63,452 nucleotides of DNA from Oscillospiraceae bacterium (GTDB lineage: Bacteria > Bacillota > Clostridia > Oscillospirales > Oscillospiraceae): the NCBI GenBank assembly GCA_017937195.1, contig JAGBEA010000049.1:1-63452 (forward strand). The letters are read 5' to 3'. Each line of letters begins with the position of its first letter. Within the stretch, counting starts at the first letter, position 1. Below are positions 1 through 63,452 of the stretch, one piece after another. The translations under genes and the position numbers were made by a program. Under the pieces are notes generated by a model. It worked only from the letters and a program-made list of their open reading frames with translations. It was not told the origin of the DNA and ran no database searches.

Positions 1-10
1 CATTCGACCA
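1..10 (+). tRNA. possible 3' end of an upstream tRNA
   Basis: The window opens with ten bases ending in CCA, one base before the next tRNA gene. This is what the 3' end of a preceding tRNA in the same transcript would look like. Too little is visible to name it. Confidence 0.3.
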
Positions 11-11
11 T

Positions 12-105
12 GCAGAAGTACCCAAGTGGCCGAAGGGGCTCCCCTGCTAAGGGAGTAGGCGGCTTAAAAACCCGCGCGAGGGTTCAAATCCCTCCTTCTG
101 CGCCA
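12..105 (+). tRNA. tRNA-Ser(GCT)
   Basis: Class II tRNA with a long variable arm. The acceptor stem pairs GCAGAAG (12-18) with CTTCTGC, followed by discriminator G and an encoded CCA (103-105). The anticodon loop carries GCT, which reads AGC/AGT codons. A hairpin terminator follows directly, and its 3' tail is repeated at 276-292. Confidence 0.95.
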
Positions 106-110
106 AAAAA

Positions 111-328
111 GAGGACACACCATTTGGTGTTGTCCTCTTTTTTTGTGGAGGGATTTGAACCCTAAGGGGGGGGAGCAGCGTTAAAAAATGTGCCGGTGGC
201 ACATTTTTCGTTGCGAAGTCCGCAGCAGCTGTGCTGCAAGGACGGATCGCGCAAGGCAATGCCGCAGCGGGATCTTCCCTCCTTCTGCGCCAAGAATACG
301 TCATTCCGTACGGGATGCCGTATTTTTG
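111..328 (+). repeat. tRNA-tail repeat unit U1 (three-hairpin core)
   Basis: Read from the tRNA, the unit has five parts. First comes a terminator hairpin with a T-run (111-144). Then comes an inverted copy of the tRNA T-arm: 147-163 is the exact reverse complement of 79-95. Next is a core of three hairpins (184-208, 219-243, 245-274). It ends in a direct 17-bp copy of the tRNA-Ser(GCT) tail (276-292 equals 89-105) and a second terminator-like hairpin (295-328). U4 at 8226-8432 has the same order of parts with different stem sequences. No protein is likely to be encoded here; short frames across it are by-products. Confidence 0.75.
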
Positions 329-343
329 GCGCTAAAGCCCAAC

Positions 344-381
344 AAAAAACCGCCCGCGGCAACTGCCGCAGGCGGTTTTTT
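344..381. terminator. bidirectional terminator
   Basis: A GC-rich hairpin (about 349-376) flanked by A-run and T-run on either side, so it can stop transcripts from both directions. It follows the minus-strand gene ending at 382. Confidence 0.75.
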
Positions 382-1047
382 TCAGTTCGTTTCGTTATCG
401 TCCAGTCCGGCAAAGGGATCCTGCGGGACAAAGCCGCCCTCCTCCGGCAAGGCGGGGCGTTCCTCCGCCACCGGCTGCGCCTGTCTTGCGCAGCGGATCA
501 GACAGATCCCGTAGGCCAGCGGCACCAAAAAGCTCAACAGCATATACTTTACTGCCTTTTCCGGCACCGTCTCCTCAAAGGCCTTATACATACACACGAT
601 CTGGCATACACCCAGAGCCATCGTGCTCAGGATCAGCGGGAGATAGACGGCAAAAATGCCGCCCACCATTCCCCAGATCGCATCCGGATCGGGCACAGTG
701 CCCCGCAGCTCCATCATAAAAATCGTGCTGAACATTACCGCAAACAGCAGTATATAGCAGACGATGGCAATGCCCAAAAAGATCAGCATCAACCAGCGCC
801 ATCTGCGCTTGATGCCGTGCTGCGCGGCATAGGAGTCCACCACCGCGCCCAGCGCCCACAGATTGGCTGCCGGAATCCACGCCAGCCAAGGATTTTTCAG
901 CTGCCGCTTTTTGCCCAGATCATACAAGCCGATGCCCTGCAGCACATAGCTGGCGATGCCGATGCCGAGCAGCAAAAGATAGAGCACCAGCACAAGGGTC
1001 ACAGCGCCGGCGCCCAGCGCGTCTTCATAGTAATAGGTATTTCCCAT
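382..1047 (-). CDS. multi-pass membrane protein, unknown function
   Basis: A protein of 221 residues with about four hydrophobic segments (roughly residues 14-36, 85-112, 125-152, 165-187) and an acidic, proline-rich C-terminal tail. Between the first two segments lies a short motif, LYDLGKKRQLKNPWLAWIP, of a kind I associate with uncharacterised Clostridia membrane proteins that recur near sporulating-family genomes. The start at 1047 is preferred over the ATG six bases upstream (1053), because GGGAGG touches that first ATG but lies at normal distance from the second. It appears to be transcribed alone and ends at a strong terminator. I do not recognise a function. Confidence 0.75.
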   Translation of the reverse strand: MGNTYYYEDALGAGAVTLVLVLYLLLLGIGIASYVLQGIGLYDLGKKRQLKNPWLAWIPAANLWALGAVVDSYAAQHGIKRRWRWLMLIFLGIAIVCYILLFAVMFSTIFMMELRGTVPDPDAIWGMVGGIFAVYLPLILSTMALGVCQIVCMYKAFEETVPEKAVKYMLLSFLVPLAYGICLIRCARQAQPVAEERPALPEEGGFVPQDPFAGLDDNETN

Positions 1048-1118
1048 ATTCATCCTCCCATTTTTCCGCTTTGTCTGTTCCTTTTTATATTGTAAGGACA
1101 GCAGCGCAATTTGTCAAT

Positions 1119-1148
1119 AACGCCCTGCGGGATCTGCCGCAGGGCGTT
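1119..1148. terminator. hairpin after the PqqD-like pair
   Basis: A near-perfect stem built on CGCCCTGCGG/CCGCAGGGCG lies just past the stop of the minus-strand gene at 1153. The T-run is weak, so it may be a terminator or an mRNA 3'-end stabiliser. Confidence 0.45.
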
Positions 1149-1152
1149 ACGC

Positions 1153-1512
1153 TTACTTTTCTTCCTTTTTCTTCAGGCAATAGCCGTCCTTGCCGGCGTA
1201 TTCAATGACGCCCTGCTCCAACAGAAAGCGGATCAGGCCCTTGGTATAGAGCTTGGCGTCGTCGATGCGCATCATCCGGCGGGAGATGGGATCGCGCACA
1301 ATGGTGCCCTTTATCAGCTTTTCAATACCCTCGGTGGTGATGGAGGGATGCTTCTTCAGATACTTCTCCACCTTGCTGCCCGATGCGTGCAGCAGCTTCA
1401 TCTGCAGCGATTTCTGGGGATCCTCGCCACGCTTCAAACTCCAGATATAGGTGATCACCGTGGCCAGCATAAAAAGCGCAATGGCACCTACAAATTTCAG
1501 CGTTTCGTTCAT
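1153..1512 (-). CDS. small membrane-anchored protein, unknown
   Basis: 119 residues: an N-terminal transmembrane segment (about residues 5-24), then a basic soluble region rich in lysine (for example KVEKYLKKHPSITTEGIEKL) that reads like a winged-helix-type fold, ending KKKEEK. It starts two bases after the stop of the PqqD-like gene, so the two are co-transcribed and probably translationally coupled. The C-terminal part resembles a small DNA-binding or adaptor domain, but I cannot assign a family. Confidence 0.7.
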   Translation of the reverse strand: MNETLKFVGAIALFMLATVITYIWSLKRGEDPQKSLQMKLLHASGSKVEKYLKKHPSITTEGIEKLIKGTIVRDPISRRMMRIDDAKLYTKGLIRFLLEQGVIEYAGKDGYCLKKKEEK

Positions 1513-1514
1513 TA

Positions 1515-1865
1515 TTATGCCCCCTTCTTCACATAGCAGATGAACCCGTTATTATGCAGGATCTGCATATACTTCACCAGCCGGTCATACAGCGGCTCCG
1601 CCTCTGCGCCGAACTCCGCTTTCATCAGCTCCGCCAATTCTCCCACGGTGCGCTCACCGTTGATCTGCCGGAAGATGAAGCTGCCGTGCTTGTCCAGATC
1701 GATATGGCTGATACGGGGACGGGAAAAGAATTTTTGGGCGATCCACGCATAGAAGCCGCGATGCTCCATGTGGATGGTCACCTTGTCACCCTCCACGCTC
1801 CACGTATGCTTATCGGAGATGGCGGGGACGTAATCCAGATAATTTTCTTGCTTTTTCTTGGCCAT
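1515..1865 (-). CDS. PqqD-family (RRE-like) protein
   Basis: 116 residues. The body has the PqqD pattern: IDLDKHGSFIFRQINGERTVGELAELM, a strand followed by the helix seen in RiPP recognition elements, then a second helical part. The start at 1865 is chosen because AGGAGG lies six bases upstream; a longer frame to 1931 runs through the hairpin that ends the upstream transporter gene. No RiPP precursor, radical SAM enzyme or peptidase is near, so a role in peptide modification is not supported by context. Stand-alone PqqD-like proteins of unknown role are common in Clostridia. Confidence 0.75.
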   Translation of the reverse strand: MAKKKQENYLDYVPAISDKHTWSVEGDKVTIHMEHRGFYAWIAQKFFSRPRISHIDLDKHGSFIFRQINGERTVGELAELMKAEFGAEAEPLYDRLVKYMQILHNNGFICYVKKGA

Positions 1866-1882
1866 AAGCTGCCTCCTATACG

Positions 1883-1920
1883 AAAACCGGACTATACACA
1901 TCAGTATATAGTCCGGTTCG
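1883..1920 (-). terminator. terminator of the OPT gene
   Basis: An 11-bp inverted repeat (ACCGGACTATA...TATAGTCCGGT) sits 20-50 bases after the transporter stop and just before the ribosome site of the PqqD-like gene. The T-run is short, so read-through is possible. Confidence 0.5.
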
Positions 1921-1938
1921 TGTTTTTGCAATCGCTTT

Positions 1939-3855
1939 TTATTCCTTCACGCTCTTGGCGCCCTTGTTGGCGAACAGCACAATGCTCACCAGCAGCACAC
2001 CGAAGGCCACCAGACCGCCGATGTTGCCCAGAGAGAAGCTGCCGGAGATATTGATGATATCGCCCACGCTCTTGTCACCCACAGTGATGACAGCCAGCAC
2101 GGCCAGCAGGATACCCACGATGCCCTCGCCGGCGATCAGACCGGAGGTATACAGAATACCGGACTGCACGGCATCGTTCTTGGCCTTCTCAGAGCTGTAC
2201 TTGCGCTTTTCCACCAGCCAGCGCACCACGCCGCCGGCCATAATGCCTGCGTTCAGGTGGAAGGGCAGATACACGCCGATGGCGATGGGCAGAACGGGCA
2301 GACCCAGGATCTCGATGAACACGGCGATGAACACGCCGGTGAACACCAGAGCCCAGGGCAGGTTGCCGCCCATAACGCCTTCGATGACCATCTTCATCAT
2401 CATAGCCTGAGGTGCACCCAGCTCCTCGCCGCCGAAGCCCCAAGCGGCGTTCAGCAGGTAGAGAATCGCGCCGATGGCGATGGCGGAAACCGTCACGCCG
2501 ATCAGCTCGCCGCACTGCTGCTTCTTGGGGGTGGCACCCAGCAGGAAGCCGGTCTTCAGATCCTGAGAGGTATCGCCGGAGATGGCGGCGATGATGCAGA
2601 TCACGCTGCCGATGGCGATAGCGCCCACCATACCCTCAGCGCCGGTGGTACCGGTAGCCTTCAGGGTAATGGTAGCGATCAGCAGAGTGGCAATAGCCAT
2701 ACCGGAAACGGGGTTATTGGAAGAGCCGATCATGCCCACCATACGGGAGGACACGGTGGCAAAGAAGAAGCCAAACACCAGCACGGTCAGCGCGCCGATG
2801 AAGTTGACGGGGATACCGGGGAACAGCCACATAAACACGGTGATGGCCAGGCAGGCTGCGATGACCACCTTGATGGAGATGTCCTGCTCGGTACGCAGCA
2901 CACCGGCGCTGCCCTTGCCGTAATCCTTGAAGGCGGAGGCAAAGGTGGTGACGATCATAGGCAGGGACTTGATGAGGCTGATGATACCGCCGGCAGCCAG
3001 CGCACCTGCGCCGATGTAGCGGATAAAGGAATCCCACAGACCCCAGGTACCTTCGTTTGCCCACAGCTCAGCCACGGTGGAGGTAGCCGGATAGATCACC
3101 AGATCGCTGCCGAACAGCGCGATCATGGGCATCAGCACGAACCATGCCAGCGTGGAACCGGCAAACATATAAGAGGACACGCGGGCGCCGCAGATATAGC
3201 CAACGCCTGCCAGAGCGGGCAGCACATCCACACCGATGCCGGAACCCTTGTAGGCGGGGATGGACCAGTCCACCTCGCTGGGGAACAGCTTCAGACCGTC
3301 GGTGATGAACTTGTAAGCCGCAGCGATGCCCAGACCTGCAAACACGGTGGAGGACTTGTCGCCGCCCTCTTCACCGGCCATCAGCACCTCGGCGCAGGCC
3401 TGACCCTCGGGGTAGCCCAGCACGCCGTGCTCCTTGACGATCAGCGCGCTGCGCAGGGGGATCATCATCAGCACGCCCAGCACACCGCCGATCAGCGCGA
3501 TCAGGCCGATCTCGATGAGGGAGGGCATATCGCACAGACCATCTGCTGCCCACATAAACAGAGCGGGCATAGTGAAGATGGCACCGGCGGCCAGAGATTC
3601 ACCGGCGGAGCCGATGGTCTGAACGGTGTTGTTCTCCAGAATGGAGTCACGCTTGAGGATCTTGCGGATCACACCCATGGAGATGACGGCTGCCGGAATA
3701 GAAGCAGACACGGTCATACCCACACGCAGACCCAGATAAGCATTTGCGCCGCCAAAGATCACAGCCAGCAGCATACCCAGAATCACAGAAAACACGGTGA
3801 ACTCGGGTACGACTTTATCGGCCGGAACAAACGGCTGGAATTTCTTTTCTTCCAC
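1939..3855 (-). CDS. OPT-family oligopeptide transporter
   Basis: About 638 residues, the usual length for bacterial OPT proteins, with some 14-16 hydrophobic helices spread over the whole chain. It begins VPEFTVFSVILGMLLAVIFGGANAYLGLRVGMTVSASIPAAV, the family's characteristic first helices, and carries NNTVQTIGSAGESLAAG and SSNNPVSGM further on. The family imports oligopeptides or metal chelates, usually coupled to protons. The start is taken as the GTG at 3855, because AAGGAG stands eight bases before it; a longer frame to 3966 has no ribosome site. It has its own sigma-A-type promoter and a leader of about 170 nt with internal hairpins. The substrate cannot be told from sequence. Confidence 0.9.
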   Translation of the reverse strand: MEEKKFQPFVPADKVVPEFTVFSVILGMLLAVIFGGANAYLGLRVGMTVSASIPAAVISMGVIRKILKRDSILENNTVQTIGSAGESLAAGAIFTMPALFMWAADGLCDMPSLIEIGLIALIGGVLGVLMMIPLRSALIVKEHGVLGYPEGQACAEVLMAGEEGGDKSSTVFAGLGIAAAYKFITDGLKLFPSEVDWSIPAYKGSGIGVDVLPALAGVGYICGARVSSYMFAGSTLAWFVLMPMIALFGSDLVIYPATSTVAELWANEGTWGLWDSFIRYIGAGALAAGGIISLIKSLPMIVTTFASAFKDYGKGSAGVLRTEQDISIKVVIAACLAITVFMWLFPGIPVNFIGALTVLVFGFFFATVSSRMVGMIGSSNNPVSGMAIATLLIATITLKATGTTGAEGMVGAIAIGSVICIIAAISGDTSQDLKTGFLLGATPKKQQCGELIGVTVSAIAIGAILYLLNAAWGFGGEELGAPQAMMMKMVIEGVMGGNLPWALVFTGVFIAVFIEILGLPVLPIAIGVYLPFHLNAGIMAGGVVRWLVEKRKYSSEKAKNDAVQSGILYTSGLIAGEGIVGILLAVLAVITVGDKSVGDIINISGSFSLGNIGGLVAFGVLLVSIVLFANKGAKSVKE

Positions 3856-4033
3856 TTTGAACTCTCCTTTATGATATTGTCGCGTTTCAGCAATAGCGTT
3901 GCGGTTTTGAAAGGCGTGGCCATCCGCCTGCGGCATTGCCGGCAGGTACACGCCCACGGCTTTCAAAGCTTTAGCTTGCTAAAGCTGATACGCAAAAAAT
4001 ATGCGCCCCACACTGCGGAGCGCAGACCAGCCA

Positions 4034-4062
4034 ATTATACGGATTTTTAACACCAATGTCAA
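4034..4062 (-). promoter_or_regulatory. promoter of the OPT transporter
   Basis: On the minus strand TTGACA (4057-4062), a 17-base spacer and TATAAT (4034-4039): a consensus sigma-A promoter. The resulting leader (about 4027 to 3856) contains GCTTTAG/CTAAAGC and GGCGTG/CACGCC stems and could hold a cis-regulatory element, though I see no known riboswitch signature. Confidence 0.8.
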
Positions 4063-4088
4063 GGAAAATTGGCGGCTTTTGCGGAAAA

Positions 4089-4389
4089 AGGGCAAAAAAA
4101 GGACTGACCCTTGACCGCTTTGCCGTTTGGCATTCTGTGCGATCAAGGGTCAGTCCTCTGCGTTCTTATTATCTAACATCCTTGGTTAACCTCTCTTTCT
4201 GCAGATTCCAGACGCTCCGTTTTCCGACTGTTTCATTGCTTCCGGGACATTGCTTTTACTCTTCTGTTTCCCAAAGTGGGATCACTTATATGTCGGAACT
4301 TCTCTTTGTGGGGAAAACGCCGTCTGTTGGGGCTCAACCTTCCTTGTTGAGCTTCAGGTCGTTACCTGTACATTGGTATCACCCTTTCT
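4089..4389 (-). ncRNA. structured non-coding RNA, about 290 nt, family not identified
   Basis: A complete transcription unit without a convincing reading frame. On the minus strand a consensus promoter (TTGAAA at 4419-4424, 17-base spacer, TATATT at 4396-4401) is followed by about 290 bases and a strong terminator (4094-4157). The body folds into nested hairpins: AGGT-AACG-ACCT, a 7-bp GCTCAAC/GTTGAGC stem, a CCCACAAAG/CTTTGGG stem, and an enclosing pair CAGACG...GTTTTCC with GGAAAAC...CGTCTG. A multibranched form with an AACG tetraloop argues against a 6S-type single rod. It is not tmRNA, SRP RNA or RNase P by their hallmark motifs. A raiA-type or other large Firmicutes RNA is possible but unproven. 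Confidence 0.7.
4094..4157 (-). terminator. terminator of the non-coding RNA
   Basis: A 14-bp perfect stem (4101-4114 with 4143-4156) around a loop that itself can fold, followed on the minus strand by a run of seven T. It defines the 3' end of the RNA. Confidence 0.9.
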
Positions 4390-4395
4390 GATTGT

Positions 4396-4424
4396 AATAT
4401 AGCACAAAGGGAAGCGCTTTTCAA
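4396..4424 (-). promoter_or_regulatory. promoter of the non-coding RNA
   Basis: TTGAAA, 17 bases, then TATATT on the minus strand; the spacer contains a TG one base before the -10 hexamer (TGC-TATATT), close to an extended -10 element. Start of transcription is expected near 4389. Confidence 0.8.
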
Positions 4425-4489
4425 GGCGGTAAATTGTACGAAATCACCACGAATCTTTCGTGTAAAACGCAGAATCGCACTTGGCAGCA

Positions 4490-4519
4490 TTGACAGATGG
4501 GGTGGCGCGGTGGTATAGT
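4490..4519 (+). promoter_or_regulatory. promoter facing an immediate terminator
   Basis: TTGACA (4490-4495), an 18-base spacer and TATAGT (4514-4519) point toward the HNH gene. The next thing in the transcript is a terminator hairpin (4526-4565), so most transcripts would be about 40 nt. This may be an attenuated leader for the HNH gene. Confidence 0.5.
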
Positions 4520-4525
4520 AAATAT

Positions 4526-4565
4526 GTTGGGTCAGCCAAAATTGGCTGGGTCAACGCTTTTTTAT
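4526..4565 (+). terminator. leader terminator upstream of the HNH gene
   Basis: The stem GTCAGCCAA/TTGGCTGGGTC with flanking GTTG/CAAC is followed by a run of T. Between it and the HNH gene (4566-4809) I see only AT-rich sequence and the ribosome site AAGGAGG at 4779-4785. Confidence 0.65.
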
Positions 4566-4809
4566 TTGGTTTTTGCCTGAAATGCCAACAATAATTGACT
4601 GAAGTTCTTTTTTGCAGTATGATGTTTTTACAATTCAGAAAACGGAACCCTTTCGATAGACTCTATTGAAAGCTAACTGACAAATCTTCTGTAACGCTAT
4701 TATGAGGATTGCCCTTTGAGGTTGATAGCAATAGGTCGCCCTATGGTCAGTTGCAAGCTTTTCTGAATTGATTTCATCAAGGAGGCAGCGCTTTCTTTCC
4801 AAACTGATT

Positions 4810-5778
4810 ATGGAAAAGAAAAAGCAACAGTTTATGGATGTAAACAAAGAAACAGCCATGCGCCTTTGGAATCAATCTTTTGGCAAAGAAACAAAGGTAA
4901 TCGATTTTGCAGGAAGAGTAATTGCCAAGGCGGCGTACAATGACCGCAACAGCGAATACGGTTGGAATCTCGACCATATTCTGCCCCAAAGCAAAGGAGG
5001 AGTCACCGCCGACTATAATCTTGTCTGCTGTCACATTCTGACAAACGACGAGAAGGCAAGTCGCTTTCCCTGCTTTCGCGCAAACGGCACAGAATTTGAG
5101 ATCATCAAAGTGCAGCGCCACTATGAGATCCGCCCAAGAAGTCAGCACGCCTCTTCTCAAGTTCCCACTGCAGAGCACATCAATTTTTATGATTCTGCAG
5201 CAGGGCTTCGGTTTTTTAAGAAAATGAAGGGCGTTCAAAACAAGCCACGCTTCGTCGGAACGGTTCTTGTGCGGCTTAGTGAGGTGTCCAGCAACGCTCT
5301 CATTGATTTCATTGAGGAGCTTTTCGACACCGAAAACATCTCTTTCAGCCAAGGCATTTCTCACGGGCAGCGCGACGGTCGCAGCATTATTTGCTTTTTA
5401 GAGCGAAAAGAAATCCGGTTGATCCTCCGCAATTATGATCTGCCGCTGAAAGAAGATGCGCGTTCCTTGCTCGACAAGTGCGTTCTTCTGAACACCTACC
5501 TCTCTTCCTATTTTGAAGAATGCGGATATGTCAGCGGCTATGATATTTATTACAAGGTCGATTACTTTAAAGAAAAATCTGATATCTATCGGGAACCGGA
5601 TATTCCTCGCGAATTCCAAGGCCCATTGAACAATTCCTTGTTCGTGAATGGGCTGGTTCTTGAAAACACAGGCGCAGGCGAAAAAGTGGAGCTTCCGCAA
5701 GATAAACCTTACGCGGAATACAACTTCGTTTTCACAAAGCTGTCTGACAATTTGAAAAAGGAGGCAAATGGAAAGTAA
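4810..5778 (+). CDS. HNH endonuclease-domain protein
   Basis: 322 residues. An HNH (beta-beta-alpha metal) nuclease motif lies at about residues 42-75: NLDHILPQSKGGVTADYNLV followed by CCHILTNDEKA. The D-H pair, the second H/N and the third N/H are all visible. The remaining 230 residues are an uncharacterised C-terminal region without transmembrane segments. The gene is clearly poorer in GC than the transporter and later genes, suggesting transfer. A strong AAGGAGG lies at 4779-4785 but no ATG or GTG sits at normal distance from it, so the start (4810, or a TTG at 4768) is uncertain. It ends at a strong terminator. Not IscB or Cas9: no RuvC motifs are visible. It could belong to a defence or mobile element. 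Confidence 0.75.
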   Translation: MEKKKQQFMDVNKETAMRLWNQSFGKETKVIDFAGRVIAKAAYNDRNSEYGWNLDHILPQSKGGVTADYNLVCCHILTNDEKASRFPCFRANGTEFEIIKVQRHYEIRPRSQHASSQVPTAEHINFYDSAAGLRFFKKMKGVQNKPRFVGTVLVRLSEVSSNALIDFIEELFDTENISFSQGISHGQRDGRSIICFLERKEIRLILRNYDLPLKEDARSLLDKCVLLNTYLSSYFEECGYVSGYDIYYKVDYFKEKSDIYREPDIPREFQGPLNNSLFVNGLVLENTGAGEKVELPQDKPYAEYNFVFTKLSDNLKKEANGK

Positions 5779-5800
5779 CAGCGCCTTTGCCTCGCAGATG

Positions 5801-5936
5801 AAAAAAGAACGAGAGAATGGCGGGCGACAGCCATTCTCTCTTTTCTTTGGCGCAGCGGGTGGGTTTAACCCTGAAGGGCATAAACTTCGAACCCCACCCT
5901 TGTTGAAAAAAGGCACGCTTTCGCGTGCCTTTTTTT
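5801..5936 (-). repeat. tRNA-tail repeat unit U3
   Basis: Read on the minus strand: terminator hairpin with AAGGCACGC/GCGTGCCTT stem (5906-5936), inverted tRNA-Ser tail (5884-5905), a core TTTATGCCCTTCAGGGT, a direct 16-bp tRNA-Ser(CGA) tail (5848-5863), then a second terminator hairpin (5811-5840), which also ends the HNH gene on the plus strand. It is nearly identical to U2 but has no intact tRNA beside it; the gene at 6014-6526 lies between the two. Confidence 0.8.
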
Positions 5937-6013
5937 GAAGACTAACCCTAATTTTGATACAAATGCACCCCCATTTGAGGTTAGGGGGTGTAAAGCTGTT
6001 TTGGGGGGTGCAT

Positions 6014-6526
6014 TTAGTGAGTAGGAGGTGCAAAATTGCAATATCCAACGATCGCAGGTTGTTCCCAATCGTCAAAAAAATCTAAGTTTATTACTGTGTC
6101 GGTTCCGCGATCAGCCCAAAAGCGAAGGGTAACCGAACGGGTCGGCAGTTCGCCTTCATCCAAAATCAGCATATCGCCATTATCATACGATGCAAAAACG
6201 TAAAACCGCGTTTCAGGATATTGATATTCGAGGACTTTCTTCCAATATAGTAACATACCTATCGCCTTGATAAGGAGTGATTTTACTTCATCATCTGTTT
6301 GGGCATCCAAATGTATTTCGTTTCCATCCCATTCAAGTTGGGATAAATCCTGAGTGGATTTAATCTGCTTTCTGTCCAATCCACAGAAATTGGAAACACC
6401 CCAATACTTTCTTCCGATGGCATCTTCTTTTTGCCAAATAGGATAGCTATTATCTTGTGAGATAAGATGCACATCGTCAATCTTGTATTGTTCAAGAAGC
6501 GATTCCATGGCACTATTCGTTTTCAT
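6014..6526 (-). CDS. unknown AT-rich cassette protein
   Basis: 170 residues, acidic, no signal peptide and no membrane segment; near the middle LLIKAIGMLLYWKKVLEYQYP and a tryptophan- and aspartate-rich C-terminus (INLDFFDDWEQPAIVGY). That composition fits small immunity-type or other cytoplasmic accessory proteins, but I do not recognise the family. AGAGGTGAT gives a good ribosome site, and it has its own consensus promoter (6548-6576) with repeats upstream. It runs in the direction of the tRNA-Ser(CGA) gene, between repeat units U2 and U3, and looks like a single-gene cassette acquired from elsewhere. Confidence 0.7.
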   Translation of the reverse strand: MKTNSAMESLLEQYKIDDVHLISQDNSYPIWQKEDAIGRKYWGVSNFCGLDRKQIKSTQDLSQLEWDGNEIHLDAQTDDEVKSLLIKAIGMLLYWKKVLEYQYPETRFYVFASYDNGDMLILDEGELPTRSVTLRFWADRGTDTVINLDFFDDWEQPAIVGYCNFAPPTH

Positions 6527-6547
6527 TCTGCATCACCTCTTTTTTGA

Positions 6548-6576
6548 ATTATACTATAATAGTAATTCTCTTTCAA
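6548..6576 (-). promoter_or_regulatory. promoter of the cassette gene
   Basis: On the minus strand TTGAAA (6571-6576), 17 bases, TATAAT (6548-6553): a consensus promoter placed directly before the ribosome site of the 170-residue protein. Confidence 0.8.
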
Positions 6577-6622
6577 CGATTGTTGCCTATAATTTAACGA
6601 TTACCCCTATAAATCAACGATT
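6575..6622. repeat. three AACGATT repeats, two helical turns apart
   Basis: AACGATT occurs at 6575-6581, 6596-6602 and 6616-6622, with CCTATAA-like sequence between copies, giving a 20-21-bp tandem unit. The first copy overlaps the -35 box of the cassette gene. The even spacing suggests an operator array on one face of the helix. Confidence 0.6.
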
Positions 6623-6641
6623 GAAATAGTGAATTTAAGCA

Positions 6642-6773
6642 AAGAATAACCGTCATTCCGTTGTATCAGAATGACGGTTATTCTTTGGCGCAGCGGGTGG
6701 GATTTACCCTGAAGGGCATAAACTTCGAACCCCACCCTTGCTGAAAAAAGGCACGCTTTCGCGTGCCTTTTTT
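6642..6773 (-). repeat. tRNA-tail repeat unit U2 beside tRNA-Ser(CGA)
   Basis: Starting from the tRNA on the minus strand: terminator hairpin (6747-6772), inverted tail (6722-6743), core TTTATGCCCTTCAGGGTAAA, a direct 19-bp copy of the tRNA tail (6686-6704, identical to 6774-6792), then a 15-bp perfect stem-loop (6644-6658 with 6669-6683). The layout matches U1, U3, U4 and U5. Confidence 0.8.
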
Positions 6774-6860
6774 TGGCGCAGCGGGTGGGATTCGAACCCA
6801 CGTGGATTGCTCCAAACTGATTTCGAGTCAGCCCCGTTATGACCACTTCGATACCGCTGC
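6774..6860 (-). tRNA. tRNA-Ser(CGA)
   Basis: Class II tRNA with a long variable arm and encoded CCA (6774-6776). Acceptor GCAGCGG pairs with CCGCTGC; the anticodon loop CTCGAAA gives CGA, reading TCG. Its 3' tail is copied twice downstream on its own strand. Confidence 0.95.
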
Positions 6861-7016
6861 ATATATGTTATCTCCTTAAATGGAAATAAGCCGCATATTC
6901 ACTTTTGCCTTGTCAGCCCAAGTATCATACCACATTTTTTCCTGCCGCGCAACCACATTCACCGGCATATTTTTGCTCCCCAGTGCATTTGATAGAGGAA
7001 AAGGGGGCATCAGATT

Positions 7017-7601
7017 ATGAAACCGGTTTTTCTCTATGGGACATGCGGTCAGTACCGCAACTACATCGCCGCCATCGAAAGCTGCGGCGGGCAGGTGCTG
7101 CTCTCCCGTGAGCTGTACCGTGCCTTCGAGTGCGGCGCGCTGCTGCTGCCCGGCGGCGGCGACATTGACGGCGACATCCCCCAGCGGGAGCGGTCGCTGA
7201 TCCGCTCATTTGTGGCAAGCGGACGCCCCGTGCTGGGCATCTGCCGCGGTATGCAGGCCATCAATGTCTATTTCGGCGGCACGCTCTGCCGCTATATGGA
7301 CGGGCACCAAGCGCCGCAGGGGGACATCGTCCACCCCACCCACGCCTCCGGTCTGCTGCGCCGGCTGCTGGGCAGTGCGCCCACCGTCAACAGCAACCAC
7401 CATCAGGCGGTGGTACGGGTGGGGCACGGGCTGCGGGTGGTGCAGCGTGCGGCGGACGGCACGGTGGAGGCGCTGTGCCACAATACACTGCCTATCTGGG
7501 GCGTGCAGTGGCATCCGGAGCGGCAATGCGGTGCGCTGCGGCGGAGAGATGCCGTAGACGCCGCCCCCATTTTCCATCATTTCCTCGCGCAGATCAAATA
7601 G
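7017..7601 (+). CDS. gamma-glutamyl hydrolase family (class I amidotransferase-like) protein
   Basis: 194 residues, shorter than the usual 230-250 for PuuD-type enzymes. It shows the nucleophile elbow GICRGMQ (catalytic Cys near residue 76), LLPGGGDIDGD near residue 45, the NSNHHQ stretch and the QWHPE motif with the catalytic His and Glu near residue 165. The family cleaves gamma-glutamyl bonds, for example in gamma-glutamyl-GABA. It stands alone between tRNA genes, with ribosome-site purines (GAGGAAAAGGGGG) ahead of the ATG. The substrate is inferred from the family only. Confidence 0.85.
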   Translation: MKPVFLYGTCGQYRNYIAAIESCGGQVLLSRELYRAFECGALLLPGGGDIDGDIPQRERSLIRSFVASGRPVLGICRGMQAINVYFGGTLCRYMDGHQAPQGDIVHPTHASGLLRRLLGSAPTVNSNHHQAVVRVGHGLRVVQRAADGTVEALCHNTLPIWGVQWHPERQCGALRRRDAVDAAPIFHHFLAQIK

Positions 7602-7634
7602 CGGGAAAAATCTCGGCAGAAAATAATTTTCTTC

Positions 7635-7663
7635 TTGACATAGGGAAGGTGGTATGCTATCAT
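7635..7663 (+). promoter_or_regulatory. promoter of the Gly-Arg-His-Gln-Lys tRNA cluster
   Basis: TTGACA (7635-7640), 17 bases, TATCAT (7658-7663), about 30 bases before tRNA-Gly. Confidence 0.8.
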
Positions 7664-7695
7664 AACAAAGCTGACGATTTCCACGGAGGGCGCAT

Positions 7696-7770
7696 GCGGG
7701 TGTAGCACAATGGCTAGGGCACCAGCCTTCCAAGCTGGGGATGCGGGTTCGATTCCCGTCACCCGCTCCA
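7696..7770 (+). tRNA. tRNA-Gly(TCC)
   Basis: Acceptor GCGGGTG pairs with CACCCGC; anticodon TCC in a standard arm; CCA encoded. First of five tRNAs in this run. Confidence 0.95.
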
Positions 7771-7780
7771 CTTTTTCTAT

Positions 7781-7857
<77 letters not shown>

Positions 7858-7910
7858 CTTTTCTTCTGGAGCATCGGAATCGCAGCAGCTTCCCGTGCGG
7901 ATGTATATGT

Positions 7911-7988
<78 letters not shown>

Positions 7989-7994
7989 CACGAA

Positions 7995-8036
7995 GAACAG
8001 GGATTGGGAGAGATCCCAGTCCCTGTTTCATTTTTC
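7995..8036 (+). terminator. terminator after tRNA-His
   Basis: A stem AACAGGGA/TCCCTGTT with an inner TGGGA/TCCCA pairing and a following T-run. The tRNA-Gln that follows may therefore depend on read-through. Confidence 0.65.
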
Positions 8037-8041
8037 CACAC

Positions 8042-8116
8042 AGGGGTGTCGCCAAGTGGTAAGGCAAGGGACTTTGACTCCCTCATCCGCTGGTTCGAGT
8101 CCAGCCATCCCTGCCA
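8042..8116 (+). tRNA. tRNA-Gln(TTG)
   Basis: Acceptor AGGGGTG with CATCCCT, anticodon loop CTTTGAC giving TTG, CCA encoded. Confidence 0.93.
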
Positions 8117-8148
8117 GCTTACAACGGATGGCAACATCCTTTATATAC

Positions 8149-8224
8149 GCTTCGTTAGCTCAGTAGGTAGAGCACCTGCCTTTTAAGCAGGGTGTCCGGG
8201 GTTCGAATCCCCGACGAGGCACCA
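8149..8224 (+). tRNA. tRNA-Lys(TTT)
   Basis: Acceptor GCTTCGT with ACGAGGC, anticodon TTT, discriminator A and encoded CCA. Its last 21 bases recur exactly at 8370-8390 and its last 18 (minus the final A) at 9472-9489, on both sides of the hydrolase gene. Confidence 0.95.
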
Positions 8225-8225
8225 A

Positions 8226-8432
8226 AAAGACCGACCCTTTGGGTCGGTCTTTTTGTGTGCCGAGGAGGGGATTCGAAGTTAAATCGCGATATGTCGGTGG
8301 CATATCGCAGCCGCCAGCACGAATGTTGGCGGCATCCTCTATTTTCGCCCAACGGGGCGAAAATGCAAACGAATCCCCGACGAGGCACCATATTAGCACG
8401 ATGGTTTTGATACAAAACCACCGTGCTTTTTC
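8226..8432 (+). repeat. tRNA-tail repeat unit U4 beside tRNA-Lys
   Basis: Terminator hairpin GACCGACCC/GGGTCGGTC with T-run (8226-8255); an imperfect inverted tRNA-Lys tail (8257-8277); three hairpins (8286-8308, 8310-8333, 8341-8363); a perfect 21-bp direct copy of the tail (8370-8390); and a second terminator-like hairpin (8395-8432). The first hairpin shares a CGGTGG loop with U1, while its stem has entirely different but still pairing bases. Confidence 0.78.
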
Positions 8433-8440
8433 TATATTGG

Positions 8441-8469
8441 TTGATGTTTACACCGCAATTTGATACAAT
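8441..8469 (+). promoter_or_regulatory. promoter of the alpha/beta hydrolase gene
   Basis: TTGATG (8441-8446), 17 bases, TACAAT (8464-8469), placed between repeat unit U4 and the gene. Confidence 0.65.
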
Positions 8470-8509
8470 CTATTCGGGAAACTTGAATTTGTAATGGAGG
8501 TGAAAGAGC

Positions 8510-9253
8510 GTGCATTATGTTGAATACGGTAAAGAAAACAACAACACAATCCTTCTTTTGCATGGAGGCGGATTATCGTGGTGGAATTATGAAGACGTAG
8601 CAAAATCACTTCAAAAAGATTATCATATAATCCTGCCTATACTGGATGGTCACGCAGAAAGTGATAAATCTTTTACAACCATAGAAGATAATGCTGCTGA
8701 AATCATCGCTTTTATTGATGCACATTTTGGAGGTTCTGTTTTTTTAATTGGTGGTTTATCCTTGGGTGGGCAGATTTTACTGGAGATTTTGTCGCAACGC
8801 AACGATGTTTGTAATTATGCCATCATTGAAAGTGCACTGGTTATACCCTCAAAACTAACACATTCTATGATTAAGCCTGCATTTGAAAGTAGTTTTGGGT
8901 TAATACAGTACAAATGGTTTTCTAAATTACAATTCAAGTCACTTAAAATAAAATCCGATTTATTTGACTATTATTTTAGAGATACTTGTGCCATATCTAA
9001 GAAAGATATGATTGCTTTTTTACAGGCAAATTCGTTATATTCCTTAAAGGAATCCATAAAGAACTGTAGCGCAAAGGTTCATATATTTGTTGGCGGAAAA
9101 GAAAATAAAGCAATGCAAAAATCTGCTAGAATAATTCATCAAGCATTGCAAGAGAGTGTACTGCAAGTTCTTCCCAATTTATATCACGGCGAGTTTTCCA
9201 TAAACCATGGCAATGATTATTCAAATAAAATCAGAGAGATAACTGCAGAATAA
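8510..9253 (+). CDS. alpha/beta hydrolase, AT-rich cassette gene
   Basis: 247 residues of alpha/beta-hydrolase fold. HGGGLSW near residue 18 forms the oxyanion region; GLSLGG near residue 86 is the nucleophile elbow with the catalytic Ser; a late His is visible in YHGEFS near residue 227. There is no signal peptide, so it acts in the cytoplasm; the substrate is unknown. The start is the GTG at 8510, nine bases after GGAGGT. Its base composition (about one-third GC) differs sharply from the surrounding genes. It has its own promoter, runs in the direction of tRNA-Lys and is bracketed by two copies of that tRNA's tail. Confidence 0.82.
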   Translation: MHYVEYGKENNNTILLLHGGGLSWWNYEDVAKSLQKDYHIILPILDGHAESDKSFTTIEDNAAEIIAFIDAHFGGSVFLIGGLSLGGQILLEILSQRNDVCNYAIIESALVIPSKLTHSMIKPAFESSFGLIQYKWFSKLQFKSLKIKSDLFDYYFRDTCAISKKDMIAFLQANSLYSLKESIKNCSAKVHIFVGGKENKAMQKSARIIHQALQESVLQVLPNLYHGEFSINHGNDYSNKIREITAE

Positions 9254-9284
9254 TATATTCCAATTTGATAAACTGATCAGCATA

Positions 9285-9364
9285 GTTTCAGTCCCGAAAG
9301 AGAGTTTCACTTCCCGTTTAATAGTTTCATTTTTTGAGTGAAACCAAATGAAACTATTTGAAAC
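9285..9364. repeat. GTTTCA/TGAAAC iteron-like array with 13-bp palindrome
   Basis: GTTTCA occurs at 9285, 9304 and 9324 (about 20-bp spacing) and its complement TGAAAC at 9339, 9349 and 9359 (10-bp spacing). Within it, AATAGTTTCATTT (9320-9332) pairs perfectly with 9346-9358. It follows the hydrolase gene and precedes repeat unit U5. Helical spacing suggests protein binding. Confidence 0.6.
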
Positions 9365-9390
9365 CGTATCATTATTATCAATACAATTCA

Positions 9391-9489
9391 AAAAAGTCGT
9401 TCCACCATTTGGTGGGGCGACTTTTTTGCTCTTTTGCCCGCGGGGAGTCGAAGTTTATGCCCTTCAGGGTAAATCCCCGACGAGGCACC
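9391..9489 (+). repeat. tRNA-tail repeat unit U5 after the hydrolase cassette
   Basis: Terminator hairpin AAAAAGTCG..CCACC/GGTGG..CGACTTTTT (9391-9427), a short inverted tail (9436-9453), the same TTTATGCCCTTCAGGGTAAA core as U2 and U3, and an 18-bp direct copy of the tRNA-Lys tail (9472-9489). The second terminator hairpin is missing. The core is that of the tRNA-Ser units but the tail is that of tRNA-Lys, so core and tail assort independently. Confidence 0.78.
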
Positions 9490-9516
9490 GTTATTATACA
9501 TACAGCTTCTTAACGG

Positions 9517-9545
9517 TTGCCATACAGCAAAACTTCTGCTATACT
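9517..9545 (+). promoter_or_regulatory. promoter of the AGCS symporter
   Basis: TTGCCA (9517-9522), 17 bases, TATACT (9540-9545), about 35 bases before the start codon. Confidence 0.7.
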
Positions 9546-9579
9546 GATTTTGTTATATTTATACGGAAAGAGATGAAAA

Positions 9580-11001
9580 ATGATGAATCCTATTCTCACG
9601 GCGATCAACCATATCGTCAACACTATCAGCGGATTTCTGTATGATCCGTGGGTACCCGTCCTCCTGCTGGCCGCAGGTCTGTACTTCACCGTCCGCACGG
9701 GGCTGATCCAGTTCCGGCTGTTCGGTGAATCCATCCGCGTTGTCACCGAGAAGCCTGCCGAAAAGGGCAGCATCTCCTCCTTCGGCGCGCTGATGGTCTC
9801 CACCGCTTCCCGCGTGGGCACCGGCAACATCGTGGGCGTGTCCACCGCCATCTGTGTGGGCGGCTACGGCGCCGTGTTCTGGATGTGGGTCACCGCTATT
9901 CTGGGCGGCGCCTCCGCTTTCATCGAGTCCACGCTGGCACAGATCTACAAAAAGCGGGATAAGGACGGCACCAGCTACGGCGGTCCTTCCTACTACATCG
10001 AAACCGCACTGAAGCAGCGCTGGCTGGGCATCATCTTCGCGGTGGTGCTGATCTGCACCTACGCCATCGGCTACAATCTGCTGGCGTCCTACAACCTGCA
10101 GTCCGCCTTCTCCGGCTTCAGCTTTTACGGCAAGAGCACTCCTCTGATGATCGGCGCGATTTTGGCTGTGCTGTTCGCCGTGTGCATTCTGGGCGGCGCC
10201 AAGCGGCTGACCAACATCACCGGCGTACTGGTACCGGTGATGGGCGTGATCTACATTCTGGTGGCACTGGCGGTCATCGTCATCAACATCAAGCTGATCC
10301 CCTCCGTATTCGGCGAGATCTTCGCCGGTGCCTTCGATTTTAAGGCCATTTTCGGCGGTTTTGCCGGCAGTGCTATGATGCAGGGCATCAAGCGCGGCCT
10401 GTACTCCAACGAAGCCGGTATGGGCTCGGCACCCAACGCCGCCGCCACTGCCGATGTATCCCATCCTGCCAAGCAGGGTCTGGTGCAGATGCTGTCGGTG
10501 TTCATCGACACGCTGCTGATCTGCTCCGCCACGGCGCTGATGTGTCTGTCCAGCGGCCTTGTTCCCACCGAGGAACTGCAGGGCGCACCCTATGTGCAGC
10601 AGTCTATGGCTATGACGCTGGGCAGCTTCGGTCCCATCTTCATCGCCGTTTCCATGAGTCTGTTCGCTTTCACCACGCTGATCGGCAACTACTATTACTG
10701 CGAGGGCTGCATTAAGTATATTCTCAAGCGCAGCCCCTCCAAGGCCTTTATGACCGTGTTCCGCCTCATTGCAACCGCCATCGTGTTTGTGGGCGCGCTG
10801 GTCAGCGCAGGTCTTGCGTGGGACACCGCCGATCTGTTCCAGGCCATCATGGTGGTCATCAACATCCCCGTGATCGTCATTCTGGGCAAGCCGGCACTGG
10901 ATGCGCTGAAGGACTATATGCGCCAGCGCAAGGCGGGCAAGGATCCCGTATTCCGCGCCGCCGACATCGGCTTGAAGGACAAGACCGATTTCTGGAACTG
11001 A
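9580..11001 (+). CDS. amino acid carrier protein, AGCS family (sodium/alanine symporter)
   Basis: 473 residues with about 11 transmembrane helices, the family's standard size. The opening (WVPVLLLAAGLYFTVRTGLIQ), the conserved ASRVGTGNIVGVSTAI, the GGPSYYIE motif and GLYSNEAGMGSAPNAAA all match AGCS proteins, which import alanine or glycine with sodium or protons. Two tandem ATGs (9580, 9583) can serve as start. It has its own promoter and a strong terminator, so it is a single-gene unit. Downstream genes are the AT-rich island and are not part of it. Confidence 0.93.
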   Translation: MMNPILTAINHIVNTISGFLYDPWVPVLLLAAGLYFTVRTGLIQFRLFGESIRVVTEKPAEKGSISSFGALMVSTASRVGTGNIVGVSTAICVGGYGAVFWMWVTAILGGASAFIESTLAQIYKKRDKDGTSYGGPSYYIETALKQRWLGIIFAVVLICTYAIGYNLLASYNLQSAFSGFSFYGKSTPLMIGAILAVLFAVCILGGAKRLTNITGVLVPVMGVIYILVALAVIVINIKLIPSVFGEIFAGAFDFKAIFGGFAGSAMMQGIKRGLYSNEAGMGSAPNAAATADVSHPAKQGLVQMLSVFIDTLLICSATALMCLSSGLVPTEELQGAPYVQQSMAMTLGSFGPIFIAVSMSLFAFTTLIGNYYYCEGCIKYILKRSPSKAFMTVFRLIATAIVFVGALVSAGLAWDTADLFQAIMVVINIPVIVILGKPALDALKDYMRQRKAGKDPVFRAADIGLKDKTDFWN

Positions 11002-11008
11002 GTTTCGC

Positions 11009-11045
11009 GCAAAAAAAGCACTCCCCGAGAGGGAGTGCTTTTTTA
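11009..11045. terminator. bidirectional terminator after the symporter
   Basis: AAAAAAAGCACTCCC/GGGAGTGCTTTTTT stem with A and T flanks. It serves the symporter and also lies at the 3' end of the converging XRE gene. Confidence 0.9.
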
Positions 11046-11354
11046 TGCTTGCATATCACGGATCACCTGCAAAATATGCTCCGCTTTGGAGGGCGGCAGC
11101 TTACCTAACTCAGCAAGGATTTCCTGCATTTTTGTAGGCGAGGTCATATCGACATCAAAGAAATCTTTTGGTGTAATCCTCAAATACTCACAGATATAGA
11201 AAAAACCGGTCATAGATGGCATCGTGCGCCGGTTTTCAATTTTATTGATGTAGCTTTCGCTTTGTCCCAAGGACAAACTCATATCCCGCGCAGACACGCC
11301 TTTTTCCATTCTCAGCTGCGTCAGACGATCGGAAAACCACTGCATATAATCCAT
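11043..11354 (-). CDS. XRE-family helix-turn-helix regulator
   Basis: 103 residues. The helix-turn-helix covers about residues 10-65: RLTQLRMEKGVSARDMSLSLGQSESYINKIENRRTMPSM, then FFYICEYLRITPKDFFD, as in small Cro/C1 repressors. The tail (about 70-103) is a short helical region. It faces the island genes at 11553 onward from a shared intergenic region, so control of those genes or of itself is plausible. The ribosome site (GGGGCGGT) is weak. Confidence 0.85.
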   Translation of the reverse strand: MDYMQWFSDRLTQLRMEKGVSARDMSLSLGQSESYINKIENRRTMPSMTGFFYICEYLRITPKDFFDVDMTSPTKMQEILAELGKLPPSKAEHILQVIRDMQA

Positions 11355-11441
11355 ATGAATACCGCCCCATCGAAGAATTTGTGTAAATATATTATAAAGC
11401 CCCCTCTTCCTATAAATGGAGAATATATGTCCCTATTTTTG

Positions 11442-11470
11442 TTGACATAGATATTTTAAGGATGTATAAT
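11442..11470 (+). promoter_or_regulatory. strong promoter of the island gene at 11553
   Basis: TTGACA (11442-11447), 17 bases, TATAAT (11465-11470): a consensus promoter in very AT-rich sequence, facing away from the XRE gene. Confidence 0.85.
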
Positions 11471-11552
11471 GTGGAAAATAAGGATTACTTTTCCTTATCT
11501 CCAGCACACAAAACGGCATGTTATTCTGAATCTTTACAAAAGGAGAAATGCA

Positions 11553-11855
11553 ATGGATGAGTGTAATACCTTTAAGGGGCGCATTGGATTACCTCTTGAA
11601 GCGATAATAAATCAGCAAGGGCTCTCTAATATTTCCGCAGATGTGATTGAATGCGGCGGATTTGTTCCGGTGATGGCGCTTCTTCTCTGTAATAAATACC
11701 GAAGAACGCCAGACATTATCGCATTTTTGAAGGAGTGCGATAGTGTCTGGGGGCTTTCCTACAATGACATTCCTCTTGATACCGCAAATAAACTCTTTGA
11801 CAAGTTCATAAAACTATTTACAGCAGGAAGCGATATGCAGACAGTGGAGGAATAA
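11553..11855 (+). CDS. small soluble protein of the AT-rich island, unknown
   Basis: 100 residues, no membrane segment or signal peptide, acidic C-terminus. Sequence features include IGLPLEAIINQQGLSNISADVIECGG and LLLCNKYRRTPDIIAFLKECDSV. I do not recognise the family. The start at 11553 is chosen because AAAAGGAG lies seven bases upstream; a longer frame to 11469 overlaps the promoter region. It is the first gene after the consensus promoter and likely an accessory gene. Confidence 0.65.
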   Translation: MDECNTFKGRIGLPLEAIINQQGLSNISADVIECGGFVPVMALLLCNKYRRTPDIIAFLKECDSVWGLSYNDIPLDTANKLFDKFIKLFTAGSDMQTVEE

Positions 11856-11930
11856 CAATTCACCTATCCCTATATGCTTCAAAATTATTGTTAAAAAAAC
11901 GAATCTCAAATATAAACTTCTCATAAACAT

Positions 11931-11962
11931 TGTTGAATGGTGTTAGCAAACGCAATTCAACA
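11931..11962. promoter_or_regulatory. palindromic operator candidate
   Basis: TGTTGAAT and ATTCAACA face each other across 16 bases, 60-90 bases ahead of the gene at 12022. It could be bound by the neighbouring XRE protein; no second copy is visible to support that. Confidence 0.35.
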
Positions 11963-12021
11963 GTATTACAATAATCTAGAGCATTTCCGCCAGAAAATTT
12001 AACATTATATAGGAGGGTACA

Positions 12022-12162
12022 ATGGAGATTTTAGCTTTTATTATTGCAATTGGAGTCGTTATCCTTGGAATTTATTCAATTTTTAACACTGCTGAGAATG
12101 CAGGAATACTCGGAACCATCGTTATAGCAATTGTAGTGCTTCTCATAGTAGCGTTTTTATAA
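12022..12162 (+). CDS. 46-residue membrane peptide
   Basis: A very short gene with an excellent ribosome site (AGGAGG seven bases upstream). It encodes two hydrophobic helices separated by a polar turn, FNTAENAG. Its stop overlaps the start of the next gene as TAATG, so the two are translationally coupled. Function unknown; candidates are a small subunit of a membrane complex or a hydrophobic toxin-like peptide. Confidence 0.65.
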   Translation: MEILAFIIAIGVVILGIYSIFNTAENAGILGTIVIAIVVLLIVAFL

Positions 12163-12533
12163 TGCGAAAAAGTATTACAATTGATAGTTGTCTTTTATTA
12201 GCTTCTTTACTGCTATATCTATTAAATCAATTAGTACTTAAACGAGCAGATGGATCGCTATCTTGGCTGTTTAGGTCTCATTTTAATGATTTACTTGCAC
12301 CGATAGCATTGCTTTCGCTTTGGAATATTATTTTAGTGCATAAAAAAGCGCATAGAATAGAATCGAATAAACAGCTGTTTCAAGTTGGAATATGTTGCTC
12401 AGTGTGTTGGGAATGGTTGGCAATTTATATAAAGCCAACTAGTACTTTTGATGTGCTAGATATATGTGCCTATTTTACAGGAATTGCTATTTATAAAGGT
12501 GTTGTTTTTTTATTAACGACCAAAAATAAATAA
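12162..12533 (+). CDS. small polytopic membrane protein, unknown
   Basis: 123 residues with about four hydrophobic segments. Conserved-looking polar residues lie within them: HFNDLLAP near residue 41, W-E near 84 and DVLDICAYFTG near 99. This ND, E, D-x-x-D layout is seen in a VanZ-like group of small membrane proteins, but I cannot confirm the family. It is coupled to the 46-residue gene by TAATG and ends before a terminator. AT-rich, as is the whole island. Confidence 0.6.
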   Translation: MRKSITIDSCLLLASLLLYLLNQLVLKRADGSLSWLFRSHFNDLLAPIALLSLWNIILVHKKAHRIESNKQLFQVGICCSVCWEWLAIYIKPTSTFDVLDICAYFTGIAIYKGVVFLLTTKNK

Positions 12534-12542
12534 TTATATTAG

Positions 12543-12578
12543 TGAAGCCTTTCTCTTTGGGAGAAAGGCTTCCTTTTT
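12543..12578 (+). terminator. terminator of the island operon
   Basis: GAAGCCTTTCTC/GAGAAAGGCTTC stem followed by T-rich sequence. Confidence 0.8.
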
Positions 12579-12579
12579 G

Positions 12580-12850
12580 ATTTTGAAATCTCTGCGCTTA
12601 TTTGGATTGTTGGTAGCTTTTTGTCCATTGTTGGTGTAGAAAGGTATAGATTTGTAGATTGTCGATATAGCTGCGAATATCGCTTTCTGTTGCATTGTCA
12701 ACAGTCCTAGTGTCAAACTATTCCTGACACCATTTCTCGAAGATCCGCAGCATCTATTCGTAGCTTTGGTCGCAGTCTCTTACTTCGGCAGCAGTACATG
12801 CACTCGTCGATGTAGAAATCGAAGTCTTTCACTATCCTCTTTTTTTGCAT
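12580..12850 (-). pseudogene. remnant of a tyrosine recombinase (integrase)
   Basis: Read on the minus strand from an ATG at 12850, KDFDFYIDECMYCCRSK begins like the SAM-like N-terminal domain of XerC/D-type integrases common in Clostridia. After a stop, other frames continue the same domain: RTVDNATESDIRSYI, then FYTNNGQKATNNPNKRRDF. At least two frameshifts or stops interrupt it, and the catalytic domain (R-H-R-H-Y) is absent. It marks the island between the symporter and spo0A as the scar of a mobile element. Confidence 0.7.
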
Positions 12851-12853
12851 AAA

Positions 12854-12899
12854 AAACGCTCTCTTTCTATTGGTTTTACCCAATAAATTGAGAGCGTTT
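12854..12899. repeat. 10-bp inverted repeat at the integrase remnant
   Basis: AAACGCTCTC (12854-12863) is inverted at 12890-12899, with an inner ATTGG/CCAAT pair. It could be a terminator for sequence on either strand or a decayed end of the element that carried the recombinase. Confidence 0.45.
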
Positions 12900-13021
12900 A
12901 TTGCGTTGAACAGAAAAATTGGTTGGGTTAAAAGGTGGTAATTTGCCTGTGTTTTTTGCTGTTCATAGGGTTAGCGTCCAACACTCCAAATCCCGCAATC
13001 CCTTTTCCCACAAGGATTTCC

Positions 13022-13786
13022 TCACGCCTGTTTGCGCCGCAGCTGCAGCTGCAGGCGGTCTGCGATGAGTGCGATGAACTCACTGTTGGTGGGCTTGCCC
13101 TTGGCGGAGTTGACCGTATAGCCGAAGTACTTCTGCAGCGTTTCCAGATCGCCCCGATCCCAAGCCACCTCAATGGCGTGGCGGATGGCGCGCTCCACGC
13201 GGCTGGGTGTGGTCTGGAATGCCTTGGCTACCTCCGGATACAGCACCTTGGTGACGGCGTTGATCACATCCATATCGTTCACGGCGATGACGATGGCCTC
13301 GCGCAGGTACTGATAGCCCTTGATATGGGCAGGGACGCCGATCTCGTGGATGATGGCGGTGACCATTCCCTCCAGCGCCGGAGCGTGAGGTTCTTCACGC
13401 ACCTCCTCCTGAGGGCGGACGGCGCCGCGCATATGCTCCAGCAGCGAGACCTCCGACACCGGCTTGGGTAAAAAGAAGTAGGCGCCCAGCTCCATGGCGC
13501 GGCTGACGGTCTGCGGATTGCAGAAGGACGCCGTGACGATCACCTTGGGCGCATCCTCGCCCATTTCGCGCAGCTGCTGCAGCACGCCGAAGCCGTCCAT
13601 CCCCGGCAGCACCACATCCATAATCAGAAGCTGCGGACGGTGCTGCTCCACCAGCGAGAGGATCTGCGCACCGTCACCCGTGCTGCCCACCACCGAAAAT
13701 TCACCCGTGTTCTCTATTGTCTGCTCCAGCAAAATGCGGAATTCTTCACCGGCATCTGCCAGCAATACCTTTACTTCATTTTCCAT
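13022..13786 (-). CDS. spo0A: Spo0A, master regulator of sporulation
   Basis: 254 residues. The N-terminal receiver domain shows the acidic pocket ([10 protein letters not shown]), the phosphorylated Asp in [13 protein letters not shown] near residue 54, and Lys in FLPKP. The C-terminal DNA-binding domain carries [20 protein letters not shown], nearly the Bacillus Spo0A recognition sequence, and [16 protein letters not shown]. The start at 13786 gives the usual N-terminus ([12 protein letters not shown]); a GTG at 13807 is possible. It has a sigma-A-type promoter and upstream 0A-box-like sites. Its usual neighbour spoIVB lies 11 kb away here. Presence of spo0A supports endospore formation. 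Confidence 0.96.
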
Positions 13787-13869
13787 AAAGTCCCAATCCT
13801 TTTCCACTCATTATTCCCTGCACCGACCCTTAAAAAACACAGATGACCGGCCTCGTCGGTGCTGTATAT

Positions 13870-13898
13870 AATGTAGCACACTTCGCTGAATTTTTCAA
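13870..13898 (-). promoter_or_regulatory. spo0A promoter
   Basis: On the minus strand TTGAAA (13893-13898), 17 bases, TACATT (13870-13875), leaving a leader of about 80 nt. Confidence 0.6.
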
Positions 13899-13926
13899 GG
13901 ACATTTTCATCGTTTTAGCGATATTT

Positions 13927-13981
13927 TATCGACATTTTCTGCACTTTCTGCTTTCGATTGTTTTCGACACGATTCGACAAA
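13927..13981. promoter_or_regulatory. 0A-box-like sites upstream of spo0A
   Basis: The Spo0A box is TTTGTCRAA with core TGTCGAA. On the minus strand TTTGTCGAA (13973-13981) is a perfect match, CGTGTCGAA (13963-13971) follows ten bases away, and ATGTCGATA (13927-13935) is a weaker one. All lie upstream of the -35 box, the position for activation by phosphorylated Spo0A, as in self-amplifying spo0A control. Confidence 0.6.
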
Positions 13982-13999
13982 TTTGGGAAATTATGGCAG

Positions 14000-14212
14000 T
14001 TATCGCACCAGATTCCGACGGTATTCGGCGTTGATCTGCGCCAGCTCCTTTTCCCCCTCGATATAGGGGCGGTAAATCTCCTCCACGCGCCCGCCGCCCA
14101 GATTGCCGCAGCTGCTGCAGCCGTCGCAGGAGTCGCCGCAGGCGGCAAGTCCCCGCCGCACGATCTCCTCCCGCTGGGCGCGGGTGGTATCCTTGATCAA
14201 AATCGATTGCAT
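14000..14212 (-). CDS. small cysteine-rich protein, conserved type, unknown
   Basis: 70 residues. A cluster CGDSCDGCSSCG (about residues 24-35) suggests a bound metal or Fe-S centre, followed by a glycine stretch and a conserved-looking tail YRPYIEGEKELAQINAEYR. Similar short proteins in Clostridia are often mislabelled after purine enzymes. The start at 14212 is set by AGGAGG seven bases upstream. It lies between spo0A's regulatory region and the divergent RNA methylase gene. Confidence 0.75.
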   Translation of the reverse strand: MQSILIKDTTRAQREEIVRRGLAACGDSCDGCSSCGNLGGGRVEEIYRPYIEGEKELAQINAEYRRNLVR

Positions 14213-14273
14213 CCTATCTCCTCCTTTTTCAATTCCTGCCGCAAGGGGCAAAGATCAGTATGCCCCTTTTCGT

Positions 14274-14302
14274 TTGACAGTATCCCCGCGGCATACTATA
14301 AT
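14274..14302 (+). promoter_or_regulatory. promoter of the RNA methyltransferase gene
   Basis: TTGACA (14274-14279), 17 bases, TATAAT (14297-14302), 33 bases before the start codon. Confidence 0.85.
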
Positions 14303-14335
14303 AGCGGCAAGATCATTTTTCCGCAGGAGGCAATT

Positions 14336-15163
14336 ATGCCCAATATTATTGAGATCACTGATTTTAACGCGCCGGAGCTGGATGTCTATGCCCGATTGAC
14401 GGAGGCACAGCTGCTGAACCGCCACGAGCTGCGCAAGGGGCTGTTCATCGCAGAGAGTCCCAAGGTCATTGAGCGGGCGCTGGATGCAGGCTATGAGCCG
14501 GTGTCCTTTTTGATGGAGCGCAAGCACATCGAGGGGCAGGCCAAGTACCTCATCGACCGCTGCGGTGACATCCCCGTATACACCGCCGAGTTTGACATTC
14601 TCACCCAGCTGACCGGCTTTAAGCTGACACGCGGCACGCTGTGCGCCATGCGCCGTTTGCCGCTGCCTACGGTGGAGCAGGTGTGCGAAAATGCGCGGCG
14701 CATCGTGCTGTTGGAAAACGTGATGAACCCCACCAATGTGGGTGCCATCTTCCGCAGCGCTGCGGCGCTGAATATGGACGCCGTACTGCTGACCCCCGGG
14801 TGCAGCAATCCGCTGTACCGCCGCTCGGCGCGGGTCAGTATGGGCACGGTGTTCCAGATCCCGTGGACGTATCTGGGCGAGGAGATGGCGGATTGGCCGG
14901 AAAAGGGGATGGCGCAGCTGCGCTCGTTGGGCTTCAAGACGGCAGCTATGGCGCTGTGTGACGATTCGGTCAGCATCGACGATCCGCAGTTGCTGGCGGA
15001 GGAGAAGCTGGTCATCATTCTGGGCACGGAGGGCGACGGCTTGGCGCAGACCACCATCGCCGACTGCGACTACACCGTGAAGATCCCTATGTCCCACGGG
15101 GTGGACTCGCTGAATGTGGCGGCCGCCAGCGCTGTGGCCTGCTGGCAGCTGGGCAACCGATAA
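14336..15163 (+). CDS. SpoU/TrmH-family RNA 2'-O-methyltransferase
   Basis: 275 residues. The three SpoU motifs are present: NPTNVGAIFRSAAALNMDAV (motif 1, Asn and Arg), ILGTEGDGL (motif 2) and IPMSHGVDSLNVAAASAVA (motif 3), forming the trefoil-knot site that transfers methyl from S-adenosylmethionine to a ribose 2'-OH in rRNA or tRNA. The first 100 residues look like the substrate-binding domain of the 23S rRNA branch. The ATG at 14336 is preceded by GCAGGAGG. Single-gene unit with promoter and terminator. The exact nucleotide modified cannot be told. Confidence 0.9.
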   Translation: MPNIIEITDFNAPELDVYARLTEAQLLNRHELRKGLFIAESPKVIERALDAGYEPVSFLMERKHIEGQAKYLIDRCGDIPVYTAEFDILTQLTGFKLTRGTLCAMRRLPLPTVEQVCENARRIVLLENVMNPTNVGAIFRSAAALNMDAVLLTPGCSNPLYRRSARVSMGTVFQIPWTYLGEEMADWPEKGMAQLRSLGFKTAAMALCDDSVSIDDPQLLAEEKLVIILGTEGDGLAQTTIADCDYTVKIPMSHGVDSLNVAAASAVACWQLGNR

Positions 15164-15200
15164 AAAAGGAACGCACCCGCGTGGGTGCGTTCCTTTTTTA
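15164..15200. terminator. bidirectional terminator
   Basis: AAAAAAGGAACGCACCC/GGGTGCGTTCCTTTTTT; it ends the methylase gene and the converging kinase gene. Confidence 0.9.
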
Positions 15201-16805
15201 CAGTTCTTTCAGTTGTTTCATCCATTCCGCGTGCTCTGCGCCCAAGCAATCGTGAAGCTGCTTGTAGATGGCGAACAGCTTTTCATACTTCGCCGCGCGC
15301 CCTGCATCGGGGCGGTAGGTGATCATCTGGGGATGTACCATCGCCGCCACCGCCTCGCGGAGACTACCATAACAGCCTGCCGCCACCGCCGTATAGAGGG
15401 CGCTGCCCAGCGCCGGCGATTGCTCTGCGGCGCAGACTTGGATCTCGCGCCCCAGCACATCGGCATAGATCTGCATCAAAAGCGGATTCTTAGTGGGGAT
15501 GCCGCCGGCAGCAAACAACTGCTGCACCGGCACATCGCCGGCGGTGAACGCATCCAAAATCACCCTCGCGCCGTAAGCGGTGGACTCCAGCAGCGCGCGG
15601 TACAGCTCCTCCGGCTTTGTACTCAGCTTCAAGCCGAATATGGCGCCGGAGAGATCCGCGTTGGACAGAATACTGCGGTTGCCGTTCCACCAGTCCAGCG
15701 CCACCAAGCCGCTCTCCCCCACCTGCAGCGATACCGCCTTCTCCTGCAGCAGCGCGTGGAGGGACACGCCCCGCTCCGCCGCCGTCTGCTGATAACTCGC
15801 CGGCACGCAGTTTTTCACGAACCAATCGAAAATATCGCCCACAGCCGACTGTCCCGCCTCGTAGGCGTAGAAATCAGGCGCCACGCCGTCCTTCACCGCG
15901 CCGCTGATGCCCGGTACAGCCCGCAATTGTTCGCCCATCACGATGTGGCAGGTGGAAGTACCGATGATCATCAGCAGCTGTCCCTGCTCCACCAAACCCA
16001 GCGACGGCAGCGCCGCGTGGGCGTCGATCAGCGCGGAGGTGACGGCGGTACGCTCCGTCAACCCCAGCCACGCCGCGGTTTCCTTGGTCAGATGCCCCGC
16101 CAAGCTGCCGGTGGGCACGATCTTTCGGGACAGCTTTGTGCCCACGATGCCGGACAGCCGCGGATCCACGCGGGCGAAAAAGCCATCGTCGGGATAGCCG
16201 GTCTCCTCGTTCCAAAACGCCTTATAGCCGGCAAGGCAGGCGCTGTGGGACTCCCGCCCCGTCAGGCGCCACACCAGCCAGTCCCCCACCTCCGCAAAGC
16301 GATCGGTATCGTGATACAGCTGCGGCGCGGCATCCAGCGTTTCCACCACCTTGGGCAGCAGCCACTCGCAGGACACCTGATGCCCGTAGCGGCGCAGCCA
16401 CGGTTCACCGGCGGCGCAGGCGGCAATGCGGTCTGCCTGCCGCTGGGCGCCGTGATGCTTCCACAGTTTAATATAGGCGTGGGGTTCGGCGCGGTATTGC
16501 TCTTGAAAGCACATAGGCGTGCCGCTCTCGTCCAGCGGCAGCACCGTGCTGGCGGTGCAGTCCAAGCCGATGCCTGCCACCGATTCCGGCGCGACGCCGC
16601 TGTCAGCCACCACCGCTTTCACCACCGTCTGCAGCGCCCACAGATAGTCCCGGGGATCCTGCAGGGCGAAATCCGGCTGCGCGCTCATCACGCCGTGGGG
16701 GTATTCCGCCACGCTTTGGGCAAGCTGCGCGCCCGTTTCCACATCAAACAGCGCCGCGCGAGCCGACAGCGTGCCAAAATCGATGCCGATCACATACTGC
16801 TTCAT
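15198..16805 (-). CDS. araB: ribulokinase-like FGGY carbohydrate kinase
   Basis: 535 residues, near the ribulokinase length. IGIDFGTLSARAALFD is the N-terminal phosphate-binding loop; GLDCTASTVLPLD, the LWKHH stretch and CEWLLPKV match ribulokinases; IDAHAALP supplies the catalytic Asp region and MIIGTSTCH the later nucleotide-binding loop. The reaction is ATP-dependent phosphorylation of L-ribulose to ribulose-5-phosphate. araA and araD are not adjacent, so use on another ketose cannot be excluded. It is preceded by GGGGGAT, a weak ribosome site. Confidence 0.85.
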   Translation of the reverse strand: MKQYVIGIDFGTLSARAALFDVETGAQLAQSVAEYPHGVMSAQPDFALQDPRDYLWALQTVVKAVVADSGVAPESVAGIGLDCTASTVLPLDESGTPMCFQEQYRAEPHAYIKLWKHHGAQRQADRIAACAAGEPWLRRYGHQVSCEWLLPKVVETLDAAPQLYHDTDRFAEVGDWLVWRLTGRESHSACLAGYKAFWNEETGYPDDGFFARVDPRLSGIVGTKLSRKIVPTGSLAGHLTKETAAWLGLTERTAVTSALIDAHAALPSLGLVEQGQLLMIIGTSTCHIVMGEQLRAVPGISGAVKDGVAPDFYAYEAGQSAVGDIFDWFVKNCVPASYQQTAAERGVSLHALLQEKAVSLQVGESGLVALDWWNGNRSILSNADLSGAIFGLKLSTKPEELYRALLESTAYGARVILDAFTAGDVPVQQLFAAGGIPTKNPLLMQIYADVLGREIQVCAAEQSPALGSALYTAVAAGCYGSLREAVAAMVHPQMITYRPDAGRAAKYEKLFAIYKQLHDCLGAEHAEWMKQLKEL

Positions 16806-16865
16806 TGTCCCATCCCCCTTGGCGGTATCAGATGAACCTATTATACCAAAGCCGCCTGCCCTTGT

Positions 16866-16900
16866 ACAGAAAAAGCGCGTCCCTCCGGACGCGCTTTTCT
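16866..16900 (-). terminator. terminator between the membrane gene and the kinase
   Basis: AAAAAGCGCGTCC/GGACGCGCTTTT stem; on the minus strand it ends the operon whose last gene is at 16908. Confidence 0.85.
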
Positions 16901-16907
16901 ATTTGGA

Positions 16908-17198
16908 TCAAACCTGCAGGCTGATGATCAGCAGCATCAAGGAGATCAGCAGCACCAACACGATGGGGATCAGCAGCGTGATCTTGATCATCGCCATATA
17001 CCGCTCCCGCTCACCGGGCTTGGCGTGCAGCATACCCAGCTCGATGATCACCGCGCCCAGTACGCCGATCAGCGGGATCAGCAGATACGGACCGAGGACG
17101 GCAAACACGGGGACCAGCAGCACAAGGCTCAGCGCCACCAGCACCAGCTCCACCGGCAAAAATGCCTTATGATTGAAAATCTTGCGGATCAGCTTCAT
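16908..17198 (-). CDS. small membrane protein, unknown
   Basis: 96 residues with three or four hydrophobic segments (about 15-35, 37-55, 70-94) and a basic N-terminus. AGGAGAAGAAAA precedes the ATG. It lies 18 bases downstream of the deformylase gene and is probably the last gene of the operon 18430-16908. No function recognised. Confidence 0.7.
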   Translation of the reverse strand: MKLIRKIFNHKAFLPVELVLVALSLVLLVPVFAVLGPYLLIPLIGVLGAVIIELGMLHAKPGERERYMAMIKITLLIPIVLVLLISLMLLIISLQV

Positions 17199-17216
17199 TT
17201 TTCTTCTCCTTTGGTA

Positions 17217-17711
17217 TCAAAAATCACGCTTCATCTGCGCCATGATCAGCGAGCGGTCATCCACCGCGCGCATGGTGGCGAGGATGCCGTCCAGATGGTC
17301 ATACTCGTGCTGCAACAGTTCAGCAAGGTCGCCCTCCAGCGCCATTTCCTGCTGTTGCTGCGCCATATCCGTATAGCGGATCACCCCGCGGCGATAGCGC
17401 CGCACCTTCACCATCAGCCCCGGGAAGGACATACAGTCGTCCAGCAGCTCATACTGCTCCTCATCGGGGAAGGTCAGCGTGGGGTTGATGAACACATAGG
17501 GGCGATCCAGATACATATACAAAAGCCGCTTACGGATGCCGATCTGGGGCGCCGCCACCGCACGGCCTGCGCCGTAGACGCGGCGATACTCCATCAGCGT
17601 ATCGTGGAGATCCTCCACCCACTGCGGCAGCTGCGAAAAATCCTCCTGCGTGACGGGAGCGCTGATCTCATACAGCCGCTCATCGCCCAGCTTCAAAATC
17701 TCACGGATCAT
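17217..17711 (-). CDS. peptide deformylase-like protein with altered motifs
   Basis: 164 residues, normal deformylase length. Motif 3 is intact, HEYDHLDG (HExxH zinc or iron ligands near residue 135). Motif 1 reads GAGRAVAAPQIG and motif 2 DDCMSFPG, where most enzymes have GxGLAAPQIG and EGCLS. The metal-binding Cys and both His are therefore present, but the surroundings differ, as in second (type II/III) deformylases. It removes formyl groups from new polypeptides if active. Start and the protease stop overlap as ATGA (17708-17711), so the pair is co-translated. Confidence 0.85.
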   Translation of the reverse strand: MIREILKLGDERLYEISAPVTQEDFSQLPQWVEDLHDTLMEYRRVYGAGRAVAAPQIGIRKRLLYMYLDRPYVFINPTLTFPDEEQYELLDDCMSFPGLMVKVRRYRRGVIRYTDMAQQQQEMALEGDLAELLQHEYDHLDGILATMRAVDDRSLIMAQMKRDF

Positions 17712-18430
17712 TGCTGTGCCTCCTTTTTCCCGCGGTGCAAAATATACGCGCCGTAGCCGATGCCCAATACCGTCTGTGCAACAGCCGTCACGATGTCCAT
17801 CGTCACAGAGCTCTCCGGCGCGAACACGCTGAGGGAGTTGACCACCGCGTGGGAGATGACGCACGGCCAGATGCTGCCGCCCACATAGACGATGGCGGTG
17901 TAGCAAAAGCCTACCGCCGAGGCGTACACCAGCTGCAGCAGCGTAGCAAGCAGCGGCGCGCCCATCAACAGATTGACGATATGTCCCACACCGAAGGTGA
18001 GGGAGGAAACAAGGATGGCAACCTTTACACTGTCGCGGCACATAGCGCGGAACAGCAGACCGCGGAAGATCAGCTCCTCCAGCAGACCCACCAGACACAT
18101 AGCCGCCACCGCCAGCGCCGCCAGATGCAGCGGCTGGGTCAGCGCAAGTCCGCTCCACGATGAGGCCGAGGAGATGATCAGCAGCGGCACGAAGTACAAA
18201 AAGGACTTCCAATCCCCCTGCACGGCGCGCAGGCCAAAATACTCCTTCAGCCCGTTTTTACCTATAAAGCCCAGCAGCACCGCCGAGAGCAGCAAGCCAA
18301 CGCAGACCGTCAGCAGCTTGGGCACGCCGATGGTCTCCGAAAGGCCGTCGGCGGCGGAAAAGGTCAGCACATAGATGACGATCCACGCCACGGCAAACCA
18401 TATGGGCTCTTTTTCAAACAGTTTTTTCAT
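17708..18430 (-). CDS. CPBP-family intramembrane metalloprotease
   Basis: 240 residues, about eight transmembrane helices. LEELIFRGLLF (about residue 133) is motif 1 with the paired glutamates and Arg, SLTFGVGH motif 2 and CVISHAVVN the final His motif of the Abi/CAAX-protease family. Such proteins act as prenyl-protein proteases or in bacteriocin immunity. The start at 18430 is chosen for its N-terminus (MKKLFEKEPIWF) and a GGCGGCAG site upstream. It overlaps the deformylase gene by four bases. Confidence 0.87.
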   Translation of the reverse strand: MKKLFEKEPIWFAVAWIVIYVLTFSAADGLSETIGVPKLLTVCVGLLLSAVLLGFIGKNGLKEYFGLRAVQGDWKSFLYFVPLLIISSASSWSGLALTQPLHLAALAVAAMCLVGLLEELIFRGLLFRAMCRDSVKVAILVSSLTFGVGHIVNLLMGAPLLATLLQLVYASAVGFCYTAIVYVGGSIWPCVISHAVVNSLSVFAPESSVTMDIVTAVAQTVLGIGYGAYILHRGKKEAQQ

Positions 18431-18452
18431 CGCTGCCGCCTTTCGCAAAAAG

Positions 18453-19520
18453 TCAGTTGACCATCGCCACCAGCTGCTGCGCGGTGATGGCAAAGGGATA
18501 ATTCTTCAGCTTGGCAGGATCCTCCAGCAGCTTTTCCGCGCCGCTTTGCAGCAGCTCCTCGGGCAGCTGCGCCGCGCCCAGCAGCTGACGGAGATACCCG
18601 CGCAGCGCCGCAGCATCGGCAAAACCTGCCAGTTCAAGCGCCTTCTGTGCGCGGACTTTATCCTCATAGGTGTCCACAAAGCCGCCCAGGAACAGACCCA
18701 CCGCTCTGCCGTGGGGGATGTTCAGCGTGTAGGTGACGGGGTAGCTCATGCCGTGGGGCAGCGAGGTGCCGGTGTGGGCGATGGCCATACCGGCCAAGAG
18801 AGATGCGTGCAGCATCGTTTCGTAGTCGCCCGCCTCCACCGCGTCTGCCAGCAGGCGGTCACGGAACTGCGCCCACAGCTGCAGACCCTCACGGGCATAG
18901 ATGCTGTTGAGGTCGTTGGCGTTGGTATTGAGATAGCTTTCAAACAGATGACCCAGCGCATCGGTGCAGGTGTTCACCAGACCGTTACGGCTGAGATGGC
19001 GCAGATACTTTCCGTCCAGCAGCGCAAGAACGGGGAATATCTTGTGGCTGATGCTGCGCTTGGTCTTATGGGCGTGGCGGGTCAGAATGGCGTAGGGAGT
19101 CACCTCCGAACCGGTGCCGCAGGTGGTGGGGATGCACGCCACGGGTAGATGTGGCAGCGCCTTGGTCTCGTACAGCACCGCCTCCGTTTCCTCGGGGTTG
19201 GCGGTCATCAGCGCGATGGCCTTGGCGGCATCCATGGGCGAGCCGCCGCCGATGCCGATGAAGAAATCCACGCCCTCTTCCACGGCGATTTTCCGCGCCG
19301 CCATCACCGTTTCCACCGAGGGGTTCTCCTCGATAGCGTCAAAAATCACATAGGGGGTCTCGCCCAGCGCCTGCAGCACATCATGCAGCGCGCCGGTGGC
19401 TTTGGCGGAGTGCTTGCCGGTGACCAGCATCGCCTTCGTGCCGAGGGCACGCAATTCCGCAGCGTGGTTCACCACGCAGTTTTCCTCGCTGTAAACCTTG
19501 GTTGGCATATATAACTGCAT
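18453..19520 (-). CDS. iron-containing alcohol dehydrogenase
   Basis: 355 residues of type III alcohol dehydrogenase. IGIGGGSPMDAAKAI (about 92-106) binds NAD(P); TTCGTGSEVTPYA is the conserved family stretch; metal ligands are seen in CTDALGHLFESYL, LPHGMSYPVTY and NIPHGRAV. It oxidises or reduces alcohols and aldehydes with NAD(P); the substrate is unknown. It is the third gene after two cyclase-family genes in the same direction, separated from them by about 20 bases, suggesting one operon. Confidence 0.92.
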   Translation of the reverse strand: MQLYMPTKVYSEENCVVNHAAELRALGTKAMLVTGKHSAKATGALHDVLQALGETPYVIFDAIEENPSVETVMAARKIAVEEGVDFFIGIGGGSPMDAAKAIALMTANPEETEAVLYETKALPHLPVACIPTTCGTGSEVTPYAILTRHAHKTKRSISHKIFPVLALLDGKYLRHLSRNGLVNTCTDALGHLFESYLNTNANDLNSIYAREGLQLWAQFRDRLLADAVEAGDYETMLHASLLAGMAIAHTGTSLPHGMSYPVTYTLNIPHGRAVGLFLGGFVDTYEDKVRAQKALELAGFADAAALRGYLRQLLGAAQLPEELLQSGAEKLLEDPAKLKNYPFAITAQQLVAMVN

Positions 19521-19538
19521 CTTTTTCTCCTCTTTTCT

Positions 19539-20084
19539 TCAGATTTCCGCGATCACGCGGCAGGGGATGCCGGTCATCCCCACGCAGTTGAGGGGATAGG
19601 TGTGGGCGGTAAAGCTGCCGCCGTGAGCCAGAATCTCACCCAGATTGCGCAGATTTTCGATGACAAAAACGCCGCGGTCGGCACACAACTGATCGGCAGG
19701 TATATGCTCCTTGCCACGGCGGATGCCGGCAAAGTCCACGCCGATGATGGAGATCTTCTTCTCCAGCAGCGCATCGATCAGCGCATCGGACAGTTGGGGA
19801 TGCTCCTTTTGATAGCGCACCGTGCCGTAGGGCTCGGTCTCGCCGAAAGCGGTGCGAAATGCCACGAACATATCCTGCTCCACCAGCTGCAGCGGCACAT
19901 CGGCAATATCGATGTCGCGCCCCTCAATGTGTCCCACATCGAACACGATGCCGCGGCGGCAGGTGTAGTCCAGTGGGAACACCTTGTCCATCACATCAAA
20001 GTGTGTGCCAAGGTGACCTGCCGGCGCCTTGCTGTCACCGCGCAGCATATCCGGCGTGATGCACAGTGTGATATCCAGTTTCAT
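19539..20084 (-). CDS. cyclase-family (kynurenine formamidase-like) metal hydrolase
   Basis: 181 residues. HLGTHFDV (about residues 23-30) is the metal-binding H-x-G-T-H-x-D motif of the family, and FTAHTYPLNCVGM near the end is the C-terminal region. Such enzymes hydrolyse N-formyl or cyclic amide/ester bonds. It is shorter than the second cyclase gene (215 residues) upstream in the operon, and the two share little beyond the motif, so they are unlikely to be a recent duplication. Ribosome site CGGAGGTG is strong. Confidence 0.82.
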   Translation of the reverse strand: MKLDITLCITPDMLRGDSKAPAGHLGTHFDVMDKVFPLDYTCRRGIVFDVGHIEGRDIDIADVPLQLVEQDMFVAFRTAFGETEPYGTVRYQKEHPQLSDALIDALLEKKISIIGVDFAGIRRGKEHIPADQLCADRGVFVIENLRNLGEILAHGGSFTAHTYPLNCVGMTGIPCRVIAEI

Positions 20085-20133
20085 ACCGCACCTCCGTTTT
20101 TCTTGTTCTTGCTCCCATTATAGCACGCGCATA

Positions 20134-20168
20134 TGAAAAAAGACAGAGGCAATCGCCTCTGTCTTTCT
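20134..20168 (-). terminator. terminator between the two cyclase genes
   Basis: AAAAAGACAGAGGC/GCCTCTGTCTTT with A and T flanks. It ends the gene at 20171, so the downstream cyclase and dehydrogenase may need another promoter or read-through. Confidence 0.8.
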
Positions 20169-20170
20169 AT

Positions 20171-20818
20171 TTAATCCTCCCACCACGCGATGGCGCGGAC
20201 GGGCGCGCCGTCGCTGTCCGCCAGCTTCAGCGGAAAACAGCTGAAATGGAACAAGTCCTCACCGCACAGATGGAGATTTTTCAGATTCTCGATATTGACG
20301 ATGTCTTTCTCTCTGAACAGCTTCTTATGCCGCGTGAGGTTAGCATCTGCGATGGGGTCGAGGCCGATCACGTCAAAGCCGATGCCCTTATACTCGCCGC
20401 GGAGAATATAGTCCAGCACCTCGTCATCCACGCAGGGATAGTCGCCAAAATACGCCTCCGTGCCCCAGCGGCTGTCCCAGCCCGTGCAAAAGAGCAGGAA
20501 ATCCGCCTGCCGTGCCTTTTCGCCGTAGGGGCGCAGCTGCGCCATAGTGATGGCGTCGCCCTCGCGCAGCGCGCGGCAATCGATCACCAGCGCGCGGCCG
20601 ATGAACTGCTGCGGCGCAAACTGATCCAGCGTGGTGCCGGTGGCAAAGAGGTGCGCCGGCGGATCCATATGGGTGCCGGTGTGGCTGTACAGCTGCACCA
20701 GCGTCTCCTTGAAGCCGTCGGTCTCATAGGTGTTGGCGGTAGTCAGCCGCGGCGGCTCCGTGCCGGGGTAGACCGGCATATGCTCGCAGATGGTGTGGGT
20801 CAGGTCGATGACTTTCAT
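20171..20818 (-). CDS. cyclase-family protein
   Basis: 215 residues, the standard length for this family. MKVIDLTHTICEHMPVYPGTEPP is the typical N-terminus (D-L-(T/S)-H); SHTGTHMDPPAHLF gives the metal ligands; DSRWGTEAYFGDYPCVDDEVLDYIL and the distal HFSCFPLKLADSDGAPVRAI complete the fold. Kynurenine formamidase, isatin hydrolase and cyclic amide hydrolases are relatives; the real substrate is unknown. The start overlaps the preceding short gene's stop as ATGA, with GGGAGG 8 bases before. Confidence 0.9.
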   Translation of the reverse strand: MKVIDLTHTICEHMPVYPGTEPPRLTTANTYETDGFKETLVQLYSHTGTHMDPPAHLFATGTTLDQFAPQQFIGRALVIDCRALREGDAITMAQLRPYGEKARQADFLLFCTGWDSRWGTEAYFGDYPCVDDEVLDYILRGEYKGIGFDVIGLDPIADANLTRHKKLFREKDIVNIENLKNLHLCGEDLFHFSCFPLKLADSDGAPVRAIAWWED

Positions 20819-21060
20819 ACGTTTGCCTCCCTTATGCGCGCGCCCGCTCGGCGACGGTTTTGACGCCGCACCAGTGCAGCCTGCCACCACACGGGGTAGG
20901 ACACCACCAGCACATAAAACGAGCCCAGCAAAATGAAATGCAGGATCTTGCGGAACACCTCGTCGGGGATGGGGAACGCAAGGCGCGCAGAAAAGGCGAC
21001 GATCACCACCGCCGCAAAATAGAGGATCAGATTGATTGTTCCCACCGCCATCGGATGCAT
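20815..21060 (-). CDS. short membrane protein, possibly truncated lipid kinase-like
   Basis: 81 residues with two hydrophobic segments. FPIPDEVFRKILHFILLGS resembles the RK-x-x-H-(F/L) start of phosphatidate cytidylyltransferase or dolichol/phytol-kinase-like proteins, which are normally about 200 residues. The frame ends in a basic, charged tail (VRRQNRRRAGARIREANV) at an ATGA overlap with the cyclase gene. Hence it is either a small protein or the 5' half of a longer gene that was cut. The start (21060) follows TAGGAG at eight bases. Confidence 0.55.
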   Translation of the reverse strand: MHPMAVGTINLILYFAAVVIVAFSARLAFPIPDEVFRKILHFILLGSFYVLVVSYPVWWQAALVRRQNRRRAGARIREANV

Positions 21061-21154
21061 TCCGCATTCTCCTATGTGTCTTTTTTCTGCATTATACCAC
21101 AGCCGCGCAACAAAAAATAGGGGCAAAATACCCCTATCTTTCGTTCTTATTGTA

Positions 21155-21766
21155 TCAGCCGATCTTCGCACTTTTGAAGAGAAGTCCGCCCTTGATCAGC
21201 AGCAGCAAAAACGCCAGCGCCACCGCGTAAGTCTCGCCTGCCAGCGCCAGCGCCAGAACCGCTGCGATCCCCAGCACGACAGAGCAGACCGTCACCGCCC
21301 GCCGAAAGCGCAGCAGCTTGCACTGATGCAGCGCCAGTTTCACCGCACCTGCCGCCACAAGATCGACGAACAGCACCCAATAGACAGTGCCGTGCCGCGC
21401 CGTCTTGGCATAGGTAGACAAACTGACGGCATACACATAGCCCTCCACCACCTTGGGATAGAGGGGCAACACGATCAGCAGAAGCGTCATAAGATCCGTC
21501 ACGGCAAACAGCGTTTCACACAGCCGATGCAGGTTGGCTCTGTTCTCCCGCGCAGCAAGACCGATCAGTTTCTCCCCCGACAGCAGCGCATCCACGCTCA
21601 CGCCGAAGTACGACGAAATCTCCTTAAGGGAGTCGATACTGGGATACCCTCTGCCCGACTCCCATTTGGACACCGCTGTTCTGGACACATACAGTGCCTC
21701 CGCCAGTTCCTCCTGCGTCAAGTCTCTGCTTTTTCGCAGCTGCTGCAGCTTTTCACCCAGTTCCAT
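21155..21766 (-). CDS. membrane-bound XRE-family regulator
   Basis: 203 residues. Residues 1-65 are a Cro/C1 helix-turn-helix: LGEKLQQLRKSRDLTQEELAEALYVSRTAVSKWESGRGYPS. The rest has about four hydrophobic segments (roughly 90-110, 120-140, 145-165, 170-195). This HTH-plus-transmembrane form is common in Clostridia, where the membrane part is thought to sense the envelope. The start at 21766 is set by GAGGAGG. The PAP2 gene upstream ends 14 bases away, so the two are probably co-transcribed. Confidence 0.85.
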   Translation of the reverse strand: MELGEKLQQLRKSRDLTQEELAEALYVSRTAVSKWESGRGYPSIDSLKEISSYFGVSVDALLSGEKLIGLAARENRANLHRLCETLFAVTDLMTLLLIVLPLYPKVVEGYVYAVSLSTYAKTARHGTVYWVLFVDLVAAGAVKLALHQCKLLRFRRAVTVCSVVLGIAAVLALALAGETYAVALAFLLLLIKGGLLFKSAKIG

Positions 21767-21779
21767 CCGTACATCCTCC

Positions 21780-22433
21780 TCAGCGGTTCTTTCCATCACA
21801 TAATACCACAGCCGCCCGATAGATGCAAAAAAGGCCTCCGCTCAGCAGCGCCGCGCCCACGATGTCGCTGAGCCAATGGACACCCGACACCGCTCTGCCC
21901 ACCACCATCAGCGCCGTAAAGATCGCTGTCAGCACCTGCACCACCTGCTTCGCCCTGCCGCTTTGCAGTCGGCGATCGACCTGCAGGGCAAGGGTAGGCA
22001 TCACGCTTAAGGTGAGCAGTGTGGTAGAGGAGGGATAGGATGCCTCCAGCCGCCCGTCTATTAAGATGGGGCGGTAGTTGACGGGGTGCAGCTCAAAGGC
22101 AAGATAGGCGGCCATCACAAGCATATAATAGACCCCCAGCGCCAGCAGGTCGGCATCCACTTTCCAAAGGCTTCTGCGCCGCAGCAGCTGTCCAAGTCCC
22201 ACAGCGCCAAACATCACGCAGACGAAAATCGGCACAAGCCCCAGCCAATCGGTGAGGTAATAGAGCCATAGATGTACTCCCGTCAAGCGGTGAAACCAGC
22301 CATTGACCGCGGCAAAGCCCACCGCTGCCCCCGTTTCACCCACGCACGCCACATCCACGCGCTGCACCAGCACTGTCCACACGCCAAACGATATCAGCAG
22401 CGCCAAGCCTATCGGTAAAAATCGGTTTTTCAT
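21780..22433 (-). CDS. PAP2-family membrane phosphatase
   Basis: 217 residues, about five transmembrane helices. The three phosphatase motifs are NYRPIL (with the preceding residues), YPSSTTLL and SGVHWLSDIVG, giving the catalytic His and Arg. The family removes phosphate from lipid carriers such as undecaprenyl pyrophosphate or phosphatidic acid. It is followed by an XRE regulator with membrane segments, so regulation by envelope state is conceivable. AAAGGGAGGAC precedes the ATG. Confidence 0.88.
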   Translation of the reverse strand: MKNRFLPIGLALLISFGVWTVLVQRVDVACVGETGAAVGFAAVNGWFHRLTGVHLWLYYLTDWLGLVPIFVCVMFGAVGLGQLLRRRSLWKVDADLLALGVYYMLVMAAYLAFELHPVNYRPILIDGRLEASYPSSTTLLTLSVMPTLALQVDRRLQSGRAKQVVQVLTAIFTALMVVGRAVSGVHWLSDIVGAALLSGGLFCIYRAAVVLCDGKNR

Positions 22434-22542
22434 CGTCTGTCCTCCCTTTGTTTGCTGCCATCAACATAACAGCACGCGGCACGAAGGGACAGAGCCGCGC
22501 CGTCACAGCCACGACACGATGGGTGTCATCGCCGCGAGTCGT

Positions 22543-23784
22543 CTATTCAAGACATCTGCGCAGGCGCATCAGCGTCAGACGGTTGCGCACCGCAGGCGAG
22601 GCGTCCAGCAGCTGCGCCGCCTTCTCCCCCGCTACCCCAATATCCTCCGGCGCAGCACAGATACCGCCGCGCTCATACAGCGCACGCAATTCCTCCGGCT
22701 GCGGCAGCTGCGACAGCACCGCGCAGATCCCCTGCCAGCTTTGCCGCAGCTGCTGTGCGGTCACTGCGGCGGCGCAATCCTGCCGGTTTTCCTCCCGCAG
22801 ACCTGCCGCCGTCTGTGCCCCGAAGATCGCCTGCAGCTCCCCATCGGAGAAGCCGCGGTAATCCGCAAACTGCTGCGGATCGACGGTGCGCAGCCGCTGA
22901 TACTCCCCGATGGCAAGCAGCGTACCCACGCCCACCTTTTCCCCGTGCAGCGCATCGGAGCGAACATCCAGCCCCTCCGGCGCCATCTCGATGAGATGGG
23001 AGATGTGATGCTCCGCGCCGGAGGCCGGACGGGAGTTGCCCAGCATCTGCATGGCAAGTCCGGACAGCAGCAGCCCGTAGGTCAGCTTTTCATAGGCATC
23101 CGCATCCCCAGCGATAATTCCGTCCACGCAATCCACCACCGCCTGCGTGGCCTCCTGCGTCAGCTGGGCAATATGGGGACAGTAGTACTCCCCCGTCAGG
23201 AGATGGGCGATCTTCCAATCGCTCAGCGCCACATATTTGCCCACCATATCGCCAAAGCCGGAGCGGGCAAGGCGGAGCGGCGCAGCCTTGATGATATCCA
23301 CATCCGCCACCACGATTTTCGGCGCCACCGCCGTCAGCGTCCTTTTGCAGCCCTCCCACGTCATCGACGCCACCGAGGAGCAAAAGCCGTCCACGCTGGC
23401 AGCGGTGGGGCAGGACACAAAATCGGCGCCGCGCGCATAGGCGCAGTAGCGCACGATGTCGTGGATCGTTCCGGCGCCCACGGCGATGATCGTCTGCGCT
23501 TGGGGCGGCAGCTTTTCCAGAAGCAGCGCCACGCCCCGCTCATCGGCGTGCAGCCCCTCCGGCTGCAGCACGATCTCCGCGTCCGCCTGCGGATGTCTGT
23601 CCGCCGTGGCAGCGTAGGTGTTTGCATCGTACACCGCCACCGTGAAGCCGCCCAACTCGTGCTGCGCCATCAGTGCGTTCAGCTTGGTCATACAGCCCCG
23701 CTCCACCACGGTGTATGCGGTCTGCAGCGTGTGGGTCTTGCCGCAGGCGCAGCGCCCTGCGTACTGTTTGCTGTCAATAATCAT
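22543..23784 (-). CDS. sn-glycerol-1-phosphate dehydrogenase (AraM/EgsA-like)
   Basis: 413 residues. TIIAVGAGTIHDIVRYCAY (about 90-108) is the NAD-binding loop with the GGGT-like core; CPTAASVDGFCSS and SGFGDMVGKYVALSDW follow, and metal-binding His/Asp are in SGAEHHISH and LHGEKVGVGT. It makes glycerol-1-phosphate from dihydroxyacetone phosphate, as Bacillus AraM does for archaeal-type lipid. In Bacillus the gene sits in the arabinose operon; here the ribulokinase lies 6 kb away on the same strand. It is divergent from a DeoR regulator that may control it. Confidence 0.85.
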   Translation of the reverse strand: MIIDSKQYAGRCACGKTHTLQTAYTVVERGCMTKLNALMAQHELGGFTVAVYDANTYAATADRHPQADAEIVLQPEGLHADERGVALLLEKLPPQAQTIIAVGAGTIHDIVRYCAYARGADFVSCPTAASVDGFCSSVASMTWEGCKRTLTAVAPKIVVADVDIIKAAPLRLARSGFGDMVGKYVALSDWKIAHLLTGEYYCPHIAQLTQEATQAVVDCVDGIIAGDADAYEKLTYGLLLSGLAMQMLGNSRPASGAEHHISHLIEMAPEGLDVRSDALHGEKVGVGTLLAIGEYQRLRTVDPQQFADYRGFSDGELQAIFGAQTAAGLREENRQDCAAAVTAQQLRQSWQGICAVLSQLPQPEELRALYERGGICAAPEDIGVAGEKAAQLLDASPAVRNRLTLMRLRRCLE

Positions 23785-23820
23785 TGCTATCCCTCGCTTA
23801 TCTTCGTGATCCGCCGAGGG

Positions 23821-23848
23821 TTGACAACCACCCGCAGCGCGGTATAAT
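23821..23848 (+). promoter_or_regulatory. promoter of the DeoR-family regulator
   Basis: TTGACA (23821-23826), 16 bases, TATAAT (23843-23848). The divergent dehydrogenase gene starts at 23784, close enough for one regulator site to affect both. Confidence 0.75.
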
Positions 23849-23919
23849 TATATTGTTCTGCGCGAAAACACGCAAGATATGGCGATATAATCGGAAAACG
23901 CGCACGGGAGGGCGGTAAA

Positions 23920-24654
23920 ATGAGCATTACAGACCGGCAGGAACAGATCCTGCATATTTTGAACGAGCGCACCTTTGTCACGGTCAGCGAGCTGGCGCAG
24001 CTGACCTACACCTCGCCCTCCAGCATCCGCAGGGATCTGACCCATATGCAAAACAGCGGTCTTGTGCGGCGCTGTCACGGCGGGGTGTCCCTGCCTGCGC
24101 CCATCAGCGGCGTTGCCAGCTTTTATGACCGCGCCCACAAAAACACCCACCAGAAGCGGCTGATTGCCAAAAAGGCCGCCGCGCTGCTGCGTGATGGGCA
24201 GAGCATTCTGCTGGACAGCTCCAGCACCGCTGCCTTTCTGCTGCCCCACATCGCCAAACACGCCGCCGTCACGGTGTTCACCAACAACCTCTCCACCGCC
24301 CTGAGCGCCATCGAGCTGGGCATCGACACCCACTGTCTGGGCGGGCGCTCCATTGGCGGCTCGGCGGTGCTCTCCGGCGTGGAGACCGTCCGCGCACTGG
24401 GCGGCATTCGGGCGGATATCGTATTCTTCTCCTCCCAATCCATTGACCGCGACGGCACCATCACCGACTCCACCGAGGAGGAGAATTTTGTGCGAGAGTG
24501 TATGCTGCGCGCCGCCAAGACCTCCGTGTTCCTCTGCGACAGCGAAAAATTCGGCGAAAGCGCACTGTACACGCTGTGCCGCCTGAGCGAGGTGGATTAC
24601 GCCGCCTTTGACAGCGCATATACCGGCGTAACCGGCAACTGCACGCTGCTGTGA
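23920..24654 (+). CDS. DeoR/GlpR-family transcriptional regulator
   Basis: 244 residues. N-terminal winged helix (about 3-57): RQEQILHILNERTFVTVSELAQL and SPSSIRRDLTHMQNSGLVRRCHGG, the DeoR signature. The C-terminal DeoRC domain (75-230) shows LLDSSSTAAFL and TNNLS, its phosphosugar pocket. Regulators of this type sense phosphorylated sugars and usually repress neighbouring sugar genes. Divergence from the glycerol-1-phosphate dehydrogenase suggests that gene as a target. It ends at a terminator at 24660. Confidence 0.92.
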   Translation: MSITDRQEQILHILNERTFVTVSELAQLTYTSPSSIRRDLTHMQNSGLVRRCHGGVSLPAPISGVASFYDRAHKNTHQKRLIAKKAAALLRDGQSILLDSSSTAAFLLPHIAKHAAVTVFTNNLSTALSAIELGIDTHCLGGRSIGGSAVLSGVETVRALGGIRADIVFFSSQSIDRDGTITDSTEEENFVRECMLRAAKTSVFLCDSEKFGESALYTLCRLSEVDYAAFDSAYTGVTGNCTLL

Positions 24655-24657
24655 GCA

Positions 24658-24693
24658 TAGAAAAAGCAGAGGCGATCTGCCCCTGCTTTTTTC
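24658..24693 (+). terminator. terminator of the DeoR gene
   Basis: AAAAAGCAG..GGC/GCC..CTGCTTTTTT hairpin. Confidence 0.85.
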
Positions 24694-24732
24694 TTCCGCT
24701 CAGCCGCCGGCGGGTGGTTTTTGTCATACAAC

Positions 24733-24769
24733 AAACCGCAGCAGAGCTTGCGCCCTGCTGCGGTTTTTC
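24733..24769 (-). terminator. terminator of spoIVB
   Basis: AACCGCAGCAG/CTGCTGCGGTT stem immediately after the spoIVB stop, usable in both directions. Confidence 0.8.
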
Positions 24770-25786
24770 TTAGCCCGCCGCGTCCATCATATTCTCAATA
24801 AAGATACCGTAGCCCCGCGTGGGATCGTTCAGCAGCACGTGGGTCACCGCGCCGATGATCTTGCCGTCCTGCAAAATAGGGCTGCCGCTCATTCCCTGCA
24901 CGATGCCGCCGGTGGTCTCCAGCAGCTGCGGATCGGTGACACGCAGCAGCAGATTGCGGGTGGCGCGGTTCTCCGGATACAGCCGCAGGATTTCCACCGC
25001 GTACTCCTGCGTCACATCGCCGCTGACAGTGGCGAGGATGGTGGCCGCGCCGGTGTGGATCTCCCCGTTTTCCGCCACCGGATACGCCTTGGCAGTGGGC
25101 ACAAAGTCCGCGTCGCTGACCGTACCGAAGATACCGCCGTCGGTATTGGCCTGCAGTGTGCCCACATCACGCTGCACGGAGAAGTCGCCCTTCAGCTCGC
25201 CGGGGCTGCCCTCCGCACCCTTGCGCACCGCCTTCACCGTGGTTTCCATAATGCTGCCCGACGCCAAGGGCATCAGCTTTGCCGTGTCCACATCGGTGAT
25301 GCCGTGACCCAGCGCGCCGTACTGCGCCGTGGCGGGATCGTAGTAGGTCAGTGTCCCCACGCCTGCCATACTGTCCCGAATCCACGCGCCCAGACGGTAC
25401 ACGCCGTCCCCGCAGCGCACCGGTGTGATCTCCTCATGCAGCACAGCGCTGCCCCGCTTGATCTCCAATTGCATAGGCGCTTCGCCGTTTGCCTGCAAAA
25501 CTGCCTGCAGATGCTCCGTTGACTGGATCTTTTCGTCATTGATCCGGACGATCAGGTCGCCCTCCTTCAAGCCGCAGGTCTTTGCAGGGGAAACGCCGCC
25601 ATCCAGCTGCGACAGCTCCACCACCAGCACGCCATCGGCAAACAGCTTGATGCCCACCGCCTTGCCCAAGGGGATCAAGGTCTGCTCACCGTCTGCCGCC
25701 CACGCAGGCGGGATGCACAAGCCAAGGCACAGCAGTGCGGAGAAAACCGCTGCGGCAAAACGATGCTTTTTGCGCGTTTCATACAT
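24770..25786 (-). CDS. spoIVB: SpoIVB peptidase
   Basis: 338 residues. A signal sequence (about 8-30, ending AWA) targets it to the space around the forespore. A PDZ domain follows (SQLDGGVSPAKTCGLKEGDLIVRINDEKIQ, about 58-100), then the S55 serine peptidase domain with GALGHGITDVDT (catalytic His) and QGMSGSPILQDGKIIGAVTHV (catalytic Ser). In Bacillus it is made in the forespore and cuts SpoIVFA to switch on sigma-K in the mother cell. Its usual partner spo0A is 11 kb away. No clear sigma-G promoter is visible upstream. Confidence 0.94.
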   Translation of the reverse strand: MYETRKKHRFAAAVFSALLCLGLCIPPAWAADGEQTLIPLGKAVGIKLFADGVLVVELSQLDGGVSPAKTCGLKEGDLIVRINDEKIQSTEHLQAVLQANGEAPMQLEIKRGSAVLHEEITPVRCGDGVYRLGAWIRDSMAGVGTLTYYDPATAQYGALGHGITDVDTAKLMPLASGSIMETTVKAVRKGAEGSPGELKGDFSVQRDVGTLQANTDGGIFGTVSDADFVPTAKAYPVAENGEIHTGAATILATVSGDVTQEYAVEILRLYPENRATRNLLLRVTDPQLLETTGGIVQGMSGSPILQDGKIIGAVTHVLLNDPTRGYGIFIENMMDAAG

Positions 25787-25889
25787 CAGATCACCTCTGT
25801 TTTTGAAATCGCGTCGTCGACGACAGCATTAATTTGTGCAGTTTTCCGCGCCATTTCCGCGACAATTTTAGGATAGTTTGGGCGCAAAA

Positions 25890-25925
25890 AAAAGCACCGC
25901 AGAGGAAACCTCTGCGGTACTTTCT
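25890..25925 (-). terminator. terminator of the ftsZ gene
   Basis: GTACCGCAGAGG/CCTCTGCGGTGC-type stem (about 25899-25920) with an A-run on the plus strand giving a T-run after the hairpin on the minus strand. Confidence 0.8.
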
Positions 25926-25937
25926 AATTTTTGTCAA

Positions 25938-27032
<1,095 letters not shown>

Positions 27033-27108
27033 AACGGTTCCTCCTGCTACAAATTGTATGTCAAAGACAGATTATCTGATCGTAACCCCAAGATAGAGTA
27101 TTTTTTAT

Positions 27109-27137
27109 ATTGTATTACGCTTTGCGCCCATCGTCAA
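27109..27137 (-). promoter_or_regulatory. ftsZ promoter
   Basis: On the minus strand TTGACG (27132-27137), 17 bases, TACAAT (27109-27114), about 75 bases before the start, so ftsZ need not rely on upstream dcw transcription. Confidence 0.7.
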
Positions 27138-27185
27138 GGGCTGCAGCGCGATTTCCTGCGATTAATTTGCCGGAAAAGCACCAGT

Positions 27186-27950
27186 TTATTCCATAATAAA
27201 CCGCACTTCTCCATCTTTTGTCAGCTTCAGCGTGCCGCGCTCATTGTTCTCCAGCTTGGCCACCACCGCTGCCAGAAAGTCCAGCTTATAGTCAAAATCC
27301 GCATCCCACAAAAATTCCGCATTGAAGCGGTCGAGATAGCGCACGGTGATGACGGAGGGATCCTCCAGATGGATCTCCTGCACATCCGCCAGCATTCCCT
27401 TGGCACGCAGCTGCTGCAAAATCGTCAGCAGCTGCTGCCGGGTGGACTCATTGGTTTCGTCGGCTGCGGCCTGCGCCCCCCGCTGGGGCGAAAGCAGCGT
27501 CAGCCCCGTGACGGTGAGACAGTCCTCCGCCTCCTCGGCAGCGATGGCATCCACGATCTTACCGCTGCTGCACATGATCCACGCGGTACCCTCCTGCTTC
27601 AAAGCAATACCGCAGGTGCATTCGGTGATATGGATGCACAGCGTGTCGGGCAGGCGGCGGTTGATGCGCACCGACTCCACATAGTGCAGCGAATCGGTGA
27701 TCTTCGCCGCCACGTCGTACTTATTCATAAAAAAGAGGTTGTCGCCCTGCTGCAGACCGCCGGCGTCCACCACCTGCTGGGCGGTATAGCGGCTGTTATT
27801 CTCCACCACGATGTGGTCGGCCTTGAAAAATACCGCCAGCGCCGCCGCGATGGCAGCGGTGATCAGGGCAAGGCACAGCATTTTATACAGGAAGCTGAAC
27901 TGACCCTTCCTGCGTCTGCGTCTGTGTTTGTTTGCACTCTGTCTGCCCAT
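27186..27950 (-). CDS. ftsQ: FtsQ/DivIB-like division protein
   Basis: 254 residues: a basic cytoplasmic tail (HRRRRRKG), one transmembrane helix (about 20-42), a POTRA domain (ADHIVVENNSRYTAQQVVDAGGLQQGDNLFF, about 44-75) and a beta domain. It belongs to the FtsQ-FtsL-FtsB complex at the septum. The protein is divergent, so assignment rests on topology, POTRA sequence and position between murA and ftsZ. It follows murA by 18 bases. Confidence 0.85.
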   Translation of the reverse strand: MGRQSANKHRRRRRKGQFSFLYKMLCLALITAAIAAALAVFFKADHIVVENNSRYTAQQVVDAGGLQQGDNLFFMNKYDVAAKITDSLHYVESVRINRRLPDTLCIHITECTCGIALKQEGTAWIMCSSGKIVDAIAAEEAEDCLTVTGLTLLSPQRGAQAAADETNESTRQQLLTILQQLRAKGMLADVQEIHLEDPSVITVRYLDRFNAEFLWDADFDYKLDFLAAVVAKLENNERGTLKLTKDGEVRFIME

Positions 27951-27968
27951 GGCGACCCCTTTCGCTGT

Positions 27969-29228
27969 CTATGTATCCTCCCGCCGGAGCTCCGCCCCCA
28001 ATTGGGTCAGATCCCCCACGATGTCCGCGTATCCGCGCTGTATATGGTGGATCGTCCCCACCTGCGTTGTTCCTTCTCCTTGCAGACCTGCCACCACAAG
28101 GGCTGCGCCCCCACGCAGATCTGCCGCGTGTACCTGCGCGCCGTGGAGCTGCTCCACGCCGCACACCACCGCCACACGCCCCTCGCACCGGACATCCGCG
28201 CCCAATCGGCGCAGCTCCGCCACGTGGCGATAGCGGTTTTCAAACATATTCTCCACAAAAACCGTTGTGCCGCGGCTGCGCAGCAGCGACGCCATCACCA
28301 CCGCCTGCGCATCCGTAGGAAACCCGGGATAGGGCGCCGTGCGCACCAAGCTGATGCCCCGCAGCTGTCCGTCACTTTGCAGACGGATGCTCTGCCGCTC
28401 CAAGGTAATGCGGCAGCCCGCTTGCTGCAGCGCCGCCGTGACGGTGGTGAGATGCTGCGGGCACACCTTTGTCAGGCGGATGTCGCCGCCGGTACCCGCC
28501 GCCGCCGACAAGTACGTTGCCGCCACGATGCGGTCTGCCATCACCTGATGGTCGCAGCCGTGCAGCTTTTGCTTGCCCCGCACCGTTACGGTGGAGCTGC
28601 CTGCCCCGCGCACCTCGGCGCCCATAGCGCACAGAAAATCCTGCAGATCGCAGATCTCCGGTTCGCGGGCGGCGTTGGACACGGTGGTCACCCCCTCGGC
28701 GCAGCAGGCCGCCAAAATGGCATTCTCCGTTGCACCTACGCTGGGCAGTGCCAGCACGATATCCGCGCCGCGCAGCACCGGCGCCGTGCAGTGCAGCACA
28801 CCGGAGCGCTCTTCAATGGCAGTGCCCAGTGTCTGCAGCGCGGTCAGGTGCAGATCGATGGGGCGCGGTCCCAGCTCACAGCCGCCGGGGTAGGACATCT
28901 GCGCCTCGCCGCAGCGCCCTAAAATGGCGCCGAGAAAGATCACCGACGAGCGCATCTTACGCATCAGCCGCTCCGGTATCTCGCAGCGTGTCATCTCCGC
29001 CGTATCCACCACCAGGTCCTCGCCCTCCCATTGGGCGCGGCAGCCCAGATGGTGCAGGATCTCGATGGCGGACGCCACATCGCATAGTCGCGGACAGCGC
29101 CGGATGCGGCAGGTGTCGCCGCTGAGGATCGTTGCCGCCAGTATGGGCAAGACGCTGTTTTTCGCGCCCTGCACCGCTATTTCGCCGGACAGCTGCCGGC
29201 CGCCCGTTACTGTAATCAGGCCGCTCAT
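27969..29228 (-). CDS. murA: MurA, UDP-GlcNAc enolpyruvyl transferase
   Basis: 419 residues. GAKNSVLPILAATIL (about residue 20) holds the conserved Lys-Asn; YPGGCELGPRPIDLH (about residue 118) contains the catalytic loop with Cys, the residue attacked by fosfomycin. It transfers enolpyruvate from PEP to UDP-N-acetylglucosamine, the first committed step of peptidoglycan synthesis. The cluster order murG-murA-ftsQ is typical of Clostridia. AGGCGGAGAGG precedes the ATG. Confidence 0.95.
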   Translation of the reverse strand: MSGLITVTGGRQLSGEIAVQGAKNSVLPILAATILSGDTCRIRRCPRLCDVASAIEILHHLGCRAQWEGEDLVVDTAEMTRCEIPERLMRKMRSSVIFLGAILGRCGEAQMSYPGGCELGPRPIDLHLTALQTLGTAIEERSGVLHCTAPVLRGADIVLALPSVGATENAILAACCAEGVTTVSNAAREPEICDLQDFLCAMGAEVRGAGSSTVTVRGKQKLHGCDHQVMADRIVAATYLSAAAGTGGDIRLTKVCPQHLTTVTAALQQAGCRITLERQSIRLQSDGQLRGISLVRTAPYPGFPTDAQAVVMASLLRSRGTTVFVENMFENRYRHVAELRRLGADVRCEGRVAVVCGVEQLHGAQVHAADLRGGAALVVAGLQGEGTTQVGTIHHIQRGYADIVGDLTQLGAELRREDT

Positions 29229-29298
29229 ACCTCTCCGCCTTTCATCGCGTTTTCACGCTATCCTATGCGCAGGACAAGGGGTGAGGTGCATTATTTTC

Positions 29299-30414
29299 TT
29301 ACAAAAGTGCCATCACGGTGTCATAGAGGCGCTGCGTGGCATCCTTGACGCCCAGCTCCTCCATACCGCGGCTCATCTGGGCGCGGCGCTCGCCATCACG
29401 CAGCACCGCGCTGACCGTATCGTACAGCGCCGCACCGTCGGTCTGCTGCTCCAGCACCACCACGGCGCCGTTGTGCCGCTCCAGAATGCGGGCGTTCTTC
29501 TCCTGATGGTTGTTGGTCACATAGGGGGAGGGCACCATCACCGCAGGCTTTCCCAGCGCCGTCAGCTCGCTGACGGTGGAGGCACCTGCGCGGCACAGCA
29601 CCACATCGGCTGCCGCCATCACCGTGGCCATATCGTGGATGTACTCCCGCACATCCAAGCCGCCGCCATTGGCAAGACCGCGCTGCGCCATATCGCTTTG
29701 CATCTTCTCCCAGCCGGAGGAGCCCACGCCGTGGATATGGTGGAAGGGATAGCCCTCAGCCGCCTCCTTGGCGAAGAAGTCCACCATCATTTCGTTCATG
29801 GTACTGGCGCCGAGGCTGCCCCAGAAGGACACCAGCAAGGGGCGCTCATCGGTGAGCCCCAGCTTTTCGCGGGCCTGGGCGCGGTCAAGGTCGAAGAAGT
29901 CGCCACGCACCGGCGTACCGGTGACCACGATCTTCTCGGGATTTTTATAGTGGGCGCGGCAATCCTCAAAGCCAACCATAATGCGGTCGGCAAAGCTCTC
30001 CAGCATTTTGGTGGTGAGACCGGGCACCATATTGGACTCGTGCACCGCGGTGGGGATCTTCAGCTGTGCGGCGCACTTGACGATGGGATAGCTGGCATAG
30101 CCGCCGGTGCCCACCACCAGATCCGGCTGAAATTCGCGGATGATGGCCTTGGCACGGGCAGGGGCGACCAGCAGATTTTTCACGCTTCTCAGGTTGTGCA
30201 CCAGCGACTCCACGCTGATGCGGCGTGAGAAGCCGGATACCTCCACCGCACGGAACTCGTAGCCCGCCTTCTCCACCAGGCTGCGCTCGATGCCGCGGGG
30301 CGTGCCCACGAAGAGAATGCGGGTATCCGCGTCCATTTTCTGCATATAACCGGCCAGTGCCAGCGCAGGATTCACGTGTCCTGCCGTACCGCCGCAAGTA
30401 AAGATCACATTCAT
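29299..30414 (-). CDS. murG: MurG, lipid II-forming glycosyltransferase
   Basis: 371 residues, GT-B fold. CGGTAGHVNPALALA (residues about 7-21) is the first glycine-rich loop, VVGTGGYASYP the second, and SSGWEKMQS and CRAGASTVSELTALGKPAVMVPSP the UDP-GlcNAc site. It adds GlcNAc to lipid I at the membrane. AGGAGGC lies before the ATG. The 12-base gap to ftsW shows one operon. Confidence 0.96.
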   Translation of the reverse strand: MNVIFTCGGTAGHVNPALALAGYMQKMDADTRILFVGTPRGIERSLVEKAGYEFRAVEVSGFSRRISVESLVHNLRSVKNLLVAPARAKAIIREFQPDLVVGTGGYASYPIVKCAAQLKIPTAVHESNMVPGLTTKMLESFADRIMVGFEDCRAHYKNPEKIVVTGTPVRGDFFDLDRAQAREKLGLTDERPLLVSFWGSLGASTMNEMMVDFFAKEAAEGYPFHHIHGVGSSGWEKMQSDMAQRGLANGGGLDVREYIHDMATVMAAADVVLCRAGASTVSELTALGKPAVMVPSPYVTNNHQEKNARILERHNGAVVVLEQQTDGAALYDTVSAVLRDGERRAQMSRGMEELGVKDATQRLYDTVMALL

Positions 30415-30425
30415 CGTTTTGCCTC

Positions 30426-31625
30426 CTATGCGTTCCGTGGCGCCGGAATCTGGCGCGAAACACTCAGTACAATGCCCATTTCCACCAGCTGCAGCATCAG
30501 CGCTGTGCCGCCGTAGCTGAAGAAGGGCAGGGAGATGCCGGTTGCGGGGATCAAACCCGTCACAACGGCGATGTTCAAAAAGGTCTGCAGGCTGATCTGG
30601 GTCATAGCGCCCACCACCAGCAGCGTGCCGAAGCGGTCACGGGCGTGGAGGGCGATCCAGAAGCCGCGGAAGATCATCAGCATAAACACCAGCATAATGA
30701 TGCACGCGCCCACAAGACCCAGCTCCTCACAGATGATGGCGAAGATGAAGTCGTTATGCTCCTCGGGCAAAAAGAGGAACTTTTGGCGGCTCTTGCCAAA
30801 GCCCACGCCCAAAAGACCGCCCGAGCCGATGGAGATCAGGCTCTGCACCATCTGATAGCCGGTTTCCAGTGGATCCAGCCACGGGTTCTTCCACATATTG
30901 ATGCGCCCTGCGCCGTAGGAGATGATCTCCAGCTCCACCAGCTTCACATAGCCCCACGCCGCGATGCCCACGCCGCCAAAGCCGGCAGCCACCAGCCAGC
31001 GGCGCATACCGCCCACCACCATCATCATCACGCCGATGCCGGCGATGAGGATGGTACCGGACAAGTGGGGCTCCAGCATCATCAAAATGGCGAACACCAG
31101 CAAAATGATGGCATAGGGCAGCACGCCGGCGCGGAAGTCCTGCATTTTCTCTTTTTTCTTGGAGATGCTGTCGGCGAAGTAGACGATCACCGCCAGCTTG
31201 GCGATCTCCGAGGGCTGGAAGGTCAGCACACCCTCAATACCCAGCCAGCGGGTGGCGTTGTTGATGGTGATGCCCACGCCGGGGATAATGACCAGTATCA
31301 GCAGAAACAGCGCAACGCCCAGCAGCGGCTGTGCCGCGCCGCGGAAGCGCTGGTAGTTCAGCTTACCGACCACCAGCATACCCACCAGCCCCATAGCCGC
31401 CCAAAGCGCCTGACGCTTCACATAGTGGGTGGCGTCGCCGGTTTCATAGTAGGCGGAGGGAAAGCTGGCCGAAAACAGCATCACCAGACCGATACCCGTC
31501 AACAGCAGCACCAGCAGCAGAAACGGCAGGTCCATAGGACCCTTGGCGGCCTCACGGCTTTTGCGCTCCGTCTCGCGGCGCTTTTGGTCGCGCACCTCGT
31601 TGACGGTATAATCCTCGTACATCAC
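30426..31625 (-). CDS. ftsW: FtsW/SpoVE-type septal glycosyltransferase
   Basis: 399 residues with ten transmembrane helices of the SEDS family. Seen are FSASFPSAYYETGDATHYVKRQ near the start, QPSEIAKLAV (about residue 147), LEPHLSGTILIAG, GAGRINMWKNPWLDP and GIVLSVSRQI at the end. SEDS proteins polymerise peptidoglycan with a PBP2-type partner; here the partner would be the spoVD-like gene. In sporeformers this locus copy may be SpoVE rather than the vegetative FtsW. Tandem GTG-ATG starts follow GGAGGGACT. Confidence 0.93.
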   Translation of the reverse strand: MMYEDYTVNEVRDQKRRETERKSREAAKGPMDLPFLLLVLLLTGIGLVMLFSASFPSAYYETGDATHYVKRQALWAAMGLVGMLVVGKLNYQRFRGAAQPLLGVALFLLILVIIPGVGITINNATRWLGIEGVLTFQPSEIAKLAVIVYFADSISKKKEKMQDFRAGVLPYAIILLVFAILMMLEPHLSGTILIAGIGVMMMVVGGMRRWLVAAGFGGVGIAAWGYVKLVELEIISYGAGRINMWKNPWLDPLETGYQMVQSLISIGSGGLLGVGFGKSRQKFLFLPEEHNDFIFAIICEELGLVGACIIMLVFMLMIFRGFWIALHARDRFGTLLVVGAMTQISLQTFLNIAVVTGLIPATGISLPFFSYGGTALMLQLVEMGIVLSVSRQIPAPRNA

Positions 31626-31665
31626 GGTCAGTCCCTCCTTTCCCTTGGATTCGTAATCAGCGTGC

Positions 31666-32655
31666 TTACACGGCGAAGCGGTGCATCACGCCCAGAAATG
31701 CCAGCACACAGAAGATAGCGCTGACGGTGGAGAACACCGCCACCACCTTCTTTTCATTCCAGCCGCACATCTCAAAGTGATGGTGCAGCGGCGCCATCTT
31801 GAAAATGCGCTTGCCGTGGGTCAGCTTGAAATAGCCCACCTGCAGAATATCGGACATCGTTTCGCAGATGTACACGATGCCCACCAAAATCAGCACCAGC
31901 GGCATATCGTAGGCAAAGGCCAGTGCCGCCACCGCGCCGCCCAAAAAGAGGGAGCCGGTATCGCCCATAAACACCTTGGCAGGATAGTGGTTGTAGATGA
32001 GGAATGCCGCCAAGCCGCCCACCATAGCGCCGCCGAACACGCCCAGCTGCTCGTACTGACCCCAGTAGCCGCCCAGCACCGCGAAGAACAGCGCCACGGG
32101 AATGGTCACGCTGGTGGCAAGGCCGTCCAGACCGTCGGTGATGTTGACGGAGTTCACCGTGCCCACGATGACGAAGGCGGCGAAGATGAGGTACGCCACC
32201 CAAGGCATCACGATGCTCTTATTGAGGAAGGGCACATACAGATTGGGGCTGAGGAGTCCCTCAAAGCGCATCAGGCACAAAAAGGCGATGGCAGCCGCCA
32301 GCTGCAGCACAAACTTCTGGATGGCGGTCAGACCCGTATTCTGCTTATACTTCACCTTCTGATAGTCATCGATATAGCCGATGACGCCGAAGACCATAGC
32401 AAAGACATAGACATACAGATGGGTATAGTCCCCCTGCAGCATCAGCGGCCAGCCCACAATGAGGATGGTGATGCCGATGCCGATGATGAACATCAAGCCG
32501 CCCATAGTGGGGGTGCCCTGCTTGGTCATATGCCAGGTAGGGCCGATCTCCTTGATGCTCTGTCCCGCCTTCAGCCGGACCAGTGCTGGAATCAGCAGCT
32601 TGCCGGCCACTGCCGAGATCACCAGAGCGATAATTGCCGCCAGAATGATTTTCAT
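31666..32655 (-). CDS. mraY: MraY, phospho-MurNAc-pentapeptide transferase
   Basis: 329 residues, ten transmembrane helices. GTPTMGGLMFI (about residue 43), DDYQKVK, NSVNITDGLDGLA with the catalytic Asp, MGDTGSLFLGG and APLHHHFEMCGWNEKKVV are all the classic MraY motifs. It makes lipid I from UDP-MurNAc-pentapeptide and undecaprenyl phosphate. The start at 32655 follows AGAGGAG at eight bases. The usual neighbour murF is missing. Confidence 0.96.
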   Translation of the reverse strand: MKIILAAIIALVISAVAGKLLIPALVRLKAGQSIKEIGPTWHMTKQGTPTMGGLMFIIGIGITILIVGWPLMLQGDYTHLYVYVFAMVFGVIGYIDDYQKVKYKQNTGLTAIQKFVLQLAAAIAFLCLMRFEGLLSPNLYVPFLNKSIVMPWVAYLIFAAFVIVGTVNSVNITDGLDGLATSVTIPVALFFAVLGGYWGQYEQLGVFGGAMVGGLAAFLIYNHYPAKVFMGDTGSLFLGGAVAALAFAYDMPLVLILVGIVYICETMSDILQVGYFKLTHGKRIFKMAPLHHHFEMCGWNEKKVVAVFSTVSAIFCVLAFLGVMHRFAV

Positions 32656-32705
32656 AGTTGTTTCTCCTCTCACCGCGTTGCGCGGTCATCTTTGGTGGTA
32701 GCTTT

Positions 32706-34151
32706 CTATTGGGGGAGCGGATCGCGCAGATACTCTGCCACCACTTCCCGCTCGTCAAGGTGGAGCTTTTGGTGCCCCACCTCCTGATAGTCCTCGTGAC
32801 CCTTGCCGCACAGCACGATCACATCGTCTTTTTCTCCGTGATCCAGCGCCCAGCGGATGGCCTCCGTGCGGTTTTCGATCACCTGATACGCTGCGCCGTC
32901 CATCCCCTGCACAATGTCGGCGATGATGTCCATAGGCCGCTCGGTGCGGGGGTTATCGGTGGTGACCACCGAAAAATCGGCGAGCCTCGCGGCGATCTCG
33001 CCCATCTGCGGCCGCTTGGTACGGTCGCGGTCGCCGCCGCAGCCAAACAGCGCCACGGTGCGCCCCTTGGCAAAGCCCTTCACCGCGCGCAGTACATTCT
33101 CCAGCGCGTCCGGCGTGTGGGCATAGTCGATCAGCACCGTGTAGGGCTTATGGGGGGTGGGTACCACCTCCATCCGCCCCTTGGCGCCGCGATGAAAGCA
33201 CAGCGTTTGGGCACAAGCCGACAGCGGCACGCCCAGATTGTGGCACACTGCCATAGCGGCAAGGGCGTTATAGACGGTGAATCTGCCGGGGATCGGCACG
33301 CGCACCGCCTGCGCTTCCTGCTCCGTCTGCGCCGTAAAGCGCACGCCGTCACTTGTCAAAATAACATCCTTCGCCGTCAGCTCCGCCGCGGCAAAGCCGT
33401 AGGAATAGCGGCGGCAGGTGCTGCTTTGCAGCAGCCGCTGCGCCCACGGATCGTCTTTATTATACACGGCAAGGTCGCAGCTTGCAAACAGCCGCGCCTT
33501 GGCATCGCAGTATGCCTCCATGGTGTGGTGGTAGTCCAGATGGTCCTGCGTCAGATTGGTGAACAGTGCCGCGGCAAAGCGGATGCCGTACACCCGATCC
33601 ATCGCCAGTGCATGGGAGGACACCTCCATCACCGCGTGGGTGCAGCCCCCGTCCGCCATCTGCCGCAGCAGCTGATGCAGGCGGTAGGGGTCGGGAGTGG
33701 TACGCTCGGTGGGCAGAGGGCGGTCGCCCACCCAGTTGCAGATGGTGCCGATCAAGCCCACCTTGGCGCCGTATTGCTCCTCCAAGATCCGCTTGATGAG
33801 ATAGGTGGAGGTGGTTTTTCCGTTGGTTCCGGTGACGCCCACCAGCGTCAGCTCTTTTGCGGGGTGGTCGAACCAGTTGGCGGACAGCACCGCCAGTGCG
33901 CGGCGGCAGGAGTCCGCCACCGCGTGGGGGATCGTCTTTTGCAGGCTGTGCCGGCAAAGAATGCACGCAGCGCCCTTCGCCAGCGCTTCGGTGATGAAGC
34001 ACTCGCCATCCTCCGTTTCGCCGGTGATGGCAACGAACAGCTCACCCGGGCGCGTGGTGCGGGAGTCACAGCTGATGCCGGTAATCTCCAGCTCCCCGTC
34101 TGCACAGACAGACACAATGGGCGCGCCGCGGAGCAGATCCTTTAATTTCAA
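32706..34151 (-). CDS. murE: MurE, UDP-MurNAc-tripeptide ligase, meso-DAP type
   Basis: 481 residues. VGVTGTNGKTTSTYLI (about residue 104) is the ATP loop; YAHTPDALENVL and TDNPRTERPMDI (about residue 404) close the site. The DNPR motif marks enzymes that add meso-diaminopimelate rather than lysine, so the wall is probably meso-DAP type. It joins the third residue to UDP-MurNAc-L-Ala-D-Glu. It lies 25 bases after the spoVD-like gene. Confidence 0.95.
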   Translation of the reverse strand: MKLKDLLRGAPIVSVCADGELEITGISCDSRTTRPGELFVAITGETEDGECFITEALAKGAACILCRHSLQKTIPHAVADSCRRALAVLSANWFDHPAKELTLVGVTGTNGKTTSTYLIKRILEEQYGAKVGLIGTICNWVGDRPLPTERTTPDPYRLHQLLRQMADGGCTHAVMEVSSHALAMDRVYGIRFAAALFTNLTQDHLDYHHTMEAYCDAKARLFASCDLAVYNKDDPWAQRLLQSSTCRRYSYGFAAAELTAKDVILTSDGVRFTAQTEQEAQAVRVPIPGRFTVYNALAAMAVCHNLGVPLSACAQTLCFHRGAKGRMEVVPTPHKPYTVLIDYAHTPDALENVLRAVKGFAKGRTVALFGCGGDRDRTKRPQMGEIAARLADFSVVTTDNPRTERPMDIIADIVQGMDGAAYQVIENRTEAIRWALDHGEKDDVIVLCGKGHEDYQEVGHQKLHLDEREVVAEYLRDPLPQ

Positions 34152-34176
34152 AAAACAAGTACCCCTTTCCTTCCGG

Positions 34177-36432
34177 TTAGTCGGTCACTGCAATGTCGCC
34201 CAGCTGGGCGGTGATGACGGTTCCGGCCGGTACCTGCGCGCCTACGCTCTCGGATTGGGTCAGCACGCGGATGGTGCCGCCGGTGGCGCCGGTGGCGCCG
34301 GAGAAGCGCAGGAGGAGTCCTGCATTGGTTGCTGCAATATTGGCCTCGGCAGGCGTTTTGCCCACCAGAGCGGGCACGGAGCAGAGTGTATCCGGCTTCT
34401 CCTCGCCTGCGTAGAGGATCACCGTGGATTTACCCGGGATCACAACGCCGCCGGCGGGGGTCTGGTCGGTTACAGTATCGCCGTCGCCCACGATTTTATA
34501 ACTGAAGCCCTTGTTTTCAAGGCGGTTGATGGCCTCGCTGACACTCATATCCGTCACATAGGGCACGGTGGTCTCCGCGCCCATCAGCTCGTCGGCGGAA
34601 TAGGTGGGATCAATGCCCAGATAGGGTAGGATCTCGGCAAGGATGGCGCCGGCGGCAGGCGCCGCCATAGCACCGCCCGAGGGGTTGGTGCCGGTATTGC
34701 GGGAGGGAGTATCCAGTGCGATGAGCACCATCACCTCCGGATCGTCCACGGGCGCCACGCAGGCAAAGGACACCACCACATCGCCGGTCTTGCCCTTATC
34801 GGCCGTGCCGGTCTTGCCGCCGATGCGGTAGCCGGTGACCTGCGCGTTGCTGCCGGTACCCTCCGCCACCACGTATTCCAGACACTCACGCACCATAGCG
34901 GAGGTCTCCTCGCTGATGACCTGCCGCACCGGCGTATTGTCGTGCTGATACAGCACCGTACCGTCATCGCCCACGATCTGCTCCACCACATAGGGCTCGT
35001 AGAGATAGCCGCCGTTGACGCAGGCCGCCTGAGCGGCAATGAGGGCGATGGGGGTGATATTGAAGTTCTGTCCAAAGGAGTAGCAGGCCAGATCCAGCTC
35101 GGTGAAGATGCTCTCGTCGATGAAGATGCCGGTGGCCTCGCCATCCAGATCCACACCGGAGCCGCCCATCAGGCCGAAGGCCTCCATATAGTCGTAAAAC
35201 TTCTCCGTACCCAGCCCCAAGCCGTAGGAGATGAAGGCGGGGTTGCAGGAGTTGCCCACGGTCTCGATCAGCGTCTGTCCCCGATGGTGACCGGAGCAGC
35301 TGATGCTCTGCCCCATAACGGTGGTACTGCCGCTGCAGTAGAAGGTGGAGTTCTCGTTGACCACACCCTCCTCCAGCGCTGCCGCCAGTGTCAGGATCTT
35401 GAAGGTGGAGCCGGGCTCATAGGTATCGTTCAGCGCCTTGTTGCGCCACTGCTTGAGCTGCATCTCCGCCAAGGAGGCACTTCCGTTCTCCACGGCGGCG
35501 GACAGCTTACTGTCGCGGATGGTGGAGGCGCTGTTGAGGTCATAGTTGGGATAGGACGCCATACCCAGTATCGCGCCGGTATTGACGTTCAGCACGATGC
35601 CCACGCCGCCGTTTGCCACATCGTAGCGGTGGACGATCTCCTCCAGATTCTTCTCCAGATAGTACTGCACCGTGGTATCCAGTGTCAGCACCAGATCGTG
35701 TCCGTTCTCCGCATCGTAATACTTTTCATAGGCATAGAGCATATCGTTGCCGGCGTTGTCGCGGGCGGTGATCACCAGACCCGTCTGCCCCTCCAGCTCC
35801 TGCTCATAGCGGGCTTCCAAGCCGTACAGACCCGTATTCTCATCGCCCACAAAGCCCACGATGTGGGAGGCAAGTGTGCCGTAGGGATAGTAGCGCTTGG
35901 CGTCGGTGACCAGATAGACGCCGCGCACCTCGTATTCGTTGAGGAATTCGCGGACCTGATTGGCAACAGCCTCCTCGGCTCGCAGCTTCAGCACCTCGTA
36001 CTGGGAGTAGGTGCGCTCCATCTTCTGATAGATGCTCTCCTCGCTGATCTGCAGGATCTCCGCCAGCTTCTGGGCCAGCAGCTCCCGCGTCCACTTGATC
36101 TCCTTCTCCCCCTTCTGCGCCAGCTCCAGTTCCTCAGCCAGCTCCAGCGGTGAGAGGAACACGGTTTCGGCGGTGGCGGAGATGGACAGAATGTTGCCGC
36201 CGCGGTCATAGATGGTGCCGCGGGAGGCGGTCACCTCGGTGCTGCGGGTCTGCTGATCCAGCGCCTGGGTCTGCAGCTCCTCGTGGCGGAGGATCTGCAG
36301 CTCATAGAGCTTGGTAAACAGCAGCACAAATACGCCAACGCTCATCACCAGCATCAGAACGAAGGTTCTGGTGTGGATGACGCGGTTGACGCGGCGGATC
36401 TCTTCGGATTTGCGGTTGGGTTGATTGGGCAC
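34177..36432 (-). CDS. SpoVD/FtsI-type penicillin-binding protein with PASTA domains
   Basis: 751 residues: one transmembrane helix (about 25-45), a dimerisation domain, a transpeptidase domain with EPGSTFKI (SxxK, catalytic Ser near residue 345), GNSCNPAF (SxN) and GGKTGTADKG (KTG), then two PASTA repeats (about 600-750). Class B PBPs with PASTA tails are SpoVD, needed for spore cortex, or vegetative division PBPs such as Pbp2x. The neighbourhood alone does not separate the two. The start is the GTG at 36432, after AGGAGGAACAACT. Confidence 0.94.
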   Translation of the reverse strand: MPNQPNRKSEEIRRVNRVIHTRTFVLMLVMSVGVFVLLFTKLYELQILRHEELQTQALDQQTRSTEVTASRGTIYDRGGNILSISATAETVFLSPLELAEELELAQKGEKEIKWTRELLAQKLAEILQISEESIYQKMERTYSQYEVLKLRAEEAVANQVREFLNEYEVRGVYLVTDAKRYYPYGTLASHIVGFVGDENTGLYGLEARYEQELEGQTGLVITARDNAGNDMLYAYEKYYDAENGHDLVLTLDTTVQYYLEKNLEEIVHRYDVANGGVGIVLNVNTGAILGMASYPNYDLNSASTIRDSKLSAAVENGSASLAEMQLKQWRNKALNDTYEPGSTFKILTLAAALEEGVVNENSTFYCSGSTTVMGQSISCSGHHRGQTLIETVGNSCNPAFISYGLGLGTEKFYDYMEAFGLMGGSGVDLDGEATGIFIDESIFTELDLACYSFGQNFNITPIALIAAQAACVNGGYLYEPYVVEQIVGDDGTVLYQHDNTPVRQVISEETSAMVRECLEYVVAEGTGSNAQVTGYRIGGKTGTADKGKTGDVVVSFACVAPVDDPEVMVLIALDTPSRNTGTNPSGGAMAAPAAGAILAEILPYLGIDPTYSADELMGAETTVPYVTDMSVSEAINRLENKGFSYKIVGDGDTVTDQTPAGGVVIPGKSTVILYAGEEKPDTLCSVPALVGKTPAEANIAATNAGLLLRFSGATGATGGTIRVLTQSESVGAQVPAGTVITAQLGDIAVTD

Positions 36433-36510
36433 AGTTGTTCCTCCTGCGTTGCGCTTGCGGCTCTTTCGTGGCAGGATCTCCCTTTTTTCGAAACAGCCGG
36501 AATGTCAAGC

Positions 36511-36541
36511 AAGGAGCAAGAAGTCACCTTCTTACTCCTTG
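36511..36541. promoter_or_regulatory. hairpin between the ftsL-like and spoVD-like genes
   Basis: AAGGAG..AGAAG/CTTCT..CTCCTT forms a stem in the 133-base gap. It has no T-run, so it is more likely an mRNA processing or stabilising element than a terminator. Confidence 0.35.
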
Positions 36542-36565
36542 CGCATGTTCACTATATGGGGCAGC

Positions 36566-37102
36566 TTACTGGAAATATTCCACCACGGCGCCGACGCCGT
36601 CCTCCACCGAGGCGAAGAACTTGTCCAGCACACCGTCCTTGCCGGCGGCATACACCACCGCCTTGTCCGGTCCGCCCAGCTCCACATACTCGATCTGACC
36701 GGCGGAGGGCTTGCTCATGCCAAGGCTCTCGGCGGCTTCCTTCACCGCTGCCATCTCAAAGGTCTGCTCATATTTTGTCAGCAGTGCCACATGCTCGTCG
36801 TTCAGCTGTCCCATCTCGTTCTTCATCTCCGTTACGGAGTTGGAGATCTGGGTCAGCTGCACATAGCCCATCAGCAGCACCACCACCAGTGCCGTCAGCA
36901 CGGCAATGCCGCCCAGCAGCATAGGGGACAGCTGCACCTTGGGCTTTGCCGCCGCCTTGCGGCGACGGGCTTCCTCCTGCCGGCGCTGCACCTCGTGCAT
37001 CTGACCGGCTTCTTCCAGTTGGCGCTCTTTGACCAGCGCGTCCAGATCATACGCAAGGCTGCCATATACGCCGCTTACCGGCTTTTTTCTCTGTTCCGCC
37101 AT
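36566..37102 (-). CDS. ftsL: FtsL-like division protein
   Basis: 178 residues: a long basic N-terminal cytoplasmic part (about 1-60, with EARRRKAAAKPK), one transmembrane helix (about 63-84), then a coiled coil (LTQISNSVTEMKNEMGQLNDEHVALLTKYEQ) as in FtsL. FtsL bridges FtsQ and FtsB in the divisome. Sequence identity is weak in this family; the call rests on topology and position between rsmH and the PBP. The start is the ATG at 37102, nine bases after GGAG, rather than the GTG six bases upstream. Confidence 0.82.
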   Translation of the reverse strand: MAEQRKKPVSGVYGSLAYDLDALVKERQLEEAGQMHEVQRRQEEARRRKAAAKPKVQLSPMLLGGIAVLTALVVVLLMGYVQLTQISNSVTEMKNEMGQLNDEHVALLTKYEQTFEMAAVKEAAESLGMSKPSAGQIEYVELGGPDKAVVYAAGKDGVLDKFFASVEDGVGAVVEYFQ

Positions 37103-37136
37103 GGTCACGAGCTCCTTTCTTAATAGTAGGTTGGCT

Positions 37137-38102
37137 TTACAGCTTTTCCGCCACGCGCAGTTTGGCGCTGCGGGCGCGGTGATTGTATTCCAGCTCCGCA
37201 GCCGTGGATACGATGGGCTTGCGGGTGATCAGCTTCATTTTCGGCTTCTTGCCGCACACGCACACCGGAAATTCCGGCGGGCAGGTACAGCCCGTTGCCA
37301 GACGCTGCATACTTTTCTTGATGATCCGGTCCTCCAGCGAGTGGAAGGTGATCACCGCCAGACGCCCCGTGGGGTTCAGCCGCTCCGCAGCCGCCTCCAT
37401 CATGGGCTCCAGCTCGTCCAGCTCGCCGTTGACGGCGATACGGATGGCCTGAAAGCTGCGCTTGGCGGGATGCTGCTTTTCACGCAGCGCCGCGTTGGGC
37501 ATCGCCTGCCGGATCAGCTCCGTCAGCTGTGCGGTGGTCTCAATGGGTGCCGCCTCACGGCTGCGCACGATGTGCTTTGCGATCAGCGGGGCATAGCGCT
37601 CCTCGCCATACTCAAAGAGGATGCGGCGCAGCTCCTCATAGCTCCACGAATTGACCACATCATAGGCCGTCAGCGCGGCGGTGCGATCCATGCGCATATC
37701 CAGCGGCGCATCGTGCATATAGGAAAAGCCGCGCTGGGCGTCATCCAGCTGAGGCGAGGACACGCCCAAGTCAAAGAGCATACCGTCGATCTTATCGATG
37801 CCCAGCTCATCTAAAATACTGTGAATGGCGCTGAAATTGCTGTGCACCAGCGTGACGCGGTCTGCAAACTCCTTCAGCCGCTCCGTAGCCGCCTCCAGCG
37901 CCGTCTCGTCCCGATCCACGCCGATCAGCCGCCCCTTGCCGCTCAGGCGGCGGGCGATCTCCAGCGAATGTCCGGCGCGGCCCAGCGTGCCGTCCAGATA
38001 GATGCCGTCGGGCTTGATATCCAAGGCCTCCAGACATTCGTCCAGCAGCACCGGCTTATGTCCGTAGGACTGATCTTCCACTGCGTTACGGTCAAATGCC
38101 AT
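37137..38102 (-). CDS. rsmH: RsmH, 16S rRNA m4C1402 methyltransferase
   Basis: 321 residues. GHKPVLLDECLEAL near the start, DGTLGRAGHSLEIA (the SAM loop, with an Arg where most have Gly), LGVSSPQLDDAQRGFSY, the large insertion domain, and VITFHSLEDRIIKK are all typical. It methylates C1402 of 16S rRNA. It starts three bases after the mraZ stop and is translationally coupled to it. Confidence 0.96.
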   Translation of the reverse strand: MAFDRNAVEDQSYGHKPVLLDECLEALDIKPDGIYLDGTLGRAGHSLEIARRLSGKGRLIGVDRDETALEAATERLKEFADRVTLVHSNFSAIHSILDELGIDKIDGMLFDLGVSSPQLDDAQRGFSYMHDAPLDMRMDRTAALTAYDVVNSWSYEELRRILFEYGEERYAPLIAKHIVRSREAAPIETTAQLTELIRQAMPNAALREKQHPAKRSFQAIRIAVNGELDELEPMMEAAAERLNPTGRLAVITFHSLEDRIIKKSMQRLATGCTCPPEFPVCVCGKKPKMKLITRKPIVSTAAELEYNHRARSAKLRVAEKL

Positions 38103-38105
38103 GGC

Positions 38106-38522
38106 TTACAGCCCCATTTCTTCCATCGCCTGCTCCACATCACCGGAGGCAAAGGCTTCCGTTTCCAGCTCGTTCCAGCGCTGTGCGTTCCAGATCTCCA
38201 CGCGGTCAAAGCTGCCGATGACGATAACTTCCTTCTCCAGCGCGGCGTACTGGCGCAGCTTGGCAGGGATCAGGATACGGCCCTGCCCGTCCGGCTCACA
38301 GTCGGCGGCGTTGGCGAACATGGGGCGCAGCTTCTTGACCTCGCTGTAGCTCAGTTCCTTCAGCCGCTCCATAAAGGCGTTCCAGCTCTCATCGGAAAAC
38401 ACGGACAGACAGTGATCCTGCCCGATGGTCACATGATAGGTCTCCCCCAGCGACTCTCGCAGCTTTGCAGGGATGAACAGACGTCCCTTGGCGTCAATAT
38501 TGTACGGGTACTGACCGGTCAT
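38106..38522 (-). CDS. mraZ: MraZ transcriptional regulator
   Basis: 138 residues in two SpoVT/AbrB-like halves: YPYNIDAKGRLFIPAKLRES and DGQGRILIPAKLRQYAAL, each with the DxxGR(I/L)xIP signature. MraZ binds TGGGN repeats at its own promoter and represses the dcw operon. The start at 38522 follows AAAGGAGG. TGGGG repeats lie directly upstream (38580-38615). It is the first gene of the 12.6-kb minus-strand dcw cluster. Confidence 0.95.
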   Translation of the reverse strand: MTGQYPYNIDAKGRLFIPAKLRESLGETYHVTIGQDHCLSVFSDESWNAFMERLKELSYSEVKKLRPMFANAADCEPDGQGRILIPAKLRQYAALEKEVIVIGSFDRVEIWNAQRWNELETEAFASGDVEQAMEEMGL

Positions 38523-38579
38523 TCCTGCACCTCCTTTGCGTGTGGGGTCGGTCATCCGGCGGGAAACCGTGGGCTTACT

Positions 38580-38615
38580 CCCCACTTTTGGGGGCACTAC
38601 CCCCACAATTCCCCA
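38580..38615 (-). promoter_or_regulatory. MraZ operator (TGGGG repeats)
   Basis: On the minus strand TGGGG occurs at 38611-38615, 38601-38605 and 38580-38584. The first two are spaced ten bases, the spacing known for MraZ sites; the third is two turns farther. They lie just after the -10 hexamer, in the position for repression. Confidence 0.7.
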
Positions 38616-38626
38616 CCTATGGGACG

Positions 38627-38655
38627 AGTATATCGCATTTCCAAATGGATTGCAA
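38627..38655 (-). promoter_or_regulatory. dcw operon promoter
   Basis: On the minus strand TTGCAA (38650-38655), 17 bases, TATACT (38627-38632), with transcription expected to begin near 38620, before the MraZ sites. Confidence 0.75.
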
Positions 38656-38752
38656 GGAATTTTTTCGTTCCGTTTCTCCGCTTTTGGCGACATTTTCCAC
38701 CGTTTTTCCATCTTTTTCCCCTAATTGCGAAACATCTGTTCTATGGCGAAAA

Positions 38753-38797
38753 AGCAAAAAAGAAGAGCGGACACAACATCTTGTGTCCGCTCTTCAA
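38753..38797 (-). terminator. terminator of the coaD-rsmD operon
   Basis: AAGAGCGGACACAA/TTGTGTCCGCTCTT with a T-run on the minus strand, after the coiled-coil gene and before the dcw promoter. Between it and the stop at 38891 I see only non-coding AT-rich sequence. Confidence 0.85.
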
Positions 38798-38890
38798 AAA
38801 GAACCACAATATAGTCCTGCGATGGTTTTTTACCTCACATCAGGCAAATCACCGCAGGTAATTTTGCACAAACGGTGTGGAAAAATTTCG

Positions 38891-39418
38891 TCAATTTTCC
38901 ACGGACTCATTTTCGGCGTTACCGCCGCGCAGCTGCTCCTTCTGCGCCTGCATCTTCTCGGCAGAGGCGGCGCGGAAGCGGATGCGGGACTCCTTCACCT
39001 CGTCCAGCGCGGCCTGAATGGCCTCCTCGGTGCGGCGCAGGGCGTCCTCGGTGTAGCTGTTGGCCACTTGGGTCAGCTCCTGCGCGCGGGACTCGGCGCG
39101 GCGGATGATGTCGGCGCTCTTGGCGCGGGCCTGCTGCAGGATCTCGCTTTCGGAGACGATAGTCTTGGCGTCCAGCTCCGCCTGACGCAGCATCTTCTCC
39201 ACTTCCTTCTTGGCGCTGGCGATATACTCGTCGCGGGCGCGGATCAGCTCCTGCGCCTTCTTGACCTCCAGCGGCAGCTTGGCACGGATCTCATCCAGCA
39301 GATCCAGTGCCTCATCGCGGTTGATGGCGCACTTGTCGCTGCTGAAGGCTACATTCTTTGCCTCGTCGATCGTGTTGTACAGCATATCCAGTAAGCGCTG
39401 AACATCCTTTTCTCCCAT
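38891..39418 (-). CDS. coiled-coil protein, DivIVA-like composition
   Basis: 175 residues, almost entirely predicted coiled coil (about 45-165, rich in E, A, K, R, with heptads such as EVKKAQELIRARDEYIASAKKEVEKML). The N-terminus, KDVQRLLDMLYNTIDEAKN, is more globular. Similar proteins lie next to coaD in many Clostridia and have been called ATPase-like or DivIVA-like; I cannot assign a function. It is the last gene of the operon beginning at the HAD phosphatase. Confidence 0.75.
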   Translation of the reverse strand: MGEKDVQRLLDMLYNTIDEAKNVAFSSDKCAINRDEALDLLDEIRAKLPLEVKKAQELIRARDEYIASAKKEVEKMLRQAELDAKTIVSESEILQQARAKSADIIRRAESRAQELTQVANSYTEDALRRTEEAIQAALDEVKESRIRFRAASAEKMQAQKEQLRGGNAENESVEN

Positions 39419-39481
39419 AGTAAAAGCCCAATCCTTTCTGTTATTTCACCCATAGCAGACGCCTTTGCGCGCCGCTCTTTG

Positions 39482-39967
39482 TCACTTGTTTTCCGCCTGC
39501 TTTTTCAGCTCCTCCGCCACCGGTGCCGGCACATACTTGTCCAGCGGCTGACCGTAGCGGATCATTTCACGGGCCATCGTGGAGCTGAAATGCTGATATT
39601 CGGCGCTGGCCGGCAGAAATACCGTCTCCAGTTCGGGGTAGATCCCCTTGTTGATGGCGGCCATCTGATACTCCTGATCGAAATCGGTGGCGTTGCGCAG
39701 ACCCTTGACAAGGATCGCAGCGCCCTTTTCACGGGCATAGTCCGCCAGCAGCCCGCTCCACAGTTCCGCCTCCACATTGGGAAGATCTGCAACAGAGCGG
39801 CTGATCTGCTCCATCCGCTGCTGGGCAGTGAACATAGGGTTCTTCTTCTCGCAGTTGACCATCACGCAGACATAGACCTTGTCAAAGCAAGCGGCCGCGC
39901 GGCGAATGATATCCAGATGTCCCAGTGTAATGGGGTCAAAACTACCGGGATAGACAGCGATTTTCAT
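39482..39967 (-). CDS. coaD: CoaD, phosphopantetheine adenylyltransferase
   Basis: 161 residues, standard length. PGSFDPITLGHLDIIRRAA (residues about 6-24) is the nucleotidyltransferase T/HxGH motif; FSSTMAREMI is the ISSTxxR motif near residue 128. It catalyses the fourth step of coenzyme A synthesis. It follows rsmD, the usual partner, with six bases between. Confidence 0.96.
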   Translation of the reverse strand: MKIAVYPGSFDPITLGHLDIIRRAAACFDKVYVCVMVNCEKKNPMFTAQQRMEQISRSVADLPNVEAELWSGLLADYAREKGAAILVKGLRNATDFDQEYQMAAINKGIYPELETVFLPASAEYQHFSSTMAREMIRYGQPLDKYVPAPVAEELKKQAENK

Positions 39968-39973
39968 ATCCGC

Positions 39974-40525
39974 TCACTCCTCATTTCCGTCACGGTGATA
40001 GATGGTCAGCCGGATCTTGCCGTAGCGGTACTCCCGATACAGCCGATACGGCGCCTGAGCAGGCGGCAATTCCTTATCTGCCGCGCTCTCTGCTACAATT
40101 ATACCATGTGCGCGGCAAATGTCAAACGCCATAATGCGTTCAAGTGCCTGCTCCAGCAGATCCGAGGCGTAGGGCGGGTCAAGGAAGATCAGATCGAACT
40201 TCTCGCCGCTTTGCAGATACGCCAGCGCATCGCCTGCGTGGACGCGGGCATTCTCCGCCAGATCGCACACCTGCAGATTCTCACGGATCAGCCGCAGCGC
40301 GTCGGGACGCTTTTCCACAAACACCGCCGATGCCGCGCCGCGGCTCAGCGCCTCGATGCCCAGCTGACCGGTGCCGGCGAACAGATCCAGCACGCGCCGC
40401 CCCTCGATATCGAATTGGATCACCGAGAACAGACCCTCCTTCACCTTATCGGTGGTAGGGCGGGTGTCCATTCCCTGCAGCTCCTTTAACCGTCTGCCTC
40501 TGGCAGACCCAGTGATCACTCTCAT
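39974..40525 (-). CDS. rsmD: RsmD, 16S rRNA m2G966 methyltransferase
   Basis: 183 residues. MRVITGSARGRRL is the typical N-terminus, VLDLFAGTGQLGIEALSRGAA the SAM loop, and IFLDPPYASDLLE the catalytic (D/N)PPY motif. It methylates G966 of 16S rRNA. It is adjacent to coaD, as in most Bacillota, and begins three bases after the phosphodiesterase stop. Confidence 0.95.
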   Translation of the reverse strand: MRVITGSARGRRLKELQGMDTRPTTDKVKEGLFSVIQFDIEGRRVLDLFAGTGQLGIEALSRGAASAVFVEKRPDALRLIRENLQVCDLAENARVHAGDALAYLQSGEKFDLIFLDPPYASDLLEQALERIMAFDICRAHGIIVAESAADKELPPAQAPYRLYREYRYGKIRLTIYHRDGNEE

Positions 40526-40528
40526 AGC

Positions 40529-41359
40529 TTATGCACGGGGGTCGAAGCGCTCAAAAATCACCAGATTTCCGTCGCGCTCGGCGTCCTCCATCTCCTCTTT
40601 CGTTGTAATGGTCCAGTTGACCTCCTGCACGCCGAATACCTTGCGGCACCAGCGCAGATTGGCGTTGTGCCGGTCGCAGAAGCGGTAGGCGATAAAATCG
40701 GGGCAGGTCAGAAAATTCATCAGCAGATGATCGAGAATAAACAGCGTCAGCTTGCTGTGCCTGCCGCCGTCGCCGTGGCGCATAAAGGACTGGGACAGCT
40801 GCCCGCGGCAGATCTCGGGGCGGTGCTTGCGCAGCCACATCAGGCAGCGGGGGTCAAAGGACTCGATGCAGTAGCTGACACGGTAGCGGTCCAGCACCTC
40901 ACAGGCGGCCTTGGCCAGCGCGGCGTGGTTGCCCCGCTCCGCCTTCAGCTCCACGATCAACGGCGTCTTGCCCTCAAAGAGCGCCAGCACCTCCTCCAGC
41001 AGCGGGATATGCTCCTCGGTGCCCTCCAAGCGGTACTGCCCCAGCTCCTCGGCTGTCAGGTCCTCCACCAGCACATCCGCCCCTGCGGTGCGCAGGAGGC
41101 TGGCGTCGTGGATCACCGCCAGACGCCCATCCCGCATCAGATGCACATCCAGCTCCGCGCCGAACTTGTGGTCGATGGCGCGGCGAAAGGCTGCCATGGA
41201 GTTCTCCGGAATGTGGGGCTTATCGTGATAGCCGCGGTGTGCGTAGCGATAAAGGCGCAGGATTTTCCAGTGGGGATGCCCTCTGCGGCACAGCAGCATC
41301 AGGCTGTACAGCTCAAAAAGAACTACTATAATAAGTAAAACAAGCAATATCTTGAGCAA
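40529..41359 (-). CDS. glycerophosphodiester phosphodiesterase family protein
   Basis: 276 residues. An N-terminal transmembrane anchor (about 2-22) is followed by the GDPD barrel: YAHRGYHDKPHIPENSMAAFRRAID (His, Arg, Glu-Asn), GAELDVHLMRDGRLAVIHDASL (metal and His) and TPLIVELKAE. It hydrolyses glycerophosphodiesters to glycerol-3-phosphate and an alcohol. The start is the second TTG (41359), seven bases after GGAGG; the first TTG sits against it. It overlaps the MFS stop region and is coupled to that gene. Confidence 0.9.
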   Translation of the reverse strand: MLKILLVLLIIVVLFELYSLMLLCRRGHPHWKILRLYRYAHRGYHDKPHIPENSMAAFRRAIDHKFGAELDVHLMRDGRLAVIHDASLLRTAGADVLVEDLTAEELGQYRLEGTEEHIPLLEEVLALFEGKTPLIVELKAERGNHAALAKAACEVLDRYRVSYCIESFDPRCLMWLRKHRPEICRGQLSQSFMRHGDGGRHSKLTLFILDHLLMNFLTCPDFIAYRFCDRHNANLRWCRKVFGVQEVNWTITTKEEMEDAERDGNLVIFERFDPRA

Positions 41360-41361
41360 AA

Positions 41362-42921
41362 TCAATCCTCCGTGCCTTCCAAGGCATCCAGACCCTTCTT
41401 GGCCTCGGGCTTGCTGTCGCCGTGACGCACCTGACGCATGGTCACGAATGCCAGCGCCACAAACACGGTGGCATAGGGGAACAGCACCGTCATGCCCAGC
41501 TGATCCATCAGCATACCCGACAGCATAGGCGTTGCCACCTGCGCCGCCATGGAGGCGGTGTAGTAAAAGCCGGTGTACTTGCCCACATTGCCGCCGGAGC
41601 ACAGCTCCACCACCATGGGGAAGGAGTTGACATTGATGGTTGCCCACGCCACGCCTGCCAGCGCGAAGAGGGCGTTCATAATCACAGTGGGGCTGCCGGC
41701 GCGCATAAACGAGGCGGCAGCAAAGGCGGTGGTCAGCATCACAACGCCTGCCATAATGGTCTTTTTGCGGCCCACCTTGGACGCCACCATACCTACCGGC
41801 AGATACGCCACGATGGCGGCGGCCTGCGCGATGATGAGGGTCAGGTTGTAGTCCTTGTGCAGGATGTTGCTGGCGTAGACGGAGTACTTGCTGGTCACGG
41901 CGTTGTAGCCAAAGAACCACAGCACGATACTCAAAAGGATGAACAGCAGCGAGCGCTTCTCCTCCTCCGTCAGCTTGCGCTCGGGCACCTTTTCGCCCTC
42001 TGCGCTCTCCTCCTCGATGCCGAGGCGGATGCTCTCGGCCTGCATCTCGGCCGCCCACTCCTTCTCCTGCACCGTCAGCAGGAAAACCACCAGCGCCGTC
42101 AGCATAATGGCGGCAATGACGGAGAAGAAGCCGGTGTAGCTCATCAGCGAGTTCTTCACCGCCGCCGTGGCGAACACCATACCCAGCACCAGCACCAGAA
42201 TGCCGCCTGCGCTGCCCATCAGGTTGATGATGGCATTGGCCTTACTGCGCAGCGGCTTGACGGTCACATCGGGCATCAGCGCCACCGCGGGGGAGCGGAA
42301 CATGGCCATCGCCACCAGCACCACCAACAGCAGCAGCACGAAGAATATCAGCGTGGAGGGACTCTCCGCCGTCACCTGCCATGCGTAGGCCTGACGGGCA
42401 GGCACCACATAGGCGGTGTAGTCGCTGTTGGTGGTCTCCTTGCCGCTTGCGTCCACCGTCTTGCTGCGGATGGCAGCAAACTCATCGGCGGTAAACTTCT
42501 CGCTCAGCACGAATTTCTCGCCGTTGGGGGCGATGAGCTGTGCATCCTTCTGGGAGTCGTAGATGACCTGCAGCGCCGCAGGCTCATCGATGGCGGACAC
42601 CTTGGAGATGTTGCGCAGCTGCGCGCCGTCCACGAAGGAAAGGGCAATCAGCGCCACGGCGGCAATCAGCGTACCCACCACGATAAAGGGGGTGCGGCGG
42701 CCGCGCTTGCCGCTGTGCTTGTCGGATATAGCACCGAACAGCGGCAGCAGGAACAGCGCCAGAATGTTGTCCGCCGCCATAATGATACCCGACCAGCCCT
42801 GCGACATACCGAACTTGTTGGTCAGAATCAGCGGGATGGTGTTGTCATAGGCCTGCCAGAAGGCGCTGATGAGGAAGAAGGCAAAGCCGACTAAAATCGT
42901 GCGCTTGTAGTTCAGTTTCAT
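41362..42921 (-). CDS. MFS transporter (sugar or glycoside type)
   Basis: 519 residues, about 12 transmembrane helices. The opening RTILVGFAFFLISAFWQAYDNTIPLIL, the loop ISDKHSGKRGRRTPFIV (MFS motif A with GxR) and the large periplasmic-like insertion (about 90-175) are typical of the SLC45/sucrose-transporter-like MFS branch. Substrate unknown. Stop and start overlap the HAD gene as ATGA (42918-42921), so the operon is tightly coupled. GGAGGAGAAC precedes the ATG. Confidence 0.87.
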   Translation of the reverse strand: MKLNYKRTILVGFAFFLISAFWQAYDNTIPLILTNKFGMSQGWSGIIMAADNILALFLLPLFGAISDKHSGKRGRRTPFIVVGTLIAAVALIALSFVDGAQLRNISKVSAIDEPAALQVIYDSQKDAQLIAPNGEKFVLSEKFTADEFAAIRSKTVDASGKETTNSDYTAYVVPARQAYAWQVTAESPSTLIFFVLLLLVVLVAMAMFRSPAVALMPDVTVKPLRSKANAIINLMGSAGGILVLVLGMVFATAAVKNSLMSYTGFFSVIAAIMLTALVVFLLTVQEKEWAAEMQAESIRLGIEEESAEGEKVPERKLTEEEKRSLLFILLSIVLWFFGYNAVTSKYSVYASNILHKDYNLTLIIAQAAAIVAYLPVGMVASKVGRKKTIMAGVVMLTTAFAAASFMRAGSPTVIMNALFALAGVAWATINVNSFPMVVELCSGGNVGKYTGFYYTASMAAQVATPMLSGMLMDQLGMTVLFPYATVFVALAFVTMRQVRHGDSKPEAKKGLDALEGTED

Positions 42922-43718
42922 TTGTTCTCCTCCAGTCTGCGATACAGCTCGCGGATGTGGGTCATCACCCAAGTGGGATGGATGTTATACTCGTCAATAT
43001 CGCTCTCCACGCCCTCGCCGGACAGCACGAACACGGTGTCGATGCCGGCGTTGACGCCGCTGGCGATGTCGGTGTAGAGCCGGTCGCCCACCATCACCGC
43101 CTGCTCCGCTGTAAAGCCGGTGCGCTGCAGCGCCAGATACACCATCTCCGGCTGGGGCTTGCCGATGACCTTGGGGCGACGGCCGGTGGCGCGGTGCAGC
43201 ATCTCGCACACGCTGCCGCAGTCCGGCACGCTGCCGTACCAGGTGGGGCAGACCCAATCGGGGTTGGTGGCAACGAACTCCACGCCGCGGTTGAGTAGGA
43301 TGCAGGCATCCTCTAATTTTTGGAACGTCAGCTCCGTGTCAAAGCCGCACAGCAGCACCTCCACATCGTCCTCCCGCTCGGTGGTGATGGGGATGCCCGC
43401 CTCCTGCAGCTGCGCGCAGAACGAGCGCGTACCGAACACATAGCACTTCTTCCCTGCCAGATGCTCCTTCAAATAGGCGATGGTGGCGTCCACCGAGGTG
43501 AGGAAATCCTCCCGCGTGGTCTCGATGCCCAAACGCTGCATCTTGGCGATGTAGTCCTCCACACCCTTGGAGGAGTTGTTGGTCAAAAAGAGGCTCTTTC
43601 CGCCGATTTTCTTCACATAGTCCAAAAACTCCGGCACCTTGTCAAAGAGCGTTTCGCTCAAATAAATGGTGCCGTCCATATCCAGCAGAAACAGCCGCTT
43701 GTCCTTCAATTCAGCCAT
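42918..43718 (-). CDS. HAD-IIA family phosphatase (NagD-like)
   Basis: 266 residues. LFLLDMDGTIYLSE (motif I with the nucleophile Asp), FLTNNSSK (motif II), IGKPQPEMVY (Lys of motif III) and VGDRLYTDIASG (motif IV) are present. The C2A cap is in the middle. Substrates of this group include glycerol phosphate and nucleotide or sugar phosphates. A role after the neighbouring GDPD (removing glycerol phosphate) fits but is inference. The start at 43718 follows GGGAGGTGCGG. Confidence 0.92.
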   Translation of the reverse strand: MAELKDKRLFLLDMDGTIYLSETLFDKVPEFLDYVKKIGGKSLFLTNNSSKGVEDYIAKMQRLGIETTREDFLTSVDATIAYLKEHLAGKKCYVFGTRSFCAQLQEAGIPITTEREDDVEVLLCGFDTELTFQKLEDACILLNRGVEFVATNPDWVCPTWYGSVPDCGSVCEMLHRATGRRPKVIGKPQPEMVYLALQRTGFTAEQAVMVGDRLYTDIASGVNAGIDTVFVLSGEGVESDIDEYNIHPTWVMTHIRELYRRLEENK

Positions 43719-43750
43719 TTTTCCGCACCTCCCGTGCGTCATAGTAATAC

Positions 43751-43770
43751 AGTGTGAATTATATCACACT
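43751..43770. promoter_or_regulatory. CRP/FNR-like palindrome AGTGTGA-N6-TCACACT
   Basis: A perfect palindrome AGTGTGAattataTCACACT covers the -10 hexamer (43758-43763) of the HAD operon promoter. TGTGA-N6-TCACA is the classical Crp-family half-site arrangement. Bound there it would repress rather than activate. Confidence 0.65.
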
Positions 43771-43787
43771 CCCCCTTTGATTGGCAA
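43758..43787 (-). promoter_or_regulatory. promoter of the HAD-to-coiled-coil operon
   Basis: On the minus strand TTGCCA (43782-43787), 18 bases, TATAAT (43758-43763). Confidence 0.75.
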
Positions 43788-43832
43788 GCGGAAAGCGCTG
43801 CCATCCACCGCGTTGCATTTGGATGCCATATA

Positions 43833-43898
43833 TGGTATTGGAACTGAAATTGGTATTGGTACTGGTATTGGTATTGGAATTGGTATTGGTATTGGCAT
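43833..43898. repeat. GGTATT hexamer repeats
   Basis: About ten copies of (G/A)GTATTG-like hexamers with a few substitutions (ATTGGTATTGGTACTGGTATT and so on), in the 414-base gap between the HAD gene and the next plus-strand gene. It is not in a coding sequence and sits about 50 bases upstream of the HAD promoter. Slippage could change spacing, though phase variation is unproven. Confidence 0.8.
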
Positions 43899-44076
43899 CG
43901 TTTGCATGCATTTGCATCGGGAGTTGGTTTGCGCGTAAAAACCCCTTCACTATATGGGGCGAAATCGGCAAAAGTTGTACAGTTTTGTGCAACAAGGGGA
44001 AAGTTTTTTGAAAACGGGCAAAAGCCGCCGCGGCGCGCAGACTGAGTAAAAATTCCCCATATTCATCCCCTTACCC

Positions 44077-44106
44077 TTGACCCCCTCCCCCGCGATATTG
44101 TATAAT
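44077..44106 (+). promoter_or_regulatory. promoter of the gene at 44133
   Basis: TTGACC (44077-44082), 18 bases, TATAAT (44101-44106), 27 bases before the start codon. Confidence 0.75.
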
Positions 44107-44132
44107 CGTTGCATAAAAAGGAGGGTGGAACT

Positions 44133-44750
44133 ATGTTCAACGAACTTTTCTGGATGGCTGCCGCTGATGCGGCGCAGGGGGCTGGAGAAACAACCGGCTC
44201 ATTTGGACAAGGTGCTGTATATATTGGTCTCATTATTCTTCTGTCCTATTACCTTTACCGAAGAAAGCACCCTAAAAAAGCACGCCCCTCAAGAGAGACA
44301 AAAAAACTGCGAAAAACTGAACAGAGCCAACTCGAAGCCCAATTTGGTGCGCTTCCATATCACGCATATGACTTATCACACTGTGGCGGTCTTTCTCTCC
44401 CCGATTGCGCAGAGTGCAACGCATATTGCAACCCCGGCACTTTGCTTATCGTCGACGGAAAACAGCAATTCGCCATCCCAACCAATCGCATACTTACTGT
44501 CAAATTAGAAACGGAAACCGATATACAAAAAGAAACGCATGTAACGACATTTTACAAATGGGTAGAAAATAAGCCCAGAACATTTACAACAGTTACTAAA
44601 AGATATTACTTGACCATTAATTATATCAAGAAAAACGGACAAGTGGGCTATATTTACTTACAAACTCCGGCGGACAACAGAGAAGCCACTGAATTCGCAA
44701 AAAACTGCGCCCCGTATTGCAACGGCACAGTTGTCAAAACCGAACTATAA
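44133..44750 (+). CDS. membrane-anchored protein, unknown
   Basis: 205 residues: a short N-terminal stretch, one transmembrane helix (about 23-41, GAVYIGLIILLSYYLYRR), then a soluble domain with several cysteines (HCGGLSLPDCAECNAYCNPG near 92, NCAPYCNG near 195) that may form disulfides or bind metal. It has more A+T than the flanking genes. The start at 44133 has AAAGGAGGGTGG upstream. No family recognised; it stands alone between two terminators. Confidence 0.7.
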   Translation: MFNELFWMAAADAAQGAGETTGSFGQGAVYIGLIILLSYYLYRRKHPKKARPSRETKKLRKTEQSQLEAQFGALPYHAYDLSHCGGLSLPDCAECNAYCNPGTLLIVDGKQQFAIPTNRILTVKLETETDIQKETHVTTFYKWVENKPRTFTTVTKRYYLTINYIKKNGQVGYIYLQTPADNREATEFAKNCAPYCNGTVVKTEL

Positions 44751-44757
44751 CCCCCAA

Positions 44758-44792
44758 AGAGGCGGCGCGAGATTCGCGCCGCCTCTTTCTAT
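44758..44792. terminator. terminator between converging genes
   Basis: AAAGAGGCGGCGCG/CGCGCCGCCTCTTT, serving the plus-strand gene and the converging germination gene. Confidence 0.9.
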
Positions 44793-46192
44793 GTGTTATC
44801 ACGGCTGATGGGTCTGCGGTGCAGCAGCGCCTTCAGCTTTTTGCCGTCAAAGGGAATCAGCGGATAGAGATATCCCTTGCCCACCAGTGGCTTGGTGGTT
44901 GCCACCAGCACCAGTATCCCCACGACGCCCAGTGCAAAGCCCACCCAATCCAGCGCCCAAATCAAGACAAGCAGCGCCATTCGGCACAGCTTGCTGGCAT
45001 AGCCCATCTCATAGCTGTGCTGGGCGTAGTTGGCGATGGCTACGAATGCCATATACACCAGCACCTCCGGCACCAGCCACCGCGAGCGCACCGCAAAGTC
45101 GCCTAAAATCAGCGCGCCCAGCATACTGAAGGAATTGCTCAGCGCGTTGGGTGTGTTCAGCGATGCCAGCTTCAGCAGATCCACGATCAGCTCCACCAGT
45201 AATAGCTGCACGATGAGCGGCACATAGTACTCGTCCTGAATCAGCAGAAAGCGGAGATTTTCGTGGAGCCGCGGTGGGTCTTTCACCAGCAGATACCACA
45301 GCGGCGTCACAAACACCGTCAGCAGCAGCACCGCAAGGCGCACCAGCTGCAGATAGCTGCCCACCAAGGGCGGAAAGTAGTAGTCGTTGATCTCCTCGCT
45401 GAAGCGCAGCAGGGTGGTGGGCAAAATCATCACCGCCGGCGTGTTGTCCACCATCACCAGCACATCGCCCTCCATCACGCAGGCGGTGGCCACATCGGGG
45501 CGCTCGGTGTAGCGCACCTTGGGGAAGGGGTTGTACCACTGGCGCGGCGCGATGGACTCGGCGATGCTCTCCTGACTCATGGCAACAGACCGCACATCGA
45601 TTGCCTGCAGCTTGCGCCGCAGCTCCTCCACCAACTGGGGGTCGGCCTCCCCCTCCATATAGCACAGCGCCACATCGGTCTGTGACCGTCCGCCCACCGC
45701 CAGATGCTCCAGCGTCAGCTGGGGCGAGCGGATGCGGCGGCGCAGCAGCGCGGCGTTTTTCATAATGTTCTCCACAAAGCCGTCGTGGCTGCCACGCAGC
45801 ACCTTGCTGGTGTCCGGCTCCTCGATGGAGCGCAGGGGAAACTGCTTGGCCTCCATCACCGCGCCGCCGCCGTAGCCCTCGATGATGAGCAGCGTCTTGC
45901 CGGAGAATACCGCCGTCACCGCCTTGTCCATATCCTGCTCCACCTTAGAGTCGCAGGCGGTGACATAGCGCTCCACAAAGTCCTGCAGCGTTTTCACATC
46001 CTGCAGCGATGGCACCGTCATCCACGCCGCAAGCATCCGCTCCAGCATAGCGTCCTGCGCATAGCCGTTGACCACCCACAGCTTGGCGCGCCGCGTGCCG
46101 ATGCGCAGCGTGCGCCCCACAATGTCGAAGCTGCGCCCCACGCCCAGCTGCGTGTCCAGATATGCTGCCTGCTTGTCAAATTCCGTTGCCAT
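44789..46192 (-). CDS. spore germination protein, GerA/SpoVAF family
   Basis: 467 residues. A large soluble N-terminal domain (1-285), with DVALCYMEGEADPQLVEELRRKL and DVLVMVDNTPAVMILPTT, is followed by about five transmembrane helices (from about 300 on: SYLQLVRLAVLLLTVFVTPLWYLLV, LIVQLLLVELIVDLLKLA and so on). The closing arrangement (YEMGYASKLCRMALLVLIWALDW) fits SpoVAF more than GerAA. It acts in the spore inner membrane in germination or DPA release. The start at 46192 is chosen for the MATEFDKQ N-terminus; a sigma-G-like promoter lies 30-60 bases upstream. Confidence 0.85.
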   Translation of the reverse strand: MATEFDKQAAYLDTQLGVGRSFDIVGRTLRIGTRRAKLWVVNGYAQDAMLERMLAAWMTVPSLQDVKTLQDFVERYVTACDSKVEQDMDKAVTAVFSGKTLLIIEGYGGGAVMEAKQFPLRSIEEPDTSKVLRGSHDGFVENIMKNAALLRRRIRSPQLTLEHLAVGGRSQTDVALCYMEGEADPQLVEELRRKLQAIDVRSVAMSQESIAESIAPRQWYNPFPKVRYTERPDVATACVMEGDVLVMVDNTPAVMILPTTLLRFSEEINDYYFPPLVGSYLQLVRLAVLLLTVFVTPLWYLLVKDPPRLHENLRFLLIQDEYYVPLIVQLLLVELIVDLLKLASLNTPNALSNSFSMLGALILGDFAVRSRWLVPEVLVYMAFVAIANYAQHSYEMGYASKLCRMALLVLIWALDWVGFALGVVGILVLVATTKPLVGKGYLYPLIPFDGKKLKALLHRRPISRDNT

Positions 46193-46218
46193 ACGCACCC
46201 TCCGCACCCATTTTGCGT

Positions 46219-46247
46219 TAGTATGCCGCATTTGGGGGCGGATATGC
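46219..46247 (-). promoter_or_regulatory. sigma-G-like promoter of the germination gene
   Basis: On the minus strand GCATA (46243-46247), 17 bases, CATACTA (46219-46225), matching the forespore sigma-F/G consensus (GHATR and CATnHTA). Confidence 0.55.
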
Positions 46248-46279
46248 AAAAAAAAGACGGAGCGAATGCCCCGTCTTTT
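46246..46279 (-). terminator. terminator after the 63-residue gene
   Basis: AAAAGACGG/CCGTCTTTT with a T-run on the minus strand, between the small gene and the germination gene, so the latter is a separate unit with its own promoter. Confidence 0.75.
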
Positions 46280-46470
46280 CACTTGATATTGCCGCAAAGG
46301 CTGTCCACATACTGCCGCAGCTCCTCGGCAGAGTGCAGCTGCCGCGTGCCGTCCACGAACTTCTCCCGCTCCTCGGGGGAAAGTCCGTTAAAGTAGTTCA
46401 GCGCCACGGGATTTTTCGCCAGCATCATACTCACACCCGTGGGCAGCTCCGTCCAGAAATTTTCTGCCAC
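46279..46470 (-). CDS. small hypothetical protein
   Basis: 63 residues: AENFWTELPTGVSMMLAKNPVALNYFNGLSPEEREKFVDGTRQLHSAEELRQYVDSL. Short helical proteins with this F-W-(T/E)-LPxGxxMxLA opening recur in Clostridia next to acetyltransferase or sporulation genes. The start is the GTG at 46470, six bases after GAGGTG; a longer frame has no ribosome site. It lies 42 bases after the fused DUF2156-GNAT gene. Confidence 0.7.
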   Translation of the reverse strand: MAENFWTELPTGVSMMLAKNPVALNYFNGLSPEEREKFVDGTRQLHSAEELRQYVDSLCGNIK

Positions 46471-46511
46471 TGTTATCACCTCGCCCACAGTATGCGCCGC
46501 AGGCACGGGGC

Positions 46512-47912
46512 TTATACCAGCTTTTCAAAGTAGAAGAAGGTGTCATCCTCCCCCGTTTTGCGCATACAGCCCGACAGCATCTTGTAGGAGGCGATGTTTT
46601 CCTTATAGCACTTGGCCACCACCCGCGTCAGCCGCATTTTGTACAGTGCCCACTTGGCCACCGCCGCGAAGGCCTCCGCGCCGTAACCGTGACCGGCGTA
46701 CTGCGGTGCGATGCGTGCGCCCAGCTCCGCGCCGCCGCGCCAATCGAAGCGGTACAGCACCGCCTCACCGATACACTTTCCGTCCAGCCGGATGGCAAAA
46801 TTGACGGCGCGCCGTGCAGCGAAATCCTGCCGCGCCACATCGAGGAAATAGTCCTCCGTCAGCTCACCGTAGAGGTCCTGCCGATAGTCATAGCCCCACC
46901 AGCGGTTGCGCTCGTCATCAAGGCAGATGGCGTTATAGGCGGTCTTGTCCCCCTCTTCAAAGGCGGAGAGGGTCAGCCGCTCCGTCTCCAGCGTGGGGAT
47001 CTCCTGCAGCAGATCCGCCTCACAGCCGATGTCCATACGGGTCTTGCCCGCCAGCTCCGCCGGCAGATACTGCAGCTTGGAGGTGCGCAAACCGGGGTCA
47101 CTGGCATCGTCCTGCCGGTTGAGCCAGTACACGTCCTTGCCAAAATGGGCGGCAAAGGATTGCACCATGGCAGGATACGCGCCGGAGTAGGAGTACAGCG
47201 CCTTTTCGATGTGCACCTGCAGTGTATCGCCGCAGCGCTCGCCCAAGCTCAGCGCCACCAGCCGCCCCTCCACCAGCAATCCGCCGGCGCAGAACCAGCC
47301 GCGGTCCAGCAGACCGAACATCTCCTTGGCATAGCCCAGCTCGCGGCGGGCATTGGCGTTGTCCCCCTTGCGGAACTCGGCGCCGTAGTCCTGCCAGAAC
47401 CGGTCGATCAACTCGCTGTCCGCCGCCGTCAGCACCACGAATCGGGCATCCGGCGCGATTTTGCGGAATTTGTTGATGTGGTTGCGCTGCCCGCTGTAGC
47501 GGCGTCCGGCAAAGGTGGCCAGATCCTCGGCGCGGTAGAGATAGTCGCGCCACGCCCGCTCCGTGCGGAGGGAGGCATAGGGATAGCGCTGCAGCAGCTG
47601 CTCCCGCTTCTCCTGCGGCACCAGTGACCAGATCAGGCGGTGCCCCGTCTCGGTACACCACTCCTCCACCAGACGCAGCGCCGTATCCTCGTCGCCGCCC
47701 TCGCCCACCACGGGGTAGTCGAACACGCACTCATCGCCGATGCAGCAGCGCACGATCAAACAGCCGGCAGCAATGGCGAACTGCGCCTTGAGATAGCTGT
47801 GCCACATCAGCTTCACGCCGACGGAGTATTCGCACAGCCGATAGGTGCATTTTTCGTAATATTCTCTGATTTCCGCCGCCGTCTGCGGCGTAATGGGTCG
47901 AAATTCCAGCAT
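46512..47912 (-). CDS. fused DUF2156-like and GNAT acyltransferase protein
   Basis: 466 residues in two parts. Residues 1-290 resemble the DUF2156 (phosphatidylglycerol lysyltransferase C-terminal) domain: RRYSGQRNHINKFRKIAPDARF and AREWL-like stretches, with GLLVEGRLVALSLGE and HIEKALYSYSGAYPAMVQSFA. Residues 300-466 are a RimJ/RimL-type GNAT acetyltransferase: LETERLTLSAFEEGDKTAYNAI, IGEAVLYRFDWRGGAELGARIAPQYAGHGYGAEAF and NIASYKMLSGCM. Both halves use acyl donors, so a two-step or self-modifying role is possible. Its own promoter is at 47941-47969. The start at 47912 follows AAGGAG. Confidence 0.85.
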   Translation of the reverse strand: MLEFRPITPQTAAEIREYYEKCTYRLCEYSVGVKLMWHSYLKAQFAIAAGCLIVRCCIGDECVFDYPVVGEGGDEDTALRLVEEWCTETGHRLIWSLVPQEKREQLLQRYPYASLRTERAWRDYLYRAEDLATFAGRRYSGQRNHINKFRKIAPDARFVVLTAADSELIDRFWQDYGAEFRKGDNANARRELGYAKEMFGLLDRGWFCAGGLLVEGRLVALSLGERCGDTLQVHIEKALYSYSGAYPAMVQSFAAHFGKDVYWLNRQDDASDPGLRTSKLQYLPAELAGKTRMDIGCEADLLQEIPTLETERLTLSAFEEGDKTAYNAICLDDERNRWWGYDYRQDLYGELTEDYFLDVARQDFAARRAVNFAIRLDGKCIGEAVLYRFDWRGGAELGARIAPQYAGHGYGAEAFAAVAKWALYKMRLTRVVAKCYKENIASYKMLSGCMRKTGEDDTFFYFEKLV

Positions 47913-47940
47913 ATTAGCTCCTTGGTAGTTTGGTTCTCCT

Positions 47941-47969
47941 ATTATACTCCCCCCATCTTTTTCTGACAA
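47941..47969 (-). promoter_or_regulatory. promoter of the fused acyltransferase gene
   Basis: On the minus strand TTGTCA (47964-47969), 17 bases, TATAAT (47941-47946). Confidence 0.75.
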
Positions 47970-48047
47970 CCCCTCCAGCCCCTAACAATTTTTTCGTCTT
48001 GCTTCAACTTATTTTTTAGTATTCCTAAAAAATTTTAAGAAAAACTA

Positions 48048-48076
48048 TTGATTCCTGCGGCGGAATGCGGTACACT
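48048..48076 (+). promoter_or_regulatory. promoter of the 2-hydroxyacid dehydrogenase gene
   Basis: TTGATT (48048-48053), 17 bases, TACACT (48071-48076), leaving an 80-base leader. Confidence 0.65.
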
Positions 48077-48160
48077 GTGTGTAATAGCTCACATAAACAT
48101 TTCTTATACCCCATTTTTCGCAAGCTACATCGGTTGAATCGTAATAAGGAGGATGCAGAT

Positions 48161-49054
48161 ATGCGTATTTTGATCACCGACGGTATGGATCGCGCTGCCA
48201 TTGCGCAGCTTCAGGCATTGGGTCACGAGGTGGTAGAGCAGTTTTATGAACCGGACGCGCTGGGCGCGGCGCTGCGTGATTTTGACGCGGTGGTGGTGCG
48301 TTCCAAAACGAAGGTCCGGCAAAAGCACATTGACGAGGCGCTGGGCGGTCGGCTGAAGCTGATCATCCGCGGCGGCGTGGGTGTGGACAACATCGATGTA
48401 GCCTACGCTGAGGAGAAGGGCATCGCCGTGCGCAACACCCCCTGCGCCTCCTCGGAGTCGGTGGCAGAGATGGCGCTGGCGCTGATGTTCGCCTGCTCGC
48501 GCTATGTGTCCATCGCCGGTCACACCATGCGCGAGGGCAAGTGGGAGAAGAAGGCCTACGGCAAGGGCGTGGAGCTGCAGGGCAAGACGCTGGGCATCAT
48601 CGGCACCGGCCGCATCGGTCTGAAGCTGGCCAGTGTGGCAAGCGCCATCGGTATGAAGGTCATCGCCTACAGCCGCACCCACAAGCCGGAAACCGGTCTG
48701 GAGTTCGTGTCCTTTGAGGAGCTGCTGCAGCGCGCCGATTTCATCAGCCTCCACACCCCCGCCATTCTGGGCAGACCCCTCATTGGCGCGGAGGAGATCG
48801 CCAAGATGAAGGACGGCGTCATCATCGTCAACACCTCCCGCGGCGCCAACATCGACGAGGGCGCGCTGCTGGAGGCGCTCAACAGCGGCAAGGTACGCGG
48901 TGCAGGTCTGGATGTGTTCGTCGACGAGCCTACCGCCAATCTTGCATTGGTCAGCCATCCCAATGTGGCCTGCACGCCCCATATCGGTGCCGCCACCGGT
49001 GAAGCGCAAAAGCGCATCGGCGCGGAAGTGGTGGAGATCATCTCCGCATTCTAA
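48161..49054 (+). CDS. D-isomer-specific 2-hydroxyacid dehydrogenase (SerA-like, no ACT domain)
   Basis: 297 residues. Catalytic core: IRGGVGVDNIDVAYAEEKGIAVRNTP, NAD loop LGIIGTGRIGLKLA (about residue 145), INTSRGANIDE (catalytic Arg) and CTPHIGAAT (His of the His-Glu pair). It would oxidise or reduce 2-hydroxyacids with NAD, as phosphoglycerate dehydrogenase or a hydroxypyruvate reductase does. The length matches the form without regulatory ACT domain. Its neighbour serine dehydratase genes (49786-51349) are in the opposite direction, so a link to serine metabolism is only suggestive. AAGGAGG precedes the ATG. Confidence 0.9.
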   Translation: MRILITDGMDRAAIAQLQALGHEVVEQFYEPDALGAALRDFDAVVVRSKTKVRQKHIDEALGGRLKLIIRGGVGVDNIDVAYAEEKGIAVRNTPCASSESVAEMALALMFACSRYVSIAGHTMREGKWEKKAYGKGVELQGKTLGIIGTGRIGLKLASVASAIGMKVIAYSRTHKPETGLEFVSFEELLQRADFISLHTPAILGRPLIGAEEIAKMKDGVIIVNTSRGANIDEGALLEALNSGKVRGAGLDVFVDEPTANLALVSHPNVACTPHIGAATGEAQKRIGAEVVEIISAF

Positions 49055-49067
49055 AGTAAAATCCACA

Positions 49068-49113
49068 GGCATCCCCCAAAAAGATTTTCTCTGTCTCCTT
49101 GGGGGATGCCTTC
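49068..49113 (+). terminator. terminator of the 2-hydroxyacid dehydrogenase gene
   Basis: AGGCATCCCCCAA/TTGGGGGATGCCT stem with T-rich sequence after it. Confidence 0.75.
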
Positions 49114-49153
49114 TTACAAGTATAAGAGCCTTCGGCGCTGTAGACTCTTTTCT

Positions 49154-49717
49154 TTATGGTTTGAACAGCAGCAACTCTTCGCCGCTTTTTCCGTAGACAA
49201 TTCCGTTTTCGTACACAGCCACCTCGCCAAAGGTGTAGATATCTATAAAATACCCATCCGGAACCACTGTTTCGTATCGTTTTTGCCCATAGGCAAAAGA
49301 ATACTTCTGCGCCGCGTCATCACTGTTATCGCCGAAGATCACCAACAAAGCCGGCGGACATTCCTCCAGCTTCTCCCGGTAATAGTCGTTGACCCAATTG
49401 ACATTGGAAGACGAAAATCCAAGGTGTTTCAACCGTGTACCACCCAGCCGCTGCTGAAAATGGGTCAAGAACAAATGCCCGTTGTCACCGTTTTCCCAGC
49501 AGACATAAACCTGCCCGTCCTGCTCTTTCACAAGCTTCACGGAGACCTGCTCCACCGCTATCTCCTGCTGCTGCGCCAATATGCGGCGCAGCGCCGTTTC
49601 ACTGCCGTCATACTCGTGCAGTCCACGCAGTTCCCGTGCCGCCCAAGACAGCCCAAACACGATCACACCTGCCAATACCGCTTTCCAAAGCCAGCTGAAT
49701 AATTTCTGCGATCCCAT
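49154..49717 (-). CDS. membrane-anchored hypothetical protein
   Basis: 187 residues: one N-terminal transmembrane helix (about 8-27, WLWKAVLAGVIVFGLSW), then a soluble extracellular domain rich in tyrosine and acidic residues. It may be a lipoprotein-like or sensor domain; no lipobox Cys or family motif is visible. AGAGAGGGGT precedes the ATG. Between it and the serine dehydratase (49718-49785) nothing clear is seen. Confidence 0.7.
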   Translation of the reverse strand: MGSQKLFSWLWKAVLAGVIVFGLSWAARELRGLHEYDGSETALRRILAQQQEIAVEQVSVKLVKEQDGQVYVCWENGDNGHLFLTHFQQRLGGTRLKHLGFSSSNVNWVNDYYREKLEECPPALLVIFGDNSDDAAQKYSFAYGQKRYETVVPDGYFIDIYTFGEVAVYENGIVYGKSGEELLLFKP

Positions 49718-49785
49718 AGTACCCCTCTCTTACAGCGTACTCGTTTACAGTTTCCTTCTCAAAACTCCGTCCCTTGGTATCATCT

Positions 49786-50682
49786 TTACTGCTTCTCAAG
49801 CATATCTGCCGCTTTTCCCTGCGCCATCCGCGCCTTGACCGCCTGACCCGTGGGGGTGGCAGCCAGACCGCCCAGCGCCGTTTCCCGCAGCTCCATAGGC
49901 ATACGGCGGCCTACCTCGCCCATGGCGTCCACTACCTCGTCCACGCCGATACGGCTCTCGATGCCTGCCAGTGCCATATCCGCCGCGCTGACGGCGTTCA
50001 TGGCGCCGATCACATTACGCTTGACGCACGGGACCTCCACCAAGCCTGCCACGGGGTCGCACACAAGACCCATCAGGTTTTTCAGCGTGATAGACACCGC
50101 GTGGGCGATGGCGCGGGCATTGCCGCCCCGCAGCGCCACCAGTGCGCCTGCCGCCATGGCGGAAGCCGTGCCGATCTCCGCCTGACAGCCGCCGGATGCG
50201 CCGGCGATGGACGCGCGGTGGGCGATCACCGCACCGATACCGCTGGCCACATATAAGGCCTCCAGCACCTGCTGCTGGCTCAGCTCCTCGCGGTAGTACA
50301 GCGGCAGCAGCACCGCCGGCAGCACGCCGCAGGCACCTGCCGTGGGTGCCGCCACGATGCGGCGCATACACGCGTTGGACTCAGCCATGCTCAGTGCCTC
50401 GGCGATCACCTCGCCCACATAGTCGCCGGCCAGATTCTTACCCCGCAGGTTGTACTGCCGCATCTTCAATCCGTCACCGCCCACCAGACCGCTGACGCTG
50501 CGCCGCGTGCCGGTATAGCTGTCCGCCGCCTCCTGCATGGCGCTCCAGATGGTCAGCATCTGCGCCATGGACTCGTGGCGGCTCACCTGCCGCTCCTCGG
50601 TGTCGTCCTCCAGCACCACTTCCCAGAACAGCTTTCCCGTTTTCTCGGACTCGTCAACGATCCACTGTATCGAACGAAGCAT
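49786..50682 (-). CDS. sdaAA: L-serine ammonia-lyase, iron-sulfur type, alpha subunit
   Basis: 298 residues. The conserved TAGACGVLPAVLLPLYY, GGCQAEIGTASAMAAG and VCDPVAGLVEVPCVKRN carry the cysteines that bind the [4Fe-4S] cluster. With the beta subunit it deaminates L-serine to pyruvate and ammonia in anaerobes. The start overlaps the beta subunit's end by 29 bases, so translation is coupled. Strong ribosome site AAGGAGGAAG. Confidence 0.94.
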   Translation of the reverse strand: MLRSIQWIVDESEKTGKLFWEVVLEDDTEERQVSRHESMAQMLTIWSAMQEAADSYTGTRRSVSGLVGGDGLKMRQYNLRGKNLAGDYVGEVIAEALSMAESNACMRRIVAAPTAGACGVLPAVLLPLYYREELSQQQVLEALYVASGIGAVIAHRASIAGASGGCQAEIGTASAMAAGALVALRGGNARAIAHAVSITLKNLMGLVCDPVAGLVEVPCVKRNVIGAMNAVSAADMALAGIESRIGVDEVVDAMGEVGRRMPMELRETALGGLAATPTGQAVKARMAQGKAADMLEKQ

Positions 50683-51349
50683 TCTCCTCTTCCTCCTTGT
50701 CGTAGTAGGTCACGGACAAAATGCCGCTGATGCGCCGCAGCGTGTCCACCTGCAGCGGGCGCAGATGCTGGTCGGTCTCGATGACCATCAGCGCATCGCC
50801 GCCCCGCTTGTGGCGGCAAAGGCTCATATTGGCCACATTGATGCGCATCCGGCTCAGCTGACCGGTCACCGCCGCCACCGCGCCGTACTCGTCCTGATTG
50901 CGGATCAGCAGCGTATTGTAGCTGCCGGTGAAATTCACCGCGATGCCATCCAGCTGCGTCACCACGATCCGTCCGCCGCCCAGCGATGCCGCCTGCATTT
51001 GCAGCTGCTTGCCGCTGCCGTCCCACACCTCCAGCAAGGCGGTGTTGGGGTGGGCGTCCCGCAGCTCCACCGTGTCGATTTCGTAGTCCAGACCCACCTT
51101 CTCCGCCTCATCGAAAGCGAAGGGGATGCGCAGGTCATCCGGTTTCATCCCCAGAAGACCGCCCACCAGCGCCCTATCGGTGCCGTGTCCGGCGCCGGTC
51201 TCGGCAAAGGAGCCGTGGAGGTGGATCCGCGCCTTCACCGGCTGGCTGCCCAGCAGCGCACGGGCCATCTGTCCGATCCGCGCCGCGCCTGCCGTGTGGG
51301 AGCTGGAGGGTCCCACCATAATGGGTCCTAAAATGTCGAAAATATCCAT
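50654..51349 (-). CDS. sdaAB: L-serine ammonia-lyase, beta subunit
   Basis: 231 residues. DILGPIMVGPSSSHTAGAARIGQMARALL is the substrate-phosphate-type loop of the family near residue 6; the C-terminal ACT-like domain (about 150-231, LIRNQDEYGAVAAVTGQLSRMRINVANMSL) may sense serine. The start at 51349 follows AAGAGGCGG. It runs directly into the alpha subunit. Confidence 0.93.
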   Translation of the reverse strand: MDIFDILGPIMVGPSSSHTAGAARIGQMARALLGSQPVKARIHLHGSFAETGAGHGTDRALVGGLLGMKPDDLRIPFAFDEAEKVGLDYEIDTVELRDAHPNTALLEVWDGSGKQLQMQAASLGGGRIVVTQLDGIAVNFTGSYNTLLIRNQDEYGAVAAVTGQLSRMRINVANMSLCRHKRGGDALMVIETDQHLRPLQVDTLRRISGILSVTYYDKEEEENASFDTVDR

Positions 51350-51433
51350 CAAACCGCCTCTTTCCTGCCGTATTGCTGTTTGTTTCATTATCCCATATTC
51401 CCCACGCGCTGTCAAATCATCCGTTGCAAAAAG

Positions 51434-51466
51434 AAAAGACCCGATCATCACGATCGGGTCTTTTAC
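51434..51466 (-). terminator. terminator of the AbfD-like operon
   Basis: AAAGACCCGATC/GATCGGGTCTTT stem right after the gene at 51485. Confidence 0.85.
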
Positions 51467-51484
51467 TGTCATTTCACAGCCACA

Positions 51485-52954
51485 TCACTGGATGCCGGCG
51501 ATGTTTTTCGCCAGCTTCTTCTTGCCCTCAATGTCGCCCTGCCGCGCGATCATGATGCGCTGCGCCTGAGGCGAGCCTGCGCCGTGCATAGACTCGGTGC
51601 GGTAACCCACCGCCGCCGCGCCAAGGCACATATTCTCCAAAAAGCGCAGCACGCGCTGGCGTTCCTCGGCGCTGACACCCTCGCGGGTGGCAAAATACTT
51701 GCGGCAGATCTCGCCGATGGTCTCCCCCTCTCTGCCCACCGGCAGATCGGACTCAAAGTCCTTCTGGCTGGGCATCGTCACCATCAGTCCGCCGGCGATA
51801 TCCTCCGCCAGACGCACGATCTCATAGGGGAAGCGGGTCACATTCTGCTTGCACACATTGGCCAGCAGCAGATCGATCTGATAGTTGCCCGCCTTTGTAG
51901 GACAGCCCTCGCAGGAGCAGGCGATGCCGCAGGAGTAGAGGGTCTCGTTGAGATGGGTCATCTCGATCAGCTTGTCCTTGACGGCGCTTGCCTTCTCCAC
52001 GCCGTTATACTCGGCAGCCAGCGCCGCCGCGCCGATCACCACATCGCCCACGCCCACCTTGCAGCCGCCGTAGCTCTGGCGGTGATAGCCGGCAAAGCGC
52101 TCCACCATCATACCGGCGAACTGATACTCGCCGTTGAGGAAGATGTACTCATTGGGGATGAACACGTGATCCAGCACCACCAGTGCCTCCTGACCGCCGA
52201 ACTTGGCGTTGCCCACATCGATGCTGCAGCCCTCCTCCAGCTTGCGGGTGTCGCAGCTCTGGCGGCCGTAGATCATATAAAGACCCTCGGCATCGCTGGG
52301 GCAGGCAAAGGATACCGCCCAGTCCGCGTCCTTCTCGCCCATGGAGATGGTGGGCATAAACAGATGCCAGTGGCTGTTGACAGAGCCGGTCTGGTGGCAC
52401 TTTGCGCCGCATACCACGATGCCGTCGGCGCGGCGCTCCACCACGTGGACATACATATCCGGATCGCTCTGCTGATGGGGCGCCTTGGAGCGGTCGCCCT
52501 TGGGGTCGGTCATAGCGCCATCCACCGTCAGATCCTCGTCCTGCACCATAATGAGGAACTTTTTGAAGTTCTCGTGATAGCCGGTGCCGCAGGCCTCGTC
52601 GATCTCATAGGTGGTGGAATAGACGGCGTTGAAGGCATCCATACCCACGCAGCGCTGGAAGCAGGAAGCGGTCTTCTGTCCCATCAGGCGCTGCATCTTC
52701 ACCTTCTTCACCAGATCCTCCGTGGACTGATGGAGATGGGCAAAGCGGTTGATCTTCCGCCCCGTGAGATTGGAGGTGGCAGTCATCAGGTCCTCGTACT
52801 GGGGATCCTGCGCTAAGGCATAGGTCATAGCCACGCAGTTGATGCTGGGACGGATCATAGGGTGATCCACCCAGTTGTCGATCTTCTCGCCGAACATATA
52901 TACGCGGGTATTCAGCTTGCGCAGGCTGTCAATATACTCCTTGGCGGTCATCAT
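51485..52954 (-). CDS. 4-hydroxybutyryl-CoA dehydratase-like (AbfD/HpaB family) protein
   Basis: 489 residues, same length as AbfD. Cluster ligands known from the Clostridium enzyme are present: CFQRCVGMDA gives two Cys (near 99 and 103) and GYHRQSYGGC gives the His and Cys eight apart (near 292 and 299). These hold a [4Fe-4S] cluster beside FAD in 4-hydroxybutyryl-CoA dehydratase and separate it from the oxygen-using 4-hydroxyphenylacetate hydroxylases. The reaction is dehydration of an unactivated beta-position by a radical path. It is the last gene of a cluster with aconitase X and an enoate-reductase-like flavoprotein; the true substrate is unknown. Confidence 0.88.
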   Translation of the reverse strand: MMTAKEYIDSLRKLNTRVYMFGEKIDNWVDHPMIRPSINCVAMTYALAQDPQYEDLMTATSNLTGRKINRFAHLHQSTEDLVKKVKMQRLMGQKTASCFQRCVGMDAFNAVYSTTYEIDEACGTGYHENFKKFLIMVQDEDLTVDGAMTDPKGDRSKAPHQQSDPDMYVHVVERRADGIVVCGAKCHQTGSVNSHWHLFMPTISMGEKDADWAVSFACPSDAEGLYMIYGRQSCDTRKLEEGCSIDVGNAKFGGQEALVVLDHVFIPNEYIFLNGEYQFAGMMVERFAGYHRQSYGGCKVGVGDVVIGAAALAAEYNGVEKASAVKDKLIEMTHLNETLYSCGIACSCEGCPTKAGNYQIDLLLANVCKQNVTRFPYEIVRLAEDIAGGLMVTMPSQKDFESDLPVGREGETIGEICRKYFATREGVSAEERQRVLRFLENMCLGAAAVGYRTESMHGAGSPQAQRIMIARQGDIEGKKKLAKNIAGIQ

Positions 52955-53026
52955 ATCGGTGTCCTCCTCATTTTGAATCTTATCTGCATTTTAACAGACA
53001 TTTTCCCCCTTGACTACACTTTTTCG

Positions 53027-53063
53027 CAAAAAAGGACGGTCTCCCGCAGGAAACCGTCCTTTT
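53027..53063 (-). terminator. terminator between AcnX small subunit and AbfD-like gene
   Basis: AAGGACGGT/ACCGTCCTT hairpin with A and T flanks. It may lower expression of the AbfD-like gene relative to the genes upstream. Confidence 0.7.
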
Positions 53064-53071
53064 CATCCGCA

Positions 53072-53515
53072 TTATTCCACGCAGACGGTGCCGTCAGCCT
53101 TAATGGTGACGGTCATATCGTCCTTGACGTAGCTGAGGAACTCCTCACCCAGACTGTCCACAACGGGCATCTCGGCGCCCTCCAGCCACACGGAGGCCAG
53201 AATGGAGCCTGCCGCTGCCAGCGAGTCGATGGGGTTGGAGAACAGCAGGCACGCCGGCTGACGCCCCATGGAGCAGGCACAGTACAGCACCAGACCGCCG
53301 GTGGTGGAGCCGATGGTCTGGGGCAGGCACAGCGCCTTGCCCGCCATCTGCTTGCCGTAGAGATCGGGGTTATTCTGATCGCCGCAGGTGGCCTTCTTAT
53401 CGCCGAACTGCAGCGCCTTCTGGAAGGATGCCAGTGTATTCAGACCGCCGTGGGAGACCAGCGCGGGAGCGGTCACGGTACCGGGGGTCACAACACGTCC
53501 TTTGAACTCTCTCAT
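53072..53515 (-). CDS. aconitase X swivel-domain (DUF126) small subunit
   Basis: 147 residues: GRVVTPGTVTAPALVSHGGLNTLASFQ and GKALCLPQTIGSTTGGLVLYCACSMGRQPA, then SNPIDSLAAAGSILASVWLEG. This is the AcnX small (swivel) subunit that pairs with the large catalytic subunit directly upstream (gap of six bases). AcnX enzymes dehydrate substrates such as cis-3-hydroxyproline or mevalonate-5-phosphate. AAAGGAGTG precedes the ATG. Confidence 0.85.
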   Translation of the reverse strand: MREFKGRVVTPGTVTAPALVSHGGLNTLASFQKALQFGDKKATCGDQNNPDLYGKQMAGKALCLPQTIGSTTGGLVLYCACSMGRQPACLLFSNPIDSLAAAGSILASVWLEGAEMPVVDSLGEEFLSYVKDDMTVTIKADGTVCVE

Positions 53516-53521
53516 ACCGAT

Positions 53522-54796
53522 TTACACTCCTTTCGTGATCTTCTCGAGGATCTCAGCCTCGGTATAGTAGCGGGCGGTGGTATAGGTGCGCAGCTTGTTG
53601 GAGCAGGTGATGACGGGCATCGGGCCGCACAGTGGGTTATTCATATACATCAGTGGGCAGATGCTGCTGAGTACCACGCCGGTGGCCTTCAGCCGTGCAG
53701 CCAGCTCCGTCTTTTCAAACTCCTTCTTCACCGCAGGCGCGGTGGTGAACACGGTGGGCACGGTGACCTTGGCGTTGCCGGAGGTCTTCAGCCCCTCCTC
53801 CACCGCCACCGTCCAGTCCTTCAGCTGCTGCATGGAGAGGTGGGGGCAGCCCACGAAGCACAGCTTGGGCTTGGCGTCGGGATTCTTCCAGATGACGGGG
53901 TAGCTGTCCTTGACACGCTGCAGCTCGGCGTCATCGATCACATAGACCTTGGCGTCCTCACGCACCAGCGCGCGACCCAGCTCCTTGGCCTCGGGGGTCA
54001 GATCCTCAATGTGGTACAGACCCACAGCGCCGTTGGAGGCGGTAGCGGCGCCGAAATCCTTCAGATAGGCGCAGTTTTCATCGTTCAGCTCGCTGCCCAG
54101 CCACTGATTCATGCCGGTGACAAAGGGCACATCCTCCATCACCTTCATACCGATGGCGCTGCCCAGCAGCTGCGCCTCCGGCTTTTTTGTGGTCTTGACT
54201 TCCACGATCCAGCTGGCCTTGCGGCCCTCATCGGTCAAAAGGCCGAAGTGGGGCACAAAACCGGCGATGGAGCCCATAATATCCATAATGCCGCTGTTGC
54301 GGTTGCAGCGGGCGCCCAGCACGGAGTTGGCGTACACCACGGCGGAGGACTCCGCCCAGCTCAAAACCTCGCCCTTCTTGGGCTTGTTGCCCATCTGGTC
54401 AAGATAGCAGGCGCAGGAGAAGGCGTCGGCGTCCATCAAACCCAGCTTCTTCAGCTGCTCTTCATAGAAATCCTGCTTGGAATACATAAACTTGTTGAAC
54501 ACGAAGTTCTGCAGGAAATTGGCAGGCACATTCTTGTCCAGCGGACGGGGGTCCACGGAGAACTGCTGCTGGGAGATGGCACCGGCCTCGATCAGCTGAT
54601 CCATCAGCTCATACACGGGGCCCAGCGCCTTCAGGCCGAAGGAGGTCACCAGATGGTTATACTCCGAGGTCACCGGCACCATCTTGTCCGCGCCGAACAC
54701 CTCGCCGTACATCACCAGCGTCTTCATGACCTTGGCCATGGTCTCGCCTTTTGCGCCGTCCAGAATCCCCTGCTGTTCGGGGGTCAAATAGATCAT
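53522..54796 (-). CDS. aconitase X catalytic (large) subunit
   Basis: 424 residues. LTPEQQGILDGAKGETMAKVMKTLV is the standard N-terminus of the family; the cysteines that would carry the Fe-S cluster are in NSVLGARCNRNSG, FVGCPHLSMQQL, VLSSICPLMY and NNPLCGPMPVI. Large and small subunits are separate genes here, as in many bacteria. The dehydrated substrate is unknown; mevalonate use is unlikely without the archaeal partner genes. It follows the flavoprotein gene by 13 bases. Confidence 0.85.
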   Translation of the reverse strand: MIYLTPEQQGILDGAKGETMAKVMKTLVMYGEVFGADKMVPVTSEYNHLVTSFGLKALGPVYELMDQLIEAGAISQQQFSVDPRPLDKNVPANFLQNFVFNKFMYSKQDFYEEQLKKLGLMDADAFSCACYLDQMGNKPKKGEVLSWAESSAVVYANSVLGARCNRNSGIMDIMGSIAGFVPHFGLLTDEGRKASWIVEVKTTKKPEAQLLGSAIGMKVMEDVPFVTGMNQWLGSELNDENCAYLKDFGAATASNGAVGLYHIEDLTPEAKELGRALVREDAKVYVIDDAELQRVKDSYPVIWKNPDAKPKLCFVGCPHLSMQQLKDWTVAVEEGLKTSGNAKVTVPTVFTTAPAVKKEFEKTELAARLKATGVVLSSICPLMYMNNPLCGPMPVITCSNKLRTYTTARYYTEAEILEKITKGV

Positions 54797-54809
54797 AGTT
54801 CGTTCCTCC

Positions 54810-56873
54810 TCAGATCTTCATACACACATCCCACGCGCGCCAGATCACGCTGCGCAGGTTGCCCACCTTATCGGCATCGCCCACCACATAGACATAAGAG
54901 CCCTTGGTGGCCAGAGGCGCGCTCTTGTAGCCGGTGGAGAGGATCACATTGTCGGCGGGGATCTTAAACTGCTGACCGTCCTTGCCGGACACCACCACGC
55001 CGTCATCCTCGATGGCGCACAGACGGGTCTCCAGATGGACGGGCACTTTATTGGCATTGAAGAAGTCGCGCAGGAAGCTGGAGTTGGCAAGGCACACACC
55101 CTTGACGGCGATCAGATCGTCCAGCATCTCCACGATGACCGGCTTCTTGCCCTGCAGATACAGCTCATAGGCGATCTCGCAGCCGGTGAGTCCGCCGCCC
55201 ACGATCACCACATTCTCGCCCACCTCGGGCTTGTTACGCAGGAAGTCCACCGCCTGAATGCCCTTGTCGATGCCGGGTACGGGGATACGGTTGGGGGTGG
55301 CGCCGGTGGCTACGATCACGGCGTTAGCCGGCAGCTCACTGACATCCTTGACCTCGGTGTTCAGCTTGACGGTGATGTTGGGATACTTGGTCAGCTCACG
55401 CTTGTACCACGCGATCAGGTCACGGTCCTTCTCCTTGAAGGAGGGGGCAGCGGCAGCGATGAACACGCCGCCCAGCTCGCCGGACTTCTCGTAGATGGTG
55501 ACCTTGTGACCGCGCTGTGCCAGCACCAGAGCCGACTCCATACCGCCGATACCGCCGCCCACGACAGCCACGTTCTTGGATACGTGGGAGGGCTTGATGT
55601 AGTACTTCCCGGACTGCATGGTGCGGGGGTTCAGGGCGCAGCGGGCAAGACCGCGGGTGTCGCCGAAGTCCTGATTGTTGGCGTGACCCTTGGAGGAGGC
55701 AAAGTTGAAGCAGCCGCTGTGGCAGCAGATGCAGGGCTTGATGTCCTCGATGCGGTCCTCGATCAGCTTGGTGACCCACTCGGGATCGGTGAGGAACTGG
55801 CGGGCAACGCCCACGCCGTCGATCTTACCCTCTGCCACCGCCTTGGCGCCCACATCCGGCTCCATACGGCCGGCGCACACCACGGGAATATCCACAAACT
55901 GCTTGATGTGGGACACATCCTCCAGATTGCAGTTCTGGGGCATATACATAGGCGGATGCGCCCAGTACCAGGAGTCATAGGTGCCGTTATCGGCGTTGAG
56001 CATATCGTAGCCGGCATCCTGCAGATACTTGGCGGCCTTCTCGGACTCCGCCATATCGCGGCCGATCTCGGTGTAGACCTCGCCGGGCACGGCGCCCACG
56101 CGGAAGTCCTTCACCTTGGACTCCACGCTGTAGCGCAGCGACACGGGGAAATCCTCGCCGCAGGCTTCCTTGATCGCCTTCACCACCTCAACGGGGAAGC
56201 GATAGCGGTTTTCAAAGCTGCCGCCGTACTCATCGGTGCGCTTGTTGGTATACTTCAGGGTAAACTGATCCAGCAGATAGCCCTCGTGCACCGCGTGGAC
56301 CTCCACGCCGTCCACGCCCGCCTTCTTGCACAGCGCCGCCGTCTTGGCGAAGGCCTCGATGATCTCGTGGATCTGCTTGATGGTCATCTCGGGGGTGGTG
56401 ATCTCCGGATCCCAGCGGGCAGGCAGCTCACTGGGGCTGGCCAGCTGATAGCTGGTGTCCAGCACCGGCTTGACGATGGCGCGCAGCACCTTGTTCTTGT
56501 GCAGCGGCGCGATGTGGTCGGTGATGGCCCAGGAGCGGCCCATACCGGCGGTCAGCTGCACAAACAGCTTGGCGCCGGTCTTATGGATCTCGTCCATAAA
56601 CAGCTTCAGCTCGTCGAACATCTTCTCATTCTGCCACAGCCAGCGACCCCAGATGGTGTCGCGCAGCGGGGCGATACCGGGGATGATGAGACCCACATTG
56701 TTCTTGGCGCGCTCCATGAAGAAGGCAGCCGCCTCCTTGTCGAACTTGCAGCCCGTCAGCTCCATCCAGCCGAACAGCGACGTGCCGCCCATAGGACACA
56801 GCACAATGCGGTTTTTGATCTCCACATTGCCCACCTTCCACGGGGTAAATAAGGCTTCGTACTTGGCATCCAT
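54810..56873 (-). CDS. 2-enoate reductase / dienoyl-CoA reductase-like flavoprotein
   Basis: 687 residues in three parts: an OYE-type FMN barrel (1-380; KVGNVEIKNRIVLCPMGG, VEVHAVHEGYLLDQFTL, GGSFENRYRFP), a [4Fe-4S] site (CICCHSGCFN then CALNP, about 365-410) and a FAD/NAD(P)H part (VAVVGGGIGGMESALVLAQ and VVIVGGGLTGCEIAYEL). This form reduces unsaturated acids or CoA esters, as in BaiCD, BaiH and 2-enoate reductase. It is the first gene of the cluster, with a consensus promoter. The start at 56873 follows AAAGGAG. Confidence 0.9.
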   Translation of the reverse strand: MDAKYEALFTPWKVGNVEIKNRIVLCPMGGTSLFGWMELTGCKFDKEAAAFFMERAKNNVGLIIPGIAPLRDTIWGRWLWQNEKMFDELKLFMDEIHKTGAKLFVQLTAGMGRSWAITDHIAPLHKNKVLRAIVKPVLDTSYQLASPSELPARWDPEITTPEMTIKQIHEIIEAFAKTAALCKKAGVDGVEVHAVHEGYLLDQFTLKYTNKRTDEYGGSFENRYRFPVEVVKAIKEACGEDFPVSLRYSVESKVKDFRVGAVPGEVYTEIGRDMAESEKAAKYLQDAGYDMLNADNGTYDSWYWAHPPMYMPQNCNLEDVSHIKQFVDIPVVCAGRMEPDVGAKAVAEGKIDGVGVARQFLTDPEWVTKLIEDRIEDIKPCICCHSGCFNFASSKGHANNQDFGDTRGLARCALNPRTMQSGKYYIKPSHVSKNVAVVGGGIGGMESALVLAQRGHKVTIYEKSGELGGVFIAAAAPSFKEKDRDLIAWYKRELTKYPNITVKLNTEVKDVSELPANAVIVATGATPNRIPVPGIDKGIQAVDFLRNKPEVGENVVIVGGGLTGCEIAYELYLQGKKPVIVEMLDDLIAVKGVCLANSSFLRDFFNANKVPVHLETRLCAIEDDGVVVSGKDGQQFKIPADNVILSTGYKSAPLATKGSYVYVVGDADKVGNLRSVIWRAWDVCMKI

Positions 56874-56944
56874 AATGATCCGCTCCTTTTCTTGCTTTGT
56901 TGCCGGATTTTCATCCGGAAATGTCTGTTTACTCGTCACCTTTC

Positions 56945-56973
56945 AGTATAAAACGCGCCCCGATGCTTGTCAA
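56945..56973 (-). promoter_or_regulatory. promoter of the flavoprotein-AcnX-AbfD cluster
   Basis: On the minus strand TTGACA (56968-56973), 17 bases, TATACT (56945-56950). Confidence 0.8.
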
Positions 56974-57003
56974 GGATTTGACAAACGCCGGAGCGCGATG
57001 CGA

Positions 57004-57888
57004 TTATGAACGATAGCTTGTGAAGCCAAGATCGGTAAAGGAATATTTCAGCTGTTCCACCGCAAGGAACTCCTTCAGGCACTCCAGCGTCTCACAAACA
57101 CCTTTCCGGCTTGTTTCCATAAAATCGTTTTGTTCCTCAGTCGAGCCGATGTACTCCGAACACTGCAGCGGATAGTTCTTTGTAAATTCCGCCGCCGTGA
57201 TCGTTCCCTTTGCCTCATAAAGAGGGATGCCGCTGTCGCGGTAGTAATACGAGGAGATGTAGCGATACTCTCCCGTGTGGGTTTGGGGCACGAGCAAATA
57301 AAAATTAATACTGAATGTATCGTCTATCCCTCTGTGCAGGCAAAACTCCACCGTATCCGTATCGCCCCAGTAATAGAGGGAAAAATCATCCGCGCCGTTT
57401 CCACCGTAGTAATCGGCAGGCATGGAATAATAACAGTAGTCTCCGTTAAGCCCTCCGTTTTGCACCACGAAATTCTTCAGATAGCCGTATATGTCCTTTT
57501 CACCGTCCACCTTGTCGCCCACAACCGGCAGATCAGGATCTGCACTGCCGCGATCCCTTACGCCGCCTGCCAGCAGCCAGATCCCTGCCAGCAGCACAGC
57601 CGCGGCAATCACGCAAATCAGGATGAGCCCCATATGCCCTCTCTTTTTGCCGGCATCCGTCACCGGAGCCGCCGGCGTGTCTGCCGCTTCGCTCTCATCC
57701 GCTGCCAGCAAATCGTCAGTGGACACATGAAACAGTTTTGCCAATGCGAGGATATTATCCAAAGACGGTTGGGTCTGACCGGTCTCCCACAAGCTGATGC
57801 TTTGTCTTGTCACCTTCAGTTTTTCTGCCAACTCATCCTGAGACATATAGTTCGCTTTCCTATACTTCCTGATGTTTTCGCTTAACAA
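57004..57888 (-). CDS. XRE-family membrane regulator with exported domain
   Basis: 294 residues. A helix-turn-helix at about 4-56 (LSENIRKYRKANYMSQDELAEKLKVTRQSISLWETGQTQPS), a linker, a transmembrane helix (about 92-113) and a 180-residue extracellular domain rich in tyrosine. The likely start is the TTG at 57888, nine bases after AAAGGGAG; ATGs far upstream have no ribosome site. The gene faces the cluster at 56873 in the same direction but ends in a separate unit, so a regulatory link is only a guess. Confidence 0.82.
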   Translation of the reverse strand: MLSENIRKYRKANYMSQDELAEKLKVTRQSISLWETGQTQPSLDNILALAKLFHVSTDDLLAADESEAADTPAAPVTDAGKKRGHMGLILICVIAAAVLLAGIWLLAGGVRDRGSADPDLPVVGDKVDGEKDIYGYLKNFVVQNGGLNGDYCYYSMPADYYGGNGADDFSLYYWGDTDTVEFCLHRGIDDTFSINFYLLVPQTHTGEYRYISSYYYRDSGIPLYEAKGTITAAEFTKNYPLQCSEYIGSTEEQNDFMETSRKGVCETLECLKEFLAVEQLKYSFTDLGFTSYRS

Positions 57889-57910
57889 AAAAAACACTCC
57901 CTTTCTCGCC

Positions 57911-57939
57911 CGATTATAGCATGCTGCGCCTTTGCACAC
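57911..57939 (-). promoter_or_regulatory. promoter of the XRE membrane regulator
   Basis: On the minus strand TATAAT (57911-57916), with a weak TTGTGT (57934-57939) 17 bases before. Confidence 0.5.
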
Positions 57940-58020
57940 AACAAAATGTGTTTTGCATATCGTCAAGCAGCGCTTGCTTTTTCGAAAAAGGGCGTATTTG
58001 CCGCATTTTCCGCCGCGTCT

Positions 58021-58270
58021 TCAAATTCTCGCCAGCGAGGCGTTCTTATAGGCCTCATCCTCGGTCACCTCTTTGATGACCCTGATCTGCTCAGGAAATA
58101 CCACCTGCGCGTTTTCATCGCTCAGCTCGATCTCCGCAATGGCCTTGTCCTGCCAGAAGGGATAGACATCGATCTCAAAATACTGATTTTCATAGATCAG
58201 GCAGTATCGGGTCTTGCGGATCTGCCTTTGGTGGTGTCCGCCTCCATCAAAAGCTTCAGGTACTCCGCCT
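58021..58270 (-). pseudogene. truncated, frameshifted CYTH-domain gene
   Basis: Minus-strand translation shows AEYLKLLMEADTTKG, then after a one-base frameshift KTRYCLIYENQYFEIDVYPFWQDKAIAEIELSDENAQ and FPEQIRVIKEVTEDEAYKN. That is the C-terminal half of a CYTH (triphosphate tunnel) protein, ending at 58021. The N-terminal half is missing: the remnant starts within the last codons of the upstream gene, as if a deletion had joined them. CYTH proteins bind tri- or polyphosphates. Confidence 0.7.
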
Positions 58271-58843
58271 GCCGAACAGTCCCCGCTTTTGCGGCGCCGC
58301 AGCCTCCGCTTCGGCGAGCTTCTCCTGCCGCAGCTGCTCGTGATATGCCCTCTGGTGGGCTTTCACCTTGTTCAGCGCAAAGCCATAGGCCTCCTCCTGC
58401 GTCAAAAAGCCGTGCTTTCCGCCCCGGGACACCACGCAGGAGATATGCTGGGCGTGGTCGATCAGCGCCACGATCTCGCCGGTTCCCGCCACGATATAGG
58501 CAGCGCCGCTGGGCAGATAGCAGCATTCGTACTGCTCATAGGGGTCTTTTCCGCTGACCTCGCGCAGCTGCGCCAGCAGTTCAAGCTCGGTAAGGGCTTC
58601 ATACGGCACGCTGTGGGTCTCCGGCTTGGGGCGCAGCTCCAAAAACCGCTCCACGCCGTTATATAAGCCGTGCTCCACCAGCATCAGCCACAGCTCCTCA
58701 TCGTCAAGCGTCCGCTTATTTTCATACGGGTCGCGGGAAAGGGTGGCAGAGAATTCCCCCTGCCAGAACTGATCCTTCTCGGGATCGTAGAATATATGGA
58801 TCGGCGGCTGGCCCTTCACTATCCCAATCAATCTCTCACCCAT
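58256..58843 (-). CDS. hypothetical protein, possibly with altered C-terminus
   Basis: 195 residues: GERLIGIVKGQPPIHIFYDPEKDQFWQGEF at the start, a middle of acidic helices, IVAGTGEIVALIDHAQHISCVVSRGGKHGFLTQEEAYGFALNKVKAHQ, and a tail ending PQKRGLFGRRST. No family recognised. The 3' end overlaps the CYTH remnant, so the last few residues may be foreign. GGGAGGAATAC precedes the ATG at 58843. Confidence 0.65.
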   Translation of the reverse strand: MGERLIGIVKGQPPIHIFYDPEKDQFWQGEFSATLSRDPYENKRTLDDEELWLMLVEHGLYNGVERFLELRPKPETHSVPYEALTELELLAQLREVSGKDPYEQYECCYLPSGAAYIVAGTGEIVALIDHAQHISCVVSRGGKHGFLTQEEAYGFALNKVKAHQRAYHEQLRQEKLAEAEAAAPQKRGLFGRRST

Positions 58844-58916
58844 CGTGTATTCCTCCCGTTCATTGGTCTCTTGCGCTATTGTATCATATTTCCGGAAAAT
58901 TGGAAAGAAACTCCCC

Positions 58917-59573
58917 TCACAGCGGGATCCTGTCATTCTTATAAAGCGTGATCAGCACATTTTCCTCCGAGAAAATATAGATATATCCACGGTGGATCAG
59001 CACGATTTTCCCGTCGTGCCGCTGCTCGATCTCACGCGCCATTGCAGCCGCGCTTTTTTTGATCTGCCGTGCGCTCCTGCCATATTGATACGCCTCTCTC
59101 GCCGCCGCATCCATCTTCCGGAAATCCGTGATGCCCAACCGCTCCCGCATCCGCTCCCGCGCGTGATCGGTCAGTGCGATGGGATACCGGCACGGGTCGC
59201 AAAACCCGTCTGCCCGCAAACCGTGTTCATCATAACAGCGATTATACTGCCCCTTTGCGTTCTTCCCGGAGGTGTTGTAGCCTTGGCGATTATAGCCGCT
59301 GCGGTCGTAGCCATAACGGTCATAGCCATAGCGGTCATACCCGCTGCGGTCGTAGCCATAGCGGTTATAGCCACAGCGGTCATATCCGCTGCGGTCGTAG
59401 CCCCAATAGTCAAAGCCTTGGTCATCATATTTCGTTCCGTTGCGGTGTATCCTGCGCCGGTTAAAGCCATTTTTGTCATACTTATCCTTCCGCAGCACCA
59501 GCGCAAGGATCACGAACAGCAGCAGAAGAAGAATGATGGCAGCGGCAAAGAATCCAACGATCCAGTATCCCAT
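58917..59573 (-). CDS. membrane protein with tyrosine-rich GYDR repeats and an HxxxR-type domain
   Basis: 218 residues: one transmembrane helix (about 6-28), then about ten copies of a five-residue unit G-Y-D/N-R-x (GYDRSGYDRCGYNRYGYDR and on, residues about 54-100), a short linker with cysteines (CYDEHG, CDPC) and a C-terminal domain: ALTDHARERMRERLGITDF, then AYQYGRSARQIKKS and GKIVLIHRGYIYIFSEENVLITLYKN. The last part resembles DUF4258-like or RelE/BECR-fold toxin domains. The repeats are encoded by a 15-base DNA repeat. Start at 59573. Confidence 0.75.
   Translation of the reverse strand: MGYWIVGFFAAAIILLLLLFVILALVLRKDKYDKNGFNRRRIHRNGTKYDDQGFDYWGYDRSGYDRCGYNRYGYDRSGYDRYGYDRYGYDRSGYNRQGYNTSGKNAKGQYNRCYDEHGLRADGFCDPCRYPIALTDHARERMRERLGITDFRKMDAAAREAYQYGRSARQIKKSAAAMAREIEQRHDGKIVLIHRGYIYIFSEENVLITLYKNDRIPL
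59274..59420. repeat. 15-bp tandem repeats coding GYDRx units
   Basis: The plus strand reads as about ten tandem copies of (g/c)(g/a)gtcgtagccata(a/g)c-like 15-mers. Copy number could vary by slippage and so alter repeat length. Confidence 0.75.
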
Positions 59574-59626
59574 AAAACCCCTCTTTTCTTCTTCCAGTAT
59601 ACCATACCGTCCGTTGGTTGGAAACA

Positions 59627-59660
59627 AAAAAAGAGCAAGTCTTACGACTTACTCTTTTTT
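59627..59660 (-). terminator. terminator of the five-tRNA operon
   Basis: AAAAAAGAG..AAGTC/GACTT..CTCTTTTTT hairpin directly after tRNA-Cys on the minus strand. Confidence 0.8.
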
Positions 59661-59661
59661 C

Positions 59662-59736
59662 TGGAGGTGACACCCGGATTTGAACCGGGGAATGAAGGTT
59701 TTGCAGACCTTTGCCTTACCACTTGGCTATGTCACC
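59662..59736 (-). tRNA. tRNA-Cys(GCA)
   Basis: Anticodon GCA; acceptor GGTGACA pairs with TGTCACC; CCA encoded at 59662-59664. Last tRNA of a five-gene operon. Confidence 0.93.
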
Positions 59737-59776
59737 GTATATGAGAAACGGAGCTTTCGCTCCGATTCTCAGTTTG

Positions 59777-59852
59777 TGGAGCGGGCGACGAGGCTCGAAC
59801 TCGCTACCTCGACCTTGGCAAGGTCGCGCTCTACCAGATGAGCTACGCCCGC
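59777..59852 (-). tRNA. tRNA-Gly(GCC)
   Basis: Anticodon GCC, acceptor GCGGGCG with CGCCCGC, CCA encoded. Confidence 0.95.
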
Positions 59853-59855
59853 AAA

Positions 59856-59932
<77 letters not shown>

Positions 59933-59936
59933 AATA

Positions 59937-60013
59937 TGGCGACCGAGAAGGGGCTCGAACCCTCGACCTCCAGCGTGACAGGCTGGCGTTCTAACCAACT
60001 GAACTACTCGGCC
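59937..60013 (-). tRNA. tRNA-Asp(GTC)
   Basis: Anticodon GTC; acceptor GGCCGAG with CTCGGTC; CCA encoded. Confidence 0.94.
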
Positions 60014-60017
60014 AAAT

Positions 60018-60094
60018 TGGTGGGAACAACTGGACTCGAACCAGTGACCCCCTGCTTGTAAGGCAGGTGCTCTAACCAGCTGAGCTATGCTCCC
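60018..60094 (-). tRNA. tRNA-Val(TAC)
   Basis: Anticodon TAC; acceptor GGGAGCA with TGTTCCC-type pairing; CCA encoded. First tRNA of the operon. Confidence 0.94.
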
Positions 60095-60125
60095 GTCCTT
60101 GCCGCTCTCGCGAACGGCAAGGGTT

Positions 60126-60154
60126 ATTATACTAAACGGAAACAATTCTGTCAA
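60126..60154 (-). promoter_or_regulatory. promoter of the Val-Asp-Phe-Gly-Cys tRNA operon
   Basis: On the minus strand TTGACA (60149-60154), 17 bases, TATAAT (60126-60131): full consensus. Confidence 0.9.
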
Positions 60155-60197
60155 CAGCTAATTTCAATTTTTTTCAACTTTTTTTCGCCGTGATGAC

Positions 60198-61085
60198 TCA
60201 CTGCTTTTTCAGACCCTCGATCATCGTCTGCAGTTCCTCACCGGAGAAATCGTACACCGCGTCGCAGAACTGACAGGTCAGCTGGCACGAGCCCTGCTCG
60301 CGCAGAATGCCCTCCAGCTCCTCGACGCCCAGCGAAATCAGCGCACGCTCCACGCGGTCGCGGCTGCAGTAGCACTTATACTCCACGGGTGTGGTTTCCA
60401 GAATCTGCAGCTCAAAATCGGACATCACCGTGCGCAGCAGATGCTCCGGATCGGGATCCTTGTCGAGAATGGCGGACACACTGCCGGCCGCCATAATGCC
60501 GCCCTCCACCTTGATGATGGTATCCTCATCGGCACCGGGCAGCAGCTGGATGAGATAGCCGCCGGCGGCGCGCACGCTCTGGTCGCGATCCACCAGCACA
60601 CCCAGACCGCAGGCGGTGGGGATCTGCTCAGACTCCACATAGTAAGCCGCCACATCCTCGGCGATCTCGCCGCCCAGCAGGTCGATGGTGCCCACATAGG
60701 GCTCCTTCATCTGCAGGTCCTTGATGACGGTCATCGTACCCTCGCAGCCCACAGCCGCGCCCACATTCAGCTTGCCGTCTTCGCGCAGCGGCAGGTCCAC
60801 GGCGGGGTTGGTCACATAGCCGCGCACATTGCCGTCGGGATCGGCCACGGCCAGCACCGTGCCCAGAGGGCCGCCGCCCTTGATCTGCAGTGTGACGCTG
60901 GCGCCTTTGCCCTTGAGGGCGTTGCCCATCATGGATGCCGCCGCCAGCGTGCGCCCCAGCGCCGCCGTGCCCACGGGCAGTGTCTGATGGATCTGACGGG
61001 CGCGCTCTGTCAGCTCGCGGCTGCAGATGGCCGCTGCCTGCACCATACCGTCACTGGAAATTGCTCTTACGATTCTATCACGCAT
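60198..61085 (-). CDS. hslO: Hsp33, redox-regulated chaperone
   Basis: 295 residues. The N-terminal part opens RDRIVRAISSDGMVQAAAICSREL; the C-terminal zinc site has CYC (about residue 237) and CQFC (about 269), giving the C-x-C and C-x-x-C ligands. Zinc release under oxidative stress turns the chaperone on. AAGAGGGTAAAACA precedes the ATG. Confidence 0.95.
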   Translation of the reverse strand: MRDRIVRAISSDGMVQAAAICSRELTERARQIHQTLPVGTAALGRTLAAASMMGNALKGKGASVTLQIKGGGPLGTVLAVADPDGNVRGYVTNPAVDLPLREDGKLNVGAAVGCEGTMTVIKDLQMKEPYVGTIDLLGGEIAEDVAAYYVESEQIPTACGLGVLVDRDQSVRAAGGYLIQLLPGADEDTIIKVEGGIMAAGSVSAILDKDPDPEHLLRTVMSDFELQILETTPVEYKCYCSRDRVERALISLGVEELEGILREQGSCQLTCQFCDAVYDFSGEELQTMIEGLKKQ

Positions 61086-61100
61086 TGTTTTACCCTCTTA

Positions 61101-61376
61101 TTATGAATTGATACGCCGTACACCGGAGTTAATCAGCATGGAAACCACCAGCATCACAAGTCCCATCACGTGGACAGCCGCCACCTCATAGCGGATCGCC
61201 CAAAGGACGATGCCGGCCACCAGCGCCAGCAGATAGCCTATGCCCTCCAGCACCAGCGACATTTTGCGAAAGCCCGTCAGCTCCGCCCACTGCCAGCCGT
61301 TTTGTTTCCACAGATACGCTCCGTGCAGCAGCGGCAGCAGCGACAGCGCCGCCAAGCCCAAAAAACCAGTATACAT
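61101..61376 (-). CDS. small membrane protein, unknown
   Basis: 91 residues with three hydrophobic segments (about 3-20, 42-62, 68-84). AAGGAGTTTGT precedes the ATG. It lies nine bases after the methyltransferase stop and is co-transcribed with it. No family recognised. Confidence 0.7.
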   Translation of the reverse strand: MYTGFLGLAALSLLPLLHGAYLWKQNGWQWAELTGFRKMSLVLEGIGYLLALVAGIVLWAIRYEVAAVHVMGLVMLVVSMLINSGVRRINS

Positions 61377-61385
61377 ACAAACTCC

Positions 61386-62126
61386 TTACTTTCTCACGCA
61401 GGCAAAATAGATCCGCTGCTCCCCCTCGGCGGGGCGGCGCAGCTTCATATCGCCGTAGGTACGGATATCGGTAAAGCCCGCCTCCTGCAGCCACGCTGTC
61501 AGCTCCTCCACCGTATAGGCGCGCTCCCTGTGGATCTCCAGTGAGCGCTCCCAGCTGCCATCGTCGGTCAGCTGAAACAGATCCATATAGTAGGTGCAGA
61601 TGCCGCGGTGGAACTCGGGCCGCCACACGCAGTAGCTGTCCTCCGTTTCATCCAGAAACACCTGCCCGTCCAGTGCGCGCAGCTTCTCCACCGTGTTGAT
61701 GTCGAAGATCAGCACGCCGCCGGGCGCGATAAACAGCCGCAGCCTCTCAAAGGTGCGGCGCACATCCTTGGGGGCGGTCAGGTAGTTTAGGCTGTCCAGA
61801 CAGCAGATGGCGGCATCCACCGTGCCGTACAGATCCAGCTTGGGCATGGATTGGTGCAGGAAAATGGGAGCGATCCCCTCTACCTCATAGCTTTTGCCCA
61901 TTGCAGCCGCCAGCATCTCCTCGGAGGCATCCACTCCGATCAGCTCATAGCCGCGATTGGCGAGGATGCAGGTCATGGTCCCCGTTCCGCAGGCCAGATC
62001 CAGCACCGTTTTCACCGGAATCCGGCTGCGGCGCAGCAGCTTTTCCAGATAGTCCGCCCGCTTTTCGTAGCCCACATCGCCGGTCAGCGCATCGTAATTG
62101 GCCGCCAGCGCACCGTAGCAATCCAT
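61386..62126 (-). CDS. class I SAM-dependent methyltransferase
   Basis: 246 residues. VLDLACGTGTMTCILANRGYELIGVDASEEML (about residues 39-70) is motif I with the acidic residue of motif II; AAICCLDSLNYL is near motif IV. The substrate is unknown. The start at 62126 overlaps the TrpR-like gene's stop as TGATG, so the pair is translated together. Ribosome site AAGGAGCAGGAG. Confidence 0.87.
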   Translation of the reverse strand: MDCYGALAANYDALTGDVGYEKRADYLEKLLRRSRIPVKTVLDLACGTGTMTCILANRGYELIGVDASEEMLAAAMGKSYEVEGIAPIFLHQSMPKLDLYGTVDAAICCLDSLNYLTAPKDVRRTFERLRLFIAPGGVLIFDINTVEKLRALDGQVFLDETEDSYCVWRPEFHRGICTYYMDLFQLTDDGSWERSLEIHRERAYTVEELTAWLQEAGFTDIRTYGDMKLRRPAEGEQRIYFACVRK

Positions 62127-62437
62127 CACTGCTCCTGCTCCTTCATCCGCTCCAGCACGCACTCATAGCCGCCGGCGCCGTTGAGCAGCGAGCGGTTCAC
62201 GCGGCTGATAGTGGCGCTGGAGGCGCCGGTCTTCTCCAAAATCTCGCTGTAGATCATACCCTCGTCCAGCTGCACCGCCACCTCAGAGCGCTGTTCCATA
62301 GAGCGCAGCTCGGAGATGGTGCACAGATCCTGAAAGAAGTTATAGCACTCCTCCTCGGTTTTCAGCAGCAAAATCGCCTGATACAGACGGTCACTCTTCG
62401 CCTTGGTGGCGATCTTGGATTTTGCACTTCTTGCCAT
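62126..62437 (-). CDS. TrpR-like YerC/YecD family regulator
   Basis: 103 residues. LYQAILLLKTEEECYNFFQDLCTISELRSMEQRSEVAVQLDEGMIYSEILEKTGASSATISRVNRSL is the YerC/YecD TrpR-repressor-like fold with its helix-turn-helix near the end. The target is unknown; control of its own operon (methyltransferase, membrane gene) is likely. Confidence 0.92.
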   Translation of the reverse strand: MARSAKSKIATKAKSDRLYQAILLLKTEEECYNFFQDLCTISELRSMEQRSEVAVQLDEGMIYSEILEKTGASSATISRVNRSLLNGAGGYECVLERMKEQEQ

Positions 62438-62599
62438 GGTGATCCCTCCATGTTCTATGTTTTTTCCGTTGCCGGGCTGATCGCATCTCGTACTTTTATA
62501 TTTTATCACTTTATTTCGCGAAAGTAAACCGTCTTTTGAAATTTTCTTTTTCATCGGCGCGTATACTGTCAATGATGCCGCCATGAAAGGAGCAAGCCT

Positions 62600-63265
62600 A
62601 TGCCCGACCCACTGCGCCTGCAGCCCTATATCGCCGACTCCACCCTCTGCGTGGATGAGATCCCGCTGCTGACTCTGGACGCTCTCCTGCCCCATTGGGA
62701 GGATCAGCACAGCCGCCGCTTCAACCGCTATTACCGCGCCCTTGCCGACGCCTTTGACCGTGCCTGCCGCATCCAACTGCTGCCGCAGGCGGAGGCACTC
62801 TACCGGCAGGCGCTGACCGACGCCGCGCCGCTGCCCCAATGGCACGCCGTACTGCGCGCCCGATTCACATACCGCACCGACTCCCTTGTCAGCCTCTGCA
62901 CCGACACGGTCCTCACCGGTACGCCCTACCGGCAGATTTTCCGACGCGGTGACACGTGGGAGCTGCACCACGGTCTGCCGCTGGCGCTGCCGGACTTTTT
63001 CCCGCCCCGCGCCCCCTATCGCCGCCGAATGCTGCGCGATGCCGAGGCGCAGATCGAAGCGGAGCAGGCCCAGGGCATCTCCCTCTACCACGCGGATCAC
63101 CCGCAGCTGCTGCGCCGGTATTTCCACCCACACCGGTTCTATCTCACGGAGGAGGGGCTGTGCTTTTTCTACCCCGCCTGCACCATCGCCCCTGCCGCTG
63201 AGGGCATCCCCACCTTCTGCCTGCCCTACGATGCCCAAAAGGGGCCGTTTTTGCCCAAAATATAG
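62600..63265 (+). CDS. DUF3298-like domain protein
   Basis: 221 residues without signal peptide. The C-terminal half shows YFHPHRFYLTEEGLCFFYPACTIAPAAEGIPTFCLPY, the DUF3298 (RsiV-like) pattern, and VLRARFTYRTDSLVSLCTDTVLTGTPY resembles the preceding domain. In RsiV such domains sit outside the membrane; here there is no membrane anchor. GAAAGGAGCAAG precedes the ATG. Function unknown. Confidence 0.75.
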   Translation: MPDPLRLQPYIADSTLCVDEIPLLTLDALLPHWEDQHSRRFNRYYRALADAFDRACRIQLLPQAEALYRQALTDAAPLPQWHAVLRARFTYRTDSLVSLCTDTVLTGTPYRQIFRRGDTWELHHGLPLALPDFFPPRAPYRRRMLRDAEAQIEAEQAQGISLYHADHPQLLRRYFHPHRFYLTEEGLCFFYPACTIAPAAEGIPTFCLPYDAQKGPFLPKI

Positions 63266-63318
63266 GCTTTCATCCCCTCACACGCCACCCCGTAGGGCGC
63301 GATGCCCCCCAAATCAAA

Positions 63319-63441
63319 ACCACGCGTAAAACGCGTGGTATGAAAAGGCCCTAAAAGGGCCTGGTGCCAGCGGCATCTTAAGATGCATGAAAAGGTTCGC
63401 CAATCGCATATTTTTTTACAGGCCGCCGCTAAAGCGGCCTG
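63319..63441. repeat. cluster of four perfect hairpins at the window edge
   Basis: ACCACGCGT-aaa-ACGCGTGGT (63319-63339), AGGCCCT-aaa-AGGGCCT (63346-63362), GCATCT-TA-AGATGC (63373-63386) and ACAGGCCGC/GCGGCCTGT (63418-63441). ATGAAAAGG follows the first and third stems. Such closely packed stems with identical spacers recall the ends of IS200/IS605 elements or REP-type repeats. The rest would lie to the right of the window. Confidence 0.5.
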
Positions 63442-63452
63442 TAATTTTATGC

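Follow-up and report, generated by a model that had tools for sequence, protein, structure and literature searches.

tRNA genes are well known as insertion sites. Integron gene cassettes carry one folded site (attC) each and are arranged head-to-tail at a fixed site, with the integrase outside the cassette; the attC hairpins possess asymmetric unpaired bases. In REP sequences and at IS200/IS605 ends, an asymmetrically bulged hairpin has a tetranucleotide at its base, and to our knowledge tRNA-tail repeats are not a habit of these elements. In the Dehalococcoides ssrA islands, according to the part of PMC3146451 consulted, insertion by the serine recombinase DsiB occurs in the T-loop, direct repeats of the RNA-gene 3′ end are present, and islands are found in tandem. 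The 3′ end of dsiB, a large serine recombinase gene, overlaps attL. Some of the islands are without an integration module, and a short conserved motif, TTCAGRSMGMRKCCA, is located just before the repeat (PMC3146451). The consulted part of the same report also describes cis-mobilizable elements and accretion arrays, which possess no integration genes, are flanked by attachment sites and lie in tandem beside complete elements.

We analyzed a 63,452-nt stretch of DNA from an Oscillospiraceae bacterium (the window). The original prediction placed five units (U1 to U5) in it, and all five were read in the sequence at those positions. The predicted order of terminator, inverted tail, core, tail and second terminator was confirmed, with the second terminator absent in U5. 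The two core types were also recovered, the long core in U1 and U4 and the short core in U2, U3 and U5. In five of five units, the tail was that of the local tRNA, Ser-GCT, Ser-CGA or Lys. The tail copies were defined as the 16-nt tail of each tRNA from TTCGAA^ or TTCAAA^ onwards, with no more than two mismatches. The last junction of U2 is altered (GGTTAA^ACCC). Each element in the window is flanked by direct repeats of the tRNA 3′ end, as in genomic islands integrated at tRNA or tmRNA genes. Gene calls and a domain search detected no integrase gene within these elements, the 170-aa cargo gene had no Pfam or PADLOC match, and the units had no Rfam match at the gathering score.

Table 1. Features of the units and their host tRNAs in the window. 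Numbers with a plus sign are offsets from the tRNA's own tail.
Feature	Position	Strand	Basis
tRNA-Ser(GCT), host of U1	12..105	+	ARAGORN; tail from 89 (TTCAAA^TCCC)
U1 terminator-like hairpin	106..144	+	sequence reading
U1 inverted tail GGAGGGATTTGAACCCT, reverse complement of T-arm and tail start	147..163	+	sequence reading
U1 long core with hairpins	164..275	+	sequence reading; predicted fold
U1 displaced tail copy TCCCTCCTTCTGCGCCA	276..292	+	tail-copy search (+187)
U1 second terminator-like hairpin	293..328	+	sequence reading
U2 second terminator-like hairpin	5801..5847	-	sequence reading
U2 displaced tail copy ACCCACCCGCTGCGCCA	5848..5864	-	tail-copy search (+926)
U2 short core GAAGTTTATGCCCTTCAGGGTTAA	5865..5888	-	sequence reading; core pattern search
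U2 inverted tail	5889..5905	-	sequence reading
U2 terminator	5905..5936	-	sequence reading
Cargo gene between U3 and U2, 170 aa	6014..6526	-	
U3 second terminator-like hairpin, left part of cargo piece 6702-5865	6642..6685	-	sequence reading
U3 displaced tail copy TCCCACCCGCTGCGCCA	6686..6702	-	tail-copy search (+88)
U3 short core GAAGTTTATGCCCTTCAGGGTAAA	6703..6726	-	core pattern search
U3 inverted tail, directly upstream of U3 core	6727..6745	-	
U3 first terminator-like hairpin	6745..6773	-	sequence reading
tRNA-Ser(CGA), host of U3 and U2	6774..6860	-	ARAGORN; tail from 6790
tRNA-Lys(TTT), host of U4 and U5	8149..8224	+	ARAGORN; tail from 8208
U4 first terminator-like hairpin	8225..8255	+	sequence reading
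U4 inverted tail TGCCGAGGAGGGGATTCGAAG	8258..8278	+	sequence reading
U4 long three-hairpin core	8279..8373	+	predicted fold; comparison with relatives
U4 displaced tail copy	8374..8390	+	tail-copy search (+166)
U4 second terminator-like hairpin	8391..8435	+	sequence reading
Cargo gene between U4 and U5, alpha/beta hydrolase	8510..9253	+	PF00561
U5 terminator-like hairpin	9391..9428	+	sequence reading
U5 inverted tail, partial	9436..9449	+	sequence reading
U5 short core GAAGTTTATGCCCTTCAGGGTAAA	9450..9473	+	core pattern search
U5 displaced tail copy	9474..9489	+	tail-copy search (+1266)

The 20-nt short core, allowing three mismatches, occurred at exactly three places in the 1.6-Mb genome, all inside the window, and the reversed control pattern at none. 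In relatives, the pattern with two mismatches was found in 3 of 149 genomes (the window's own counted) and the reversed control in 6 of 149, so that such a match is not telling by itself. The case for the units rests on the constant arrangement of parts about the core in other genomes and on a shuffling test, in which the inverted tail matched the local tail far beyond chance. Among 400 genomes, the pattern was present in 16, of which about nine look real, and the control in one. In 42 genomes chosen for having units, the pattern was detected in all and the control in 11. With a further variant of the pattern, the reversed control was about equally frequent, and these matches are mostly noise; two of them in genome G488 were read, and one was a real unit at tRNA-Val and the other had no tRNA.

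The strict pattern, GAAGTTTATGCCC-loop-GGGTAAA^, was found in 60 stretches of the public genome collection, chiefly from Clostridia and Patescibacteria; by arithmetic, about one chance match is expected in 257 Gb. A match in Pedobacter is likely this single chance match. Of 68 short-core matches, 54 are preceded upstream by a further copy of their own tail, and for 51 of these 54 it is the T-loop TTCGAA^ that stands before the first copy. The units stand at nine tRNA isotypes, each with local tails. Hence, tails of other tRNAs, which the original prediction had proposed to look for, do exist, and the part order is conserved elsewhere, so that the units are neither restricted to this genome nor random duplications without order. 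The short core is thus not peculiar to the window, and the units form a scattered family, probably of mobile elements, in distantly related bacteria. No match to the exact pattern was detected in IMG/VR, no place in plasmids and phages was covered by at least 80% with a 36-nt query, and the string GAAGTTTATGCCC was not found in any paper. The long-core units were compared within the genus and with locus L163.

Empty sites were also found. Of 20 tRNA-Lys loci read in the genus, six possess a long core, three a short core, and one is unclear. The other ten showed no unit in the 150 nt read and no further tail copy in the fetched locus at two mismatches or fewer. Five further genomes of the genus have a relative of the U4 long core at tRNA-Lys. 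Genes between tail copies are not confined to the window: one cargo is 2,036 nt long and contains a glycosyltransferase (L062), and another is 1.1 kb with a 260-aa gene (L156).

Three islands of 4.4-15.6 kb carry a large serine recombinase and end on the right with the short core, with matching tails at both ends. One is located at tRNA-His (15.6 kb; L191/L214 with L146), one at tRNA-Ser(GCT) (4.4 kb; L199, with GGAG for GAAG in the core) and one at tRNA-Ser(TGA) (4.46 kb; L159, with PF00239, PF07508 and PF13408). The recombinase gene extends into the tRNA in L214 and L199, and has no contact with it in L159. Among 40 fetched relatives of the L199 recombinase, 31 adjoin a tRNA 3′ end. The same core was absent from all 40 stretches (20 kb or less each; among the 31 adjoining a tRNA, 8 stop within about 4 kb), where loose-pattern matches, read singly, look like chance. 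It was also absent from seven more tRNA-anchored recombinase stretches (L200-L206) of unit-bearing genomes. PF07508 is present in 26 of the 42 unit genomes. None of 16 clostridial recombinase loci (1.9-3.4 kb each, fetched among the loci listed) contained a tRNA, and no recombinase island ending in the short core was seen in Clostridia. These absences, the position of the gene in L159 and the incomplete spread of PF07508 count against the best explanation given below, and in the window's own lineage a serine recombinase would be no more than a candidate enzyme. In L214 and L199 the reading frame continues as DLPLRGIN. The idea that the core is conserved as coding sequence for the C-terminal end of the recombinase in a circular form was rejected as a general reason, because the cores of different units are not equally long (differences of one and two bases).

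The original prediction left open a mobile DNA bounded by tRNA tails or an RNA acting on tRNA 3′ ends. The filled and empty tRNA-Lys loci, the genes between tail copies and the recombinase islands with the same core support the former. Our best explanation, in which belief and doubt are about balanced, is that the units are the ends of a T-loop-specific integration system of mostly cargo-less cassettes, built like the ssrA islands of Dehalococcoides. The junction, the repeats, the arrays, the cargo, the filled and empty loci and the three islands with the same end are observed. Each unit would comprise the right end of one small integrated element and the tRNA tail that this element displaced. 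The element would insert into the T-loop of the tRNA gene (TTCGAA^TCCC) and bring a copy of the tail, often also a terminator, thereby keeping the tRNA intact. At its end would stand an inverted tail, followed by GAAG and by the hairpin TTTATG-CCC-loop-GGG-TAAA. Repeated insertion at one position would produce head-to-tail arrays. Most of the elements seen have no cargo, with one unit about every 100 bp; some hold a single gene or a few genes, for example in the U4-U5 and U3-U2 intervals, and a few their own large serine recombinase, which we take as the enzyme. We infer that the units arose by site-specific recombination and not by local duplication. The serine recombinase would have acted for the small units too, and would read the hairpin.

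The RNA reading has the units as a pseudo T-arm or a minihelix with CCA, which acts on tRNA maturation and was duplicated with the tRNA. Such an RNA would agree with the predicted fold, with stems changed on both sides between units (CTGC/GCAG, CTTTTGC/GCAAAAG, CCGC/GCGG), with tails that often retain CCA and with the terminators that follow units. However, every unit in the window lies 3′ of the terminator-like hairpin that follows the tRNA, and this position behind a terminator is the common form. Moreover, G-T oppositions are the most depleted class in the outer stem (39 seen versus 66 expected), which speaks against an RNA of the tRNA strand, since it would tolerate them. As most relatives also lack a unit and the right tail copies are decayed in L219 and L237, we consider a functional RNA very unlikely. 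The decayed tails would fit relics, that is, arrays formed from old islands by tandem duplication and slippage, in which nothing moves today. Exact tandem copies (L039, L057) and repeats that take in the terminator (L036, L048, L051, L054) point the same way, and the latter count against our best explanation because they also fit local duplication. Nevertheless, the same end of about 25 nt occurs in distant phyla and at nine isotypes, cargo is present, and the inverted tail follows the local tail; a relic-only origin is unlikely.

Another enzyme may insert the small elements as mini-transposons (28-101 nt), with the tail, mostly 13-22 nt, as a target-site duplication cut between the T-loop and the CCA end. 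Since every insertion would copy its own target, tails would then always be local. Similar elements in RUG11176, with a likeness of 96% and 86%, stand in the same order at tRNA-Ala and tRNA-Ser, each with purely local tails. With a classical crossover, the former tail would be expected to travel with the element, so that this case also counts against our best explanation. Tail identity often stops near the tRNA 3′ end, and left ends are variable while right ends are conserved. On the other hand, terminal inverted repeats were not seen by eye, and the serine-recombinase islands possess the same end. Cas1, the tRNA-end integrase of casposons, and Y1 transposases were detected in only 8 and 17 of the 42 unit genomes, many of which are incomplete MAGs; both were rejected as the common enzyme in general. 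We regard mini-transposons as rather improbable. The variable loop length of the hairpin is a further point against our best explanation, since such variation is unusual for an attP half-site in a double-stranded recombinase site. It is conceivable, but rather doubtful, that a recombinase reads the hairpin end as a folded single strand. The units would then be tRNA-anchored, integron-like cassettes with a trans-acting enzyme, in which the outer stem of the hairpin end is complementary to the tail of the targeted tRNA and the inverted tail thus serves as a built-in address. Stem changes would readdress the cassettes to any TTCGAA^T tRNA, and they would have spread in this way through Clostridia and Patescibacteria.

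The statement that no described element has this build was too strong. As far as the consulted part of PMC3146451 goes, the ssrA islands share the T-loop insertion, the tail repeats, the tandem arrays and a motif before the repeat, and their overlap of recombinase and RNA gene is matched in L199 and L214, but not in L159. However, their motif differs from the conserved hairpin of the units, they are kilobase islands with one target (tmRNA) as against nine tRNA isotypes, and cargo-less units of about 100 bp are not told of in that part. The units match the cis-mobilizable elements described there in having attachment-site flanks and no recombination gene, but are mostly reduced to ends alone, with one end common across phyla and putative movement in trans. 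Like integron cassettes, the units have one folded site per cassette, anchored arrays, no integrase within the cassette and asymmetric unpaired bases in the hairpin; in contrast, their anchor is the tRNA T-loop and their outer stem is the tRNA tail. PF00589, a general family and not specifically the integron integrase, was detected in 41 of the 42 unit genomes. With REP sequences and IS200/IS605 ends, the units share the tetranucleotide below an asymmetrically bulged hairpin, but 25 of the 42 unit genomes have no Y1 transposase match.

If our best explanation is true, a cassette-scale, cargo-light form of mobile element, common to host-dependent Patescibacteria and gut Clostridia, is added to the known use of tRNA genes as insertion sites. 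Its right-end signature is now searchable, and since element and target tRNA are complementary, the way integrases choose among tRNAs becomes a testable question. Core lengths fall in the classes 24-28, 36-37 and 43-44. A possible helical-turn spacing was given no weight, since the 36-37 class seems to go back to a single old insertion. An end of this kind adjoins defence-type genes (PDC-M22, TIR-like and caspase) in G488.

All five tRNA-tail units predicted in the window (U1 to U5) were confirmed at their places in the sequence: U1 at tRNA-Ser(GCT), U3 and U2 at tRNA-Ser(CGA), and U4 and U5 at tRNA-Lys. Downstream of its tRNA, every unit repeats that gene's 3' tail, always starting from one base, at the T-loop junction TTCGAA^T (for tRNA-Ser(GCT), TTCAAA^T; ^ marks the junction before the tail). 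The junction-to-junction lengths were 187 nt (U1), 166 nt (U4), 1,100 nt (U5), 88 nt (U3) and 838 nt (U2), with a single gene in each of the two longest pieces. With direct repeats and a T-loop start, the units work like tRNA-targeted islands, and their array logic works like that of integron cassettes; no integrase was found in the window's elements. An Rfam 'Staphylococcus-1' RNA adjoins the U2 region, directly followed by a 336-aa gene; the two are possibly another mobile unit. Among the papers listed in one literature search, none used the name of this RNA.

The short core (U2, U3, U5) forms a hairpin end with the consensus GGGAT(TC or GA)GAAG-TTTA-T(G/A)-CCC-loop-GGG-TAAA^TCCC-tail. Among 89 rows of distinct short units, which include chance matches such as loci L033 and L286, the bulge read TG 77 times and TA 12 times; GAAG was preceded by TC in 43 rows, by GA in 41 and by another dinucleotide in 5. 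The inner stem varies on both sides (CTGC/GCAG, CTTTTGC/GCAAAAG, CCGC/GCGG). In the outer stem, 498 of 756 oppositions (84 rows x 9 positions) were Watson-Crick, against 390 when tails were shuffled among units (SD 9, highest 415 in 500 shuffles). Thus, inverted tails vary in step with the tail of their own locus; the rows are not independent by descent. G-T oppositions were the most depleted class (39 observed, 66 expected), and A-C was less so (70 versus 89). This depletion gives no support for pairing within an RNA of the tRNA strand. The inverted tail may serve as an address by complementarity to the target tRNA tail. Peptococcaceae units (L054, L133) have longer inner hairpins, with matches of 43-45 nt, and L133/L158 holds a four-copy array of such units.

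The short core occurs at three places in the 1.6-Mb genome, all inside the window. With two mismatches allowed, it matched 3 of 149 genomes, whereas the reversed control matched 6; thus, this search alone proves nothing. The three were the window's own genome, a chance-like match in coding sequence (L005) and the genus-mate G013, whose two places are two tandem unit pairs, one directly behind tRNA-Ser(CGA). A two-arm pattern matched 16 of 400 family genomes (control, 1 of 400), and about nine of the 16 look real once read. A stricter pattern variant matched 7 of 241 Peribacterium relatives, at least one by chance. The genome_contigs scan matched 60 stretches, titled as Oscillospiraceae and other Clostridia, Peptococcaceae, unnamed bacteria and many Patescibacteria (Falkow-, Moran-, Pacei-, Peregrini-, Gracili-, Peri-, Shapiro- and Magasanikbacteria), together with one Micavibrio record, one Bacteroidota contig end lacking a tail copy and one Pedobacter match, likely chance. 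The Micavibrio-titled genome (G495, 1.3 Mb; L047, L059, L079, L156) was drawn among relatives of genome G498 beside Patescibacteria. Since its title may mislead, only two distant groups are claimed. The spread is broad and patchy. Viral contigs gave zero matches, and plasmids and phages gave none covering 80% of the 36-nt query.

In the 60 stretches, 54 of 68 matches had a copy of their own tail upstream within the locus; the first copy was preceded by TTCGAA in 51, and the nearest was at most 125 nt away in 52. The 14 others include contig ends, poor-tail units, the Pedobacter match and L063, whose partner tail lies 15.6 kb away. The tails belong to tRNAs for Ser, Lys, Arg, Tyr, Ala, Pro, Gln, Val and His. 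Across the loci collected, a loose pattern gave 117 distinct matches, 76 of them with an upstream tail copy. The distance was 54-123 nt in 68 of these (mostly close to 100, roughly the length of tail, terminator and end together) and 217-4,458 nt in 8. Thus, the cargo-less form is the common form. Chance matches and truncated loci are among the remaining 41, and the ones located in recombinase stretches look like chance on reading. Tandem copies were frequent and in some loci exact (L039, L057).

Twenty tRNA-Lys loci of the genus were read, chosen because they resemble the tRNA cluster of the window (L234, L235 and L237 by matches of only 63-232 nt): six carried the long core (window, L216, L220, L224, L230, L235), three the short core (L219, L222, L237), one was unclear (L225), and ten had no unit in the 150 nt read and no additional copy of the tail in the DNA fetched. 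Of seven tRNA-Ser(CGA) loci, two carried the short core. L219 and L237, from two genomes, apparently hold the same short unit, with the right tail copy decaying and the CCA end lost. The left part GGAT(TC or GA)GAA is common to the long cores. Their right part is close to GAGAAGAGAA^ in L163 and in four of the five genus-mates (L220, L224 and L235, with L230 reading GTGGAGAA^); L216 reads GCCGAA^ and U4 AAACGAA^. In L163, both cores stand at a single tRNA tail. This comparison bears out the predicted division into two core classes, as two families of one build.

Larger elements and recombinase islands are listed below with the genes of the window.

Genes, elements and islands associated with the units
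Feature	Position	Size and site	Content
Alpha/beta hydrolase gene, cargo of U4-U5 piece	window 8510-9253		PF00561
170-aa protein gene, cargo of U3-U2 piece	window 6014-6526		without Pfam or PADLOC match
'Staphylococcus-1' RNA	window 4634-4767 (+)		RF03112, 125.8 bits
336-aa gene	window 4768-5778 (+)		weak HNH_4 match, below curated cut-off
L062 element		2,036 nt	glycosyltransferase
L156 element		1.1 kb	260-aa gene
L066 element		about 2.8 kb	
L159 island		4,458 nt at tRNA-Ser(TGA)	large serine recombinase
L191/L214 with L146 island		15.6 kb, tRNA-His tail to unit with same tail	recombinase at tRNA
L199 island		4.4 kb at tRNA-Ser(GCT)	core has GGAG instead of GAAG
Recombinase gene without stop before attachment site	L214:13601-15190		
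Recombinase gene without stop before attachment site	L199:779-2383		
Recombinase gene without stop before attachment site	L211:9602-11104		
Unit end and neighbouring genes in L160	L160:8939-13191		adjoins genes matching PDC-M22A/B, caspase and a TIR-like ThsB model

In L159, the recombinase gene is located on the side of the unit end, not at the tRNA. In L214, L199 and L211, it enters the tRNA in antisense; the L211 example is less secure, with a right-tail match of just 9 nt. The L199 end recurs 12.5 kb further on. Since these genes lack a stop before the attachment site, the protein C-terminus would, as read from the sequence, differ between the integrated form (..RDSNPR.. in L199 and L211, ..WDSNP in L214) and the circular form (..DLP..). 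Seven further tRNA-side recombinases of unit genomes (L200-L206) had no core-bearing tail copy downstream in the fetched DNA. Among 281 genomes related to G498, 147 have a relative of the L199 recombinase (E <= 1e-20). In 40 stretches hand-picked among the matches listed, a tRNA 3' end lay beside the recombinase in 31, and tail-like matches lay downstream in 8, none carrying the core. The core was absent throughout all 40, the contig ending within about 4 kb for 8 of the 31. Three islands firmly link recombinase and core; the link is not a general one.

We favor integration at the tRNA T-loop by a serine recombinase of the DsiB kind, the enzyme of Dehalococcoides ssrA islands; the small elements would then be moved in trans or left behind by deletion. 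As reported for Dehalococcoides (PMC3146451), DsiB islands insert in the T-loop with 20-bp repeats of the RNA gene's end, the recombinase gene overlaps attL, and the integration module is missing in 15 of 31 islands. Two facts resist this reading. In RUG11176 (L048, L050), tRNA-Ala and tRNA-Ser are followed by two elements in matching order, alike to 96% over 82 nt and to 86% over 175 nt. The tails are exact and purely local at both tRNAs, even though likeness in the longer element is no more than 86%; target duplication, or strong homogenising of tails, accounts for these tails more easily. The other is that the 16 clostridial loci fetched yielded no clostridial enzyme for the units. Tyrosine recombinases occur in 41 of 42 unit genomes, so a host Xer-like enzyme may act instead. 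As general partners, a Y1 transposase (IS200/IS605 kind) and Cas1 were rejected, being present in only 17 and 8 of the 42, respectively.

The L160 contig also encodes a recombinase that shares 62% identity with the L159 enzyme. Other cores, such as ..GACCCGTAAGGGCAACGAA^TCCC, stand at the same tRNA-tail junction in Patescibacteria (L086; L088 and L066 on the reverse strand), so further end families may exist.
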